From Juglans regia (taxonomy: Eukaryota; Streptophyta; Magnoliopsida; Fagales; Juglandaceae): 64,000 nt of DNA. The stretch lies in NCBI RefSeq assembly GCF_001411555.2, contig NC_049905.1, positions 7,593,053-7,657,052 on the forward strand, read 5' to 3'. The notes below the pieces were generated by a model. The model was not told where the DNA came from and did no database searches. It saw only the letters and a list, made by a program, of their open reading frames with translations. Made by a program: the position numbers and the translations under genes. Below are positions 1-64,000 of the stretch, piece after piece (the stretch's first letter is position 1; every line of letters starts with the position of its first letter).

Positions 1-989
1 CTTTGAGACATGCAGTCGACTCACATAAACATATTGGAGCATTTTTCAAATGACGATCAACCAAAGAAGATGATGATTGTGATTGCGATGAAGATATTGC
101 ACTTTATTATATACAGACAGCCTTGAAACAAGTAATAGTAAAATATTAGTATACCATCAAAACTGTTTTAAAACAAGTACACACAAACAACCTTGAGACA
201 AGTATACACAAGCAGTCTTGAGACATGCTTTGGTGCTGGAACAAGTGAACATGTGGACCAAAAGCTTCATTTGAATACCCCAGTAAAGAAGCAAGATCAA
301 AGGTTTTAGGTGGAGCTAGCACAGAAGCAATATCAAAGCAAGATCAAAGCAAGAAACCATCTCTTGTCCACCATTTCAAACTGCAGCTAGTCGTTTCGCT
401 CCAACAACATCTCAGAAATATTTCCACAAAGTAAAGGTAAAACAATGAAAAGTTCCTTTAAAATTAAAAAGATAATTTCCACAACTAGTAATACAAACAG
501 GATTGGTTCCTTCAAAATCAGTGCTACTTAACAAATGCAAGCTTGAGAAGAAGATTTATACAAAATCTTCCAAAATCACTAATATTCCAAGATCATATAA
601 AGATTCACAATTTACATAGCACAACCACTTTTTAAAAACTGTAAATTGTGTTATATAACTCAAGGTTGGCAGATTTGAAAGTCCAAAGAGGATTAGGGAC
701 ATCACGAGAAACACCCATAACATTCTGTAAACCACTTGGGCTCGCACACATTTACACTCTGTAAACTACGCTGTAAAATACTATCTAACTGAAGACAACA
801 CACATCTACACTCTGTAAACTACTTTGGCCAGCACACATTTACACTCAGGCAGAGAGTTAGCAGTCACAAGGATCCAGACTCCATCTCACTGCAGTATGA
901 GTTGTGTCAAACTTGAGATATGACACTAACAAATTAATGGCTATAACAAGTCAATCATTGAAATCATAAGCACTAATCTTCCAAAATCA

Positions 990-1138
990 ACACAGATTTA
1001 TACAAGAGAGAAGCATTAAGTTATTACCTGGTGCACAGATTTATACAAGACAACAAGCATCAAGCTTCCAGTTGTCAGAACAACACAAGACAACACAAAT
1101 TTATCAACACAGATTTATACAAGACAACAAGCATCAAC
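990..1138 (+). repeat. Three copies of a ~30-bp direct repeat
   Basis: CACAGATTTATACAAGA recurs at about 990, 1034 and 1108. The last two copies continue together through CAACAAGCATCAA, giving about 30 bp of identity at a spacing of 74 bp. Confidence 0.75.
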
Positions 1139-1412
1139 CAGTGTAAAATTATAAACAACAAAAAGAGAAAATTGCATTTTTTAGCTAACAAAAAGAATGG
1201 GTGCCAAGGAAATAAACAATAAAAAGTAAAAGAACAACTGTGCAAAGAAGGGGACAACGCATGAAGGGAACTCGGTTAGGGCTCAGACGGGGCTCAAGAG
1301 GAAAATGAACCGGTCTTCAGAATGCGTCGGCTATCCAGAGTAAAACCACCATCGGCTATCCAGAATGCGTCGTCGTCCTCAAGAGGGAGTTCAGTTGCTC
1401 AGGAGAGGGGGC

Positions 1413-1572
1413 AAAGGAAAGGGGTTTAGGGTTTCTGCATGAAGAAAGGGGAGAAAGGGGAGAGTCCGTTTCTGCAGGAGACGATGGGGGGAAAAGGAAA
1501 GGGGTCTAGGGTTTCTGCGTGAAGAAATGGGAGAAAGGGGAGAGTCCTTTTCTGCGGGAGACGACGTCGTTT
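1413..1572 (+). repeat. 80-bp tandem duplication
   Basis: Two adjacent 80-bp units start at 1413 and 1493 with AAAGGAAAGGGG and both contain TAGGGTTTCTGC, GAGAAAGGGGAGAGTCC and GGAGACGA. They differ at only a few positions. The second ends in an ACGACGTCGTTT palindrome. Confidence 0.8.
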
Positions 1573-1827
1573 TTAGATTAAATGAAACAGTCCGTTTTAG
1601 TCCACACTGGGGCTTGCACTTGCAGACCTTTATTTGGGACTGTATTAAGAATTATTCTTTTTTTTTTCTATGTTGACCGAGTTTTGGCATATGCATCTTT
1701 TCTTTATGAATTTGCAAATGTTTATGGATAGACAACAAATATCCAAAAAGATTGAAACACCAGCAAACGCTCAAATTCAGCCTCACGGAACCAACTTCTT
1801 CTTCCTCCTCGAAGAAGCTTTAAAGTT

Positions 1828-2050
1828 GTTGTGTTCTACTCCCAGCAAGAAGAGAAAAAACTAAGATCTAGAAGCACTTATGCAACCTTCTCTCTGTCCA
1901 TTGGTCTTTCCTAGCGCTATTTTATTCTTTTCAATGGGGAATGAAGTTCGCACTGCTATGTTCTACTCCTAGCAAGAAGAAAAGAAAAAAAAAACTAAGA
2001 ATTTGCACTGTTGTGTTCTGCTTGCTGCAAGAAGAGAGAAAAAAAAATAG
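1828..2050 (+). repeat. Three imperfect repeats of a GTTGTGTTCTRCT unit
   Basis: Units at about 1828, 1957 and 2010 share TGTTCTACTC..AGCAAGAAGA followed by an A-rich run and CTAAGA. The third is more diverged. No coding potential was seen here. Confidence 0.6.
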
Positions 2051-2230
2051 ATGCTCCTAGTGAGCAATGGCAGAGTGAGGAGAGAGATGAGAGAGAGAGA
2101 GAGCGCTTGCGAGTGTAGATGTTTGTTCTTGCATCTCTTACGTGACCAATTTTTATTGATGGGTGTAAAAATAACATGCTCACCCGACTGGCCTTGAGTT
2201 TTTCTCAAAATTTAATGACTCTTTTAATAC

Positions 2231-2894
2231 TTAAATTATAAAAAAAATTATTTTAAAATAAATATTATGCATCAAGTAAAACTAGGGCAATTTATAACAA
2301 AAAAAAACGGGGGAAAATGGGTACCATGGCAGTTTGGGGGAGAGGGGTTGGCTGCAGTAGTGACTTGTGTTAGGTCGGTTCCAACACGAGTAAACAAAAT
2401 TATCGTCATCATGGGCGTGGTGCACACGCGTAGTGGTTTTGGGGTCATAGCGTGCAACAGCAGGTGGTTTGCATGATGAGACTGGAGAAGGTTGGGGCAG
2501 CGTGGTTTTTAGAGCTAGAAAATGAATAACAATGCTGTGACAATAGGATTCCTCCCTTATTATTCTTTTTTAATTATTTTTTTAATTTTTTTATTATTTT
2601 ATTTTATTTAATAATTAAATAAGTGATTATTAATAAATTTATGTATTTTTTAAATTTTTTTCTTAATGATTAAAGATATTAAAATTTATTTAAAAAATAA
2701 TAATAAAAAAATAAGAATTTCAAATATAAGTAATAAAAAAATAATAAAAATAATAAGTATCATTATTCGTAACGATATACTGACAGCAGCGGCAAAAAGA
2801 GAGAAGCTGAATCTTTACAGTTGTAAAATCACAAATTATTTCGTTTTTGGACACCTCTCGACTCTCTCAAAGACTAATGCTAATTACAAGTTTT
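2231..2894. other. AT-rich intergenic DNA, no gene
   Basis: A short GC-richer stretch (2280-2520) is followed by extremely AT-rich sequence. The part at 2540-2790 resembles 30660-30890 (TTAATGATTAA..AT..TTAAAA), so it is probably another MITE-type repeat. No gene was recognised. Confidence 0.45.
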
Positions 2895-3097
2895 AACTCT
2901 AGTTTATTTTTACAATTCTTCTCAATTTATCTAATTTAATTATTACAATTTTTTTAATTTTTCATACAAAATAAAATAAAATTTTTAATTTTTTCAAATC
3001 TCAAAATAAAAATAATATTAAAAAAATATATTCTAACAATATTTTATTCAACATTTAACTTTAATCTCAATTCATCTGCAAAAACAAACGAGGCCTT
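2895..3097 (-). mobile_element. MITE, GAGATGAGAT family
   Basis: The AT-rich core, which reads AATCTCAAAATAAAAATAA, and the right end CAAAAACAAACGAGGCC match a repeat family found at least eight times in this window. No protein is encoded. The left end is eroded. Confidence 0.7.
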
Positions 3098-3103
3098 AGG
3101 AGC

Positions 3104-3151
3104 TATTTATAAATTGAGATGAGATGAGATAAAATAAAATAAAAAAGTTTT
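3104..3151 (+). mobile_element. Left part of a GAGATGAGAT MITE split by the LTR element
   Basis: The sequence up to 3151 reads GAGATGAGATGAGAT then A/T-rich, the usual start of this family. It is broken by the LTR retroelement, and its continuation is at 6579-6766. Confidence 0.7.
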
Positions 3152-3551
3152 TGTTATGAACCCAACTAAGTTGGGCCGGGCTTGATGGGCCTCCAACCTA
3201 GTTGTGATCTTTAATTTTAGTAAGTTGCTAAGTTGTCGTTTAGTGGCCCATGGCCTTAGTTGATGGTTTTCGTTTAGGGGCATTTTTCCCAATATATGTA
3301 GTGGATGGCAGTATTGTTGGGATTATTCTGGAAATTGCCAAGTGTTATCTAATTTTCTTTATTCAGTGTAAGGAGGTTGGTTCTCCCTCAAAGTAGAATC
3401 CTTATCAATACAATGGTGTGGCTCTGAGGAATTTTATAAAACACCTACTATACCTCCCTTTTCTTATGGCTTTCAGTGTTTGTTTAATTTCTTCTTTACC
3501 ATTTTACATTACGAACAGATTGTAGTACATTAACAGGGAAGGGTCTTAACA
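3152..3551 (+). repeat. 5' LTR of the gene-carrying element
   Basis: It is a 400-bp direct repeat of 6180-6578 with TG..CA ends. The two copies share long identical blocks such as CTAAGTTGTCGTTTAGTGGC and differ by scattered substitutions and small indels. Confidence 0.9.
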
Positions 3552-3552
3552 A

Positions 3553-3566
3553 GTGGTATCAGCTAG
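3553..3566 (+). other. Primer-binding site, tRNA-Met type
   Basis: TGGTATCAGCTAGC starts two bases after the LTR. Its first nine bases match the common plant LTR primer site TGGTATCAGAGC; the rest is diverged. Confidence 0.7.
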
Positions 3567-3582
3567 CAGTCAATCCTCATGG

Positions 3583-3926
3583 ACGGGGTAAGATTCAACG
3601 AGGAGCAAACAAAGTTGTTTGAAAATTTTTTGGATAAGTTGTTATAGTTGAAAGAAATAATGAAAGTGCAAGTAAATTGTAAGAGAATGCAACAAAGTTG
3701 TGTTGAGATAAAGCAGACTCTACGGAACTGGCAAGACGAAGAAGAGGAAGAAAATGGACCGAAAGATGGGGATGAACTTGTGGAGGAAGCCGTAGAAAAG
3801 GCACCAATGGTGGAGGGCAATGTAATGTTGGCCACAGAAATTACCCTAAAAGAAATGCCTCTGCCCTCTTCTCCTCAACCAATTTTCAGGCCTATGCAGA
3901 TCACTCAGAATCACATTGTTCCCTAG
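3583..3926 (+). pseudogene. 5' ORF relic of the LTR element (gag position)
   Basis: A reading frame opens with ATG near 3580, is broken by a TAG after about 22 codons, and continues to a TAG near 3924. The product is acidic, with a run EEEEE, and looks like an amphipathic helix-rich N-terminus. It stands where gag would be but has no zinc knuckle or recognisable capsid domain. It may be a gag remnant or another captured piece; I do not recognise it. Confidence 0.4.
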
Positions 3927-3992
3927 ACTTCCTCAAGTAACAAACACATAATCTCCAATCTCTTCATTTATATTCCCAGGGCACAAAGATAT

Positions 3993-4901
3993 TTGATGAA
4001 GAATAGGATGAGAACATGGATTCTATCATGGCGATTATCAAAAAGAAGATTTCTCTTGTATGAAGGCAAACTGACTGTAGAAGGAGAAAATCGGGCCATT
4101 ATAATCCCTCCTAAGCCTCCTCCTACCAAAAGGAACGTTGCTTTTCGGTGCCAACAAGAATCGATCACCATGCAGATTTCCATGACAACCCAAACTGGGA
4201 AGACCAGTACTCTGGAGATTAAGCCTCTACCACCTACCAAGGGTGGTGAAATTTATTTTTTATTTTTGAAGCAGTACACAAAGGAACAATTGATTGTCGA
4301 AGCCCAACCTCTATTCCAATGGAATTCTTTCAATTGGATCCCCAACCACAACCTGTGGAGGTCAACATTAAGGTGTGAGGGGTGGAGTTTGAAGACGGAT
4401 GAGGAAACCGTTGATGGTCAGGTGAAGTGTGAGAAGTGGATCCGAGATGATGAAAGTTCTGCTACGAAGGGGGGTTTGAAGTTTGAGGATGAGATCGAGG
4501 AGGAGAAGCAGAAACAGGAAGAAGAAGAAGAAGAAGAAGAAGAAGAAGAAGGAGATGACGAAGATGACCATGACCCCTCCAAACAACGTCGTCTCCACCA
4601 TCTTAAGGAGCAATGGGTTCCTTGGGGACAGGTTTATGAAGTTTTTTCAATGGTAAAAGCTTCGGCCAAACCTACAAACCCATTCGGTCAGACCGGTGTG
4701 CGTATCATGGTTGTTGAAGATAGAGGTACTGGGAAATCGAGCATCATTGTGATGGCCGCGGTTGAGAACTTCGCAGAAAATGTGTCGCTGGTGTTGCCTC
4801 CGACGAGGCTTTCAAATGATTTCTTTCCCGACGTGTGCCCATTACAATCATTGACACTTCATCTCGTGAGGAGGATGATGGAAAAGTGGCCGAAGAATTA
4901 A
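3993..4901 (+). pseudogene. Chimeric ORF: unknown - GALT - poly-Glu - Miro P-loop
   Basis: This is a 302-codon open frame inside the LTR element. Residues 1-120 are unrecognised. About residues 124-155 match a hydroxyproline O-galactosyltransferase. A (GAA)n tract encodes a poly-glutamate run (about 170-188). From about residue 234 the frame enters the first GTPase domain of a Miro protein. The Miro match leaves this frame near 4832, where a small deletion shifts it to the next frame. The ORF is open over 900 bp despite being a patchwork. Whether it is expressed cannot be told from sequence. Confidence 0.6.
4362..4460 (+). pseudogene. Captured fragment of Hyp-O-galactosyltransferase (GALT)
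   Basis: The frame reads LRCEGW, then DEETVDGQVKCEKWIRDD. This is a hallmark segment of plant GALT2-6-type hydroxyproline O-galactosyltransferases, lying in their galectin-like lectin domain. These Golgi enzymes add galactose to arabinogalactan proteins. Only about 32 residues are present of a family normally over 600, so it is a captured scrap and not a gene. Identification rests on my memory of the family. Confidence 0.7.
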
Positions 4902-5068
4902 GGCAGGCTGATGCAGTTGTGTTTACTTATGCGTGTGAGGAGCCTTCTACACTTGATCGATTGAGTACTTTCTGGCTCCCTAAGCTTCATAAATTAAACG
5001 TAAAAGTCTCAATAATAGTGCTGGGTTATAAGTTGGATTTGAGAGATGAGAATCAACAAGTGAGCCTG
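4693..5068 (+). pseudogene. Captured N-terminal GTPase domain of Miro
   Basis: Miro proteins are mitochondrial outer-membrane GTPases that control mitochondrial movement and shape. The fragment shows GTGKSS (P-loop; the first P-loop Gly appears changed to Glu), LPPTRL, then after a frameshift near 4832 [26 protein letters not shown] and [14 protein letters not shown]. The last contains a KLDLRD guanine-specificity motif. It stops there and joins H+-ATPase sequence. EF hands, second GTPase domain and membrane anchor are absent. It runs without introns across what should be several exons, which suggests a spliced source. Confidence 0.82.
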
Positions 5069-5079
5069 GAGCTTAAAAA

Positions 5080-5366
5080 AATTAAGATAAAACGTTTTGC
5101 CGATGGTGGATGGAGCGAACAAGATGTTGCAATCTTGGTGCCAAGAGACATTATCAGCGTTAAACATGGAGATATTATCGCCGCTGACATTCGTCTTCTC
5201 GAAGGAGTTCCACTTAAAATTGATGAATTTGCTCTAACTAGAGAATCCCATGCTGCCACATGTGAAAATGGTGAAATAGAAGCAGTCGTGATTGCCATAG
5301 GAGTCCACACCTCTTTCAATAGAACTGTCCATTTGGTGGACACCACCCATCGAGCTGGGAACTTCT
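5080..5366 (+). pseudogene. Captured actuator-domain fragment of plasma-membrane H+-ATPase
   Basis: The frame continues in phase from the Miro piece and reads [54 protein letters not shown] and [12 protein letters not shown]. This is the actuator region between membrane helices 2 and 3 of the P3A proton pump. The conserved TGES motif reads TRES, which would disable dephosphorylation. A stretch of about 15 residues after TRES is missing. About 95 residues remain of a pump of about 950. The fragment ends at a TAG at 5366-5368. Confidence 0.85.
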
Positions 5367-5458
5367 AGAAGACTATCTCTACAAGTGGTAATTTCGTTAT
5401 TTGTTGGGTTGATATCCTAGAAAGTAGTAAGCAGATTAATATATTATGGAATTTTCTT

Positions 5459-5983
5459 ATGGAAATGAGAGAGGCTCTTTGCTATGAAATTTATTTAAAA
5501 AATTCTTGGGTTGTTTTTAACATGTCTGATGAATTGCATGAGAGAGGGTTAGACCCTGATAATGTCATGTTTTCGATCTTAATTGTGGTGATAAAGGATG
5601 ATGAAGATTTTTACAATATGGTTTGTATTGATACTGAAGCTGAAGCAAGCTATGGATTAGAAATGATTGGAACAATGGGTTTTTCTCTATATATTTGCAC
5701 ATTGTCAGGGCAGGTTACACTTGAATATTTGGGTCCAAGAAAAATGGACCTTGGCTTTCAAGTTCATGGGGAACCTGGTGCTGTTGTGACCAACATCCAT
5801 CTTGTTGAATGGGTGTTGATGGTTTGGGTGAGTTTGCTTTTTGACGAGCTTGTTGGCATGCTTGGCCTTGTCTTTCATTGGATTGAAAATGCAGTCAATG
5901 TGCTGGCAAGCTATATAATATTCCTTGGTAACTATTTGGTAGAGTTTCCATTTAAGGGTGGATTGGCTAGAACCAAACTATAG
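5459..5983 (+). pseudogene. Chimeric ORF: probable PPR repeat then dihydroxyacetone kinase
   Basis: This is an open frame of 174 codons in the same element. Residues about 18-43 (MSDELHERGLDPDNVMFSIL) resemble one pentatricopeptide repeat. From about residue 58 the frame reads AEASYGLEMIGTMGFSLYI, CTLSGQVT, LGPRKMDLG and VHGEPGAVV. These match the DhaK domain of plant dihydroxyacetone kinases around the segment ending in HGEPG. The last 60 residues are hydrophobic and unrecognised. The PPR call is weaker than the kinase call. Confidence 0.65.
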
Positions 5984-6179
5984 CGATCACTTGAGGAATA
6001 CATGTCTATGTTAATCGATGTGGTTGCAAGCCTACAAGGGAGGATGTCAAAAGATGCTTTATGTTGGAATTTCATAGATCTGAATAGCAACAGAGGCAGG
6101 AATGTTAAATTGGAACCAATACCATAGAGTTGCTTCAATATCTAAACCTTAAGGACAATTTTCTTTAAATGGAAGAATT

Positions 6180-6578
6180 TGTTATGAACCCAACTAAGTT
6201 GGGCTAGGCTTGATGGGCCTCCAACCTAGTTGTGATCTTTAATTTTAGTAAGTTGCTAAGTTGTCGTTTAGTGGCCCATGGCCTTAGTTGATGGTTGTCG
6301 TTTAGGGGCATTTTTCCTAATATATGTCGGGATGGCAGTTTTGTTGGGATTATTCTGAAAATTGCCAAGTGTTATCTAGTTTTCTTTATTCGGTGTAAGG
6401 AGGTTGGTTCTCCCTCGAAGTAGAACCCTTATCAATACGATGGTGTGGCTTTGAGGATTTTTATAAAATACCTACTGTGCCTCCCTTTTCTTGTGGCTTT
6501 CAGTATTTGTTTAATTTTTTCTTTACCATTTTACATCACAAACAGGTTGTAGTACATTAACAGGAGAGGGTCTTAACA
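6180..6578 (+). repeat. 3' LTR of the gene-carrying element
   Basis: It is a 399-bp direct repeat of 3152-3551. The sequence just inside it (AAATGGAAGAATT) is only weakly polypurine, so the plus-strand primer site is eroded or atypical. Confidence 0.9.
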
Positions 6579-6766
6579 CTTTTAAATGAAAGTTGAATAA
6601 AATATTATTAGAGTATTATTTTTTAATATTATTATTATTTTGAGATTTGAAAAAATTAAATTATTTATTATATTTTGTGTAAAAATTTAAAAAAGTTGTA
6701 ATGATAAAATGGGATGAGATGAGATGGGTTGAGAGAGTTTCTCAATCCAAATGACTCTTTAAATAG
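6579..6766 (+). mobile_element. Right part of the MITE split by the LTR element
   Basis: It resumes the GAGATGAGAT family with AAAGTTGAATAAAATATTAT, TTTTGAGATTTGAAAAAATT, GGGATGAGATGAGATGGG and a terminal CTCTTTAAATAG. It shows that the LTR element landed in an existing MITE. Confidence 0.75.
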
Positions 6767-7436
6767 ACAAATTTCACATGAGTTATTTATTAAAAAAATA
6801 GATTTTACTAATAATTATTATTTTTTTATATATATTTTAGATAGATTTCACCTTTTTATAAAAATTCATATAAAATTTATATTTATACAAATCGTTTCTC
6901 TTGCCGCAAAACCGCACATTGATTTGGGGTTTTTTTTTTTAAAAAAACAATTTCTCCTTTTCCCGCTGAGTGGCCGACCTCAATTTTTTCCTTGGAGAAT
7001 GGAGAGACAAAATGGAGTTCTAGACTCATTGACCCTGTGTTTTTTTAAATGTAGGAGGATTTGGATTTTCATGCAGTTGCTGCGTCATTGTTACTGGAGC
7101 AATAATATTTACAGATAGAGTATGCGAGTGTAGTGTATTCTTTTAAAACAATTATGAGTAAATATAAAATTTATATAAAAATTTAATTTTTTAATAATAA
7201 ATTTTATTATTTTTTAAAAAATATATACGATATTTACACAATTTTTAACTATATCTAACACTAGAATAGTGAAAGACACACATATACTATCACGAGGAGT
7301 CTTACAATTTACAACTTTGAAAAGCTTACCTTTTAGATCCAATATTAAGAAGTAATATAAATGAATTATCAAAAATTTTTATAAACTACACTCTTATTGA
7401 TCTATTCTTATTTACTTCATAGAGTTATGTATGGTC
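6767..7436. other. Intergenic, no gene
   Basis: AT-rich sequence with one C-rich patch (6890-7000). A long frame here is low complexity and does not resemble a protein I know. Confidence 0.5.
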
Positions 7437-7690
7437 ACCACCAATGTGGTAGCTCAGTTGGTACAAGCTGATATTTTATAGTTTCGAGGTTAGGAATTCG
7501 GGTCAAGATGTAAGTTAAAACCACTTGTAATAGTAAAACTTGACCTTTGAGCCATGAGATGAGTTTTAAATTAACTGGATACTTTGAGAGTGTTGTGATT
7601 ATGGGTTCATCCTTGAGACAATAGTTATGACTCAAACTATACATTCCACTACGGGAAATGACTCCTATGGTCACACCCAAAAAAGATTGC
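7437..7690 (+). repeat. Probable tRNA-derived SINE
   Basis: GTAGCTCAGTTGGT at about 7448 fits a Pol III A box. It is followed 40-50 bp later by a degenerate B box (GAGGTTAGGAATTCGGGTC). The region ends before an A-rich tail near 7720. The cloverleaf cannot be folded, so it is not a tRNA gene. Confidence 0.45.
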
Positions 7691-8179
7691 TAAGGTAATC
7701 GCCCCTGCCTCCCTGTTAGCAAAGAAAAAAAACATTATATACGGTCGCCTAAGTGTCGTCAATACCTCTACAATAGCATACCTAATCATGATAAACAGGA
7801 AAATAACCCAAAAATTAGCAAATTAAACAAACATTAAAAAGATAAAAACCAGGAATTTATCTCATGCATATCCCAACAACTACCAAGTTTTGCGGCTTTA
7901 ATTGGGGATTAATTATATTGATTAATTAAAGCTAACAAATTGTAGTTTATACTTTATATTGACTAATTATATAAGAAGTGCCAAAACCGCAAATAAGTCT
8001 AAAAATAAATAAATTTACAAGCTAACATAGTTTCATATGATATATTAAATCTATTTTATATTAAAAATAATTTTACAATTATAATGTATCACTCTAAACT
8101 ACGATAATATGTTAAACTTCAATCTATAAATTTATAGAATTAGCTGAAAATGAAGCCAACTAATTGAAGAGATCGAAGG
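7691..8179. other. AT-rich intergenic DNA, no gene
   Basis: No coding signal was seen. The patch at 8030-8100 resembles part of the MITE family at 8930-9115. Confidence 0.4.
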
Positions 8180-8189
8180 CAAACGGAGA

Positions 8190-8280
8190 AATTAAAGCAA
8201 TAAGCCCGATTCCTTTGTTTCCACCAGTAACAAGAGCAGCTGTGGTTCCCTAAAGACCATCTTCTATCATTGCCATGATT
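8190..8280 (-). pseudogene. Relic of an SDR first exon
   Basis: Read on the minus strand from 8279, the frame gives an ATG and then, after one stop, GTTAALVTGGNKGIGL. This is the NADP-binding TGxxxGIG motif of short-chain dehydrogenases with the LVTGG lead-in seen in the intact SDR at 11853-13815. About 30 codons remain and are followed by unrelated sequence. It may be a dead partial duplicate of the neighbour, although GNKGIG also fits other SDR groups. Confidence 0.55.
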
Positions 8281-8324
8281 TCAACTGCTGGTTATTATTA
8301 TTATTTTTTTTATGAACATACTTA

Positions 8325-8465
8325 TTATTTTATTTATATCATTTTATAATTTTATTTATAAATTTAAATTTTAAGTTTTAAATTTAATAATTTTCAATAT
8401 ATCAATAACTGACACGTCAATACGTATTGTTACGTAAGTAAAAATTATAAGTACAAATAACATTT
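8325..8465 (+). repeat. Dispersed AT-rich repeat, also at 41127 and 59898
   Basis: It shares AATTTAAATTTTAAGTTTTA, ATATCAATAACTGACACGT and neighbouring sequence with 41127-41310 and 59898-60078. It is probably a MITE family. No protein is encoded. Confidence 0.6.
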
Positions 8466-8929
8466 TATTTTTCTTATACAAGGGTAGCTAGTTCATTGAT
8501 TCTATTAATTTACCTTTTATATGAATGAATTGATTCGAGTTTATTACGGAATTTTATTATATGTATAGTAATAATTTATTTATTTTTCGATCGAGCTTGG
8601 AAGTTGTTTGTCACTAACTATTTGATTTAGACCAAATAAATTATTTATTTTATAATTTTTACTATTATTTTTTACTTTATCTATAAGTATTCATGATAAA
8701 AAAAACAAAAATTTTTTTTTAAATATTTATTATAAATAAATCAATTATTATTTTTAAAGGGAGACCGTTTTTGATAGAGTCAATATCGATCGTTGCTGAC
8801 GGATAATGTTTTTTATAAGAAGAGAGAGATGGCCTTGTTTGGCAGTGCGAAGGCAGGAGAAATTGATTGCAAATTCCAAGTCCAACGTCATTACAGTTAC
8901 AACTGACAGTTCTCATGAGTTTAGACGGG

Positions 8930-9115
8930 GAGTACTGCTATATATCTATAAATAAAATATATAAAAATAATCTCATATAATTTTATTTAATTTATTAGAT
9001 TTATTTTATAATAAAAATAATTTTATAATTTAATAAACTATATCAAATCACATCAATTTATGAGATTATTTTTATGTAATCTCTTTGTGATTAAAGTATT
9101 TCTCCAATATTAATG
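8930..9115 (+). mobile_element. MITE of the AAATACT..AGTATTTCTC family
   Basis: AT-rich with inverted ends (AAAAATAATCTCATA against TATGAGATTATTTTT) and a right end GTGATTAAAGTATTTCTCC. It resembles the repeats at 21600-21745 and 46708-46833. Confidence 0.55.
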
Positions 9116-9994
9116 ATGTTAGGAGAAAAATAAATATAGATATTTGTGATCACTAGTGCGTAAATATTGTATAAGTATTGCGTAATATTTTTTTTAAAAA
9201 AATGAATAAATACGGGATCTATATGAAAAAAATTAATTTTTTAATAATAAATCTCACTATTTTATAAAATTGATTGCATGATACTTATACACTATACAAT
9301 TATCTCATTACTCTAAAAATATATATTGGACTTTTGGGGAACCCAATAAATTTTTTATAGCACATCAGAAAAAGACATCCCTTGATGAAAAAAAAAGACA
9401 TCCCTTTCCATCCCAATCAAGAAAAAAAAATCTCCATTAGGACATATCTTTTAAATAAAATATATAAAATGATAATTTTATATTTCTTTGTAACTATTTT
9501 GTAATTTTACTATAAACAGATTTAGTTAAGTGAAATTGAAATTATTTTTAATAAAATAATATAATTATATTGGCCAATTGTAAAATAACTATAAAATAAT
9601 TATAATTGTATTATTATCCACAAAAAATAATGAAGCTAAAATATTGACTCAATCTCGTATTCTTTGGATAGATGGAGGAAATGATCTTGACCACAAAAGA
9701 AAGAAATTTTTGTGCAAGACCACGAAAGATTTGTGAGACTATGATATAAAGCTATAATGGATATGATCGACTATAGTTGATGAGGGGAAAAAAATAAGAT
9801 AAAAATAAAAATAAGTATGTGACGTAAAAATGATGAGTAAAATTATTCGATGTCGGATATAGCTTTCTACACTCTCATACGCTAGACCGGGATCAAATCA
9901 ACAACAGATATCCATTTTCTACTTTGATAAAAGAGAGAATTTAATATTTTTTCTATGAAGAAGAGAAAAAAAAAAAAGTAATCCAAGATATAGT
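9116..9994. other. AT-rich intergenic DNA, no gene
   Basis: Only short, low-complexity frames were seen. There are several poly-A runs. A possible MITE remnant lies at 9450-9610. Confidence 0.4.
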
Positions 9995-10185
9995 CTCACT
10001 TCGTTTGAAACTTAAACCTATCTCAATTTATTATTACAATTTTTTAAAATCTCAACATAAAATATAATAAACAATTCAATTTTTTTAAATCTCAAAATAA
10101 TAATAATATTAAAAAATAATATTTTAATAATATTTTATTATCTAAACTCAACTCAATTAAACTCCAATATCCAAACACAGCCTGA
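9995..10185 (-). mobile_element. MITE, GAGATGAGAT family
   Basis: Core AAATCTCAAAATAATAATAA and ends CGTTTGAAAC..TATCCAAACACAG are typical of the family. It is an older, diverged copy. Confidence 0.65.
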
Positions 10186-10789
10186 GAATGAGTAAGCCAC
10201 AAGTATTTTTTTTTAAAAAAAAAAGTAAGATCTATTATTAAAAAAAAAATTATATATTTTTTATATAAATCTCTTATTCAAACATATTTTTAAAGAAATA
10301 TTACGAAATTTACACATTATAAACTATAAATATCATTCTAAAAAAAGAAAAAAGTACCACTGAATTGAGTGACACATAAATTCCAATTTGGTTGGTGGTA
10401 TAGCCACATCAATCCTAGTCTGCGGTCAACATGGTGCGGGGGTCTCCTTTTGTCGAAAGGTTTGCTCACCTCCAATCAGTCTTGACTCTTGGAGTCAGGG
10501 AAAGCTGGCCGGAGACTCTTCTTAAAGGACATGCTTCGATCATTTCTTCGTCTTTAATCCTAAATTATTGTGGTTTTTTTTAACGTCTTCTGAAATAAAT
10601 GTCCGCTTTCAACATCTCTGTAGATATGAAGGTTTCGTCATGTGTTGACGAAATACGGCCGACACCCAATACGAGAAATCCCAACGTGACAAGAAATTGT
10701 GTTCAGGTCTTCTTCCTTTTTGATAAATTGGTTTACATACTCTGAATGCTGATTCTGATTTTTTTTAGGACTTTTTTAGTCTTTTAGGC

Positions 10790-10985
10790 CTTGTTTGTTT
10801 TGAAAAAATATCTCATCTCATATCATCTAATTATTACAACTTTCTCAACTTTTAATATAAAATAAAATAAATAATTCAACTTTTTTAAATCTCAAAACAA
10901 AAATAATATTAAAAAATATACTCTAAAAATATTTTATTCAACTTTTTAATTTTAATCTCATCTCATTTCCGAAAACAAACGTGAC
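10790..10985 (-). mobile_element. MITE, GAGATGAGAT family, well preserved
   Basis: The terminal inverted repeats are clear: CTTGTTTGTTTT then ATCTCATCTCA on the left, TCTCATCTCA then AAAACAAACGTGA on the right. The core has the common AAATCTCAAAACAAAAATAA. It is about 196 bp long. Confidence 0.8.
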
Positions 10986-11852
10986 TTAATTAATTTTCTG
11001 GGTTTCATGCTATTTCTATGTTTATCAAACTAAAAATAGAAACCATAAGTTTAAAGTTTAAGATTACAGTACATGATTTCTTGGTTCAAATGCCACCAAC
11101 ACCCCTTCTATCAAGGTGCCTTCGTCGCTCTTGATTTCTACCGCCGCCACCGCCACTGCCACCACCGCTACAATTAATGGTTTTTCTAGTATGGGGGGCT
11201 ATATAGATATGGTCCTATTATCCTCGACCAGCGACCCAAGTGATTTAAGCAAATATGATTCAAATCAGATAAGCAAGTTGCAAACTGAACCTCGGAAACC
11301 CTTTATCTCCCAATCATGTAAGCATGCAGTAACCTGGTCTTCATTCTTTGCACTCTTGAGATTATTCATACATGCACAAACATGGACCATATAAAGGCTA
11401 GTAAACAATCAATGAAAACTAACCCTAACCAGCCACAGAACTGCACCAGCAAGCAATGATCAGTGAAACATTAGATGAAAACATGACCAAGAAATAAAAT
11501 ACTAATACATACTAGTCCACATTAGTTTCCAAATTGTACATCCAAGACATCTTTTTCTTCAAATCGTTTCCTGATTAGGAGATATTTTAATGAAACAATG
11601 GTAAAGGTTGACAGTAATACAATCAGACCATGAACTATTTGAAATCTTAAAAAAAAGAGGGTAAAAATTACTTTGAGTAATAGGAAGAGTGATAATTGGG
11701 AAAAAAAATTGTTTCTTTGTAGTTACTACAAAAGAGAAGCAGGAGTGCAGGGGAATGCCAAGGCTAGGTCATAACTAGTGGAGACTAGTCTGACTAGACT
11801 TACTGGGGTCAATTAAGAGAATGTAAATCAACATAATGGTTAAGTTGGCTCT
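10986..11852. other. Intergenic, no supported gene
   Basis: A GCC-rich patch at 11110-11180 gives an Ala/Thr-rich frame that lacks an ATG start and any known motif. The rest is the 3' flank of the SDR gene. Confidence 0.45.
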
Positions 11853-13815
<1,963 letters not shown>

Positions 13816-14997
13816 TGCAGCCGCCCAGCAAGCAAGCAAGCAGTGCGGGGAGTTCGAGGTTCACGGTCGGACAGTCATTCAAGTAATCGCGCCTCAGGAT
13901 TCTAACTCAAGGAGTGATCTCACATGAATTTGTGAATTTAAGTGAAAAAGCGAGGAAAAATAGTAACGTTTATACGGTCGTATTGTGTAATTATTTTAAA
14001 AAATAATGTGATTTATTATTAAACAGATGTCGATGTATTTTTTGGCTTTAATGGTATGGTGGAATGATCCTCTCTGGTTCTTGATGTGGTGCGTTTGGAG
14101 TGTTCATTCATAGCTTGTTTAGTGATATATTTCTTGAAATAAAGAAAATGAATATTTACGTAGTTCGATATTGAGATCTACATCTATAAATTTTGGGTGT
14201 AAAATCTACTATAAATATAATGAATAAAAGTTCTCTATTATCACAATTCTTTACAATCAATCTAATCATTATTTATTCATTAGAATTTTTCTTAACTTTT
14301 AAACAAAATATAAAAAAATAAGATAATTTTTTTAAACTTTAAAATCGAACAATATTTTAACTTTATAATATTCTTATTTAATTTTTTTCATCTCTTTTTC
14401 TAAAATCTAATAAAATATCACAATTTAAATTATTTTACTATTATTTACGTAATATTTCAATATTAGTAACGGTATTCTCATCTCATCTTCAAAGATGTCC
14501 TTAGTTCTCCGAAAGTTGTCTCGAACCTCTCTCTCTTGTTCTCTCTTTCATCTCAAACGCGCAGTTCTCCAGACTTAGAAAAAAGGAAGCCCCTCCTCTC
14601 TATTCCCTCTTCCCTCTTTTAAGTCCATTTTCCATGTTTTATGTCTTATCTTTAAGCTTTTATGTCTCATCTTTCCTTTATACTAGATCAAGCCTTGTTA
14701 TTGTTACACCCTCTATTTCTCCAATCCTTAATATCATAACGAGCTTTCATCTTCCATGAGCTTTTAGTGGGCTAAGAGGTGTAAATCGGACCACGCATAA
14801 GGTTAGACCAGACTGGTAGATATCAATTCAGCTACAGGTTTGGTCCAAAATTTATAGACTCAAGATCGAATCGAAATTCTTCAATTCAAATTTGTGAGAT
14901 TGAGACCGACCGATCTCAACTTTCGACTAGACCTAACCATTAGTCTAGTCGATTTTTTCGATCCAATCAAACTCCTTAGGGAAGGTTAGGTAACCAA
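13816..14997. other. 5' flank of the SDR gene and intergenic DNA
   Basis: No TATA box was fixed with confidence. A degenerate GAGATGAGAT MITE lies at 14265-14480. A pseudo-repetitive patch of GGACC/GACCGA motifs (14770-14980) resembles the repeats at 20382 and 40114. No gene was seen. Confidence 0.4.
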
Positions 14998-15190
14998 AAT
15001 AAAATATAAAATTCTCATCTCATCTCATCTCATTATTACACATTTTTCAAATCTTTATACAAAATATAATAAACAATTCAACTTTTTCAAATCCCAATAC
15101 ATATTTTTCAAATTCTAAAACAATAATAATATTAAAACATAATATTTTAAACTTCAAAACAAAACATAAAATTCTCATCTCATCTCTCAA
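14998..15190 (-). mobile_element. MITE, GAGATGAGAT family
   Basis: It starts TTCTCATCTCATCTCATCTC and has the AT core with TATACAAAATATAATAAACA. The right end repeats CTCATCTCATCTC. Confidence 0.7.
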
Positions 15191-16817
15191 ATCTACTGAA
15201 ACTCCTACTGAGTGAGCTTTAAACTTTGAGCTCATTTTAGATTTTGACAATTTAAAGTATGTCAGATAACTTAATACGTAAATTATAAACAATGATGGAG
15301 TTTGTACAAAATGTAATTTTTCAAAGAAAAAAAATTGTAATCTTTAAGGGCGCATGGCTTAACTGAATATGTGGAGGGTGTAGTTATGGGTGTTCTTCTC
15401 TTTAAAAGAGACAAAAGAAGTCGTAGACAATATATCTATCTAATCGTCATGGGTGATGATGGTACACATACATATTTATAAAATAGTTGACAAGTCTACC
15501 CGCTAATCAATCCAAAAATATGTCACGAGCATGAAAAACACCGACTAAGAGGCCGGTTGAATGAATCATTACCATTAAGACTATATATATATATATATAT
15601 ATATGAATGAGAGGTATTTTTATAAAATTATTTATAAAATTAACTTTATTTTATAAAAATATATTTATTGTTAAACATGATTGTCTGGCGAGCTCCAAAT
15701 AAGTAAATTCCATACATATCATTGGTAAAAAAAAGGATTCTACTAATAAAAAATAATTTTTTTTACACATTTTAAAGGTGGGTTCTATTGTTTTATAAAA
15801 TCTTGTATAAAATTTATCTATTTGAAACTTATACAAATTATTTCTCGACTAAAAGATTGTGAAAAAAATTATGTATATCATTACTCATATTTTTTTCCAT
15901 AAATGCTTACATAAACATTTTCACACACACTATATATATATACACACATATATAATGGTAATTGCCTAGTTTGTTTTAGATGAGTTAATATAAAAGTTTA
16001 AAGTTGAATAAAATATTGTTAGAATATATTTTTTTAAATATTATTTTTATTTTAAGATTTAAAAAAATTTAATTTTTAATTTTATTTTATGTAAAAATTT
16101 AAAAAAATTATAATAAAGAGATGAGATGAAAATGATTACGAAAACATACATATTAACTATGTAGGTATGATCTCTTGAGCTCCACATGGCAGACGTGTAG
16201 AGGAAGATCAGGATAGATGGTGCATGCATGCCTTGTTGGCGCACTGGGTTTTAGATGAGCAGGACATCCTCTGTCAAAGAGTGTCGACTCTTGATAAAAA
16301 TATTATATATACGTACCTGGGTTTTGGCTGTCATTGTATGGTACTTAGGAATTGTAGGACTTGATCTTTGGCTTCTATGGTACTGGCCAAAGTTGCCAAA
16401 CATATACAATTAAGTTTAACTATATATATATATATATATATATGATAACTTAATAGGAGAAAACTTAATTTAATTCATATTAATTGCATTGATATGGTTG
16501 ATTTAGCTATAAGTAATTAAATCATGTAAACTAAAAATATAATCTCCTCTAATAAAATCCTAAATACAAGTCAACAAGTTTTTTCGAGAAAATCTTAACT
16601 TATAATTAACGACTTGACTTGGTTGAAACTTGACTCATTAGATGCGTATAATTTTTTTTATTACGATTATATACGAAGCATGCATTTCATATCCAACGAC
16701 GAGAATTGAATCCAAACTAGTTAATTTATTTGTCGCTTATAACATATATGCTAGTTGTATTAAGTTTTAAATCCTCGAAGACATGATTTGAAGGATCCTA
16801 GGAATGATTTGTTCCTG

Positions 16818-16851
<34 letters not shown>

Positions 16852-17298
16852 AATTGAATTTCAAATTAACAGGGTGCGAAATTTTGTCGAGTTAAAATTA
16901 AATATAGTTGTGTAAAAGATTGTGAAAAAATCAGTTGTGTGACGTTTATCATTTTTCCTTACAATAATATATCTTTTTTTTAGTAATTAAAATTGCTTAG
17001 TTGTAATTAATTAATTTAATCCATAATTGACAAGTACTATAAAATAAGAACATGCTGAAAAGAAATCATATCTTCATTGTAGTTTTTTATATTCAATATA
17101 TAAGAACATACTTAAATCATATTAATTAAGTACTTGATGACCAAATTAATGTGGATATTGGGTTATAATATATATAGTTGGAGACAGCATATAATTTTGC
17201 CATCTGATCATTTTGAGTGTGTAGCCTTAATTTTGAAGGTATAGATCATCAAATCCATAAAAAAAAAAATTAAAAAAAAAATAAAATTAAAGTTAAAT
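15191..17298. other. AT-rich intergenic DNA with (TA)n tracts
   Basis: No gene was seen. Pure (TA)n runs lie near 15585-15604, 16420-16443 and 16819-16850. Another GAGATGAGAT MITE copy is listed separately. Confidence 0.5.
15967..16132 (+). mobile_element. MITE, GAGATGAGAT family
   Basis: It reads TTTGTTTTAGATGAG at the left, AAAGTTGAATAAAATATTGT in the core and AGAGATGAGATGAAAATGA at the right. Confidence 0.65.
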
Positions 17299-17329
<31 letters not shown>

Positions 17330-17442
17330 ACATCCAGGAAATTACAGATGATCTCACAAATCTAGATGCAGGCCAGCCTTCTGCCCCCCTTGAACACAAA
17401 AATTTCTCTCTCTCTCTCTCTGATATCTCTGAATCCTTGGAA
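17299..17442 (+). promoter_or_regulatory. Putative core promoter and 5' leader of the zinc-finger gene
   Basis: A (TA)n tract (17299-17329) could act as the TATA region. A CT repeat (TTTCTCTCTCTCTCTCTC, 17403-17420) lies just upstream of the ATG, as in many plant leaders. No start site can be fixed from sequence. Confidence 0.35.
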
Positions 17443-18189
17443 ATGGAGTCTGATCCTGATCAGCAGCCATTAACCCCAGAAAACAATATGGAGCAGCTGC
17501 AGGTGGCGACCTCAGAACATGAGAATGATCATGACGACCATAGGGCATCATCAACCCAATTAACCAGGTCCTATGACTGCAACTTCTGCAAAAGAGGCTT
17601 CTCAAATGCACAAGCCTTAGGCGGCCACATGAATATCCACCGCAAGGAAAAGGCCGCAAAGCTCAAGCAGCATGCGCAGTACCGATTCGTCAATCACGAA
17701 AGTAATAAGCAACCATATTCTTCGAACAATATCCCATTAATAAAGCCGCCGGGGATGATGATCACTGACACTACTTCTACTACTATTTCCTTGTATAACT
17801 CTCCATTACCTATGAATAATAATTCTTCATGGCCATTAATGGAAGCCAAGCCTGGAGACGAAAGAAGCAGCATGATCAAATGGCCTTGGATTCCTAGTCA
17901 ACATGATGATCATACGGCTATTAGGGATGAATTAACCCATGACGTTGGTGATGATCATGATCAAGTCGGCCAGCAACTTCCAGTACTATTTTTCCAAACA
18001 GCATCATCAGACGACAAAGATCAAAAGCCAGACAATCAACTTCATGGGAAAACTCATGAGCAGGATTTTTCATCACTAGCCCATGATCAGATCAACTCGA
18101 CAGGTTCGGAGATAGACCTTGAGCTTAGACTGGGGCATGAGCCTAATCAGGACCCATCAACAGCAACTGGTACTAGAAAGTTTTTCTGA
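17443..18189 (+). CDS. C2H2 zinc-finger transcriptional repressor, SUPERMAN/TAC1 type
   Basis: Intronless gene of 248 codons; the first ATG of the frame is at 17443. One zinc finger (Cys46, Cys49, His62, His66) carries the plant-specific QALGGH helix in the form [15 protein letters not shown]-terminal EAR motif, IDLELRLG (about 224-231), predicts recruitment of TOPLESS-type corepressors. The middle is low-complexity and rich in Asp, His and Ser. One finger plus terminal EAR and no intron is the layout of SUPERMAN, RABBIT EARS and TAC1-like proteins, nuclear regulators of organ boundaries and growth. Which subgroup it belongs to is not clear by eye. AT-rich DNA flanks it on both sides for kilobases. 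Confidence 0.92.
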
Positions 18190-18198
18190 ATTTTGGAC

Positions 18199-18231
<33 letters not shown>

Positions 18232-19094
18232 TATATCATGGTATTATTCCCACCCTATTATCATTTTTTTTTTTGAGTAGTTATTATATTTTTGTATCCT
18301 GCTACTACTGTAGAACGAATTTCCCTTTTATATCATGTGTAATATTAATGGTGCATGTAGTTTTCTCTTTTATTTTCCTCATTTTAAACGCCATGTGTTC
18401 AGATATATATGTAATCTTTCATATACAGTTCGATCCATTTACTGCATTTGGAAGTGACTAATTAATGTTTGTAATCAAATGTTCATGATCATGATCTAGG
18501 AATTAATTAATTATTCGATCTGTGTTCTGATTTTTCAAATTTATCCGAAGGTTTCGGCCTGTCGATCGAACTCATGTTTGCAGTAGTACTAGATCAGAGA
18601 AAGCTAGATTAACACAAAACACCTGATAAATACAAGTACTACTAATTTTGATACTAATTCATGATCATATTGATCATCGGTAGATCTAGTACTACTACTG
18701 AAACCTAGTCTGCAGTGAATTAATTTCAAAGCAATTTAAGAAATGTAGGTGAGAAAGCAATGAGGCCGCGTGTATATATAATTCCAGTCTGGAACATGCC
18801 TGCCATGCACTGAAACCCTAGTAATTAGCATTTTCATATATATACAGAAGTAAACGATCAAGGAGGCTTCCTAATTAATTAAGCTAGAAATTAAACTTGG
18901 CTAGGTTTGTATGTTCATGTGTTCGATCTTGCATGAACATGATCATGTGTAATTAAGATAGCTCATAATTAATGATTAAGTACTGAAAGTTTCTAATTCT
19001 GATCAGCTGCTGATCTCTTAATTATATACTTAATTTGTGATACAAAATATGATCCATTAATACTCCACATGAGTCGAGCGAGCATCTATATAGA

Positions 19095-19250
19095 ATGAGT
19101 TCTTCTACATACAGTCATTTTTGCATACTTCTTACGCATTCTATGATGTAATTGGCCAAAACAATTATTTTATATTAAAAAAAGTGATGCAGCCAATCAC
19201 ATTAGTGAAATGCATAAAAAATATGAAAAAGTGACTGCACGTAAAGTTTT
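19095..19250 (+). mobile_element. Small MITE with long imperfect TIRs
   Basis: The left arm ACATACAGTCATTTTTGCAT pairs with the right arm, read backwards, as ACGTGCAGTCACTTTTTCAT. The arms continue for about 55 bp each around a short centre (AATTGGCC / GATTGGCTG). Confidence 0.65.
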
Positions 19251-19270
19251 TCATATATAATATATGGGCT

Positions 19271-19303
19271 ATTCATATATATATATATATATATATAGAA
19301 CTA

Positions 19304-19350
<47 letters not shown>
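19271..19350 (+). repeat. (TA)n microsatellite, two adjacent tracts
   Basis: Two (AT)n runs of about 22 and 36 bp are separated by AGAACTACACTAG. They are the longest of about ten such tracts in the window. Confidence 0.9.
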
Positions 19351-19351
<1 letters not shown>

Positions 19352-20381
19352 TAGATTGTATCGGAAAAGAAGAATTTTGGTAAGGAAATTAATTTGGAGA
19401 CAAGGGTTATCTGATATCATGTAAGTAATATCATGTGTGTGTGCAGTACTCGCTCGAATTTGCATGAAGTCATGATGAGCACTGCTTTCAACAAAGTTTA
19501 CATGACCTTGTACATGCATATTGGCCTGTTTGCATGATGAATTCATGTGGGATTCTAGAGGATTTCCTTTGTTTTACCAGAAAGTACTTTTACCTGATAT
19601 TAAAATGATCAAAAATATTTTGTGATCTGATATAATTGATCTGTATGTATGTGTGTGTGTGTGTATATATATATTTATATATATATATATATATATATGT
19701 TTGCATGAAGCTAAGTGACTGCTTTCAAGATTGGATCGAGCTGTTTACATGCATGCATGACCTTGCATGTACATGCTAGTTAGCTAGCGCTAAAGCTTTA
19801 AGCTGCTAGTACCATTGCTGCCATGCATAAATATTTATTTATATATATATATATATTTCCGCCGGAATTATACAGGAGTAATTTGTTTTAGCACTTGGCG
19901 GCCTAAAACAAGCTGATCATCATGTACTTGTGACAACAAGATGATCAATTAGCTCGTGCAAGAAAGAATTCCTTCAAAATATAGTCATCTGCATGCACTT
20001 ACTAATTAATGCATGCATGAATTTTCTTTTTTCTTTTTCGGTGAAAGATTGATTTATATTATATAGTCATCTGCAGCATGATCATGGATCAGTACTTTAT
20101 ATTATGAATCCAATTAATTATATGGATAAACGGGTGAAACAATATCGGTACTATATATATATATATGTACTTCATGAACTTAATTGATCATTTCCTAATT
20201 AAGATATTCATAATTAACCACTTAATTAGCTCTGGGGTCGATCGATTGAACGAGTACGTACGTAGTACATATTATGGATGGGATCATGATTAATATCCAT
20301 CTTCCAGTAGTACTACAGTACTATATATTCATTCATCATTCTGAACATTATATATAGCATGAGTTGTTGGAGGAATTTAAT

Positions 20382-21060
20382 GTAGGGGTAAATTTTAATT
20401 GGAAAACCAAAAAATCGGATCGGACCGGTCTAAATCGGTGGAACTAGTCTGGAGCCGATTTCCTTAATTTCAAAATCGGCCGGTACCGGTTTAGTTCCGA
20501 TTCTATACTTTTTGGGACTGGACCGGACCGTTTCAATATAATATATTTTAAATTAATTTTTTAAATATTAATTAAAATTTATATATGTAATATATATAAT
20601 AATATAAATTATAATTATATATAACATAATGTTATTATAATTTAATAAATTTATAACATAAAATCTTAATCTTAAACATGAAAGTTTATTTTATCATATG
20701 CTTTAAACATAATATATATATATATATATATTAATAACATTTTATAGCAGTTCTTTTATAGCATATTCTTTTTTTTACACAACAGACATTTTGTTTATTA
20801 AGCAGATTTGTGTAAATAGTAACAGATTTTTAATAAAATAGATTTTTTTAAAGTAGTCCTTTTTTTAAATAGATTTTTTATGACAAATTTACATTTTATT
20901 AAAATCGAAAAACTGGATCGGAACCGGTAAAATCGGAGGTACCGGTTTAAGAGGGCAATTGGTGCGTAATCTATTTTAAAAAATGTAAAATTGATATATA
21001 CCGATTCGGTCCTAAATTTTGTTCAAAATTGGATTGAACTAGACCGAACTTGTTACATCC
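20382..21060 (+). mobile_element. Putative non-autonomous DNA element with CCGG-rich ends
   Basis: It begins TAGGGGTAAATTTT and ends near TTGTTACATCC. Both ends are rich in GGACCGG and ACCGGTT motifs and the centre is nearly pure A/T. It shares this layout with 40114-40815. It has no coding capacity. The end points are approximate. Confidence 0.45.
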
Positions 21061-21281
21061 ATATTTTTTACAATTGAGTTTAATTAGGCTGATGTGTGTG
21101 TGTGTGTGTATATATTTATATATGGTGATCATTATAACATAATTAATTCAACTAACCAAGATTAATGGAAAATTTTTAAACCTGGCTTAATTAACTGGAA
21201 TATTGTTAATGTGGGTGTCAACTAATTCCTTGTTTAAATTAAAGGATGAACAACATGAAGTCAAAAGTGAATTAATAGGCC

Positions 21282-21472
21282 GTCTGGTTTGGATAGTGAA
21301 ATTATCTCAACTTATTTCATCTTATTTCATTTAATTATTATAATTTTGTCAAACTTTCAAATAAAATATAATAAACAATTTAACATTTTTAAATCTTTAA
21401 ACAAAAATAATATTATAATAATATTTTATTCAATTTTTATCTCATTTTAACTGATCACTATCCAAACTAGAC
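21282..21472 (-). mobile_element. MITE, GAGATGAGAT family, with clear TIRs
   Basis: The left end GTCTGGTTTGGATAGTG pairs with the right end CACTATCCAAACTAGAC (16 of 17 bases). The core carries the family's ATAAAATATAATAAACAATT. Confidence 0.8.
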
Positions 21473-21599
21473 ATTAACATGTACATGATGATATGTTTAC
21501 CCAACTAATTATCATACAAAAATGGATGCAGCCAGGGTAAAAGAAATTATATTGGTCAGTAGTACTACTACTAGGTACCCCTATTATATATAGAGAAAT

Positions 21600-21745
21600 G
21601 TTTTGGCCACAAATCTTATAAAAGTAAAAATATAAATTGATTTAGTTGAATATAGTATGTTAGATTATAAAACTATTGTTATTGTAAAGTAAATTTAATG
21701 TATTATATAAAATTATATCAGTTTGTGAGTTTATTTTTCTTTTAA
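21600..21745 (+). mobile_element. MITE of the AAATACT..AGTATTTCTC family
   Basis: It starts AGAAATGTTTTGGCCACAAA and contains GTAAAGTAAATTTAATGTAT and CAGTTTGTGAGTTTATTTTT. These are the inner landmarks seen in the copies at 8930 and 46708. Confidence 0.55.
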
Positions 21746-21863
21746 AAAATATATGAATGACTTATATATATATAATACATATATATATATAGGAGAGAGA
21801 GAGAGGCCGCGACCTATATATACATTCCTGCCTAATGCCTGCCTCGGAAAAATGCATAAATTA

Positions 21864-22048
21864 AGAGAAATTCTCTTTGCCGTCCTGAGTGGGGGATTTC
21901 GTGTGTAGTCTCATTGATAAATGTGAGAAAAATGGAAAAAAAAATCATTTTAAAAAGGATATTATTATAATTTTAAATTTTTTTTAAACATAACTGTATG
22001 AACTTGCATGAGCAGTCCTCATTTAGAGATTGTATGTGGACTAACTCA
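21864..22048 (+). mobile_element. MITE, second copy at 52599
   Basis: It shares TGAGTG.GGGA, AGTCTCATTGATAA, ATCATTTTAAAAAGGATATT and the end ATGTGGACTAACTC with 52599-52799. No protein is encoded. Confidence 0.7.
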
Positions 22049-22204
22049 TATATTAATCATCCAGATCACTTGTACTGGCGTAGGTGATCACTTGAAAGCT
22101 GAAAGTTCTTCTCTATTTATTTGTTTCATCAATGCTATCAGCTTTTGAATATCGGAAAATGGAACCATGCAGTAGTTAATATGTACGTACAATCTTGGGT
22201 GCTG

Positions 22205-22580
22205 CTACCAAGGTCTTGAATTTCATACCGTATCGGCCAGTACGGTTGAAATATTTCGTTTCTATAGCGTAGCCAGTATAAAGAATGATATAGTTTCAAT
22301 CCGGTCATAATTTCAGCCAATATTTTGGCCTTAACCTTTTTTTTTTTCATTTTTTCAAACTGTAAGCTCATTTTTTGACCCTCCAATTCAGACTAGATTA
22401 TTTATAATTTATACATATATATTTATATATAATTTATTTATATAAACTATTATTTTAGAATATAATTTTTATATATTTATATATATAATTTATTCATATA
22501 TAGACTATTTCGAAATTGTATCCGAAACGATTTCAGTACCAAAATATTTTGTTTGAATGCCTCGACCGAAACAGTCACCG
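22205..22580 (+). mobile_element. MULE-type MITE, relative of 56459-56864
   Basis: It starts TTGAATTTCATACCGTATCG and ends in sequence rich in CCGAAAC and ACCGG. It has the same order of motifs (GCCAATATTTTGGCC, ATATAATTTATT) as the nested element at 56459, in inverse orientation for part of its length. The right end is uncertain. Confidence 0.55.
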
Positions 22581-23335
22581 GTTTAGACAAAAAGACCAAT
22601 TTGTTTTTAAACATTTTTTTAAATCTTTTAAATATTTTTAAAAGTAAAATAAAATTTATAAACTCATTAAAAAACACATCCTTAACTAATAATAATAATA
22701 ATAATAATAAGGAAATTGGTGAGGATCCTCGGTTCATTCCATCGTAAGATCTTGAACGTCATGCAAATCGAGGTAATTTTTTTTCTTTAATATATATATA
22801 TATATATAAAAATATATATCTTGAGCAGTTTTTTTTTTAAATATAATCAGTTTTTGAAGCAAGGTAATATTGGGTGGAGGTAATGGGTTTAACATAAAGA
22901 TCATAAGGTGTACTAAGAGCAGATGAAAATGAAGCAGCTTTAATAGTAGGAATACTACCAAGAATAATCAACCTATTAGCAATATCTAATGGGGGTAGCA
23001 GGCTATTCCTACTACAGTTTCTTTCAAAATTGTTGAAACATTTATTTCTGACATTGGTTATGGTGGCATTTTAAAACAACGGTTTCCCCAGACTCATTTG
23101 AACAAATTGTTCGTTTCTATTCTGGAGTCTGGAATAATACCACAGCTTAATTATAGTACTATTAAGTTTTGCTACTATTTTCAAAATAGATCGACATAAT
23201 AAAAAATTTCCTTATTTCCTCCATTTTTGCAAGAAATATAAAGTCCATTAGATCTTAAAATGGAGTTATGAACGAAATGGAGATATATTGGTTCATTATT
23301 GGCTCATCAAGTTGGTGGGACATATATCCCCACAC
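22581..23335. other. Intergenic, possibly upstream pararetroviral remains
   Basis: It contains an ATA triplet repeat near 22685 and a (TA)n tract near 22790. From about 22980 the composition changes to that of the viral relic that follows, but every frame is broken and I cannot name a domain. Confidence 0.4.
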
Positions 23336-24545
23336 ATAGGATGCCAATAATAATGTTGCCAGAGATTTTCCTCAAATTGCTCCAGATCTCAAAAGCATTG
23401 AGGAATTCACTATTGTTAAACAATTAACCTTGCCTAAATACTCAATTACTCAGGCCACTACCTCTGCTAAACATATTGCTAAACCTGCTACTTCTTCTAC
23501 TATATATGATAAATCAAATTAATTTTCTAAGTCCAAGAAGAAGTTTGTTCTCCAAGTATTCAAGAAAAAAGATTTTATTTATTTATTGAAGAAGTCCCTC
23601 TAAGACGATAATGATAATTCTGATGATGAGTCTAAGGCATCATTTGAAGCCTCTATTGATAATACTTGAAGAGGACTTTTCTATTGAAAAAACTGATAAT
23701 GTTGATTTTAATAAATGAAGTATTTCAAAGATTGATGCTAAATCTATTTATAAAACCAGTTGGGTTTAGTTTGCTTTTAAAACTGAGTTCAATGTTAAAA
23801 TTGTTGAACAAACCTATGTTATTTCTAAAACCCATGAGAAATGTTGCCTGTTTAATAGAAAATCGATTTAACATTTTTGGGAAAAGGTTATAAATTTCTA
23901 CATATTGTTCTGTTCGAGTTTTTGTTAAACCTCTCACGAGGAAATGCATCAATGCTTTGGTACTTCTTTGTTTACACGATGTTAGATTCAAGAAATTTGA
24001 AACCAGCATACTTGATATGAATCAATCTTATCTGTTTACTGGTCCTGTCTACTTTAATTGTCTCCCTAATTTAACTCTTGTTTTGGATGATGCTAACATT
24101 TTTAAAGTTTTGACTTTAAATATTTTGACATCTGGGTATGATATGGAAGAAGGTGGTAAATCTCTTGCCATAGTTTTCCGTATTTATTATCGGATATTAA
24201 AAACTAATTTAAATCCTAAAACTATTTTAAAACTTTCAAGAAATAAAACTTTGTTAATTTAGGGTTCTACTCCTTATGCTAATATTCAAGTTCCAAAAAT
24301 GATTCATTGGAAATATATTACTTTTCCTGATCAATGGACTTTGGAACATGAAGATCCTCTGGTTAAGGTTATTTATGATGAATTTAACCTTGATTTTATT
24401 CAGCAATATTTGAATGATATTGTTAAAATTAGTTTTGATCAACCTTTAGTAAACAACGAAATAATAAATTCTTTTGCTGGAACTAGATGTTCTTTTGTTG
24501 TATATGTTGCTGATAACTCGGAAAGAAGAGATTCCTTCTGATTGG
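23336..24545 (+). pseudogene. Endogenous pararetrovirus relic with movement-protein domain
   Basis: Several overlapping broken frames read in one direction. The best preserved part (about 23730-24262) has the features of a Caulimoviridae-type movement protein, including the GPVYFN motif near 24033-24050 and a following ALTLNI-like strand (here VLTLNI). Movement proteins let the virus pass through plasmodesmata. Stops occur at several points (for example near 23767, 23868 and 24260) and at least one frameshift lies before 23730. The reading frame continues after a stop to about 24541. It cannot make the full protein. It is an old integrated copy, perhaps of the florendovirus kind, though genus cannot be fixed by eye. 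Confidence 0.65.
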
Positions 24546-24589
24546 ACTCTTGTTTTGGAGTAACTTTTCTATGGTCCAATGAATAGGAA

Positions 24590-24770
24590 AAAAAAAGGTC
24601 AAATTTACACTTCCCTACTGTTCATTGTACTTGTATTTATTATTCACTACTGTTAACTATTGTTGAAATAATTGTAAATACATTTCCTTAATCTATAAAA
24701 GGAGAACCTAGATTCAAAAGAACTTTACTTCTTTTTCTCTCATCTCTCTTTGATACCACCTATTTCTTGT
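24590..24770 (+). promoter_or_regulatory. Possible pararetroviral leader: TATA box and primer-site-like sequence
   Basis: CTATAAAAGGAGAAC (about 24695) is a good plant TATA context, followed by a pyrimidine-rich leader. On the opposite strand, TGGTATCAAAGAGA (24747-24760) resembles the tRNA-Met primer site. The two signals point in opposite directions, so the region may be rearranged. Confidence 0.3.
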
Positions 24771-24959
24771 CCAACCTTCCTGATAAGATTTTGTAAGTCA
24801 TTTGGAATAAACGACTATTTCTACTTACATTCATCTTATCTTTATCATTATTTTTCATTATTTCCATTTGATTCCAGTGATTCGGTTCTGCTTTTATTAA
24901 TTCCAGTAATCTGGTCCTGCTTTGATTTTATTTACCTGCACTATCACTCCAGCTATCTG

Positions 24960-25520
24960 TAACATGTTTCTTCCTATGTCAAACAAGCATTTGAAAGATT
25001 AGAACAAACATCATCAATCAAATTTTTGTTAAAATCACTGATCTTTGACTGTGATAATTTACCAAAAAATTGTTCAGCAATCTTTTTATATTTGATTTCT
25101 TGTTGTAGGAAATTCAAATATTTTTTTTTAGCATAAATTATAGATTTCAAACTTTTATCAGTATCAATATCGAATTTTGAAGCAAATTTAAACTCTACTT
25201 TCTGACCAAAAGGGTCAGTAGTAATACCATCATTTTTCGAAATGAATGGATGTAAAAAAATAAATAAAAGGAATCTCTAATATGACTCTGCCAGTCGTAA
25301 ACAAGTACAAAATGAATTTTAAAACAAATATTATTCTGGTAGACATGAGTAGTGTTGAGCTCATACTTGATTTTCATCTGAAATCAATTAGTCGAGAATA
25401 ATCTTTCAGTAGATTTTTCATAATATTTACTAGGCATTATTTCTTCCTGCATACAATTCATATTTGATCTGGAATCAATTATAACAATCACAGTAAATTC
25501 TTATTCATGACAAATAATAA
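24960..25520 (-). pseudogene. Pararetroviral protease-region relic, inverted relative to 23336-24545
   Basis: On the minus strand, from about 25500, the sequence reads VIVIIDSRSNMNCMQEE, which resembles the active-site strand of retroviral aspartic proteases (Asp-Ser/Thr-Gly), here with Arg in place of Gly. It continues through MKIKYELNTTHVYQNN to DKSLKSIIYAKKKYLNFLQQ, with a stop and a frameshift between. In Caulimoviridae the protease follows the movement protein in the same direction; here the strands are opposed, so the copy is rearranged. It is not functional. Confidence 0.5.
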
Positions 25521-26760
25521 TAAAATATACGCACATGTTAATCAGGAAGGTACACATATTAAGAACCTTGAGGAAGTTACGTACAAATTCTTGTGAGCCC
25601 TATCATGCGTGGTTACAAATTAAGTACGTACAAGATCAATCAAGATAGATCTCGACATGGATATTGGTTTTTACTTTTAATAATGGAGCCATGCAGGATT
25701 TACTTAATTTCGATAGTTTTGGTGATCTAATATTATAGATTTTCATAGGATAATGTTTTTATCTTGTGTGTTTTATATATATGTATTGCTTAGCATGTAG
25801 GCAAGTGCCAGGCGGACTCCCATACTAGGCTCGCCAAGTAGATCTACCCGCACCTGCACAGTACGAGGTGGGCAATTTGCCTAGATTTAAGGGATAGGCT
25901 GGCGTATACGTTAAGAATCTTATAATGAACAATCGGGTGCCAGTTAGGTTTCCCACCCATCCAATTTATATCCCGCCGACCAGTATGCCTAATATTTAAG
26001 TGAAAAAAAAAACTAATACCCACACCCTAAGTCAATTATCTCACTCTCTTCTCTTCTCCTAGCTCCTCCCTCATTTTCTTTTGTCGCATTTGTTCTCTTC
26101 TCCTAGTCAATTTTCTTTTCCTTCTTATATTTGTCCCATGCTCTTTTTATTTTCTTTCTTGTCTTTCTCTACTACTCTTCCTCTTCATTTTTTCCATTCT
26201 CCTTAATTCTTCTCTTTTGTGCAAGACCCGGGGCCATAGCCACAAGTCACTTGAGCCAGAGACTGATGGTCATAGCAGAGGGTCACTCATGCCAGAGACT
26301 GGTGGCCATGGTCGCAGTCACTCAAGCTAGAGATCAGCAACCATAGTCGCATGTCTCTCAAGCCAAATTAATGTATTCGATTTTTTTTTTTTTTTTTTTT
26401 TGCGTTCTCGACCTAGATCTATATTTTGTGTTTTGAATTTTATTTTTTTGCTATTTTGATGTAGATTTTGGTTAGATCTTTATTTTGATGTTGGTCGAAT
26501 CTACATGCAGAGGATATAAAAAAATCCATTTGCTCAGTCAATAGGGACAAATGGACTAGATAATGGGGTGAGAATGGGGGTGTGGGGCCATATCACCATC
26601 CCGCCAGGGTGGAGATGTGTGGGGTACGTGAAGGGTAGTTTTTCGCCTGTATAGGGTGGATACTAGGTACTTAAAGAAAACGTAACAGGTACTCTAGGCT
26701 TGGCTCAAGGCGCGGCTTGCGGTTGCAGATGATGGGTCGGCTTATGGGCTGATGACTTAG
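25521..26760. other. Intergenic, no gene
   Basis: It contains GC-richer blocks (25795-25990, 26230-26350, 26510-26700) that look like pieces of old repeats. A poly-T run is at 26380-26401. A frame at 26131-26346 is low complexity and not supported. Confidence 0.45.
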
Positions 26761-27306
26761 TCTTAGGTTCAGTTATTTATGAGTCCACGGGCTTCAGGGA
26801 AGTGGGCTGGCTGCAAGGCCCGTATACATGCCATTTGAGGTAGGCCCGTTCCAGAAGAAACGGCGTCGTTCGGTTTGGCCGAAACGACTTCATGTTGTTT
26901 GTTACGGGTGGCTTCTAATGTTCTCGAAACGGCGTCGTTTGGGCCCTTGCTCGAAGCGGCGTTGTTCGTTGCAACATTTGGCTCCCCAGACTCGGCCAAA
27001 ACGATTATGTTTTAGTCATTTTTCTCTTCACTTGGTTGAACGACAATGTCGTTTAGCCAATAATAGTTTGAATTTTCTTGCCCGTTGGTGGAAACGACAC
27101 CATTTCGACCAATTCATTCTCCTTCTTCTTGCTCGGGTAGGGATGACACAGATTCTGAAAAAATGGTTTCTTGGATTTCGTTCGGAGAGATGGTTTTTGG
27201 TGACCAAGTCTGACGTGTCCCCGACGCTTTCAACTCCTGACGGCAGTGAGTGGCTCTGGCGACTAGCTGGAGCAGTGTGTGAAATGGGAAATGCACTGTT
27301 TTTTCT
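26761..27306. other. Decayed repeat with AAACGGCGTCGTTT palindromes
   Basis: Near-palindromic AAACGGCGTCGTTT and variants occur about 26864, 26931, 26957 and 27049. A 171-codon frame through it has no recognisable domain and its codons reflect the repeats. It is probably an old LTR or internal retroelement sequence. Confidence 0.4.
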
Positions 27307-28124
27307 TTATATAAAAATGTGCCATAATTTTTCTTCAAAATGATAACAACTCACTAGATTTTGAATATTTTCAGTATATTCAAGGCATCTCACTGTAATT
27401 TGGAAAAGTTTTACACTTGGATTCGAGAGTCTCCAAAGATGATTATAATATGCAATTGTGGTTGCAAAATCAAACATTTGTCTATTGATCGTCTTCTCAA
27501 TATGTGAAAATATCTCCTCCGTCATGACCAGACTCTTGATACCATTGTAGAATTATGGAGAATGAAGATGAAAAAAAATCGGGCAAAGATTCGACTATAT
27601 GGTGACACTCCTGTAAGAGTATTTGTCCTACAAGTTGGTGATAGATAAAAGTGAATTAAGTGCCTTCATTGTGCACAAATAGTCCCTATTTATAGACCAT
27701 GAAGCATTGGTTGGCAAGAGGTACAACCATTGGTAAGACAATGATTGGCAAATGACATAACCATTAACAAGTGACACAACCTTTTGACTAAATCAAAGGG
27801 TTGTGTCTTTTGACACTTCATCAATCATCACCCTCATGGGAATATCACCATAGAGAGGGTGTCATTCTAAGCGGTACATTATTTGGTGATCACACCCCTT
27901 AGAATTACAAGGTAGTCATGTGAGGCCTCTACCATCGCCATTCAATAGGGCAACATACTATATGCCTCATCCCAATCCTTTCAGAGAATTGATCAAATGA
28001 GGGGAAGAGCTCCCTCTTTGTTGTGAAACGATGGTATAGATAGCTCGTTAGTGGTGGGGATTCCTTCCATTGCTTAGTGGTGAAAAGAGATCTCATCTCT
28101 TAATTTAATAAAATCACTTTTGCA
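27307..28124 (-). mobile_element. Broken Copia-type LTR element (5' end), part 1
   Basis: On the minus strand, an LTR ending CTACA (plus-strand edge at 27546) is followed by the primer site TGGTATCAAGAGTC (27531-27544) and then a short frame beginning MTEEIFSHIEKTI that is the usual place for gag. The frame decays within about 70 codons. The LTR contains CTATTTATAG, a plausible TATA box. No matching second LTR was found to the left, so the element is truncated. The LTR is interrupted by the MULE-type element at 28134. Confidence 0.6.
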
Positions 28125-28133
28125 ATTCTAAAA

Positions 28134-28985
28134 GAGAAACACTAAGGACACAAAGGGATCTTATAAACTGATGTGGCACAGTGCCACATTAGTTAAGTTT
28201 TTTTCCCTTTCTTTCTCTTACCCCGTGCAGGTCTTTCCTCATTTCTCTTCCCAAACCAGCCCGTAGATAAATTCCTATTACTGTTGCCCAATGCCTTACC
28301 CACACCTGTCACCAATAGACCTAACAAAAGCCCCTGCCGACACAAAGTATCTCTCTCTCTCTGTCCACATTCAAGTTTTCCTAACTTATACGTCGTCACC
28401 AAATTGGGTATAAGAGAAATTAAGTTTGTTCAAATAGTCAGTTAGGCTTGGTAGGTGGGAGTATACACCATAGTTGAGTTCGTGATTGGATTTTGGTTTT
28501 GCCAGCTGGTGTTATATTTTTGATCGTTTTGCAAACATTGGGTGTAAGTTTTATGCTGGGAGAATTTTTCGATAATTTTTCAGCTTGCTCTTACTGGTTG
28601 TAGACACTGGAAAATAATTAGGAGCAACCTGGTATGTGAGAATCCTTACTTGCTTATTTTTTCCCTACTTTTGATTACGACTACAAACTACAAAAATAAA
28701 AAAAAGAGAACAAATGCTAAGTGGAGGAACGAGGAAACGCAGATGGCGAAAGTGGAAAAATAGGAGAAAAAGTGACTTACAAAGGGGATGAAGAAGCTCA
28801 AATGAACGAGATAAAAACACTAGGAATATGATGACAAAGGGTTGGGACAACTATAGAAAAGAGAAAAATTGGGAATGGAATGGGACAACTTTGGATCAAA
28901 TGAGTTCTAAAAAAAAAAAAACTTAACTGACGTGGCAATGTACTACGTTGGTTTGTGGGATCCTTATGTATCCTTAGTATTTCTC
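28134..28985 (+). mobile_element. MULE-type element with ~70-bp TIRs and 9-bp TSD
   Basis: The left arm starts GAGAAACACTAAGGACACAA. The right arm, read backwards, starts GAGAAATACTAAGGATACAT. The arms match with few changes for about 70 bp, down to CAGTTAAGTTTTTTT. The flanks are ATTCTAAAA (28125-28133) and ATTCTAAAT (28986-28994), a 9-bp target duplication with one change, as expected for Mutator-like elements. The 700-bp interior has no clear host fragment or transposase. It interrupts the LTR that begins at 27546. Confidence 0.8.
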
Positions 28986-28994
28986 ATTCTAAAT

Positions 28995-29350
28995 GCGTAG
29001 GCTTTGTATAGTCCATTTAAAAGAAAATATGACACACTTGAGACTCAATTGAAAAAACCTAATTTTTTATGGTGGGCACAATTTTTTCAAAGGGATTGCA
29101 TGACTTGTACACCCCATAGAATTTACCTCTCAATTTTGTTTGATTAAATTGGGTTTAGAAAATACCCATTCCACCATATGGATGGGACCCCCTCTACTGA
29201 TAGGGAATGGTGCAACCACCTCATTAGGTGGTTGTGCCAACATTCCAAGAGATCAATTAGATCTCTCCTGTCGTCTACCGAATCTCCATTCATAAGGGAT
29301 TGAGATTGAGACTTCTTTGATGCCACCATTTTTAATGGCATTGTCGAGGC
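28995..29350 (-). mobile_element. Broken Copia-type LTR element, part 2 (probable)
   Basis: The sequence right of the MULE-type insertion appears to continue the interrupted LTR. The outer end is unclear. It includes a small inverted repeat (GGTGCAACCACC..AGGTGGTTGTGCC) near 29205. Confidence 0.35.
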
Positions 29351-31129
29351 TCCCCCTCCATTCTCCTTGGGTTTGGGGTCACATCATGTTTGAGAAAAGG
29401 TTACATTCTTGATTTTATTTTTTTTTATTTAATGTTTTTTATAGTTTTAAAATAATTTTATTTTCAAATTAGATTATTTATTTATTTATTTTTCTAGTTT
29501 TAAATCACTTAGCTTTTACATTATTATAAGATCTTATTTAAAAACAATAATTTAATTGCGACAAATGGCTGCACACCATACCAGCATTTCAAACAATATA
29601 CTAACAGTTGGTCAGCATAAGAAATGATTTGATCAAACATGAAATCACATAGAATAAAAAGTTCAATTAAAAAATATAAGAAAAAATTTGATTTTTAAGT
29701 AAATAATACGAGTCATTTTTGCTTTTAACCTATATATAATTTGAAGTAAAAAAAAAAAACGAAAAAGGATTGAACCCTCCTTATTCTCTTTTATTTACCA
29801 TTCGAAATTTCGAAACATACCATATTCTCTAAAAAAAAAATTATGCTCATCATTTTTATATCACACACATATTATAACTTTTTATTTTTTTCCTTAACAA
29901 ATATATGGTGTAGGGATGATAAGTAAAAGAACTCATTTAGTTTAGTAGAAATAATTTTTTTTTTAAAAAATTAAGATATATGTGGTGTGTAGTGTAAGAG
30001 ACTCTGTAGCAATCATCTTCTCTAAAACTAATCATACAGTTAAGAGTTGAGTATTATTTATTAAGAAATAAAAACTGTACTTTCTCTTTCCAATCTTTTC
30101 CCCTTCCACTATGTCGTTTTCAACCCCAAAGCCAATCCATTAATAGATCTTCCACCATCTTGAAGATGTATGTGGAGATTGGAGATACACTTATCTCGAG
30201 TAATGTAACTACTTAGAAAAAATAGAAATTGTATAATTAAAGTCTTTTAAATTACCGTAAACTTTAAGAACTTATTTATTTCAAATAATGTGGAATCTCA
30301 TTTACTATATTATTATACTTAATTCAAAGTTTTACATGTAACTTGTCTATTAATTGTAATTATAAGTTACAAGATGAAAAAAAGTTTACAGTAAAAATAA
30401 TAATCTAATTGCAAGCCGTCTTATTAATACAACAAATACAATGTTACGGTAATAGTCTACCATAATAATATTAGAGCACTGTCATTAGCTTAACTATATG
30501 TCAGTGATAAGTAAAACTTGGTTAATCTTGAGTGAAGGCTTAGGCATAGCTTCAATATTCTGGTCCCGAGCTACATGATTCAACATGTTTGTAGGTATAC
30601 AATAACGTAGGTATCCATTTTAGAAAATGATAGGATTACTATCTTTCTACTACTCATTTACTACTATTTTTGTATTTGATATTTTTTTTTTAATTTTTAA
30701 TTTTACTTAATGGTTAAGAAAGTGACTATTAGTAAAATCATATATTTTTTTAATTTTTTCTTAATGATTAAGGATGTTAAAAAAATACTTAAAAGAAAAT
30801 AATAAATTTTAAATTCACTATAAATAATAAATGGATAGTAAGAGAATAGTAACTCTATCTCTAATCCATCCATTTTTATTCTTATCATTTCTCTCTCAAA
30901 AACCCATTTTATAATTTTACAAAGATAATAAATGCACGTAGTAATTTAGGTTGATGGTAATTATGAAAATGATAATAAAAAAAGTATTTAAAAAAATAAA
31001 TCCTTATTAAAAAGTAGATAAAAAAATAAGTAAAAATAATAATATTTAATTTTTATTATTGAGAGTAAAATAATTAATTCAGAGTAAAATAGTTAATGCA
31101 ACAAGAGTTAAAATTTTAAATGGGTAGTC

Positions 31130-31166
<37 letters not shown>

Positions 31167-31179
31167 ATAGTTTGCTTAT
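29351..31179. other. AT-rich intergenic DNA, no gene
   Basis: No coding signal. The part at 30660-30890 looks like a MITE (TTACTTAATGGTTAAG..TTAATGATTAAGG) related to 2540-2790 and 31490-31590. A (TA)n tract lies at 31131-31154. Confidence 0.5.
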
Positions 31180-31388
31180 AGGAGGTTTGGATAGTTAGTT
31201 GAGATGAGATAAATTGAAATAAAAGTTGAAAGTTGAATAAAATATTATTAGAATATTATTTTCTAATATTATTATTATTTTGAGATTTGAAAAAATTGAA
31301 TTATTTATTGTATTTTGTGTAGGAATTTAAAAAAATTATAATGATAAGATGATATGAGATAAAATGTATTTTTGTATCTAAACCTAGT
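31180..31388 (+). mobile_element. MITE, GAGATGAGAT family
   Basis: It starts AGGAGGTTTGGATAGTTAGT and GAGATGAGATAAA, has the core TTTTGAGATTTGAAAAAATT and ends TATCTAAACCTAG. Confidence 0.75.
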
Positions 31389-31759
31389 TAAATAATATTG
31401 ATTTCTTGATTTTCTCACTAATATAATTAATTTCATTAAGTTAGGTTTTTAAAATAAAAAATACTAGTTGAACCGATAAAAATGTTCGACTAAATTTTTA
31501 ATTTTTAATTTTTAATTTCTTACTTAATGATTAAGTAAGTAGATATTAAAAGTATTTAAAATTGTGTAAAAAAAATTAAAAAAAAAAAGATTAAATATCG
31601 GTAGGCTGTAGCACTGTCCTTTGAAAATTCATAAAGATTTTCGTGGACATGTCTCCCTATCCCTCGACTCTCTTTTTGTCTGCCCCATCAAAACAAATCA
31701 AACGTTGTACACGCCGCTTACGGAAGCTGCAGATCTCGCCACGTGGAACACACGCCTAT

Positions 31760-32028
31760 AATCGGATGCAAACCTATTTATATTCCGCTCTTTATTCTGT
31801 TTCTCGTCCGTCCCTCTCTCTCTCTCTCTGCCTTGCTCGCTCGCTCGCACACTCACTCAACATCCCCCAAACCCTAACCCCTTCTTCATCAACGTACTCT
31901 AGAATTTCCATGAATCATTCGGATCTTTGTTCCTGAGATTTTTCTCTACTTATTTCCCCGAGAAAAATAATCGATTCGGTAATTCGGGGAAGAAATTGGG
32001 AGGTAGTCTGAGCTAGGAAAATTCGGAA
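31760..32028 (+). promoter_or_regulatory. Core promoter and 5' leader of TFIIA-L
   Basis: CTATTTATATTCC (about 31772) is a plausible TATA box. It is followed by a CT-rich Y patch (31813-31834) and a telo-box AAACCCTAA (31869-31877), an arrangement common in broadly expressed plant genes. The ATG at 32029 follows a leader of about 200 bp. Confidence 0.5.
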
Positions 32029-35000
32029 ATGTCGGCTTCGACAACGAGCGCGGTCTACATCCAGGTCATCGAGGATGTCATCAATAAGTTCCGGGATGAG
32101 TTCGTCAACGACGGTGGCCCCGGCGAGGACGTTCTCAAGGAGCTTCAAGGAGTAATTTATTATTTCTTTTCTAAACTTTATTGATTCATAATTATTTTTT
32201 TGACTCATTTTACGTTGCTATTAAGGTGTTCCTCATATAGGAATCTTGTAATAAATATACGAAATGCGTAGTTCTTCATTTTGAAGAGAGCGGGACGGGG
32301 GTTTAGTAAATTGTTATTTGGGTTCGATTTTGTCATGTCTAGGGTTTTGAGATTTTTCGTGTTTTTAGAGTTAAATTGTGTTTCTGGGATGCCATTTTGA
32401 GCTTTCGTGTCGATACTTGAGCTGGGTTTTGCTGATTTTGTTTATCTAATGTGAGATTTATAGACTTGGGAGGCAAAAATGATTCAAGCCGGTGTAGTAA
32501 TCGGCCCTATAGACAGGACCGGTGCACCTAGACCCACACCTGGGGGCCCCATCACTCCCGTTCACGATCTTAATGTGCCCTACGAAGGAAATGAGGAGTA
32601 TGAAACTCCCACTGCTGAGATGCTCTTTCCTCCAGTGAGTTTATGCTTTCTTTTTACTCATTGAAACGATCTATATCTAGATTTTGAATCTTGAAAAAAT
32701 TAATGAGTTCAAAAAGTCGAAAAATTGATTTGTGATTTTATTGTATTTTCTCGAAATGTAGACGCCATTACAGACTCCCATTCAAACGCCTTTACCGGGA
32801 ACTGCAGAAAACTCTATGTATAACATTCCTACCGGACCTAGTGACTATCCCACTCCTGGAAGTGATGCTGGTGGTGGCGGCGGAAGCAACAATAATGAGA
32901 CGAAAGCTGGAAGACCTAGCCCCTTCATGGTAACACTACATCATTTGCACCATTTGGTTTGGTAGTTTCTATGGTGAGAGCTGTAATGCCTAATATTTAA
33001 CCCATAGTTGAGGTTTTTATAGCTGATTTTGTGAGTTAGAGTCATGGGGAAATAAAATTTTTTCCTTTAACTGTTTCATGAGTGGCTGATGCATGCTTTA
33101 TAGATTATAGTTCTCTGGTGGGTTCAAGAGGTAGTCTATTAAAATCCTCTTTATGCTTGTTGCAGCAACCTCCGTCTCCTTGGATGAGCCAAAGGCCCCC
33201 ACTTGATGTTAACATTGGTATGATGTGAAATAAGCATATAGGTGTTTGTCTACTGTTTTTTAATAATTAATGTTGTACTTGTGTAGCTTACGTGGAAGGG
33301 CGGGAGGAGGTGGACAGAGGAACCTCTCATCAACCCCTGACACAGGTAATCCCTGTTGTTCATATTTTCAAAGAGTCTCTGTTTTCAGTTGAAGAAAAAC
33401 CCTAATTAGAGAGATCTGGATGACCAAGGTGTATGCACCTCCTTTTTGGACTGTATTCTTAGAATATATTGATATGTATATTTTTGTCTTTGATCAATAA
33501 TAGTACCATACTTTGTTAGTTTTCCTTAATGCTCGAGAAAAATCTAGGATTTTTTCACGATGTCTTCTGGAAAGCGAAAACGTGAGGATTTTGCTTCGAA
33601 ATATCATGCTGGTGGATTCTTACCTCAGCAAGATGGAGCTGGGGATGCTACATCTGAGGTGCTTGAGATTGAGGTTAGTCTTCCTCCGTTTTTGTTGGAT
33701 AAATAAGGTGAATATATTTCTTCTTTTGGAGGAACTTGGGTTAAATTAAGTTGTTTAAATGATTCATTTCTCAGAATTCACTTTTGTCTGAGTTTGGATA
33801 CAAATTTAATTAAAAAAGCTTGGGTGGAATCTTCCCAGTACTGGAAGATAGGCTTAAAAAGGTGTCTTTTGGGCTCTGTTGTAGCTTTGTATGAAAATTC
33901 ATTCATTTGGTTGGAAGTACTTTAGAATGCTTAGAGTTGACTAAGAATCCTTTGAAAGGGTTATACACAGGACATATGATGTAATATTAATTTCAATATG
34001 TTATTCCAGATGTACCTATAAAAAAAATTCTTTTACCTATCAAAATATATTGAGTCCAGATGTCAGGTAATGTCAGATCAATGAAGTTAAGTGCTTTCCG
34101 GATCAGGATGCTCTAGTTGAAATGGTTTGGAATTCTACTGACCTTGCTGACGAGGTGTTAGACGAGGTGGAGTAATAACCACCGAGAAAGTAAGGTGAAA
34201 TGTGAAAAATAGAATTGGTGGTGGTGTTGTGGAAGTTATTTGATGGACAGGGAAAAGGATCCATTGTGGATGAATGGAAAGAGAGAAAGCTATCACCTGT
34301 TTTGTTGTGATTTTCACAATGTTGTATATAGTTACATGTTCAGTGGGATGACTTTCCTACTGACTGAATTCTGCTGAATCAAAGACAGCTGTGCGAAGTA
34401 AGTTTGAAATATCCTTGCAGAACGTTGCGCAAAGTGATTTTAGTTTTCCTATAAGGCTATATTGGTCGTCTTTTAACAGTCAGTTTGGCATTGGCTTGTT
34501 TAGTTGGCACTAGAAATAATCCTGGACTTTTTGTCTTTCTCCATAAAGCTAACCCCGGTTCAAAGTTGATCATATCTTCAAATATTTAGCTAATGAATTG
34601 GGTCTTGTGGTTCTCTTTTGTGAAAGTTATACAGATCAAATCAAGTGTTAACTTTTTGCAAATTATCCTTTCTGTGGTTCTACCTGACTGGGTAAATTTG
34701 GAGTGCCATCCTAATTAATAATTTTGTTGCAATAAAGTATGGACATTTATTGCTGCAAGATATAACTTTTAGTAGTTTTATTAGTATGAATTTGAGTTTA
34801 ATTGCTAAACAGAAAAATCCTTCTATAATGGCATCACCTTTTAGAATCTTAGAATTCATATTCCTGTGTATGGCATGCTCTCTTATTGACTTGATGCAGT
34901 TTTGGACTTGAGTTATTGGTAAAATTTCAGGTAAGTGGAGGGAACACTTCTCTGGGTGGACATGGCATAGTCACCACTGCAAATAAAGAGCTCTTAGTGC

Positions 35001-36697
35001 GTGTCGCAAGGTCATGCTCAAAGATTCCTCAACTTGATGGTCCAATTCCTGATCCTTATGATGATGCTCTTTCTACTCCAAATGTAAGTATAGTATGTTA
35101 ATTTTTAAGACTCAAGTTTTCCAATAAATAGTCTGCTTAAAGGTATTTTTTAAAATCATCCATTTTCCTTTTGCCTCTTCCAAAGAAGATTACTGGCTGA
35201 TCACAATCATCTGGTCTCTTCGTTTTTTTGTGTGTGTGGGTTGTGTGTCTGTTTGATTTGTGGAAGTTACATTTGTATGTTGCAATTACTGGTCCAGATC
35301 CTGATGCTGTTTGTTGGGAAATGGGAAGGAGGGTATAAAATCTAGCTCAAATGACACTTCCTCCCTCTATAAGAGTGTGATGGAGAGTAAGGTCGTGGGT
35401 TCAAAACCCACTGGATTCATTTGGTACTTATCAACTGAAAAAAATTGTTTTTCCTTTGCTGTCTTTTTGAACAACAAAAGAAGTACATGGCTAAAAAGTG
35501 GCCATAATGTTGGAGTGCTTATAAAAGAAGTTTTTTCTTCAACAGATTGCACGGAGTATTCATGGGTCTCGATCATTTATGATAAAAATCCTATTGATTT
35601 ATGAATCCCTAAAATGCTTACTTTGAGGTTTTTCCAGGTGAACAATTCTTAATTGATTTTCCTGAAGTTGGGATAAGTGGATAGTAATGCTGTAGGTAGC
35701 CTGGAACGTTGACAGACTGATTGAATGATTTGGTTCATCAAAATATCCAGCGTGCTACTTGCCAACAAAAAAATCTTGGGTGCTTGATCTCTTTTTCAAA
35801 TGCGTGCATGGATAATTTTGCCAACATGCTTTTTACCATTATTGAATATGACTAGAGGGTTTCTTTCTATACACTTTATATTTTAAAATTTTTTGATATC
35901 TCACTGACTGTTGCTCTCTTCCCTCTCCCTCTCATCCTTCAGATCTACAATTATCAAGGAGGTTTCAATGAAGACTACAACATAGCTAACACACCAGCTC
36001 CCACTGGTAAATCTTGTGCTTTATCTATTAAATATCATGGCTAAGACTGAAATGGTTAAAACTGGTGTGGCTTATGTTTGTTTCTCTCTAATGTTGGAGT
36101 TGCCTGTTCTGTGTATATTACAGATCTTCCAGTAGGTACTCCTGCTGTGGTTGCTCAAAATGATGTTGGAGACGAAGATGATGATGAACCGCCATTGAAT
36201 GAAAATGACGATGATGATTTGGATGAGGTGGACAATGTAGAAGAGCAAAACACGCATCATTTGGTTTTGGCTCAGTTTGATAAGGTAATTTACTTTGTGG
36301 GTGTTTGTGCAAACTTGTGTGAATAGCACCTTCTGTTAAGATCTGATGGTCAAGACTGTGCCACGTCGCGTGTAAAAACATTTGGTCGTTTAGTGGTGAA
36401 AAGTGTATTTAACCCCTATATATAATTTTACTAGTACGTATCGTTTCATCATTAAATACATGATATGGTTGGGTGGGTAGGTGACTCGTACCAAGAGCAG
36501 GTGGAAATGCTCGCTGAAAGATGGCGTTATGCACATAAACAATAAGGACATTCTCTTTACCAAGGTCAGTTTCCCTCTAATGATGGATGGGATTTTATAT
36601 TGCTCTCTCTTGTCGTCCTGTACTGGACCTCAAGCTCAAAAGTTTTCATTGAAATTCTTCCCATCTTCTGCAGGCAACAGGAGAATTTGACTTCTGA
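32029..36697 (+). CDS. TFIIA-L: Transcription initiation factor IIA large subunit
   Basis: Eleven exons: 32029-32151, 32464-32634, 32762-32929, 33166-33217, 33287-33345, 33548-33673, 34931-35083, 35943-36006, 36124-36284, 36481-36564, 36674-36697. All introns are GT-AG and the CDS is 1185 nt (394 aa), close to the usual plant length of about 375-400. The N-terminus (VYIQVIEDVINKFRDEFVND) is the alpha four-helix domain. The middle is Pro/Gly/Thr-rich with a basic GKRKRED. The C-terminus has an acidic run (NENDDDDLDEVDN) and then the beta-barrel domain, LVLAQFDKVTRTKSRWKCSL through DILFTKATGEFDF. The protein stabilises TBP on the TATA box in the nucleus. QQDGAGD (218-224) resembles the animal Taspase1 site. 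Confidence 0.96.
35331..35450 (+). repeat. tRNA-derived SINE in TFIIA-L intron 7
   Basis: CTAGCTCAAATGACAC (about 35342) fits an A box and GTGGGTTCAAAACCCACT (about 35395) a B box. The order and the CTCCCTCTATAAGAG between them are typical of plant Au-like SINEs. It is in sense orientation within the intron; tail not clear. Confidence 0.6.
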
Positions 36698-37470
36698 TTT
36701 TGTTGGAGGTTATCTATTTTACCATTTTCTGGCAGTTGCTTTGAGGAGCAAATCCAGAGGCAGCAACTGGGTGTTTAGTAATTTTTCTTTGATTATTAAT
36801 ATTATTGAGAGCTCGAGGAAAGAGAGATTGTTGATACTTTCTTAGACTCCGATGAGGTGGATGTTGGCCGGTTGTACATAAAGCGAATGACCTTTTTTCG
36901 GCCTTTAAATGGATGATGGTTGCTTGAGGCAGTTTGCAAAAGTGATCATTTCTCTTTCTCTAATGGAATATGTGTCCATTAGCTCTGTAGACTGTAGACT
37001 TGGACATTTTGGTTAATTTGCCAATTGCAGTCTGTTTATTTACATTTTTTTGTTGCGGCTTAATTAGGTAGGTTGTGATACAATATGAATTACTAATTCT
37101 TTGTTTTTCTTTATTGAAGATAATAGGTGTTACTATCTTACCTTCCCCTTATAAACTTTGAAGAGGTAGATTCTCTTGTCCCTTCATTTTTCTTTGCATT
37201 GTTAAAGAGCGGTACAAGTACCAGTGTCAAGACAACATGCACTGTACCATGATCCTCTCATCTTTTATATGTTAATCTGGATGTAGTTTTGCCATTCATA
37301 TTTGGAGATGGAATATTGTCTTTACAGGATGCACTGTACTAGCACACTTAGTAAATGTTAAAATTTTAATTTTATAAATCAAATTTTACTATTTAAGTGA
37401 TATGGATGACGGGTTCTATGTACTAGCATATAATAATTCTTTACAGGATGCATTGTAGAGAAATTGGTAC
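36698..37470. other. 3' flank of TFIIA-L, no other gene
   Basis: It probably holds the 3' untranslated region and downstream DNA. Short AT-rich frames only. Confidence 0.5.
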
Positions 37471-37672
37471 GTTTGGATTCGTAGGACATCTCAACTCATC
37501 TCAGCTCATCTCAACTCATCTCACTATTATTCATTACTATTCAGCAACTTTAACTTACAAATTTCACTACTATTCATAACTCATCTCATTACTATTCACA
37601 ATCCATCTCAACTCATCTCATTACTATTCACAATCCATCTCAACTCATCTCAAGTCATCTTCGAATCCAAAC
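37471..37672 (+). mobile_element. MITE with perfect 11-bp TIRs
   Basis: GTTTGGATTCG (37471-37481) and CGAATCCAAAC (37662-37672) are exact inverted repeats. The interior is made of repeated CTCAACTCATCTCA and CTCATTACTATTCACAATC units, a relative of the GAGATGAGAT family with internal tandem repeats. Confidence 0.85.
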
Positions 37673-38411
37673 GCTTAAAGTGTTTGTATGAAGGCCTCTT
37701 CAATTTGTTCCAAACTTGAAAGGCATCAAGTGGGTCATAGATTATTTATTGTTATTTATATAAATATTTTGGACAATATTAAATAAGTAATAAATATTCG
37801 TATAACTCATTTGATATGTCTATCTCTCCTCCACTTAGATTGTTAAGTTCAGCCAACAAATTGAGAAAATATTTTTATCGAAAAATGTTTTTATAATAGG
37901 TTAAATTGATTAAGATGTGTGTAGGGCTTCTTTGGGGACAAAGTTATCCAATCTCAAATAGACATTCCATCGGCTTGTTCTAGAGCACGAGCAAAAGAAA
38001 AAAAAACGAACGAAAAATCCCTGTTTGAAAGGGTGATAAAACATGTTGATGAATCTGTCGACAGTCTACGTATCAAGATTGAGATAATCAAACCCTACTC
38101 AGCCAAAAAAAAAAAAAAACTTAACCAAAAAAAAAAAAAAAAAAGAGATATAATTTGGATACAGAGATGCTTTTTTTTTTTTTTTCTTTTTCTTTTTCTA
38201 AACAAGCAAATATATTTGGTTAGGAAAGATGATACAAGAGGATGGAAGTGAGAAAACCTCAGAACAATAACAATAGTACAAAATAATGGATAAAAAAAAA
38301 AAAAAGATTTTTATGATCAATATTTTATTTATCACCCGTGTCTTAAAAAGAGAATGCCATCTTAAAAGAAGGCAATAAATTGTTTACAAAAAAATTATGA
38401 ACAATGGATAT
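37673..38411. other. AT-rich intergenic DNA, no gene
   Basis: Poly-A and poly-T runs (38104-38143, 38170-38185, 38291-38305). No coding signal. Confidence 0.5.
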
Positions 38412-38572
38412 ATAGATGATTTCATCTCATCATTATAAATTTTTTAAATTTTTATACAAAATATAAAAAATAATTTAATTTTTTCAAATCTTAAAATAAT
38501 AATAATATTAAAAAATAATATTCTAAAAATATTTTATTCAATTCATTTAAAATCATCTCATCATCCAAGCGA
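38412..38572 (-). mobile_element. MITE, GAGATGAGAT family
   Basis: It starts GATTTCATCTCATCATTATA, has AATCTTAAAATAATAATAAT in the core and ends AATCATCTCATCATCCAAGC. Confidence 0.7.
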
Positions 38573-38752
38573 TTGATAATCAAACATATTACTTGAAAAC
38601 CACCTTCCCATCTTTCTTGAAGGAATCAACAATGACGACCATCCATTGCCGTCATCTTCCTTCAAGAAAAACATGCAGGCAGACGTTGGGGTTTGGGAGG
38701 AAAATGGATCCCTATTTGCAAGCACTGCCAACGGAGTTTTCAATATATATAA

Positions 38753-39112
38753 TCACTGTACATGATCAACGAGTAGGCATTTTGATTGAAAGCTAGTACA
38801 CAGGGCGGCGGGATCCGCGAGCGCCGGCGCAGCCGGATGTTGCCACCCACCCGGTGACAAGACTTCACTTTTCTCCTCCTCACCATTCGCCTTTTGATCA
38901 TCACTCCCACTCTCCCCTGATCGTTTCTCTACTGTCTCCGGCAGTGGTTGTGGGGAAAGAACGAGCGGTGACAGAAACGGAATTGCCTTGGGAGTTTCGC
39001 CGGAGACAGCAGATGGGTCAACGGCGGGGGCAGCCTTGTCAAGCTGAAGAGATGCCGGGGCATGCTTCTGTAGCCTTGTCGGGGGCTTCCCTACCTTGGG
39101 TTTTGCTTCCAT
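38753..39112 (-). CDS. Small conserved-looking proline-rich protein, function unknown
   Basis: A single exon of 119 codons with ATG at 39112 and TGA at 38753-38755. The base composition is much richer in G+C than the flanks, and the first 15 residues (MEAKPKVGKPPTRLQ) are basic. The middle has FLSPLVLSPQPLPE, and a tail follows with GGWQHPAAPALADPAAL and FQSKCLLVDHVQ. These blocks look like a plant-specific family of small uncharacterised proteins. I see no signal peptide, membrane helix or catalytic motif, and I do not assign a function. Overlapping frames on the plus strand are shadows. A poly-A/T tract and a (TA)n stretch lie 90-120 bp upstream. Confidence 0.62.
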   Translation of the reverse strand: MEAKPKVGKPPTRLQKHAPASLQLDKAAPAVDPSAVSGETPKAIPFLSPLVLSPQPLPETVEKRSGESGSDDQKANGEEEKSEVLSPGGWQHPAAPALADPAALCTSFQSKCLLVDHVQ

Positions 39113-39531
39113 TTTCCGAAGCTTGAAACGATTTTTGAGGTTTCTTTTGTCACACCACAGATCACAAACTCAGTCACTGATCATATGGGCACGGTTTTTT
39201 TTTTTTTTTTTTTTATATATATATATTGGATTGATGATTTTCAAGGTGGGAGTGAAAAGAAATACGACTTTTTCTTAGGCAAAGCGGAAACTAAGGCGTC
39301 AGTTATGAAGGGTTAGAACTCAAGAAAAAAGGATAATGAATTTTGAATGACAGTTAACAGTAACGGTCATCTTCTTATTCTTACACATGCTCTTCCTTTT
39401 CTGAACGGTCAAGAGTTTCCGTAGCGGTTTATTGCTTTTAACTTCCACAATGTGAGACACGACGTTTCGTTCGGATTTTTCCTTCCTTTCCGGAAAAAAA
39501 ATATGGAGGGCAGTGAAAGTTACGTAGTAAA

Positions 39532-39565
<34 letters not shown>

Positions 39566-39639
39566 TTAAAAATATTATATGTTATTTATTTAAAAATGTG
39601 GATTTTCCCTATTTGTAAGAGTGACATGCCCAACCAATC
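39113..39639. other. 5' flank of the small gene and intergenic DNA
   Basis: Read toward the gene, TATATATATAAAAA at about 39210-39225 could be its TATA region. Another (TA)n tract lies at 39536-39563. No other gene was seen. Confidence 0.4.
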
Positions 39640-39912
39640 GGGTGAGGATGTTATTTTTATCAAAAAATCTACTCAACCTCCTACTATTCACACAACCTCC
39701 ACACTCCACATTATTTTTAATTTTTAATTTTTATTTTTTATTAAATATTTATTATATGAATAATGAATAAAAAATTTGAAATAATTTAAAAAGAATAAAT
39801 TCAAAAAAAAATTTTAAAAAAATCTTAAAAATTTAAAAAATTTAAAAAAGTGTGGAGTGTGGAGTGTAGTGGAAGTTGTGTAGCAAAACTCTATTTTTAT
39901 ACCATTCAATCA
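39640..39912 (+). mobile_element. MITE with GTGTGGAGTGTGGAG inner arms
   Basis: CCTCCACACTCCACATTATT (about 39700) pairs with AAGTGTGGAGTGTGGAG (about 39847). The arms extend outwards with mismatches to TTATTTTTATCAAAAAATCT and its counterpart near 39905. No coding capacity. Confidence 0.65.
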
Positions 39913-40113
39913 TAAGCTGCCGCGTAGACATTTTTGCAAAAATAATTTTGCACCCACATGCACATAATCTCTTTCACTCCCCCTCTTCAAACATTCTGCT
40001 CCCCAGTCTATTCCCATATCTCTCCATCTCTCTCTCATCTCTCTAGAATTAAACGCTCTCTCATATTGGAATGTAAGATATGCTCTCTTAGCAGTACATG
40101 ATACTGTAGTCAT

Positions 40114-40815
40114 TAGGGCTGCAAACGGTCTAGTCTGGTCCGGTCCGACGATGAATTGAATATTTTCGATTCATCATTTTTCCAGACCGGACCGGACCAA
40201 ACACCCAAAGGGACCGGATCTGACCCATAGCTATCGGTCCGGTCCAGCTTTTTTTTTTTTAAATAATTAATAACAAAATTTATTTAAAATATTAAATTAA
40301 ATTAAGTGACTTATTAATGTGGATTATGTAACAAACGTAATAAAAAAATATTTTATATGGTCAATGATAATAAATTAGATGAAAATTATATTATTAATTT
40401 ATATAATTACTATATAATTAACTAATTGATATTATATATTTATTAATTTATAGAATATTAACAAATGTTAATAGCATATATAAAATTTTATATTGTTAAT
40501 AGTGATAGGTTAGATGAAGATATATATAAAATATTATTAATTTATAGAATATTAACAAGTATTAATAATATATTTAAAAATTTATATTGTTAATTGTACA
40601 ATTATTATATATAAAATATGTATATATATTTTTTATTTTTCATTCGGTCCGGTCCGGTCCGAAAAAATCCTAGACCGTGGACTAGACCGAATGTTTTCGA
40701 TCCTCTAAAATGTGGACCGGACCGGACCGATCTAAGTCTCGGTCCGGTCCAGTCCTGATCGAAATGGTCGGTCCAGTCGGTTCGTTTGGTCCGACCGGAC
40801 AGTTTATTACCCCTA
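40114..40815 (+). mobile_element. Non-autonomous DNA element with GGTCCGGTCC ends
   Basis: It begins TTAGGGCTGCAAACGGTC and ends GACAGTTTATTACCCCTA, so the two ends are imperfect inverted repeats. Dense GGTCCGGTCCG and GGACCGGACC motifs flank an A/T centre (40262-40630). I could not fix a target duplication. Confidence 0.55.
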
Positions 40816-40944
40816 GTGGCTATCATCAAAACTTATACACAAAATACAACCAAATATATCACCAGCTCTTAACTCACAATAGAGAAGTTGTAGCTGTGCT
40901 TCGTCTGAATTGATTGTCTGCTGGGTCAGAATCTTGATTTTGAA

Positions 40945-41120
40945 AATGAAAATACTATAGACACAAATGGATTCCACAAAGGAATCTCACATACTGATGT
41001 GGCACATTACCAGTGTGCCACGTCTCTTCTTATTTTTTTTTTCTTTTCTTTTCTCCCCTCTCCACACGCTGGCCATGGTGGTCGGGGACCACCTCATGGT
41101 GGACAGAAGATGCTGGCAGT
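40945..41120 (+). mobile_element. Partial MULE-type repeat
   Basis: AATACTATAGACACAAATGG and TGATGTGGCAC..GTGCCACGTC resemble the left arm of the element at 28134. The right arm is not found, so the copy is truncated. Confidence 0.45.
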
Positions 41121-41126
41121 TTATAT

Positions 41127-41310
41127 AAGTAATACTACATATATTTATAATTTTACGTATAAAACTCATTTTATTGATTTTATTTTTAAATTCAAATTTT
41201 AAATTTTATATTTCATAATTTGTAGCATATTAATAATTGGCACACGAAAAAGTATGTTTTTTATAAATTTTTATTAAGTACAATTAACATTAAAGTTAAT
41301 TTACGTACTG
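41127..41310 (+). repeat. AT-rich repeat shared with 59898-60078
   Basis: Long blocks match the region upstream of the second symporter copy: ATATATTTATAATTTTAC, ATATTAATAATTG.CACG, TTATTAAGTACAATTAA. This suggests that the segmental duplication reaches back to here. Confidence 0.65.
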
Positions 41311-41672
41311 TTCTTAAATAGAGACTGTTTATACAAATTTAAACAATTTTATCACTAAAACCTTTATAAAATTATAATAATATTCCTCGATATTTTTTTT
41401 TTATTTAATAAAACACATCAATGAATGCTCACGCAATTGAGGAAAACCCCCCGACGAAAAATATCAAATTAAAGAAAACAGACAAACTATGAGATAAACT
41501 TCCACCAAATCGATGAGAAACCAGAGTCTCCGAAATGACCCAATTGCTGCAAATACGACCTTCATACGAAACAATGGAAAGGAAAAAAAAAAAAATCAAA
41601 TTTTGTTACCAACAGAGTAAACCAGATTGTAAGCCCACAAACAAAAACGAAAAAAATAAAACCAAGAAAACC

Positions 41673-42050
41673 CTAGCATACAAAATGAGTAGAAATGGAG
41701 AGGCTTTTCTTAGGGTTCTTCTTCGCCGATTTAGAGGCTTTATCAGATTCAGTAGCTGTTTTCTTGGGCAGCAAGATGGGGTTGATGTTCGGTAGAACTC
41801 CGCCGCTAGCAATGGTTACCCCCTGTAGCAACTTTCCCAGTTCCTCGTCGTTCCTCACGGCCAAAAGGACATGCCTCCGGTTGGATCTAAAAGTACCTCA
41901 GCAGCGAGATATTCAAGAACCGCGGCGAGGTAGATCGGAGCACCAGAGCCTGTCCTCTGAGCGTAGCGACCCTTCTTCAAATACCGAGCAATTCGACCCA
42001 CGGGGAATTGAAGCCCATCCTTGATGGACTTCGAGACCTACTGAAGGAAC
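41673..42050 (-). pseudogene. Histone H2A pseudogene
   Basis: On the minus strand the sequence reads [40 protein letters not shown] and then jumps to [33 protein letters not shown] and a Lys/Ser-rich tail, ending at TAG (41673-41675). About 15-20 residues after AAEVL (around the ELAGNAARD position) are missing and the frame shifts, so the histone fold is broken. The part before GLQFP is diverged and has a stop. There is no intron. Plant H2A genes are about 130-150 codons. It is a degraded copy lying upstream of symporter copy A, with no counterpart upstream of copy B. Confidence 0.85.
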
Positions 42051-42227
42051 GCGGGCTGGGATGGGGGAGGAGGAAATCAAACATACTGTTTTGAAATGGG
42101 TGAAATGTGAGAGAGGGAAGTGCCGAACGTGGGTTTTGTTGTAAGGAGTTTTTGTTCATTTCGCTTAAGCCACGTAGGCTACTCCCCAAACAGTGGCTGC
42201 TTCCCAAGCAGTGGCTGCTCCCCAGAT

Positions 42228-45200
42228 TTTTTCAAAATTCATAGCGTGTAGAGAGGCCACAGGTCCGTAACCATCAAAGGTCAATGCCGACAAAACTATC
42301 AAGATTGGACCACAGAAAACACCCCAAAACACTGAAGAACAAGATAATAGAGCGGGAGCCATCAACAGCTTGATCGTAATATTCGGTCACCACTTCCTCA
42401 TATGGCTTGCACTGCCTCAACTCAACCTCTCTTCATCCTCGAACTCTTACATTCTCACCCAACTCATCGAACGAAACCATCACAAGCTTTCATCTGTTGC
42501 ACTCAACGGAGGACATGCCCGTGTTTATCTTATGACAGTCATTTTAAGGCCAATTTTCCAACGTTCCCGAAGCTCCCTTTGCTCTCTGGCCGTCCAAGCA
42601 GATTCAATGTGAGGACCCAATTTCCCTCATTTTTTGTTTCCTCCTGTGCTTTGTTTGATTTTTGTTTCTCTTTTGGTTTTGTGGGCAGGTAGGAGTACAG
42701 AAAGTGGATGCTTCTGGGGAAGAGGGTGAGTCGCTTGTTTCTGACGCAACGTATCAGGAGAAATTTACTTGGTCTTCTGTGATTTTGCCGTGCGTTTCTA
42801 CCACTTTCTCTTTATTTTAACGCGTGTATTACATCTTTTTGGCAAATCCGTGTTCTGCTTTTTCTATGTATTTGATGGGTGTTGAAAATACCAAAGTATT
42901 CCTTAGTTCTTGCGCCAGAATTGATGCGGGTGACACTTATTTGTCATTTTTTAGTGCGAGCTATGGTTTTTGTGACGTGCAAATGCAATCTCAAAATTGG
43001 ATCTTCAACCTTGATGAAACTAGATAGAATATTGGAATTACTTCTCTTTTAGTTTCGGTGTCAAAGCAAGACCGGTGCTTTTCAATATGTTGGCTATGGC
43101 TAATTCATGGTAGTGGGATTTTTCATGGCTGTTTGGATGTAAAGAGAGTAGCGTGAATCAAGAAATAGTACGTGACTATGGTTTTTGTATTGACATATTT
43201 TTTTCAAGGAAAAGATAATCAAATCATTGCCTCAATTTAATTTTGTTCCTACAATTTTAGGTTTCTGTTCCCAGCCTTGGGAGGTTTGTTGTTTGGGTAT
43301 GACATTGGTGCCACCTCCAGTGCTACCATCTCATTACAGGTGCATATCTATATATAATTTTCATTTACTTCTTTCTCATGTATTTGATTTTCTTTCAGCC
43401 ATCTTTCTTGTTGTTCTAATAACCACCAAATGATCCAAAATATGCATTTTTCTTCTTGTTGTACCTTGATGATTTGACAGTCACCTGAGCTCAGTGGAAC
43501 AACTTGGTTCAATCTTTCAGCCATTCAGCTTGGACTTGTGGTACGGTTCAAGGATCATAGTCACATAATCTACTATTGTTCTGGAAACTTGCAGTTTTTT
43601 TCTTCCAAAAACCTCCTATGATATGTTAATACACTCAATTCAGGTTAGTGGTTCCCTTTATGGAGCTCTTCTTGGTTCCCTTCTTGTCTATCCAATTTCA
43701 GACTTCCTTGGTATGTCCTAATTTTCTCTGTCCTGTCCTTAGAGCTTGTTTACGAGTTTTTATCTAATATAATGGATTTTATCACAAAGGGAGGAGGCGA
43801 GAACTTATCACGGCAGCTGTGCTATATGCTCTTGGTGGTCTGACCACTGCCTATTCTCCAGCCCTTGTTGTTCTTTTAGTGGGACGGCTGCTCTATGGCC
43901 TTGGTATTGGTTTGGTGGGCTTTTTTTTAAACTCCACTACTATTTTGTGTGGACTTAGCTGCTATGATGTACTTGGTCATACTCCACCAACTTTATAAGT
44001 GAATTTGTTTGTCAGGCCATGCATGGGGCTCCTCTCTATATTGCAGAAACTTGCCCATCTCAGATTCGTGGAACTCTAATATCTGTAAAGGAGCTCTTCA
44101 TAGTTCTTGGGATTCTGGTATTGTGTACTCCTTTATTATTCTTGACAATCATGTTGTTCACTTTCTTATATTTAGTGACAAGCTAAAAAATGATTTCTTC
44201 TGCAGTTGGGCTATTTTATTGGAAGCTTTCAGATTGATGTAGTTGGAGGGTGGCGTTACATGTTTGGAGCTAGTGCACCGATTGCTCTTATTATGGGACT
44301 CGGCATGTGGAGTCTTCCACCATCTCCACGCTGGCTGCTTCTTAGGGCCGTCCAAGGAAAAGGTTTATTACAAGATTATAAAGAGAAAGCATTTCTTGCT
44401 CTGAGCAAACTAAGGGGCCGTCCTCCTGGTGACAAGCTGTCTGAAAGGCAAATAGAAGACACATTGGTCTCATTGAAATCTGCATATGCGGATCAGGAGT
44501 CTGAGGGCAGTTTCTTGGAGGTCTTTCAAGGCTCAAGTTTGAAAGCCTTCCTAATTGGTGGGGGGCTGGTCCTTTTTCAACAGGTATTTTACCCTTTCGC
44601 TGTTTTGAATTGCCTCTTTTATTTTCATTTTGAACTTGAGTTCCAACAAGCATATAATGGAGAAATGTGGAGTTTTTCTAGTTGGCAAGCCAATTTACCA
44701 CCTGACTGTGACAGATAACTGGGCAACCAAGCGTTCTATATTATGCAGGTCCAATACTTCAGGTACTTGTTGTTTATAAAAATCTTTGATTTTCATTAAA
44801 TGCATTCCTTTACGTCAGTTCACTTAACCACACAATATTCTTTGTTATTCTGATAAGACTGCTGGGTTTTCTGCGGCCTCTGATGCTACCCGAGTTTCTG
44901 TTGTAATTGGCGTGTTCAAAGTAAGTAATAATCTTCTAGTTATGTCTTTGAATATGGGGGAGAGTCTCCCAGCATATTTGTCTTGGTAAAGCTAATGGTA
45001 ATACTAATAAATTTGTGATGTTTCCTCCTTCAGTTCCTGATGACATGGATAGCTATCCTAAAAGTAGATGATCTTGGGAGAAGACCCCTGCTAATCGGAG
45101 GAGTCAGCGGGCTTGTATATCACTTATGACCATCTATCTATTAAATGATTTTAATCATTGGATTTTCGCTGATAAAAATTATGATGAAAGTTTAAATCTG

Positions 45201-46060
45201 CTTTTCTTTAAATTACTACAGGCTCTTTCTTTATTTATGCTTTCTGCTTATTATAAATTTCTCGGAGGGTTCCCTATTGTTGCTGTAGCCAGTCTACTTC
45301 TCTATGTCGGTTGCTACCAGGTAACATTTTGTCTTTTAAGGATTGAAATTTTCTGCACTATTTCTTTCAGAGAATCAAATATAATTCTGAGGAGAAATAC
45401 TAGAGTGTTGCAAAAGTGGCTGAATTCAAACTTGTAACATCCACTGAAAAGTCTACGTCAGAAAGCTACCTTGATTTAGAACTTTCTGAAGAAATAAAAA
45501 TAAAAGGAAAGCAGTTATGTATAACGAGTAATGGCAGTTTTTTCTTTATTACAAGGTTAATGTGAATGTTGATTCATTAACAGATTTCTGTTCTTTGAAT
45601 GGACTGTCAGATTTCATTTGGCCCGATCAGTTGGCTTATGGTGTCAGAGATATTCCCACTTCGGACAAGAGGGCGAGGGATTAGTCTTGCAGCTCTTACT
45701 AACTTTGGCTCAAATGCCATTGTAACCTTTGCATTCTCACCATTGAAGGTATTGATTTACTTTTATGAATCCATCCATTCCTTTCAAAGCTGGTTATCTC
45801 ATTGTTTAAAGTTCTCATTCCCTGTGATTTTGAATGTGGAGTGATTTGCTTATATTGCAGGAGTTGTTAGGAGCGGAAAATCTCTTCCTTCTTTTCGGGG
45901 CTATTGCTTTGTTGTCACTTTTGTTTGTAGTGCTCGTTGTCCCGGAGACCAAAGGGCTGAGCTTGGAAGATATTGAGTCCAAGCTTTTGAAGTGAAAGCG
46001 CAAATTGAAAATATGTACCAGTCGAGCTTCCAATACACCCAAGTCGTTTTGGTTAGTCTA
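42228..46060 (+). repeat. Segmental duplication unit, copy A
   Basis: From AAAATTCATAGCGTGTAGAG to GTCGTTTTGGTTAGTCT the sequence matches 60181-64000 through exons and introns, with scattered substitutions and small indels. The right limit cannot be seen because copy B runs to the window edge. Confidence 0.92.
42402..45995 (+). CDS. Chloroplast sugar/H+ symporter (D-xylose-proton symporter-like 3), copy A
   Basis: Fourteen exons: 42402-42608, 42689-42789, 43261-43339, 43481-43540, 43644-43710, 43790-43914, 44016-44117, 44206-44583, 44715-44762, 44858-44920, 45034-45114, 45222-45320, 45611-45748, 45861-45995. Introns are GT-AG; the CDS is 1683 nt (560 aa), matching the about 558 aa of the Arabidopsis plastid member. 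Residues 1-69 look like a transit peptide. Sugar-porter (MFS) signatures are present: GGLLFGYDIGA (110-120), VGRLLYGLGIG, GGWRYMFG, PPSPRWLLL (285-293) and PETKG (544-548). The protein should have 12 membrane helices in the inner envelope and move a sugar with protons; the true substrate is uncertain. Residue 123 is Ser where copy B has Gly. The frame is intact. Confidence 0.94.
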
Positions 46061-46707
46061 TGAACTTGTTTCCTTTTTTTTTTTTTTTTTTTTTTTTTTC
46101 TTTCTGTGAACTTGTATACTATCATGATACTAGGTCACCTGTTTGAAGCTTCCTTGAGCCGCCTGTCTTACTGTTTCATAAAATCTACCTTATTATTTTG
46201 TACGTCAAGTAATGGCTCTTTCAGCCAGAGTGGTAATTAGCTGATGGTATTTTTTTATAATCACTCAGGCACCCAATCAGAATGGGTTATGTAAAGATTT
46301 AGTGCATATTATTAGTAATTTGTGGTTCCAACTACTGGCACAAATCGTTTTGGCATTCGCTAGTTTTTAGTGATTGCATTGAAACTTGGACATCTCCCTT
46401 TTATTTATGGTGATTGCTGCAAGCTAGACTGGATTAGAATTTTAGTAGGAGGTGAACAGATTAAATCCTGCACTTGATTGCCAAAAGGCATACAAGTTCA
46501 CATTTTCGGATGTGAGACCAATAAATTACTGTTCATCTCAATAGCTTAATCTAATGAGAGGGAAGTGAATTTCATTGTTTAGTTCAAGCTCAGGCATGGT
46601 TGAGCTCCTTTTTTATTTGTGAGCTCGATATATGGAATCTTTAAAATGTAGGTGAAGTGTGAAGTAGAGGTTGAACTTAAGACTTCTAATGCGATGATGT
46701 TATGTTA
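45996..46707. other. 3' flank of symporter copy A
   Basis: It includes the likely 3' untranslated region, with a 24-nt T run at 46073-46099. No gene was seen. Confidence 0.5.
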
Positions 46708-46833
46708 AAGAGAAATACTTTAGTCATAAATGGATTTTACAAAAGTAAACTGACAAATTCACGTGATTTGATGTGGCAAGTAAATTTGTAAAGTTAATTT
46801 TATTGTAAAGCTGATTCAATGCACCACATGAAA

Positions 46834-47418
46834 TGTTGTGAAATGTTATGTAAACACACATCAACGATGACAATTACAGTAAAAATAACACAATCAAGCA
46901 CATGATACACGATACGTGATTCGGCAAATTATTTACATCTACAGAGTTGCAGAAATCTTATTAACCAGAGGAGATGACAATTACTCAATCTCAACTCACA
47001 TTCTTTAGGGCTTTTTGCTCTCACATAATATGCATTCACTTAACAATTATTTTCTCTCAAAATATGTTGAAAAATTGTCAAACACAAGTCAAATACGATA
47101 AATATATAGCAAACGGTGCTGAAAATCATAATTAGCAAAATCTATATTCTTCGCTTGAGAGGCGTGTTGAGCGCGCCTCGAACAAATAGTCAAATCAATA
47201 TTGGCTCAAGTGGGGTTTCGAGTGAACACTACGGTTTATGTCTTGCTCAAGCTCACTGTCGAGCGAGGCTCGAGTGAACTCACGGATTAAGCTTCGCTCG
47301 AGTCCACTGTTGAGCGCATGTTGAGCGAACTCACGGGTTGAGTTTCACTCTAGTGCACGTTGAGTGCACATCAAGCAAACACCTTTTTCAGCTTCAAATC
47401 AGTCTCCACACTCCAATA
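46834..47418 (-). repeat. 3' LTR of the Copia element (left copy)
   Basis: It is 585 bp, with plus-strand ends TGTTGTGAAATG and CTCCAATA. It is paired with 48967-49505. On the coding strand it starts TATTG instead of the canonical TGTTG. Confidence 0.85.
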
Positions 47419-47562
47419 ATCTTTCACTTGGAGATTGAGTCTCCACATACTAGCCACTGTTTCCAGTCAAGCCCTATCATCTCTACAGCTCACAAATCCC
47501 GTCTTCAAGCTAGAATATGCACTGAAGTCAAGCTTGATTTCAGTATTCCACGTACATCATCT

Positions 47563-47892
47563 TTAGTCAGCACATCCATAGGGCGACACAACTCCCACTA
47601 CACCAGGAGTATATGGTCTTGAACCAATCTTGGTAACCTTAGCCAAATTTCCCAGGCTTTCATGAGGAACGACAAAGCTGACTCTTTTTGGCTTCCTCAT
47701 ATGTTTCGTGTGATCAAGCCTGCCTTTTTGCACTTTTGTATTTTCTTTCACATTACTGGACCCTGATATTAAATACAAAGAGTTAGATCTCTTACTATGC
47801 GCTAAGACCAGCACACCCTTAGTGATCTTCCAAATTCCTCCAGAGAATGCTATTGCAAAATTGCTGTCATCAAGCTCTTCCACAGAGATCAA
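47563..47892 (-). pseudogene. GAG-pre-integrase remnant of the Copia element
   Basis: A minus-strand frame reads FAIAFSGGIWKITKGVLVLA, then SNSLYLISGS, and later LDHTKHMRKPKR and FVVPHESLGNLAKV. This is the order seen before the integrase in Copia polyproteins, where a GHMS-like motif is expected. The integrase itself is absent. Confidence 0.65.
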
Positions 47893-48096
47893 GTTTTTCT
47901 TCAGATCTGGAATTTGTCTGACTTACTGTAAAGTCCACACTCCCCTGTTTGGAAGTGTGATGCACACATCACCCACTCCCACTATATCCAGTACCTCTCC
48001 ATCAGCAGCATACATATTCCCAATATCACCAATAACATAATTTTGCATGATTTCTCAATGTGAGGAGCTATGAAACAAAGCCCCTGAATCCAACAC

Positions 48097-48810
48097 TCAA
48101 TCATCAATTGGACTGTGCATTGCAAGAAGTAAGACGTCATGAATTTCTTTTGCCACTACATTCACAGCATCATTCTCAAAACTTTCTTGATTCCTGCAGT
48201 TTCTCTTGATGTGGTCCAGTTTGCCACAACTCCAGCATGTGATCTGCTGTCCAGATCTCATCTTGCTCTTCCCCCTGCTCTTGGAGCTTGACCTGTCATG
48301 TCCTCTACCCCGATTATCAACATTCAGGGTCGATCTTGAATCTGAGAACTCACCCGAGTCTCTCCTATGTACCTCTTCAGCAAGTACCATGTCACTTATG
48401 TCGTCAAAGTTTAGTTTCGTCTTATCGATTGAACTACTCACAACCATCTTCATGTCTTACCAACTATTTGGCAACGATGCCAACAGAATCAATACTTTGA
48501 TCTCATCATCAAACTCAATCTCTACAGAAGACAGTTGATTTGTGATCGTATTAAATTCATTCAAGTGTTGAGCTATAGACATACTTTCCGACATTTTCAG
48601 ATTAAACAATTTCTTCATTAAGTGCATTTTGTTGTTCGCCGACGGCTTTTCATACATACCTGATAAAGTCGTCATGAGATCCATCGTGGTTCTCTCCTTA
48701 CTGACATTGTGTGCCACTTTTTTAGACATGGTCAACCGAACAATCCTCAGAACCTGTCGATCTAACAAGGTCCACTCAGCATCATCCATGCTCTTTGACT
48801 TCTTTCCCAA
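48097..48810 (-). pseudogene. Copia gag with CCHC zinc knuckle, split by a stop
   Basis: The first frame (48810 to 48457) reads DDAEWTLLDRQVLRIVRLTM and LMTTLSGMYEKPSANNKMHL, LNEFNTITNQL and LLASLPNSW, the UBN2-type capsid region. After a stop near 48457 the same protein resumes (48453 to 48097) and carries a zinc knuckle CWSCGKLDHIKRNC that fits CX2CX4HX4C. It would bind the element's RNA and form particles. The stop prevents a full product. Confidence 0.85.
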
Positions 48811-48966
48811 CAGTGGAAGGTGGAGCCTCTTCCCATAGAGATAATCCTCGATCTACATCTTCCAGTACCCAAAATCAGTGTCGTCGAACTTTTCGATCCG
48901 GGGTGCATTCATTTTATCTCTTGCTATCATTCTCCTTCAGATTCGACCTTGACTCTTGATACTAGT

Positions 48967-49505
48967 TGTTGTGAAATGTTGTGCAAACATACACCAAATA
49001 TGACAGATAAAGTAAAAGCAACACATTCAAGCACATAATGCACAATATACGTGGTTCGGCAAATTGCATATGTCCACAGAGGTGCATAAATCTTATTAAC
49101 CAGAGGAGATTACAATCACATAATCTCAACTCACACCCTCGATGGCTTTTTGCTCTCTCACACAATATGCACTTGATAATTCTTATCTCTCAAAATATAC
49201 TGAAAATTTGTCCAACACAAGTCAAATATGACAAAAATATAGCAAATGGCGCTGGAAATCCTAATTTGCAAAATTTGCAGTCTTCGCTCGAGCGGCGTGT
49301 CGAGCGTACTTCGAGCGAACAACCAAATCAATATTGGCTTGAGCGGGGTGTCGAGCGAACACTAGGGTTTATGTCTTGCTCGAGCTCACTGTCAAGTGGG
49401 ACACGAGTGAACTCACAGGTTGAGTTTCGCTCGATCGCATGTCGAGTGCATGTTAAACAAACACATTTTTCTTCTCCAAAACCAGTTTTCACATACATCC
49501 CAATA
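48967..49505 (-). repeat. 5' LTR of the Copia element (right copy)
   Basis: It is 539 bp and paired with 46834-47418. Shared blocks include CTTATTAACCAGAGGAGAT and ACACAAGTCAAATA. It is followed on the coding strand by the primer site. Confidence 0.85.
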
Positions 49506-49561
49506 TGAAACTACGTTAGTTTACTTTTGTGAAATTGTTTTGTGACTGTAATACTTCTTTT

Positions 49562-50462
49562 AGTTGCACGGCTTCACATACTTCACCCCATTTCATTAAA
49601 TATTCTGTGTCGAGCTCACTAACTAAGGAAGGCCATGATCCACTCACGAGAGACAATATTGGATATTAGAATATAAATGAAATGATTAAACTCATATCTT
49701 CTCATCAACTTAAACTTTTGTAACAATTATCTATTAAACAATTTCTTGTATTAGGGGAGAAATCGATGTTTTGTAGCTATAAATTCCCTCATTCCTGATA
49801 AATATATTAGCTTAATTATTGGGTTCCCATATTAAAATATATTAGAAATCGATTGGGTTCCCATGCGGTAATTATTTTTTTCTATGGAAAAAAAAAATCT
49901 TCTACTGAGTAACCAGAATTGTTGAGCCACTCAATATGGTTTGATCAAGTACTAGATAAATAATCTTTTTCACTATATAATTTTGAAAAATATGAAAATT
50001 TTCTTTTGTGAAGTCTGGTTATCCTTTTCCAACTCATAAATTCTTTGAGTTTAAAGGCTTAAATTCAATTATTACCACTTCAATCTTGATCTCTGATAGA
50101 TAAACTCAATAAGGTTTGAAGTTGCTTAGTTCTCCACCTGGAAAAAAAAATAATGTATTTTAATTTTAATTTTATAATTTGTAAAGACATATTATATATG
50201 ATACTCGTGGAAAATCATAAAAAGTTATCTGACATTTTAAACAACTATATATATATATATTATTTTTCATTAAATAATTTTAATTTTCCTCATGCATCAC
50301 ACAGGTTTACAACTAGTTTATCTACTGTATACATCATGATCTTCACAAGTTTGTTCTTCCTCTTCTCTCCACCCACAAGTAATCTGTAGCCTTTTTGTGT
50401 GCCAAGGGACCATCGATCCATGATCTGGTTTTACTTTTGATGATTCATGAGACACAGCTAAT
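49562..50462. other. Intergenic, no gene
   Basis: AT-rich sequence with a (TA)n tract near 50247. No coding signal until the kinase relic. Confidence 0.5.
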
Positions 50463-51640
50463 TCAATAACCATTTTTAAGGATCGAATCTGTGGTAGATA
50501 TGGAAGGAGCAGAACCCTGGCCAGATGATGAAATAAGTGAAAAAAAGAAAATGGATTCTTCATTACTTGTAAATGCACCAAAAGAAGCATTGTCATATGG
50601 TAGATCCGACATATCAGCATTGCCATCCAAGAACTGCATCACTTGCCTCATGCTAGGCCTAGCTGCTGGAATTGCATGTGAGCAGAGCAGCCCTAGTTTC
50701 AAAACCAACACCATTTCCTCCAACACATAGTAACCTTCCAATCTAGGATCACTGGCATCAAAGATGGCTCATTTTCTCCCACATTCAAAGACCCATTCAA
50801 CCAAAACTACTTCCTCAGGCAGCGCTTGTTGCTCTATAGGCCTCCTTCCACAGGCCACCTCGAGTATGAAAGCCCTGAAAGCAAACACATCAGTGCAAGT
50901 GGTTGCCCTTCCTGTTCTAGCAAGCTCTGGAGCTAAATGTCCTACAGTCCCAACCACAAGGGTGGTTTGGGGATTGGTACCATGGTCATATAATCTGGCA
51001 AGGCCAAAATCTCCTAGCCTTCCATTTAATTCAGCATCTAAGATAACATTGCTTGCCTTTACATCTCTGTGTAGAACAACCCGTTCCCACTCTTCATGGA
51101 GGTAAAGAAGGCCAGATGCTACTCTTCTGAGGATTTGAAATCGTTGAAACCAGTTAAGGCTTGTTCTTTCATTGCTATATAATAACTTGTTTAGACTTCC
51201 ATTGGGCATATAATCATAGACCAAGAGGAGTTCTCCCCTTCGCTGGCAATAGCTGAGGAGCTACACCAAGTTCCTGTGCCTCAGTCTTCCCATGCTAATA
51301 ATGTCAACCACAAATTCCTTCATCCCTTGTTTGGAATCATGAGCAACTCTCTTGACAACAATTTGAACATTATAAGTGTTCTGCTATAAACCTTTCCAAA
51401 ACCTCCTGCTCCAAGAAGCTCTGTCTTTAAAACCTTTGGTTGCTTTATGGAGACTCTTAAAGCTGAACTTGTGAGGACCATACTCCATTTCCCATTCTTC
51501 ACGCAGTTCTTCACATTTCTTCCTCCTTTAAAAGCAAACAACTCCAAGGATTGTTATCAGCACAACCGCTATTGCAACCAGAAAAGTCATGATCATTAGT
51601 CCTGGTTTATCTTTTCTTTTCGTCCGCGGGGTAGTGGAGG
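50463..51640 (-). pseudogene. L-type lectin receptor kinase pseudogene, lectin domain missing
   Basis: Read on the minus strand from about 51640: a membrane helix (MIMTFLVAIAVVLITILG), a glycine loop [11 protein letters not shown], a shifted piece with VVKR (the ATP-binding Lys), [51 protein letters not shown] and a C-terminal half ending ARPSMRQVMQFLDG. This order is that of L-type lectin receptor kinases, plasma-membrane sensors. The extracellular lectin domain is absent beyond a short stalk-like stretch at 51640-51700. There is a frameshift after the glycine loop, a TAG near 51263 and a TGA near 50788, so no kinase can be made. Confidence 0.88.
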
Positions 51641-51720
51641 GAGGCTCGAAACATTGAGGCTTTGTGCTTGTCCACTTTGTACTTAACATTACTCGTTGTA
51701 GATACCCTTCATTCTTAACT

Positions 51721-52598
51721 TACACGATGGCATACAGTCCCCCCGATCACGTAAGAAAAGTCTTATGAGATATTATTCTGTTATGGCTCTTGAGATCTTA
51801 GGGGATTTAATTTCTTATTATATTATCTCTTCTAGCTGAATATTGATGATTGTTTTCCCATTTGTTTTGCTTGATGTTTCTTGTTGTTCTTTTTTGTGGC
51901 TTTGTTGTTCTTTACTCTGATCTCATCGTTTTATCCTTCTCATGGCCCATTTTTCTCTGTTTAATGTAAATATATGCTGGAGGGTTGGATTGATTTTGGA
52001 TTTCTTGCTCAGCTACAATTAGAGTTGTAATCGAATCGAGTCGAGTTGAGTGTTTAATATTGAAGTTGTTTTGTTTGGTTTAGTTTTTACTAACGCAAAT
52101 CATGTCAAGTTGAACTTTATCAAAGCATTACATTTTATATTTGCGGTCTATTCAATTATTTTTTAAGAGATTGAAATTTGTTCATAGACATGAACTTGAT
52201 GAATTTTTATGATTTTCTTAAATAAAATGAATTTCATTCAGAATGGTATGATTAATAATTAGTTATTACCTAATTATGCTAAGACTACATATAAATTTAT
52301 GTTGGTTATGTAAACTCTATATGAGTTGTGCTACGCCCATCAAGGGTGTAGCCCGAGGATGGCTCCAGACAAAGTCATTTGGTATTTGTTTTTATTTTTT
52401 ATTCATTTTTTTCATATTCTTAAACATTTTAAAAAAATTCACTGTATCAATAAAAAACAATTCATTAATCATTAAGTAAAAAAATTTGTATCGAGACCTA
52501 TCTTCGAAATGGATTCTTGGTGACTTTAGCTTTTATATATATATATATGAACATATAGAAGATAAACCGATAGGTCTTGTATTTATTATAAAGCATAT
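51721..52598. other. Intergenic, no gene
   Basis: AT-rich sequence. A patch with TCGAATCGAGTCGAGTTGAG (52031-52050) resembles the ends of plant GC-poor DNA elements but has no partner in view. No coding signal. Confidence 0.45.
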
Positions 52599-52799
52599 AG
52601 AGTTAGTCTATTTGCACTCCTGAGTGAGGGACTCTTGAGTGAGGGACTGCGTGTGCAGTCTCATTGATAAGTAGAGATAAAAGAGAAAAAAATATCATTT
52701 TAAAAAGGATATTATTGTAATTTTAAGATTTTTTTTAAACATAATTATATGGGCTTGCATGAGCAATCCCTATTTGGGGACTATATGTAAACTAACTCT
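52599..52799 (+). mobile_element. MITE, second copy of 21864-22048
   Basis: AGAGTTAGTCTATTTGC and GTAAACTAACTCT are imperfect terminal inverted repeats. The interior shares CAGTCTCATTGATAA and CATTTTAAAAAGGATATTAT with 21864-22048. Confidence 0.8.
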
Positions 52800-53589
52800 A
52801 TTATTATTATTAAAGAGATTACTTTTGACTCCAAACTTTGAAAAACCAATTTGAAGTTTATATAAATACCTCTATAAAATAGGCCTGAAAACCGATATTA
52901 TTGGTTCGGTTTTCTCATGAAACCAAAACCCACCGACCGCCCCATTTTGTGAGTGAAAGTTGATCAAAACCCACAGGCTTAAGGGCTGAAACCGGCCGGC
53001 TTCAGTCGGTTTTTACGGTTTGGGCTTTTTCTTGGGCCCTTCTTTTGGGCCTTTGTTCTATTCCAATTGGGCCAATTCAACAAACCGTTTTGGGCTTTTT
53101 TTTTTTTCATTTCATTATCCAAGTTGAGTTGATTTTATTTTAAATTTTAATAGTAATATCATTTATAATTTTCTACTATTACTAACTAACTATATTAATT
53201 ATTACTTACTACTTATTACATAATTAAAAAAAATAAAAATAACTTCACTAGATGTTTAGTATTACTTAATACATATTAAAAAAAATAAAAACAAAAACAA
53301 ATTGTCTTAATCATAGCAAAATGCAACTAAAAAATATAACATAATTAAATGATAACAAATTGGATAGTTGCTACTTGCTTCTTCAACTTCAAGCCGTCAA
53401 CCTTCAATCTTCAATACTTGTCACGTTTGATTGTATGCTCAACTCTATATACAAACATTAATAAATATTAATAATAAGAATAAAACATCAAATGTTAGTG
53501 AATTTAGTTTATAAAACATACTAAAATTAAATTACAACGAAAACAAATAAAATATTACCTGATTCTACTATGAAGCTCTCCACATTATC

Positions 53590-55671
53590 TATAGCCTCCC
53601 GGATATCAATAGTTGTTACCAGATGTCTTAACCAATTTGAGTACAAATCTGTGCCTCAATAGTTCTTGGAGCCAATGAACTCCGAAAAGGGTCAAGCACA
53701 CGACCTCCCGTACTAAATGTTGACTCAGAAGCAACCGTGGAAACAGACATGACCAATAAGTCTCGTGCAATTCTTGCGAGTATAGGATAGTTAGCCTCAT
53801 TAATTTTCTACTAAGTCAACAAGTCAAACGATGTGGAGAGTGCCTCACAATTATCTGATAAATATCAATCTACTTCTGTTTTGACAATATTAGATCCCAT
53901 GGCGGAAGATGCTTTATACCACTCGTAGAACCATTTGGTCTCACGCTTGCTATTACCATCATTCATGGTTCTAGATGTCGGAGGGGGCACATGTTCTTGG
54001 CTACTTGTGGTGGAGCCGATTTCCACATTATATTCTGCATACAAATCCTTCAATACCTGTTTCACACTCGACACCAACTCCCCAACACGAAACTCATCAT
54101 GAACTTTCTTCAAGTGGAAAGTAAGAAGTCCTAACTTGTTTCGTGGATCAAGCACAACTGCAATTAACATGAACAAGTTCAGCCTGTCTAATGACTCCCA
54201 ATACTTATTATACTTTGTTCTCATATTTATGGTCATACTCCTCAAGCAACTATTAGGATTCTCGCTTAACTCCATCAACTCATTTTGGAGATCACAAATC
54301 TCCAGAAAACTGGTGTTGGCTGTCACATATAAAGACCCAGAAAATCTATTAGTGACATCATAAAACATCTCTAAAAATTTAACAAAAACCCTCACTGTCT
54401 CCCACTCCCTAGCTTTAGGAGGCTCCATGTGCCAAGACCCAGGGCCATCATCAAAATAAGAGAGGTAATTATAATCCTCACTCTCCATCTGCCTGAAAGT
54501 CTTCTCAAACTTCTCAACCGCCTCAACATCATAGAAGTTGAGTTCCATCGTGTCTGTACATCAAGACACAACATTTTCTTACAATCAATTTTTTCTTTTT
54601 CAGCATATCTCTTAAACTTGTCTAATCTTGCGGGAGATGAACACACATATTTAACATAATTTCTAATCATTGTGATGTCATCATTACACTCATTCAAACT
54701 CTCATTCACAATAAGATTCAATATATGAGCACAACATCTCATGTGCATATACTTACTCCCAACAAATTTCCACTCAAAAACTGTTTCAAATATGAAATTG
54801 CAGTATCATTTGAACTTGCATTATCAACTGTCACAGTAAATATTCTATCAATGCCCCAATCATACAAGCATGACTCGACATATCTCTCAATAGTTTCCCC
54901 TCGATGATTAGGGATTAAACAAAAGTTAATGATTTTTTTTTGCAATTTTCAATCTTGATCAATGAAGTGTGTAGTTAGACACATATAATTCAAATTCTAT
55001 ATTGATGTCCATGTATCGGTCGTCAACGAAATCCTCATGCCACCATTTTTTAACACTTTTTTAAGTTTTTCCATTTCACTTTCATACAATCTCTTGCCAC
55101 TATGACACGACATGACACTTTAAATCGAGGTTCAAAAGACCAACACACTTTCTTAAATCTCTGTCCTTCAACAACTCTAAATGGTAACTTATCGATAATT
55201 ACCATCTCTGCAATCGCCAACCTCATAACATCTTCACTATATTTGTGGGTTATAAGACTCCTTAACATACCATCACTCTCTCCAACCCCCTCCTCAGGTG
55301 TTGCCTCACCTGTTAATATTTTTTGGTACCTATCCAAAAGACCACGTTTATGAAGATTTTTAGAACATGAAGGCAAATGGTTTTGCATTGTTCAAGTCTC
55401 ATTCCTCTTTGAGTGGCAAGCATACGTCTTGCCACAATCATTACATTTAGCCTTTGGACCATCTACAGCACAACCCTCCACCTTCGTAAAATGGTCCCAA
55501 ACAATAGATGGATTATTCCCTTTTCATTTCTTAGGTAATGGACAAGTAGTACTAGTAGGGGCACTAGTGGGTTTTGATGACTGGGTCTCCCTCACATCAT
55601 CTCCCAAGTTAATGGTTGGTGTTGATGCATCAACATCAATTGGAGACGACGAAAAATCCATCTAATTATAA
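53590..55671 (-). pseudogene. Ac-like hAT transposase pseudogene
   Basis: Read on the minus strand from an ATG near 55661: a BED-type zinc finger (VWDHFTKVEG, CNDCGKTYAC, H), then YSEDVMRLAIAEMVIIDKLP, TTDTWTS, TVDNASSNDTAI, MRCCAHILNLIVNE, DVQTRWNSTSMML, LDPRNKL (within a DUF4413-like part) and, near 53760-53620, a hAT dimerisation segment with STVASESTFSTGGRVLDPF. These are the RICESLEEPER/Ac transposase landmarks in the right order. Stops interrupt it (KK*KGN, NET*TMQ, a TGA after DQD) and at least two frameshifts occur, so it is inactive. Several stops are TGA where Arg CGA would fit. Confidence 0.9.
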
Positions 55672-56458
55672 AACAAAACATAAATGTTACACGTTAATAC
55701 TTAATACGTTATCACGTACATTATAAAACATAGCAAACATCACGTACTTAATACGTTATCACGTACATTATCACAACAACTAATTTGCAACATGCTAAGT
55801 TTAGTTCACTCATCACATTTCATGCTTTAAATTCATCGATTCAAAGACTGGTAAGAAAATAAAATTAACAAACATAGCCCACAAGTCTATCACAGACACA
55901 CACACACAAATTATCACACACTGTTTGTGAGAGAGGGAAATCAGTGAATTATGGCACAACATTTCACTCACAGTCACACTGTAAGTAGTGGCACTAAGCA
56001 TTTCGAGCCTTCGACATAAGCTCATTTCGGCATTGCTCCATCACACACGACACAATGTCGATCACAAACCACAATATTTTTACTAAGCAAGGCAAAAACA
56101 GAGACTAAAGATTCAGTATTTCATCTTCCTCCCAAAAAATTCTTCAAGAAATTAACAATAACAACTAACAAAAAAAATGGAACCCAGAAAAGATGAATTA
56201 CAGCTCTGAAAATATAAAACTTACAGTGGGATGTGGGCTGTGTGGGTTGTCGGCGACGAGAGAGGAGAGAGGGATCGACGAGAAAGGAGACTTAGAAGAG
56301 TAATTTGTACATGAAAATCCAAATTTTGAAAGGGAGAGGGAGTCTGTAGCACTGGCCACTGGGTTCGGGGACAGGGAGAGGGAGTCTGGGTCTTGGGATT
56401 GGGAGCGGCTCACGAAGAAGACGAAATGAGGAAGGAGAATCAGCGGGGGGTTCTAACC

Positions 56459-56864
56459 AATGTTTTGAATACCGTACCGGACGCTGTACCGGTCAAGGTA
56501 CTGGAACGAAATATTTTGGTATCGGTACCGTTTCGGAATAACGTTTCGGGATAACATTTCGGAATAATTAATATATAAATAAATTATATATAAAAATTAT
56601 ATTCCAAAATAATAGTCTATATATAAATAAATTATATATAAATTATAAATAGTCTAGTCTTAATTGGAGGTTAAAAAATAAGCTTGTAGTTTGAAAAAAT
56701 GAAAAAAAAAAAAAAAACACTGGCCGAAATTGAGGCCGGTACAAGCCGAAATTGAGGTCGGTATTTTGGCCGATACAAAATAGATATAGTACCTGTACCG
56801 GCCGGACGGCTGGTACGAAAAATTTCTGCTGTACCAGCCGGTACGGTACGAAATTCACAACTAT
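56459..56864 (+). mobile_element. MULE-type MITE nested in the hAT element
   Basis: The 406-bp insert is flanked by exact GGTTCTAACC (56449-56458 and 56865-56874). Its ends are AATGTTTTGAATACCGTACC and, read backwards, ATAGTTGTGAATTTCGTACC. The interior is rich in ACCGGT and has an A/T centre. It is related to 22205-22580. A 9-10-bp duplication fits Mutator-like transposition. Confidence 0.85.
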
Positions 56865-57144
56865 GGTTCTAACCCGAACCAAAAACGACACGGTTTCATG
56901 TGAAACGGCGTCGTTTTGTATAAGAAATATATTTAAAAATATATATATATATATAAGACGTCAGTCGGTTCTTTGATTTAGACTGGGATTGAACTGCAGA
57001 CCGAACCGGCTGATGTCGGTTTCGTTAATTTGCTACCGCCGGCCGACCGGTTCTCTGCCGGTTTTGGCCGGTTTCTGAATCCGATGGTTAGTCTGAGTCG
57101 GCGGCGGTCAGTCCGGTTGGTTTGTATACAGCCTTACTATAAAA

Positions 57145-58157
57145 GCATTAGCATTGGTCTATGCATATGCATATGCAAAATTACCTCTTTTGCATAATCA
57201 CTTTGCTATTCAAGTAAAATTTTAACATTGACTTATGCATATTTGAGATAAAATAAAATAATTTATTATTTTATTATTATTAATATTTTGCTAAAATCAA
57301 TTTTTTTTATAGATATTTTGTAATTAGCATCAACTACATATATTTGATATTAATAATACAAATGCAATAATAAAAAATATAATTTTTTATATATTATATT
57401 AAAAATATAATAAAATGAAAAAAATATATAATATATTATAATAATAAAATGAATATGCAAGTGAATGTTTGTTGTGTTGTTGAAGGAGAGAGAAAAGAAA
57501 AAGATTGTGAGAGAGAGAATGGGAAGAGAGAAATAATGATTAAAATATGTTTTAGAGAGTGAATAATAGTTATCTAAATTTAGATAAGCATTGTTTATAA
57601 TTAACTAAATATTTGAATATATATAAGTTAATATTCAAATATTTATCATTTTCAGTATATGTGTTTTTAAATTTTTTGCAATTCAAGGTATCATTTTCAA
57701 CTTTTACAAAATTAAATCCTTTGTCAATCTTTCCTTAAAGAATTAATAGGAGGCTATGTGTTAGCTAGCTAGGTTTTGATTGGCTGACATGTGATATCAA
57801 TATCTACGCTAGCCAATCGAAGACTAACACGGCACGTGGCAATCATCCGGCCAGTTAATTTTCTAACAGGAAATTGACGGAGATACTAATTGTAAATTTC
57901 TTGAAATTTAGGTATAAATTTTATAAAAGCTAAAAACTGAGACCTATAGCTGCAAGACTTAGAAAACCCAAAACTGATTTTGCAATTAACATTATTTAAA
58001 ATTTTTACATTGTAAAGTTAACAGCACAACTATAAAAATAATAAATCGAGTTTATACAACATTATTTTAAAACTTTGGCTTGTTTAATTAATAAATGAAA
58101 AAAAAATTTATAACTATTTTAACTTTATTCTAAATAGAAAATCCTTTAGTCGTTGCT
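57145..58157. other. Intergenic, no gene
   Basis: 57145-57700 is very AT-rich with a TGCATATGCATATGCA run near 57162, perhaps another MITE. 57760-57850 has a GATTGGCTGACATGTGATAT inverted-repeat-like patch (GCTAGCCAATC). No coding signal. Confidence 0.45.
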
Positions 58158-58210
58158 TGTGAGTATCAATAATTCTATAGACAACCGGGGTGAGTCCCCG
58201 CCGCGGCCCC

Positions 58211-58242
58211 GCATCTGACGTGGCATGGGCCACGTCAGATGC
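58211..58242 (+). repeat. 14-bp palindrome within the Pack-MULE left TIR
   Basis: GCATCTGACGTGGC and GCCACGTCAGATGC are exact inverted repeats around ATGG. The arms contain TGACGTGG, a bZIP-type ACGT core. The right TIR has the same hairpin with changes (59820-59855). Confidence 0.85.
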
Positions 58243-59401
58243 CTTATTTTAATAAAATAAAATCAAAAATCAAACACGAAAACGACGAAATCAGAGCGGG
58301 AAATCAAAACGCAAAACCTCAGCTTCGACCGTCTCTCTCCTCTGGGTTTCGTTTTCGAGTTGCAGACTCCCGATTCTCTCCCTCGTCTTCTCGCCCCACG
58401 TTTTCGCACGCAGATCGTCTTGAGCTTGGTTCATCGATAACGAAAACGAGTTTCTGTCTAGTACGAAAATATAGTTAAAACTCTGCTGCTATGGTGATTA
58501 GATATATGGTCGTGCTAAGAGTTGTTAACAGCTGATGGTACTTGGTTACAAGGATCATTACTGGACTGAGATTTTTTTCAGCAGGGCATGCTAAAAGTGG
58601 TGGGATAATGTACTTATAACTTGTACATGGAGTGTTAAGTTTCTGGGGACATTCACTGCACTCTGGAGAGGAAGTTAGCGAAATCCTATTTCATTGCATC
58701 AATGGTGTTCCATTCTTTTGATTCTGCTCAGGCAAACCAACCTGAGCATGCAGAGATCCTTTTATGTCTGTTTGTTCATGTCCTTTGAATTTCATCAGCC
58801 ATTTTCATGTTTTCTACAGTATTTTATTTTGTGTTTCTGACATATGTTGTTAGTGGAAAGAATAAAGATTAGCCATGTTCTGGTCACTTGCATCTTTCTC
58901 ATAATTCGTTGTTGTTTGCCATGTTAGACAGTATTGCAACAGCTTGGTAGCTGCTACGCATTATAAAGATCATCAATGCTTATATTCTTAAAACTTCGGG
59001 GGATTTTGGATTGTTAATATTTAACAGTGTTGTAACTTGTCAAAAAAAAAAAAAAACCTTGTAATATTTTATTTTAGAATTTTTTTTAACTGTTTCTATT
59101 TGGCATCACGTCCATGAATCATTTTAATATTGCAAATATAGCATCACAAAGAGGAAAGCACTCGTGTAGCTTTGTGAACTCTTCAGGGGTTCTCTGGTTG
59201 GGTCTTTTAGGTGAATAGGTCTACATGAATAAAGTTTGTGTAAGAGAACTCTTACATGTAAAAATCATTGCCCTTGAGAGTTTTGTCTACTACTTTTCTG
59301 TGTTTTTGTATAGGAGTAGGTTGATTTAACTGAACAATATTTAGATTAATGCTAACATGGAAATATGCAGTGGAAGAATCATTGACATTTTCCTTTTACA
59401 G

Positions 59402-59595
59402 CTTTTTTCGAATTGGTTCAGTTATTCTTGCCCTGCATGATGCTAGTGATATATTCATGGAAGCTGCTAAAGTTTTTAAATATTCTGAGAAGGAACTTGC
59501 TGCAAGTGTCTTTTTTGGATTCTTTGCCGTTTCATGGCTCCTTCTGCGGCTAGTATTCTTTCCTCTTTGGGCTATAAAAGCATCAAGGTTTGCCC
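59402..59595 (+). pseudogene. Captured exon of a LAG1-type ceramide synthase
   Basis: After an intron-like stretch ending TTTTACAG (AG at 59400-59401), the frame reads FFRIGSVILALHDASDIFME, then AAKVFKYSEKELAASVFFGF, FAVSWLLLRLVFFPLWAIKA. This is the TLC-domain segment of plant LAG1 homologues with the LHDxSD motif that marks the catalytic region. These ER-membrane enzymes acylate sphingoid bases. Only one exon of about 60 codons is recognised; the second catalytic His pair is not present. It is a fragment and not a gene. The frame runs on into the right TIR region until TGA near 59696. Confidence 0.85.
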
Positions 59596-59897
59596 TCGGG
59601 AGGGGTGACAAAAACTCAACGATGAAGCTCAAGAGGGGTGGAGAAAACTCGAAGATGAAGCTCGGGAGGAAGAAGAAAATGGGCTTTGATCTCTGAAACC
59701 CAGAGGAGAGAGACAGACGAAGCAATCTTTGAAACTCAAAGGAGAGAGACGGTCGAAGTTGCGTTTTGCGTTTTGATTAAGTCCTATTTCGTGTTTGATT
59801 TATTTTTTAATTAAAATAAGGCATTTGACGTGGCATGGGTCACGTCAGACGTGGGGCCGCGGCGGGGACGCACCCCGGTTGTCTATAGAATTATTGT

Positions 59898-60180
59898 GTA
59901 AGTATATATGAATAGTATTATATATATTTATAATTTTACATATAATATTTATATTTTAATTTTTCTTAAATTCAAATTTTGAGTTTTAAATTTTATAATT
60001 TTTAATATATTAATAATTGACACGTGAAAAAATAATTTTTTTTATAAATTTTTTATTAAGTACAATTAATATTATCCAATATATATATATATATATATTG
60101 TAGAATAGCATAAAAAAAGTTGGAATTATATATTTTCTTAATTATATATTTTTTAGGATTGTGAACAGAGGAAGGAAAGT
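59898..60180 (+). repeat. AT-rich repeat upstream of symporter copy B
   Basis: It matches 41127-41310 to about 60078 and then has a (TA)n tract (60079-60100). Unlike copy A, it lies only about 270 bp upstream of the ATG. Confidence 0.6.
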
Positions 60181-60343
60181 ATAAAATTCATGGCGTGTAG
60201 AGAGGCCACAAGTCCGTAACCATCAAAGGTCAATGCCGACCAAACTATCAAGATTGGACCACAGAAAACACCGAAGAACAGGATAATAGAGCGGGAGCCA
60301 TTAACAGCTTGATCGTAATATTCGGTCACCACTTCCTCATGAA

Positions 60344-63300
60344 ATGGCTTGCAGTGCCTCAACTCAACCTCTCTTCATCCTCAAACTCTTACATTCTCAC
60401 CCAACTCATCGAACGAAACCGTCACAAGCTTTCATCTGTTACACTCAACGGAGTACACGCCCGTGTTTATCTTATGACAGTCATTTTAAGGCCAATTTTC
60501 CCACGTTCCCGAAGCTGCCTTTGCTCTCTGGCCGTCTAAGCAGATTCAATGTGAGGACCCAAATTCCCTCATTTTTTGTTTCCTCCTGTGCTTTAGTGTT
60601 TGATTTTTGTTTCTCTTTTGGTTTTGTGGGCAGGTAGGAGTACAGAAAATGGATGCTTCTGGGGAAGAGGGCGAGTCGCTTGTTTCTGACGCAACGTATC
60701 AGGAGAAATTTACTTGGTCTTCTGTGATTTTGCCGTGCGTTTCTACCACTTTCTCTTTATTTTAACGCGTGTTTTACATCTTTTCGGTATTCTGCTTTTT
60801 CTATATATTTGATGGGTGTTGAAAATACCAAAGTATTGCTTACTTCTTCCGCCAGAATTGATGTGGGTGACACTTATTTGTCATTTTTTAGTGCGAGCTT
60901 TGGTTTTTGTGACGTGCAAATGCAATCTATAAATCGGATCTTCAACCTTGATGAAACTAGATAGAATATTGGAATTACTTCTCTTTTAGTTTCGCTGTCA
61001 AAGCAAGACGGGTGCTTTTCAATATGTTGGCTATGGCTAATTCATGGTAGTGGGATTTTTCATGGTTGTTTTGGATGTAAAGAGAGTAGCGTGAATCAAG
61101 AAATAGTACGTGACTATGGTTTTTGTATTGACATCTTTTTTTCAAGGAAAAGATAATCAAATCATTGCCTCAATTTAATTTTGTTCCTACAATTTTAGGT
61201 TTTTGTTCCCAGCCTTGGGAGGTTTGTTGTTTGGGTATGACATTGGTGCCACCTCTGGTGCTACCATCTCATTACAGGTGCATATCTATATATAATTTTC
61301 ATTTACTTCTTTCTCATGTATTTGATTTTCTTTCGGCCATCTTTCTTGTTGTTCTAATAACCACCAAATGATCCAAAATATGCATTTTTCTTCTTGTTGT
61401 ACCTTGATGATTTAACAGTCACCTGAGCTCAGTGGAACAACTTGGTTCAGCCTTTCAGCCATTCAGCTTGGACTTGTGGTACGGTTCAAGGATCATAGTC
61501 ATATAATCTACTATCGTTCTGGAAACTTGCAGTTTTTTTCTTCCAAAAACCTTCTATGATATGTTAATACACTCAATTCAGGTCAGTGGTTCCCTTTATG
61601 GAGCTCTTCTTGGTTCCCTTCTTGTCTATCCAATTGCAGACTTCCTTGGTATGTCCTAATTTTCTCTGTCCTGTCCTTAGAGCTTGTTTATGAGTTTTTA
61701 TCTAATATAATGGATTTTATCACAAAGGGAGGAGGCGAGAACTTATCACGGCAGCTGTGCTATATGTGCTTGGTGGTCTGACCACTGCCTATGCTCCAGC
61801 CCTAGGTGTTCTTTTAGTGGGACGGCTGCTCTATGGCCTTGGTATTGGTTTGGTGGGCTTCTTTGAAACTCCACTACTATTTTGTGTGGACTTAGCTGCT
61901 ATGATGTACTTAGTCATACTCCACCAACTTAATAAGTGAATTTGTTTGTCAGGCCATGCATGGGGCTCCTCTCTATATTGCAGAAACTTGCCCATCTCAG
62001 ATTCGTGGAACTCTAGTATCTTTAAAGGAGCTCTTCATAGTTCTTGGGATTCTGGTATTGTGTACTCCTTTTTTATTCTTGGCAATCATGTTGTTCACTT
62101 TCTTATATTTAGTGACAAGCTAAAAAATTATTTTCTCTGCAGTTGGGCTATTTTATTGGAAGCTTTCAGATTGATGTAGTTGGAGGGTGGCGTTACATGT
62201 TTGGAGCTAGTGCACCGATTGCTCTTATTATGGGACTCGGCATGTGGAGTCTTCCACCATCTCCACGCTGGCTGCTTCTTAGGGCCGTCCAAGGAAAAGG
62301 TTTATTACAAGATTATAAAGAGAAAGCATTTCTTGCTCTGAGCAAACTAAGGGGCCGTCCTCCTGGTGACAAGCTGTCTGAAAGGCAAATAGAAGACACA
62401 TTGGTCTCATTGAAATCTGCATATGCGGATCAGGAGTCTGAGGGCAGTTTCTTGGAGGTATTTCAAGGCTCAAGTTTGAAAGCCTTCCTAATTGGTGGGG
62501 GGCTGGTCTTTTTTCAACAGGTATTTTGCCCTTTCGCTGTTTTGAATTGCCTCTTTTATTTTCGTTTTGAACTTAGAGTTCAAACAAGCATATAATGGAG
62601 AAATGTGGAGTTTTTCTAGTTGGCAAGCCAATTTACAACGTGACTGTGACAGATAACTGGGCAACCAAGCGTTCTATATTATGCAGGTCCAATACTTCAG
62701 GTACTTGTTGTTTATAAAAATCTTTGATTTTGATTAAATGCATTCCTTTATGTCAGTTCGCTTAACCACACAATATTCTTTGTTATTCTGATAAGACTGC
62801 TGGGTTTTCTGCGGCCTCTGATGCTACCCGTGTTTCTGTTGTAATTGGCGTGTTCAAAGTAAGTAATAATCTTCTTCTAGTTATGTCTTTGAATATGGGG
62901 GAGAGTCTCCCTGCATATTTGTCTTGGTAAAGCTAATGGTAATACTAATAAATTTGTGATGTTTCCTCCTTCAGTTACTGATGACATGGGTAGCTGTCCT
63001 AAAAGTAGATGATCTTGGGAGAAGACCCCTGCTAATCGGAGGAGTCAGCGGGCTTGTATATCACTTATGACCATCTATCTATTAAATGATTTTAATCATT
63101 GGATTTTCGCTGATAAAAATTATGAAGAAAGTTTAAATCTGCTTTTCTTTAAATTACTGCAGGCTCTTTCTTTATTTATGCTTTCTGCTTATTATAAATT
63201 TCTCGGAGGGTTCCCTATTGTTGCTGTAGCCAGCCTACTTCTCTATGTCGGTTGCTACCAGGTAACATTTTGTCTTTTGAGGATTGAAATTCTCTGCACT

Positions 63301-63936
63301 ATTTCTTTCAGAGAATCAAATATAATTCTGAGGAGAAATACTAGAGTGTTGCAAAAGTGGCTGAATTCAAACTTGTAACATCCACTGAAAAGTCTACCCA
63401 GAAAGCTACCTTGATTTAGAACTTTCTGAAGAAATAAAAATAAAAGGAAAGCAGTTATATATAACGAGTAATGACAGTTTTTTCTTCATTACAAGGTTAA
63501 TGTGAATGTGGATTCATTAACAGATTTCTGTTCTTTGAATGGACTGTCAGATTTCATTTGGTCCAATCAGTTGGCTTATGGTGTCAGAGGTATTCCCACT
63601 TCGGACAAGAGGGCGAGGGATTAGTCTTGCAGTTCTTACTAACTTTGGCTCAAATGCCATTGTAACCTTTGCATTCTCACCATTGAAGGTTGTTGATCTG
63701 TTTTTATGAATCCATCCATTCCTTTCAAAGCTGGTCATCTCATTGTTTACAGTTCTCATTCCCTGTGATTTTGAATGTGGAGTGATTTGCTTATATTGCA
63801 GGAGTTGTTAGGAGCGGAAAATCTCTTCCTTCTTTTCGGGGCTATTGCTTTGTTGTCACTTTTGTTTGTACTGCTCGTTGTCCCAGAGACCAAAGGGCTG
63901 AGCTTGGAAGAGATTGAGTCCAAGATTTTGAAGTGA
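60344..63936 (+). CDS. Chloroplast sugar/H+ symporter (D-xylose-proton symporter-like 3), copy B
   Basis: Fourteen exons of exactly the same lengths as copy A: 60344-60550, 60634-60734, 61199-61277, 61419-61478, 61582-61648, 61728-61852, 61953-62054, 62143-62520, 62653-62700, 62796-62858, 62975-63055, 63163-63261, 63551-63688, 63802-63936. Introns are GT-AG and the protein is 560 aa. By eye about two dozen residues differ from copy A, roughly 96% identity. Changes are concentrated in the transit peptide (for example Glu14Lys) and in conservative positions in the helices (Ile/Val, Leu/Phe). Sugar-porter motifs are all intact, and Gly123 is kept here. The upstream DNA beyond about 160 bp differs from copy A, so the two may be expressed differently. 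Confidence 0.94.
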
Positions 63937-64000
63937 AAGCACAACTTGAAAATTTGTACCAGTCGAGCTTCCAATACACCCAAGTCGTTTTGGTTAGTCT
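63937..64000 (+). other. Start of the 3' untranslated region of symporter copy B
   Basis: It matches the sequence after the stop of copy A up to the window edge. Confidence 0.6.

Follow-up and report, generated by a model that had tools for sequence, protein, structure and literature searches.

The closest described system is Bs1 of maize, which, in the parts of the source articles available here, is an LTR retroelement into which three gene segments have been transduced, one of them derived from a plasma-membrane H+-ATPase (PMC13317346), the host segments being exons only (PMC4717578). The available part of the latter article also describes soybean and Medicago TRIMs that carry genes, GmaRetroS15 among them; these contain exon fragments without introns and have 5-bp duplications, with up to three genes in GmaRetroS15, and it states that Pack-MULEs contain exons and introns (PMC4717578). 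The accessible portions of two further articles report gene capture in 425 LTR elements of maize (PMC2774510) and 1,343 genes captured by LTR elements in sorghum (PMC3726574), which contradicts the statement in a preliminary description of the present locus that even one transduced gene is rare in such elements. Its companion statement, that several genes in one element are exceptional, stands: the maize survey, in its accessible portion and under its own conditions, found no single element that combined fragments from two or more standard nuclear genes (PMC2774510).

We analyzed a 64,000-nt stretch of DNA (the window), in which positions 3152–6578 are an LTR retroelement of 3,427 bp, a non-autonomous, old and decayed copy. 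As in the single-gene captures of maize, rice, and sorghum, host fragments lie inside an LTR element; like Bs1, the window element contains several of them, including one from a plasma-membrane H+-ATPase, and like GmaRetroS15 it carries intron-free exon fragments of several genes, as far as both are described in the available texts. The presence of the H+-ATPase in both Bs1 and the window element may reflect coincidence or an abundant mRNA. The mechanism resembles that of Bs1, but, compared by description, the window element draws its pieces from six or more host genes and is one of a genome-wide family of differing mosaics, so that a whole family and more genes per element are involved. Identity as a TRIM was rejected, because gene-carrying TRIMs measure 1.17–1.45 kb in the accessible text (PMC4717578), whereas the window element is 3.4 kb long with 400-bp LTRs, and its siblings include copies whose long frame is nearly open. 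The open-access PubMed Central literature yielded no description of a multi-gene mosaic family like this one. The features of the element and its insertion site are as follows.

2913–3151, unstranded: left part of a MITE, the insertion target (inverted-repeat arms, more MITE copies in the window)
3147–3151, unstranded: left copy of the target duplication, GTTTT (sequence)
3152–3551, plus strand: 5' LTR (LTR pair alignment, sibling LTRs)
3554–3567, plus strand: primer-binding site, TGGTATCAGCTAGC (sequence; similar motif at the equivalent place in several siblings)
3556–3788, plus strand: 5' leader and frame start, common to other family members (sequence search)
4170–4229, plus strand: ubiquitin N-terminal fragment, reading MQISMTTQTGKTSTLEIKPL (outlier score)
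4355–4453, plus strand: galactosyltransferase fragment (lectin-domain, GALT type), two exons joined (parent L064)
4457–4533, plus strand: HSP90 fragment (88% identity to the gene at C13:39393968)
4615–5072, plus strand: Miro GTPase fragment, three exons joined, starting upstream of the apparent start codon (parent L039 on C8)
5102–5416, plus strand: plasma-membrane H+-ATPase actuator-domain fragment (Pfam, structure match, 81% to parent L038, C11:34978779-34979129)
5407–5520, plus strand: PPR-like module common to other loci (L056, 79% over 114 bp)
5629–5808, plus strand: dihydroxyacetone kinase fragment, two exons joined (Dak1 match, parent L043 on C15)
5823–5945, plus strand: module common to sibling L044 (83% over 123 bp)
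6014–6082, plus strand: exon-like 69-bp piece matching C5:668686 (94% identity)
6117–6179, plus strand: 3' region with polypurine-tract position, common to the family (sibling comparison)
6180–6578, plus strand: 3' LTR (LTR pair alignment)
6579–6731, unstranded: right target duplication CTTTT (6579–6583) and right MITE part (sequence, MITE alignment)

The LTRs, 400 and 399 bp long, both begin with TG and end with CA and are 93.7% identical over 399 aligned bases, differing by 21 transitions, 4 transversions, and one gap. The primer-binding site is presumably of the initiator-Met tRNA type. A leader query was matched from its first base over 203–248 bases at nine places, besides the window and siblings L009 and L010; the polypurine tract is weak by eye in the window copy and purine-rich in several siblings. 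The element lies inside a MITE, whose arms (2913–3055 and 6589–6731) are 83% complementary inverted repeats; other MITE copies occur elsewhere in the window. The 5-bp target duplication has one mismatch, and the joined flanks align across the junction with the MITE copy at 31197–31366 (86.5% over 178 bp), which indicates that the element inserted here and did not arise by segmental duplication. Pfam found no transposable-element domain in six frames of the interior, and an Rfam scan of the window gave no match. Thus, an LTR retroelement with a primer site, a probable target duplication, and no gag-pol, as previously proposed, is borne out.

The interior consists of sense-strand pieces from at least six host mRNAs: ubiquitin, galactosyltransferase, HSP90, Miro GTPase, plasma-membrane H+-ATPase, and dihydroxyacetone kinase. 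Within one ORF, Pfam matched E1-E2_ATPase (3.2e-14) and Ras (3e-6); the closest solved structures were AHA2 H+-ATPase (1e-26) and Miro (1.6e-6), and the Miro N-terminal piece alone had no significant match in the PDB (best E 1.7). In a protein database, residues 1–324 of the ORF at 3927–5366 gave 1,105 word-sharing candidates and none at E ≤ 0.01, plant proteins probably being sparse there, and parents were therefore sought in the genome instead. For five of the pieces they were found in the same genome, at separate loci on C2, C13, C8, C11, and C15 and not as one intron-bearing locus. The HSP90 parent is a clear Pfam HSP90 gene (2.1e-154). The ubiquitin piece scores 57, against 27 for the runner-up among 41,015 twenty-mers, and the genome search did not find its donor locus. 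A ubiquitin-like piece is also seen in siblings L012 and L014, just below or below the Pfam cut-off.

Four of the five fragments named in the preliminary description are confirmed (galactosyltransferase, Miro, H+-ATPase, and dihydroxyacetone kinase), the PPR piece having no Pfam family; ubiquitin (4170–4229), HSP90 (4457–4533), and the exon-like piece (6014–6082) had been missed. Possible additional host pieces are the PPR-like module and another exon; at the C5 locus matching the 69-bp piece, Pfam recognized no protein family.

Comparison with the parents shows that four introns are missing from the window element, in agreement with the earlier view that the fragments are intronless. The galactosyltransferase parent (C2:4230000-4232900) contributes exon 1 (852–911) and exon 2 (2162–2205), separated there by a GT..AG intron of 1.25 kb. 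The Miro parent has blocks corresponding to 4615–4866, 4866–4996, and 5000–5072 of the window, which two introns, one of 2.88 kb and one of 0.26 kb, separate in the parent, and the kinase blocks (751–880 and 1164–1207), 283 bp apart with GT..AG borders in the parent, lie 6 bp apart in the element. The H+-ATPase fragment is 36 bp shorter than the corresponding parent exon stretch, which has no intron over the matched length. Three more introns are missing from the LAMMER kinase piece of sibling L013. The absence of parental introns from the window element identifies spliced RNA as its source.

Capture at the DNA level or a repair patchwork, framed by LTRs only afterwards, is accordingly extremely improbable: Pack-MULEs and Helitrons do collect and join fragments of several genes, but they are DNA transposons without LTRs, whereas here seven introns are missing and the LTRs, the primer site, and the perfect 5-bp duplications of siblings are present. 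This refutes DNA-level capture for the intron-tested fragments; the HSP90, H+-ATPase, and ubiquitin pieces span no tested intron. We give practically no credence to chance matches or to a segmental duplication taken for an LTR element. Several single matches are indeed weak or below the cut-off (Dak1 at 2.3e-4, M16, F-box, HGSNAT, PPR, and ubiquitin in L012), but the exact exon joints in the parents, the empty-site alignment, the hit-free antisense controls, and the ubiquitin outlier refute both.

As had been claimed, all fragments run in the direction of the element: Pfam detected no host domain when the window interior was scanned in its 3 antisense frames, nor in 9 such frames from L014, L015, and L051. 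This bears on the successive insertion of LINE-made processed pseudogenes into an ordinary LTR element. Such pseudogenes would likewise be without introns, but the fragments here are all sense and gene-internal instead of 3' ends, no poly(A) or private duplications were noticed at the three junctions inspected, and adjacent host pieces often share one frame; we consider this origin very unlikely. Read-through transduction, in which element RNA reads into adjacent genes, is spliced and recombines back, with genes added over rounds, also yields spliced sense fragments, and "transduction" is the term applied to Bs1 in the available text (PMC13317346). It would, however, require a separate event at each of the at least five dispersed donor loci, and the fragments are gene-internal, with no genomic flank recognized in the stretches explained so far, which makes it unlikely.

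The H+-ATPase and PPR-like pieces meet within 10 bases common to both sources except for one position, the galactosyltransferase/HSP90 junction has no long microhomology, and microhomology at the Miro/H+-ATPase junction is ambiguous. Where the three sense frames of an element were all scanned, 9 of 12 junctions had adjacent Pfam matches in the same frame (window 2/2, L014 2/3, L015 2/2, L025 0/1, L051 1/1, L053 1/1, L054 1/2; binomial tail at 1/3 = 0.004). Because the E thresholds in this count were mixed (5, 0.05, and 0.01) and some matches were weak, with a chance match to FAM176 (E 1.6) excluded, it supports but does not prove that the frame is kept at host-to-host junctions. Several siblings have a long, nearly open frame. 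We rejected this as a family-wide rule, since the stops in L010 (47, shuffle minimum 43) and L018 (92, minimum 84) fall within the shuffles; L009, with 45 stops against a minimum of 47, is hardly outside them. The antisense strand is more open than the sense strand in L009 and L010, and several elements have an antisense strand more open than their shuffles (24 stops against a minimum of 34 in the window element), indicating that openness comes partly from composition or codon structure.

LTR searches of the genome gave matches at no fewer than 47 places, spread over 16 contigs, so that the possibility of a duplication without sibling copies is refuted. A host family above the Pfam cut-off was present in 14 of the 25 sibling loci scanned, in mosaics that differ and are partly shared; one ORF each of L016 and L017, two L048 ORFs, and a number of backbone pieces gave no Pfam family. 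Perfect 5-bp target duplications flank L012, L013, L014, and L024. The L013 mosaic exists in four copies, 96–98% alike over 1.3 kb; in three of them the LTR pairs are 98–99% alike, with perfect 5-bp duplications. In the fourth, L055, the LTR match within the examined stretch covers 110 bp at only 89%, and so not all copies are young. Finished mosaics thus amplify as units. The H+-ATPase/PPR/DAK block of the window element recurs at four other loci (L032–L035) beside different neighbors. Overall, these data point to an element lineage that repeatedly picks up and shuffles host mRNA pieces.

A search for an autonomous partner was suggested earlier. L066 is a Ty3/gypsy chromovirus with matches to gag, protease, RT, RNase H, and integrase zinc-binding domains and a chromodomain match below the cut-off; no gag-pol domains were recognized in the mosaic elements. 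It and sibling L013 have in common the final 158 bp of the LTR, in its U5 part (82%), as well as the 23 bases that follow, including the primer site, and a 74-bp match at the 3' end (77%) straddles the L013 LTR start, with 36 bp before it and 38 bp inside. L066 had no match to the window element at 1e-3, the link running via L013, and the frames of this copy are broken. By sequence similarity, a chromovirus of the L066 type is the likely helper lineage of the mosaic family. A crude RT motif scan of other loci gave a single match, which lies in L028 some 4 kb away from the LTR; a LINE-like RT reading in L019 escaped it. L018 (no RT by motif scan) and L019 (no RT by motif scan, one ORF put through Pfam, its LINE-like RT, read by eye, taken as a nested insertion) were rejected as partners.

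Taken together, our results are very probably explained by a non-autonomous LTR family with chromovirus-derived cis-signals, whose RNA is mobilized in trans and whose interior is filled by template switching among co-packaged host mRNAs, the origin that the preliminary description had also suggested for the pieces. The LTR parts, primer site, leader, and 3' end would trace to a Ty3/gypsy chromovirus, whose proteins would package the element RNA together with host mRNAs. Reverse transcriptase would switch between these templates, and spliced pieces from numerous host mRNAs would come to occupy the interior; a surviving chimera would be the template for the next round, and modules would be traded by template switching between mosaics.

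Exon shuffling by LTR elements has so far been based on few curiosities, chiefly Bs1. Mosaics of mRNA that multiply and exchange modules make it possible to count within one genome which donors are chosen, where switches occur, how the frame is maintained, and how chimeric genes are born, and they call for caution from gene annotators, as mosaic frames resemble multi-domain proteins. More tentatively, and with the balance somewhat against it, the family could be a standing exon-shuffling engine, in which gag-pol has given way to a constantly changing in-frame chimera of host coding sequences under selection, the frame being kept because the fusion protein or its translation serves the element; the open frame may then serve RNA stability, packaging, or escape from nonsense-mediated decay. 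If this is true, each cycle of transposition could try out new multi-domain proteins.

The window element carries a primer site of the TGGTATC type immediately 3' of its 5' LTR, and Pfam detected no transposable-element domain in any of the six frames of its interior. The 5' LTR is 400 bp long and the 3' LTR 399 bp; between them are 21 transitions, 4 transversions and a single gap, giving a K2P divergence of 0.066. If plant sites change at 1.5e-9 to 1.3e-8 per year, the insertion dates roughly to between 2.5 and 22 million years ago. The bordering 5-mers are GTTTT and CTTTT. The element was inserted into a fold-back MITE, the split arms of which lie at 2913–3055 and 6589–6731; the flanks, rejoined without the element, align over the junction to MITE copies at 31197–31366 (86.5% over 178 bp) and 15987–16129 (82%). 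One fold-back MITE family, about 80–92% alike, occurs in the window at 2891–3090, 10782–10981, 15964–16135, 31207–31368 and 38423–38552, and one of its copies is the host of the window element. The window also contains a 3.8-kb direct duplication (42234–46059 and 60183–64000, 96.5% identical, the second copy reaching the window end), with a similar ORF, sugar-transporter-like by eye, in each duplicate (44206–44718 and 62143–62595).

Donors of the interior pieces were sought in the 571-Mb assembly from which the window comes (G000); in it the window is C5:7593053–7657052, and the other C numbers are likewise contigs.

Pieces of the window element and their matches in the same assembly
3152–6578, plus strand: the element, LTR to LTR
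4170–4229, plus strand: ubiquitin fragment, score 57 against ubiquitin residues 1–20
4355–4414 and 4410–4453, plus strand: galactosyltransferase fragment, exons on C2 (parent locus L064, 852–911 and 2162–2205)
4457–4533, plus strand: HSP90 fragment, 88% to a gene at C13:39393968
4615–4866, 4866–4996 and 5000–5072, plus strand: Miro fragment, three matching blocks on C8 (parent locus L039)
5102–5416, plus strand: H+-ATPase fragment, one exon at C11:34978779–34979129, 81%, 36 bp shorter in the element
5407–5520, plus strand: PPR-like module, common to other loci, without Pfam support
5629–5758 and 5765–5808, plus strand: dihydroxyacetone kinase (DAK) fragment, two blocks on C15 (parent locus L043), 283 bp apart there
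6014–6082, plus strand: 69-bp piece, 94% to C5:668686

All six named pieces (ubiquitin, galactosyltransferase, HSP90, Miro, H+-ATPase and DAK) follow the sense direction of the element. The Miro parent introns of 2.88 and 0.26 kb (GT, AG borders) are absent from it, as is the 1.25-kb GT..AG intron that separates the galactosyltransferase exons in L064. The H+-ATPase piece is supported by Pfam (3.2e-14) and by PDB 5ksd (1e-26), and the C13 gene by Pfam HSP90 (2.1e-154); the Dak1 score of the DAK fragment, 2.3e-4, is under the Pfam cut-off. The galactosyltransferase piece is assigned to the lectin-domain type because a related fragment in the sibling locus L056 matches Gal-bind_lectin (1.7e-10) and the parent reads accordingly by eye. 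As a control for ubiquitin, the window contains 41,015 stop-free 20-mers, and the second-best of them scores 27; searches of the assembly did not find a ubiquitin donor locus. The 5' part, 3556–4160, is common in part to many other places and is without a recognised protein family; since an ATG stands directly past the primer site, it may be a leader or the relic of a gag-like reading.

Siblings were collected with the LTR (46 matches from 40 scored of 130 first-look candidates), the 3' end (41 matches from 40 of 135) and the LTR and leader of the sibling L013 (44 matches from 40 of 184). Merging within 7 kb 41 of 46, 41 of 41 and 33 of 44 rows, respectively, with secondary pieces of listed matches and eight U5-only rows of the L013 search omitted, gave a sequence family of at least 47 places on 16 contigs, single LTRs and five LTR-search places matched by U5 only included. 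L009 and L010 are a 97% segmental pair whose mosaic is that of the window element, with about 89% identity. The duplication (C5, 15.68 and 15.80 Mb) is 97.2% identical over 5.4 kb with the sibling element inside; in both copies the 5' LTR is missing roughly its first 156 bp, and the interiors are some 860–880 bp longer than that of the window element.

In a Pfam sample of 25 sibling loci with at least one ORF or frame each, a host family scored above the curated cut-off in 14 (L012–L015, L024, L032, L042, L044, L049, L051–L054 and L056); the other 11 (L016, L017, L019, L022, L025, L033, L045, L046, L048, L050 and L059) had no match or sub-cut-off matches only, with L045 matching ClpX in PDB (1.8e-8). 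Some elements combine two host families that are unrelated to each other and reach or exceed the cut-off: E1-E2_ATPase with Ras in the window element, kinase with Rieske in both L012 and L014, cyclin with HMG box (the latter at cut-off) in L015, P450 with DUF629 in L052, and DCB with CDP-alcohol transferase in L053. Other cargo comprises importin alpha in L044 (PDB, 1.1e-84), a LAMMER-type kinase in L013 (PDB CLK2, 5.5e-29), DNA polymerase B in L051 (6.8e-25), H+-pyrophosphatase in L054 (1.1e-28) and malic enzyme in L032 (3.8e-9), with an H+-ATPase piece in the same ORF. The family LTR is absent within the fetched stretch for L045, L056, L057 and L059, and some other loci were fetched for their 3' part only, so that LTR-bounded status is not established for all. 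Selection by cargo was lowered by taking eight places (L048–L055), from about 14 unsampled places of the 3'-end search, by LTR or 3' end alone: L049 and L051–L054 carried a host family above the cut-off and L050 one below, L048 had no Pfam family and was host-protein-like by eye, and L055, outside the Pfam scan, is the L013 mosaic (96% over 1,323 bp). Pfam matches at 0.01 were absent from all nine antisense frames of L014, L015 and L051. A short reading, LLD[VI]LPLK..F.PFDRG or ILWPFDRGK, recurs in otherwise unlike mosaics (L012–L015, L024, L025, L042, L046, L052 and L055), and could be an old piece of the backbone or a hot spot of switching.

When no more than one frame switch is allowed, the 876 codons of the window interior contain 7 stops, against a mean of 42 (minimum 25) in 300 dinucleotide shuffles and of 39 (minimum 20) in 222 other window stretches. 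Sense stops were below every one of 60 shuffles in 11 of 13 sibling interiors, clearly so in L012–L017, L019 and L025 and by two stops only in L009; the counts of L010 and L018 were not below all 60. Antisense strands of several elements were likewise more open than shuffles, to a lesser degree. Where all sense frames of an element were scanned, neighbouring host domains had a common frame at 9 of 12 junctions. The few sense stops and in-frame junctions suggest, at the level of sequence, that keeping the frame continuous has been important to the element; the frame of the window copy is interrupted by several stops and a frame change.

L012, L013 and L014 have LTR pairs 98.3%, 99.2% and 98.9% identical and perfect 5-bp duplications (TTGGA, GACGC and GATTT), indicating recent transposition of cargo-laden copies; finished mosaics thus multiply. 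In L055, a fourth copy, the 110 bp of LTR present twice in the fetched stretch are 89% identical. The kinase piece of L013 is 92–97% identical to four exons at C9:13064609–13065551, with three GT..AG introns absent. The window block 5243/5344–5788 also occurs in L032 and L033–L035 beside different neighbours, which indicates that elements trade modules.

A comparable mosaic family was not found in the open-access literature. Among the closest published cases are Bs1 of maize (PMC13317346) and GmaRetroS15 of the soybean/Medicago TRIMs (PMC4717578), each described with three genes; a maize survey, under its conditions, reports no element with more than one gene (PMC2774510).

The L013 LTR and leader also matched the U5-primer-site part of other elements, among which L066 (C3:15388450–15393900), a proposed helper lineage, is a Ty3/gypsy chromovirus by its Pfam matches above cut-off to gag, protease, RT, RNase H and integrase zinc-binding and a sub-cut-off chromodomain. 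Its terminal repeats, of which 429 bp were fetched, are 94.9% identical; the frames of this copy are broken. The LTRs of L066 and L013 share their final 158 bp (82%); also common to both are the next 23 bases, which include the primer site, and, as the weaker part of the link, 74 bp (77%) that in L013 straddle the start of the 3' LTR, with 36 bp outside it and 38 bp inside. No direct match of the window element to L066 was found. About 4 kb from a family LTR, the sibling locus L028 has on the minus strand (~8778) an RT-like motif, YIDDVLVF, that by eye resembles a caulimovirid RT.

At the H+-ATPase/PPR-like joint, 10 bases are common to both sources except at one position; the galactosyltransferase/HSP90 joint has no comparable common stretch. 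Spliced sense fragments, mosaic amplification and module exchange fit template switching, and we infer packaging and switching in which the mosaics would arise by reverse transcription in trans-supplied particles, with the template changing among several host mRNAs.
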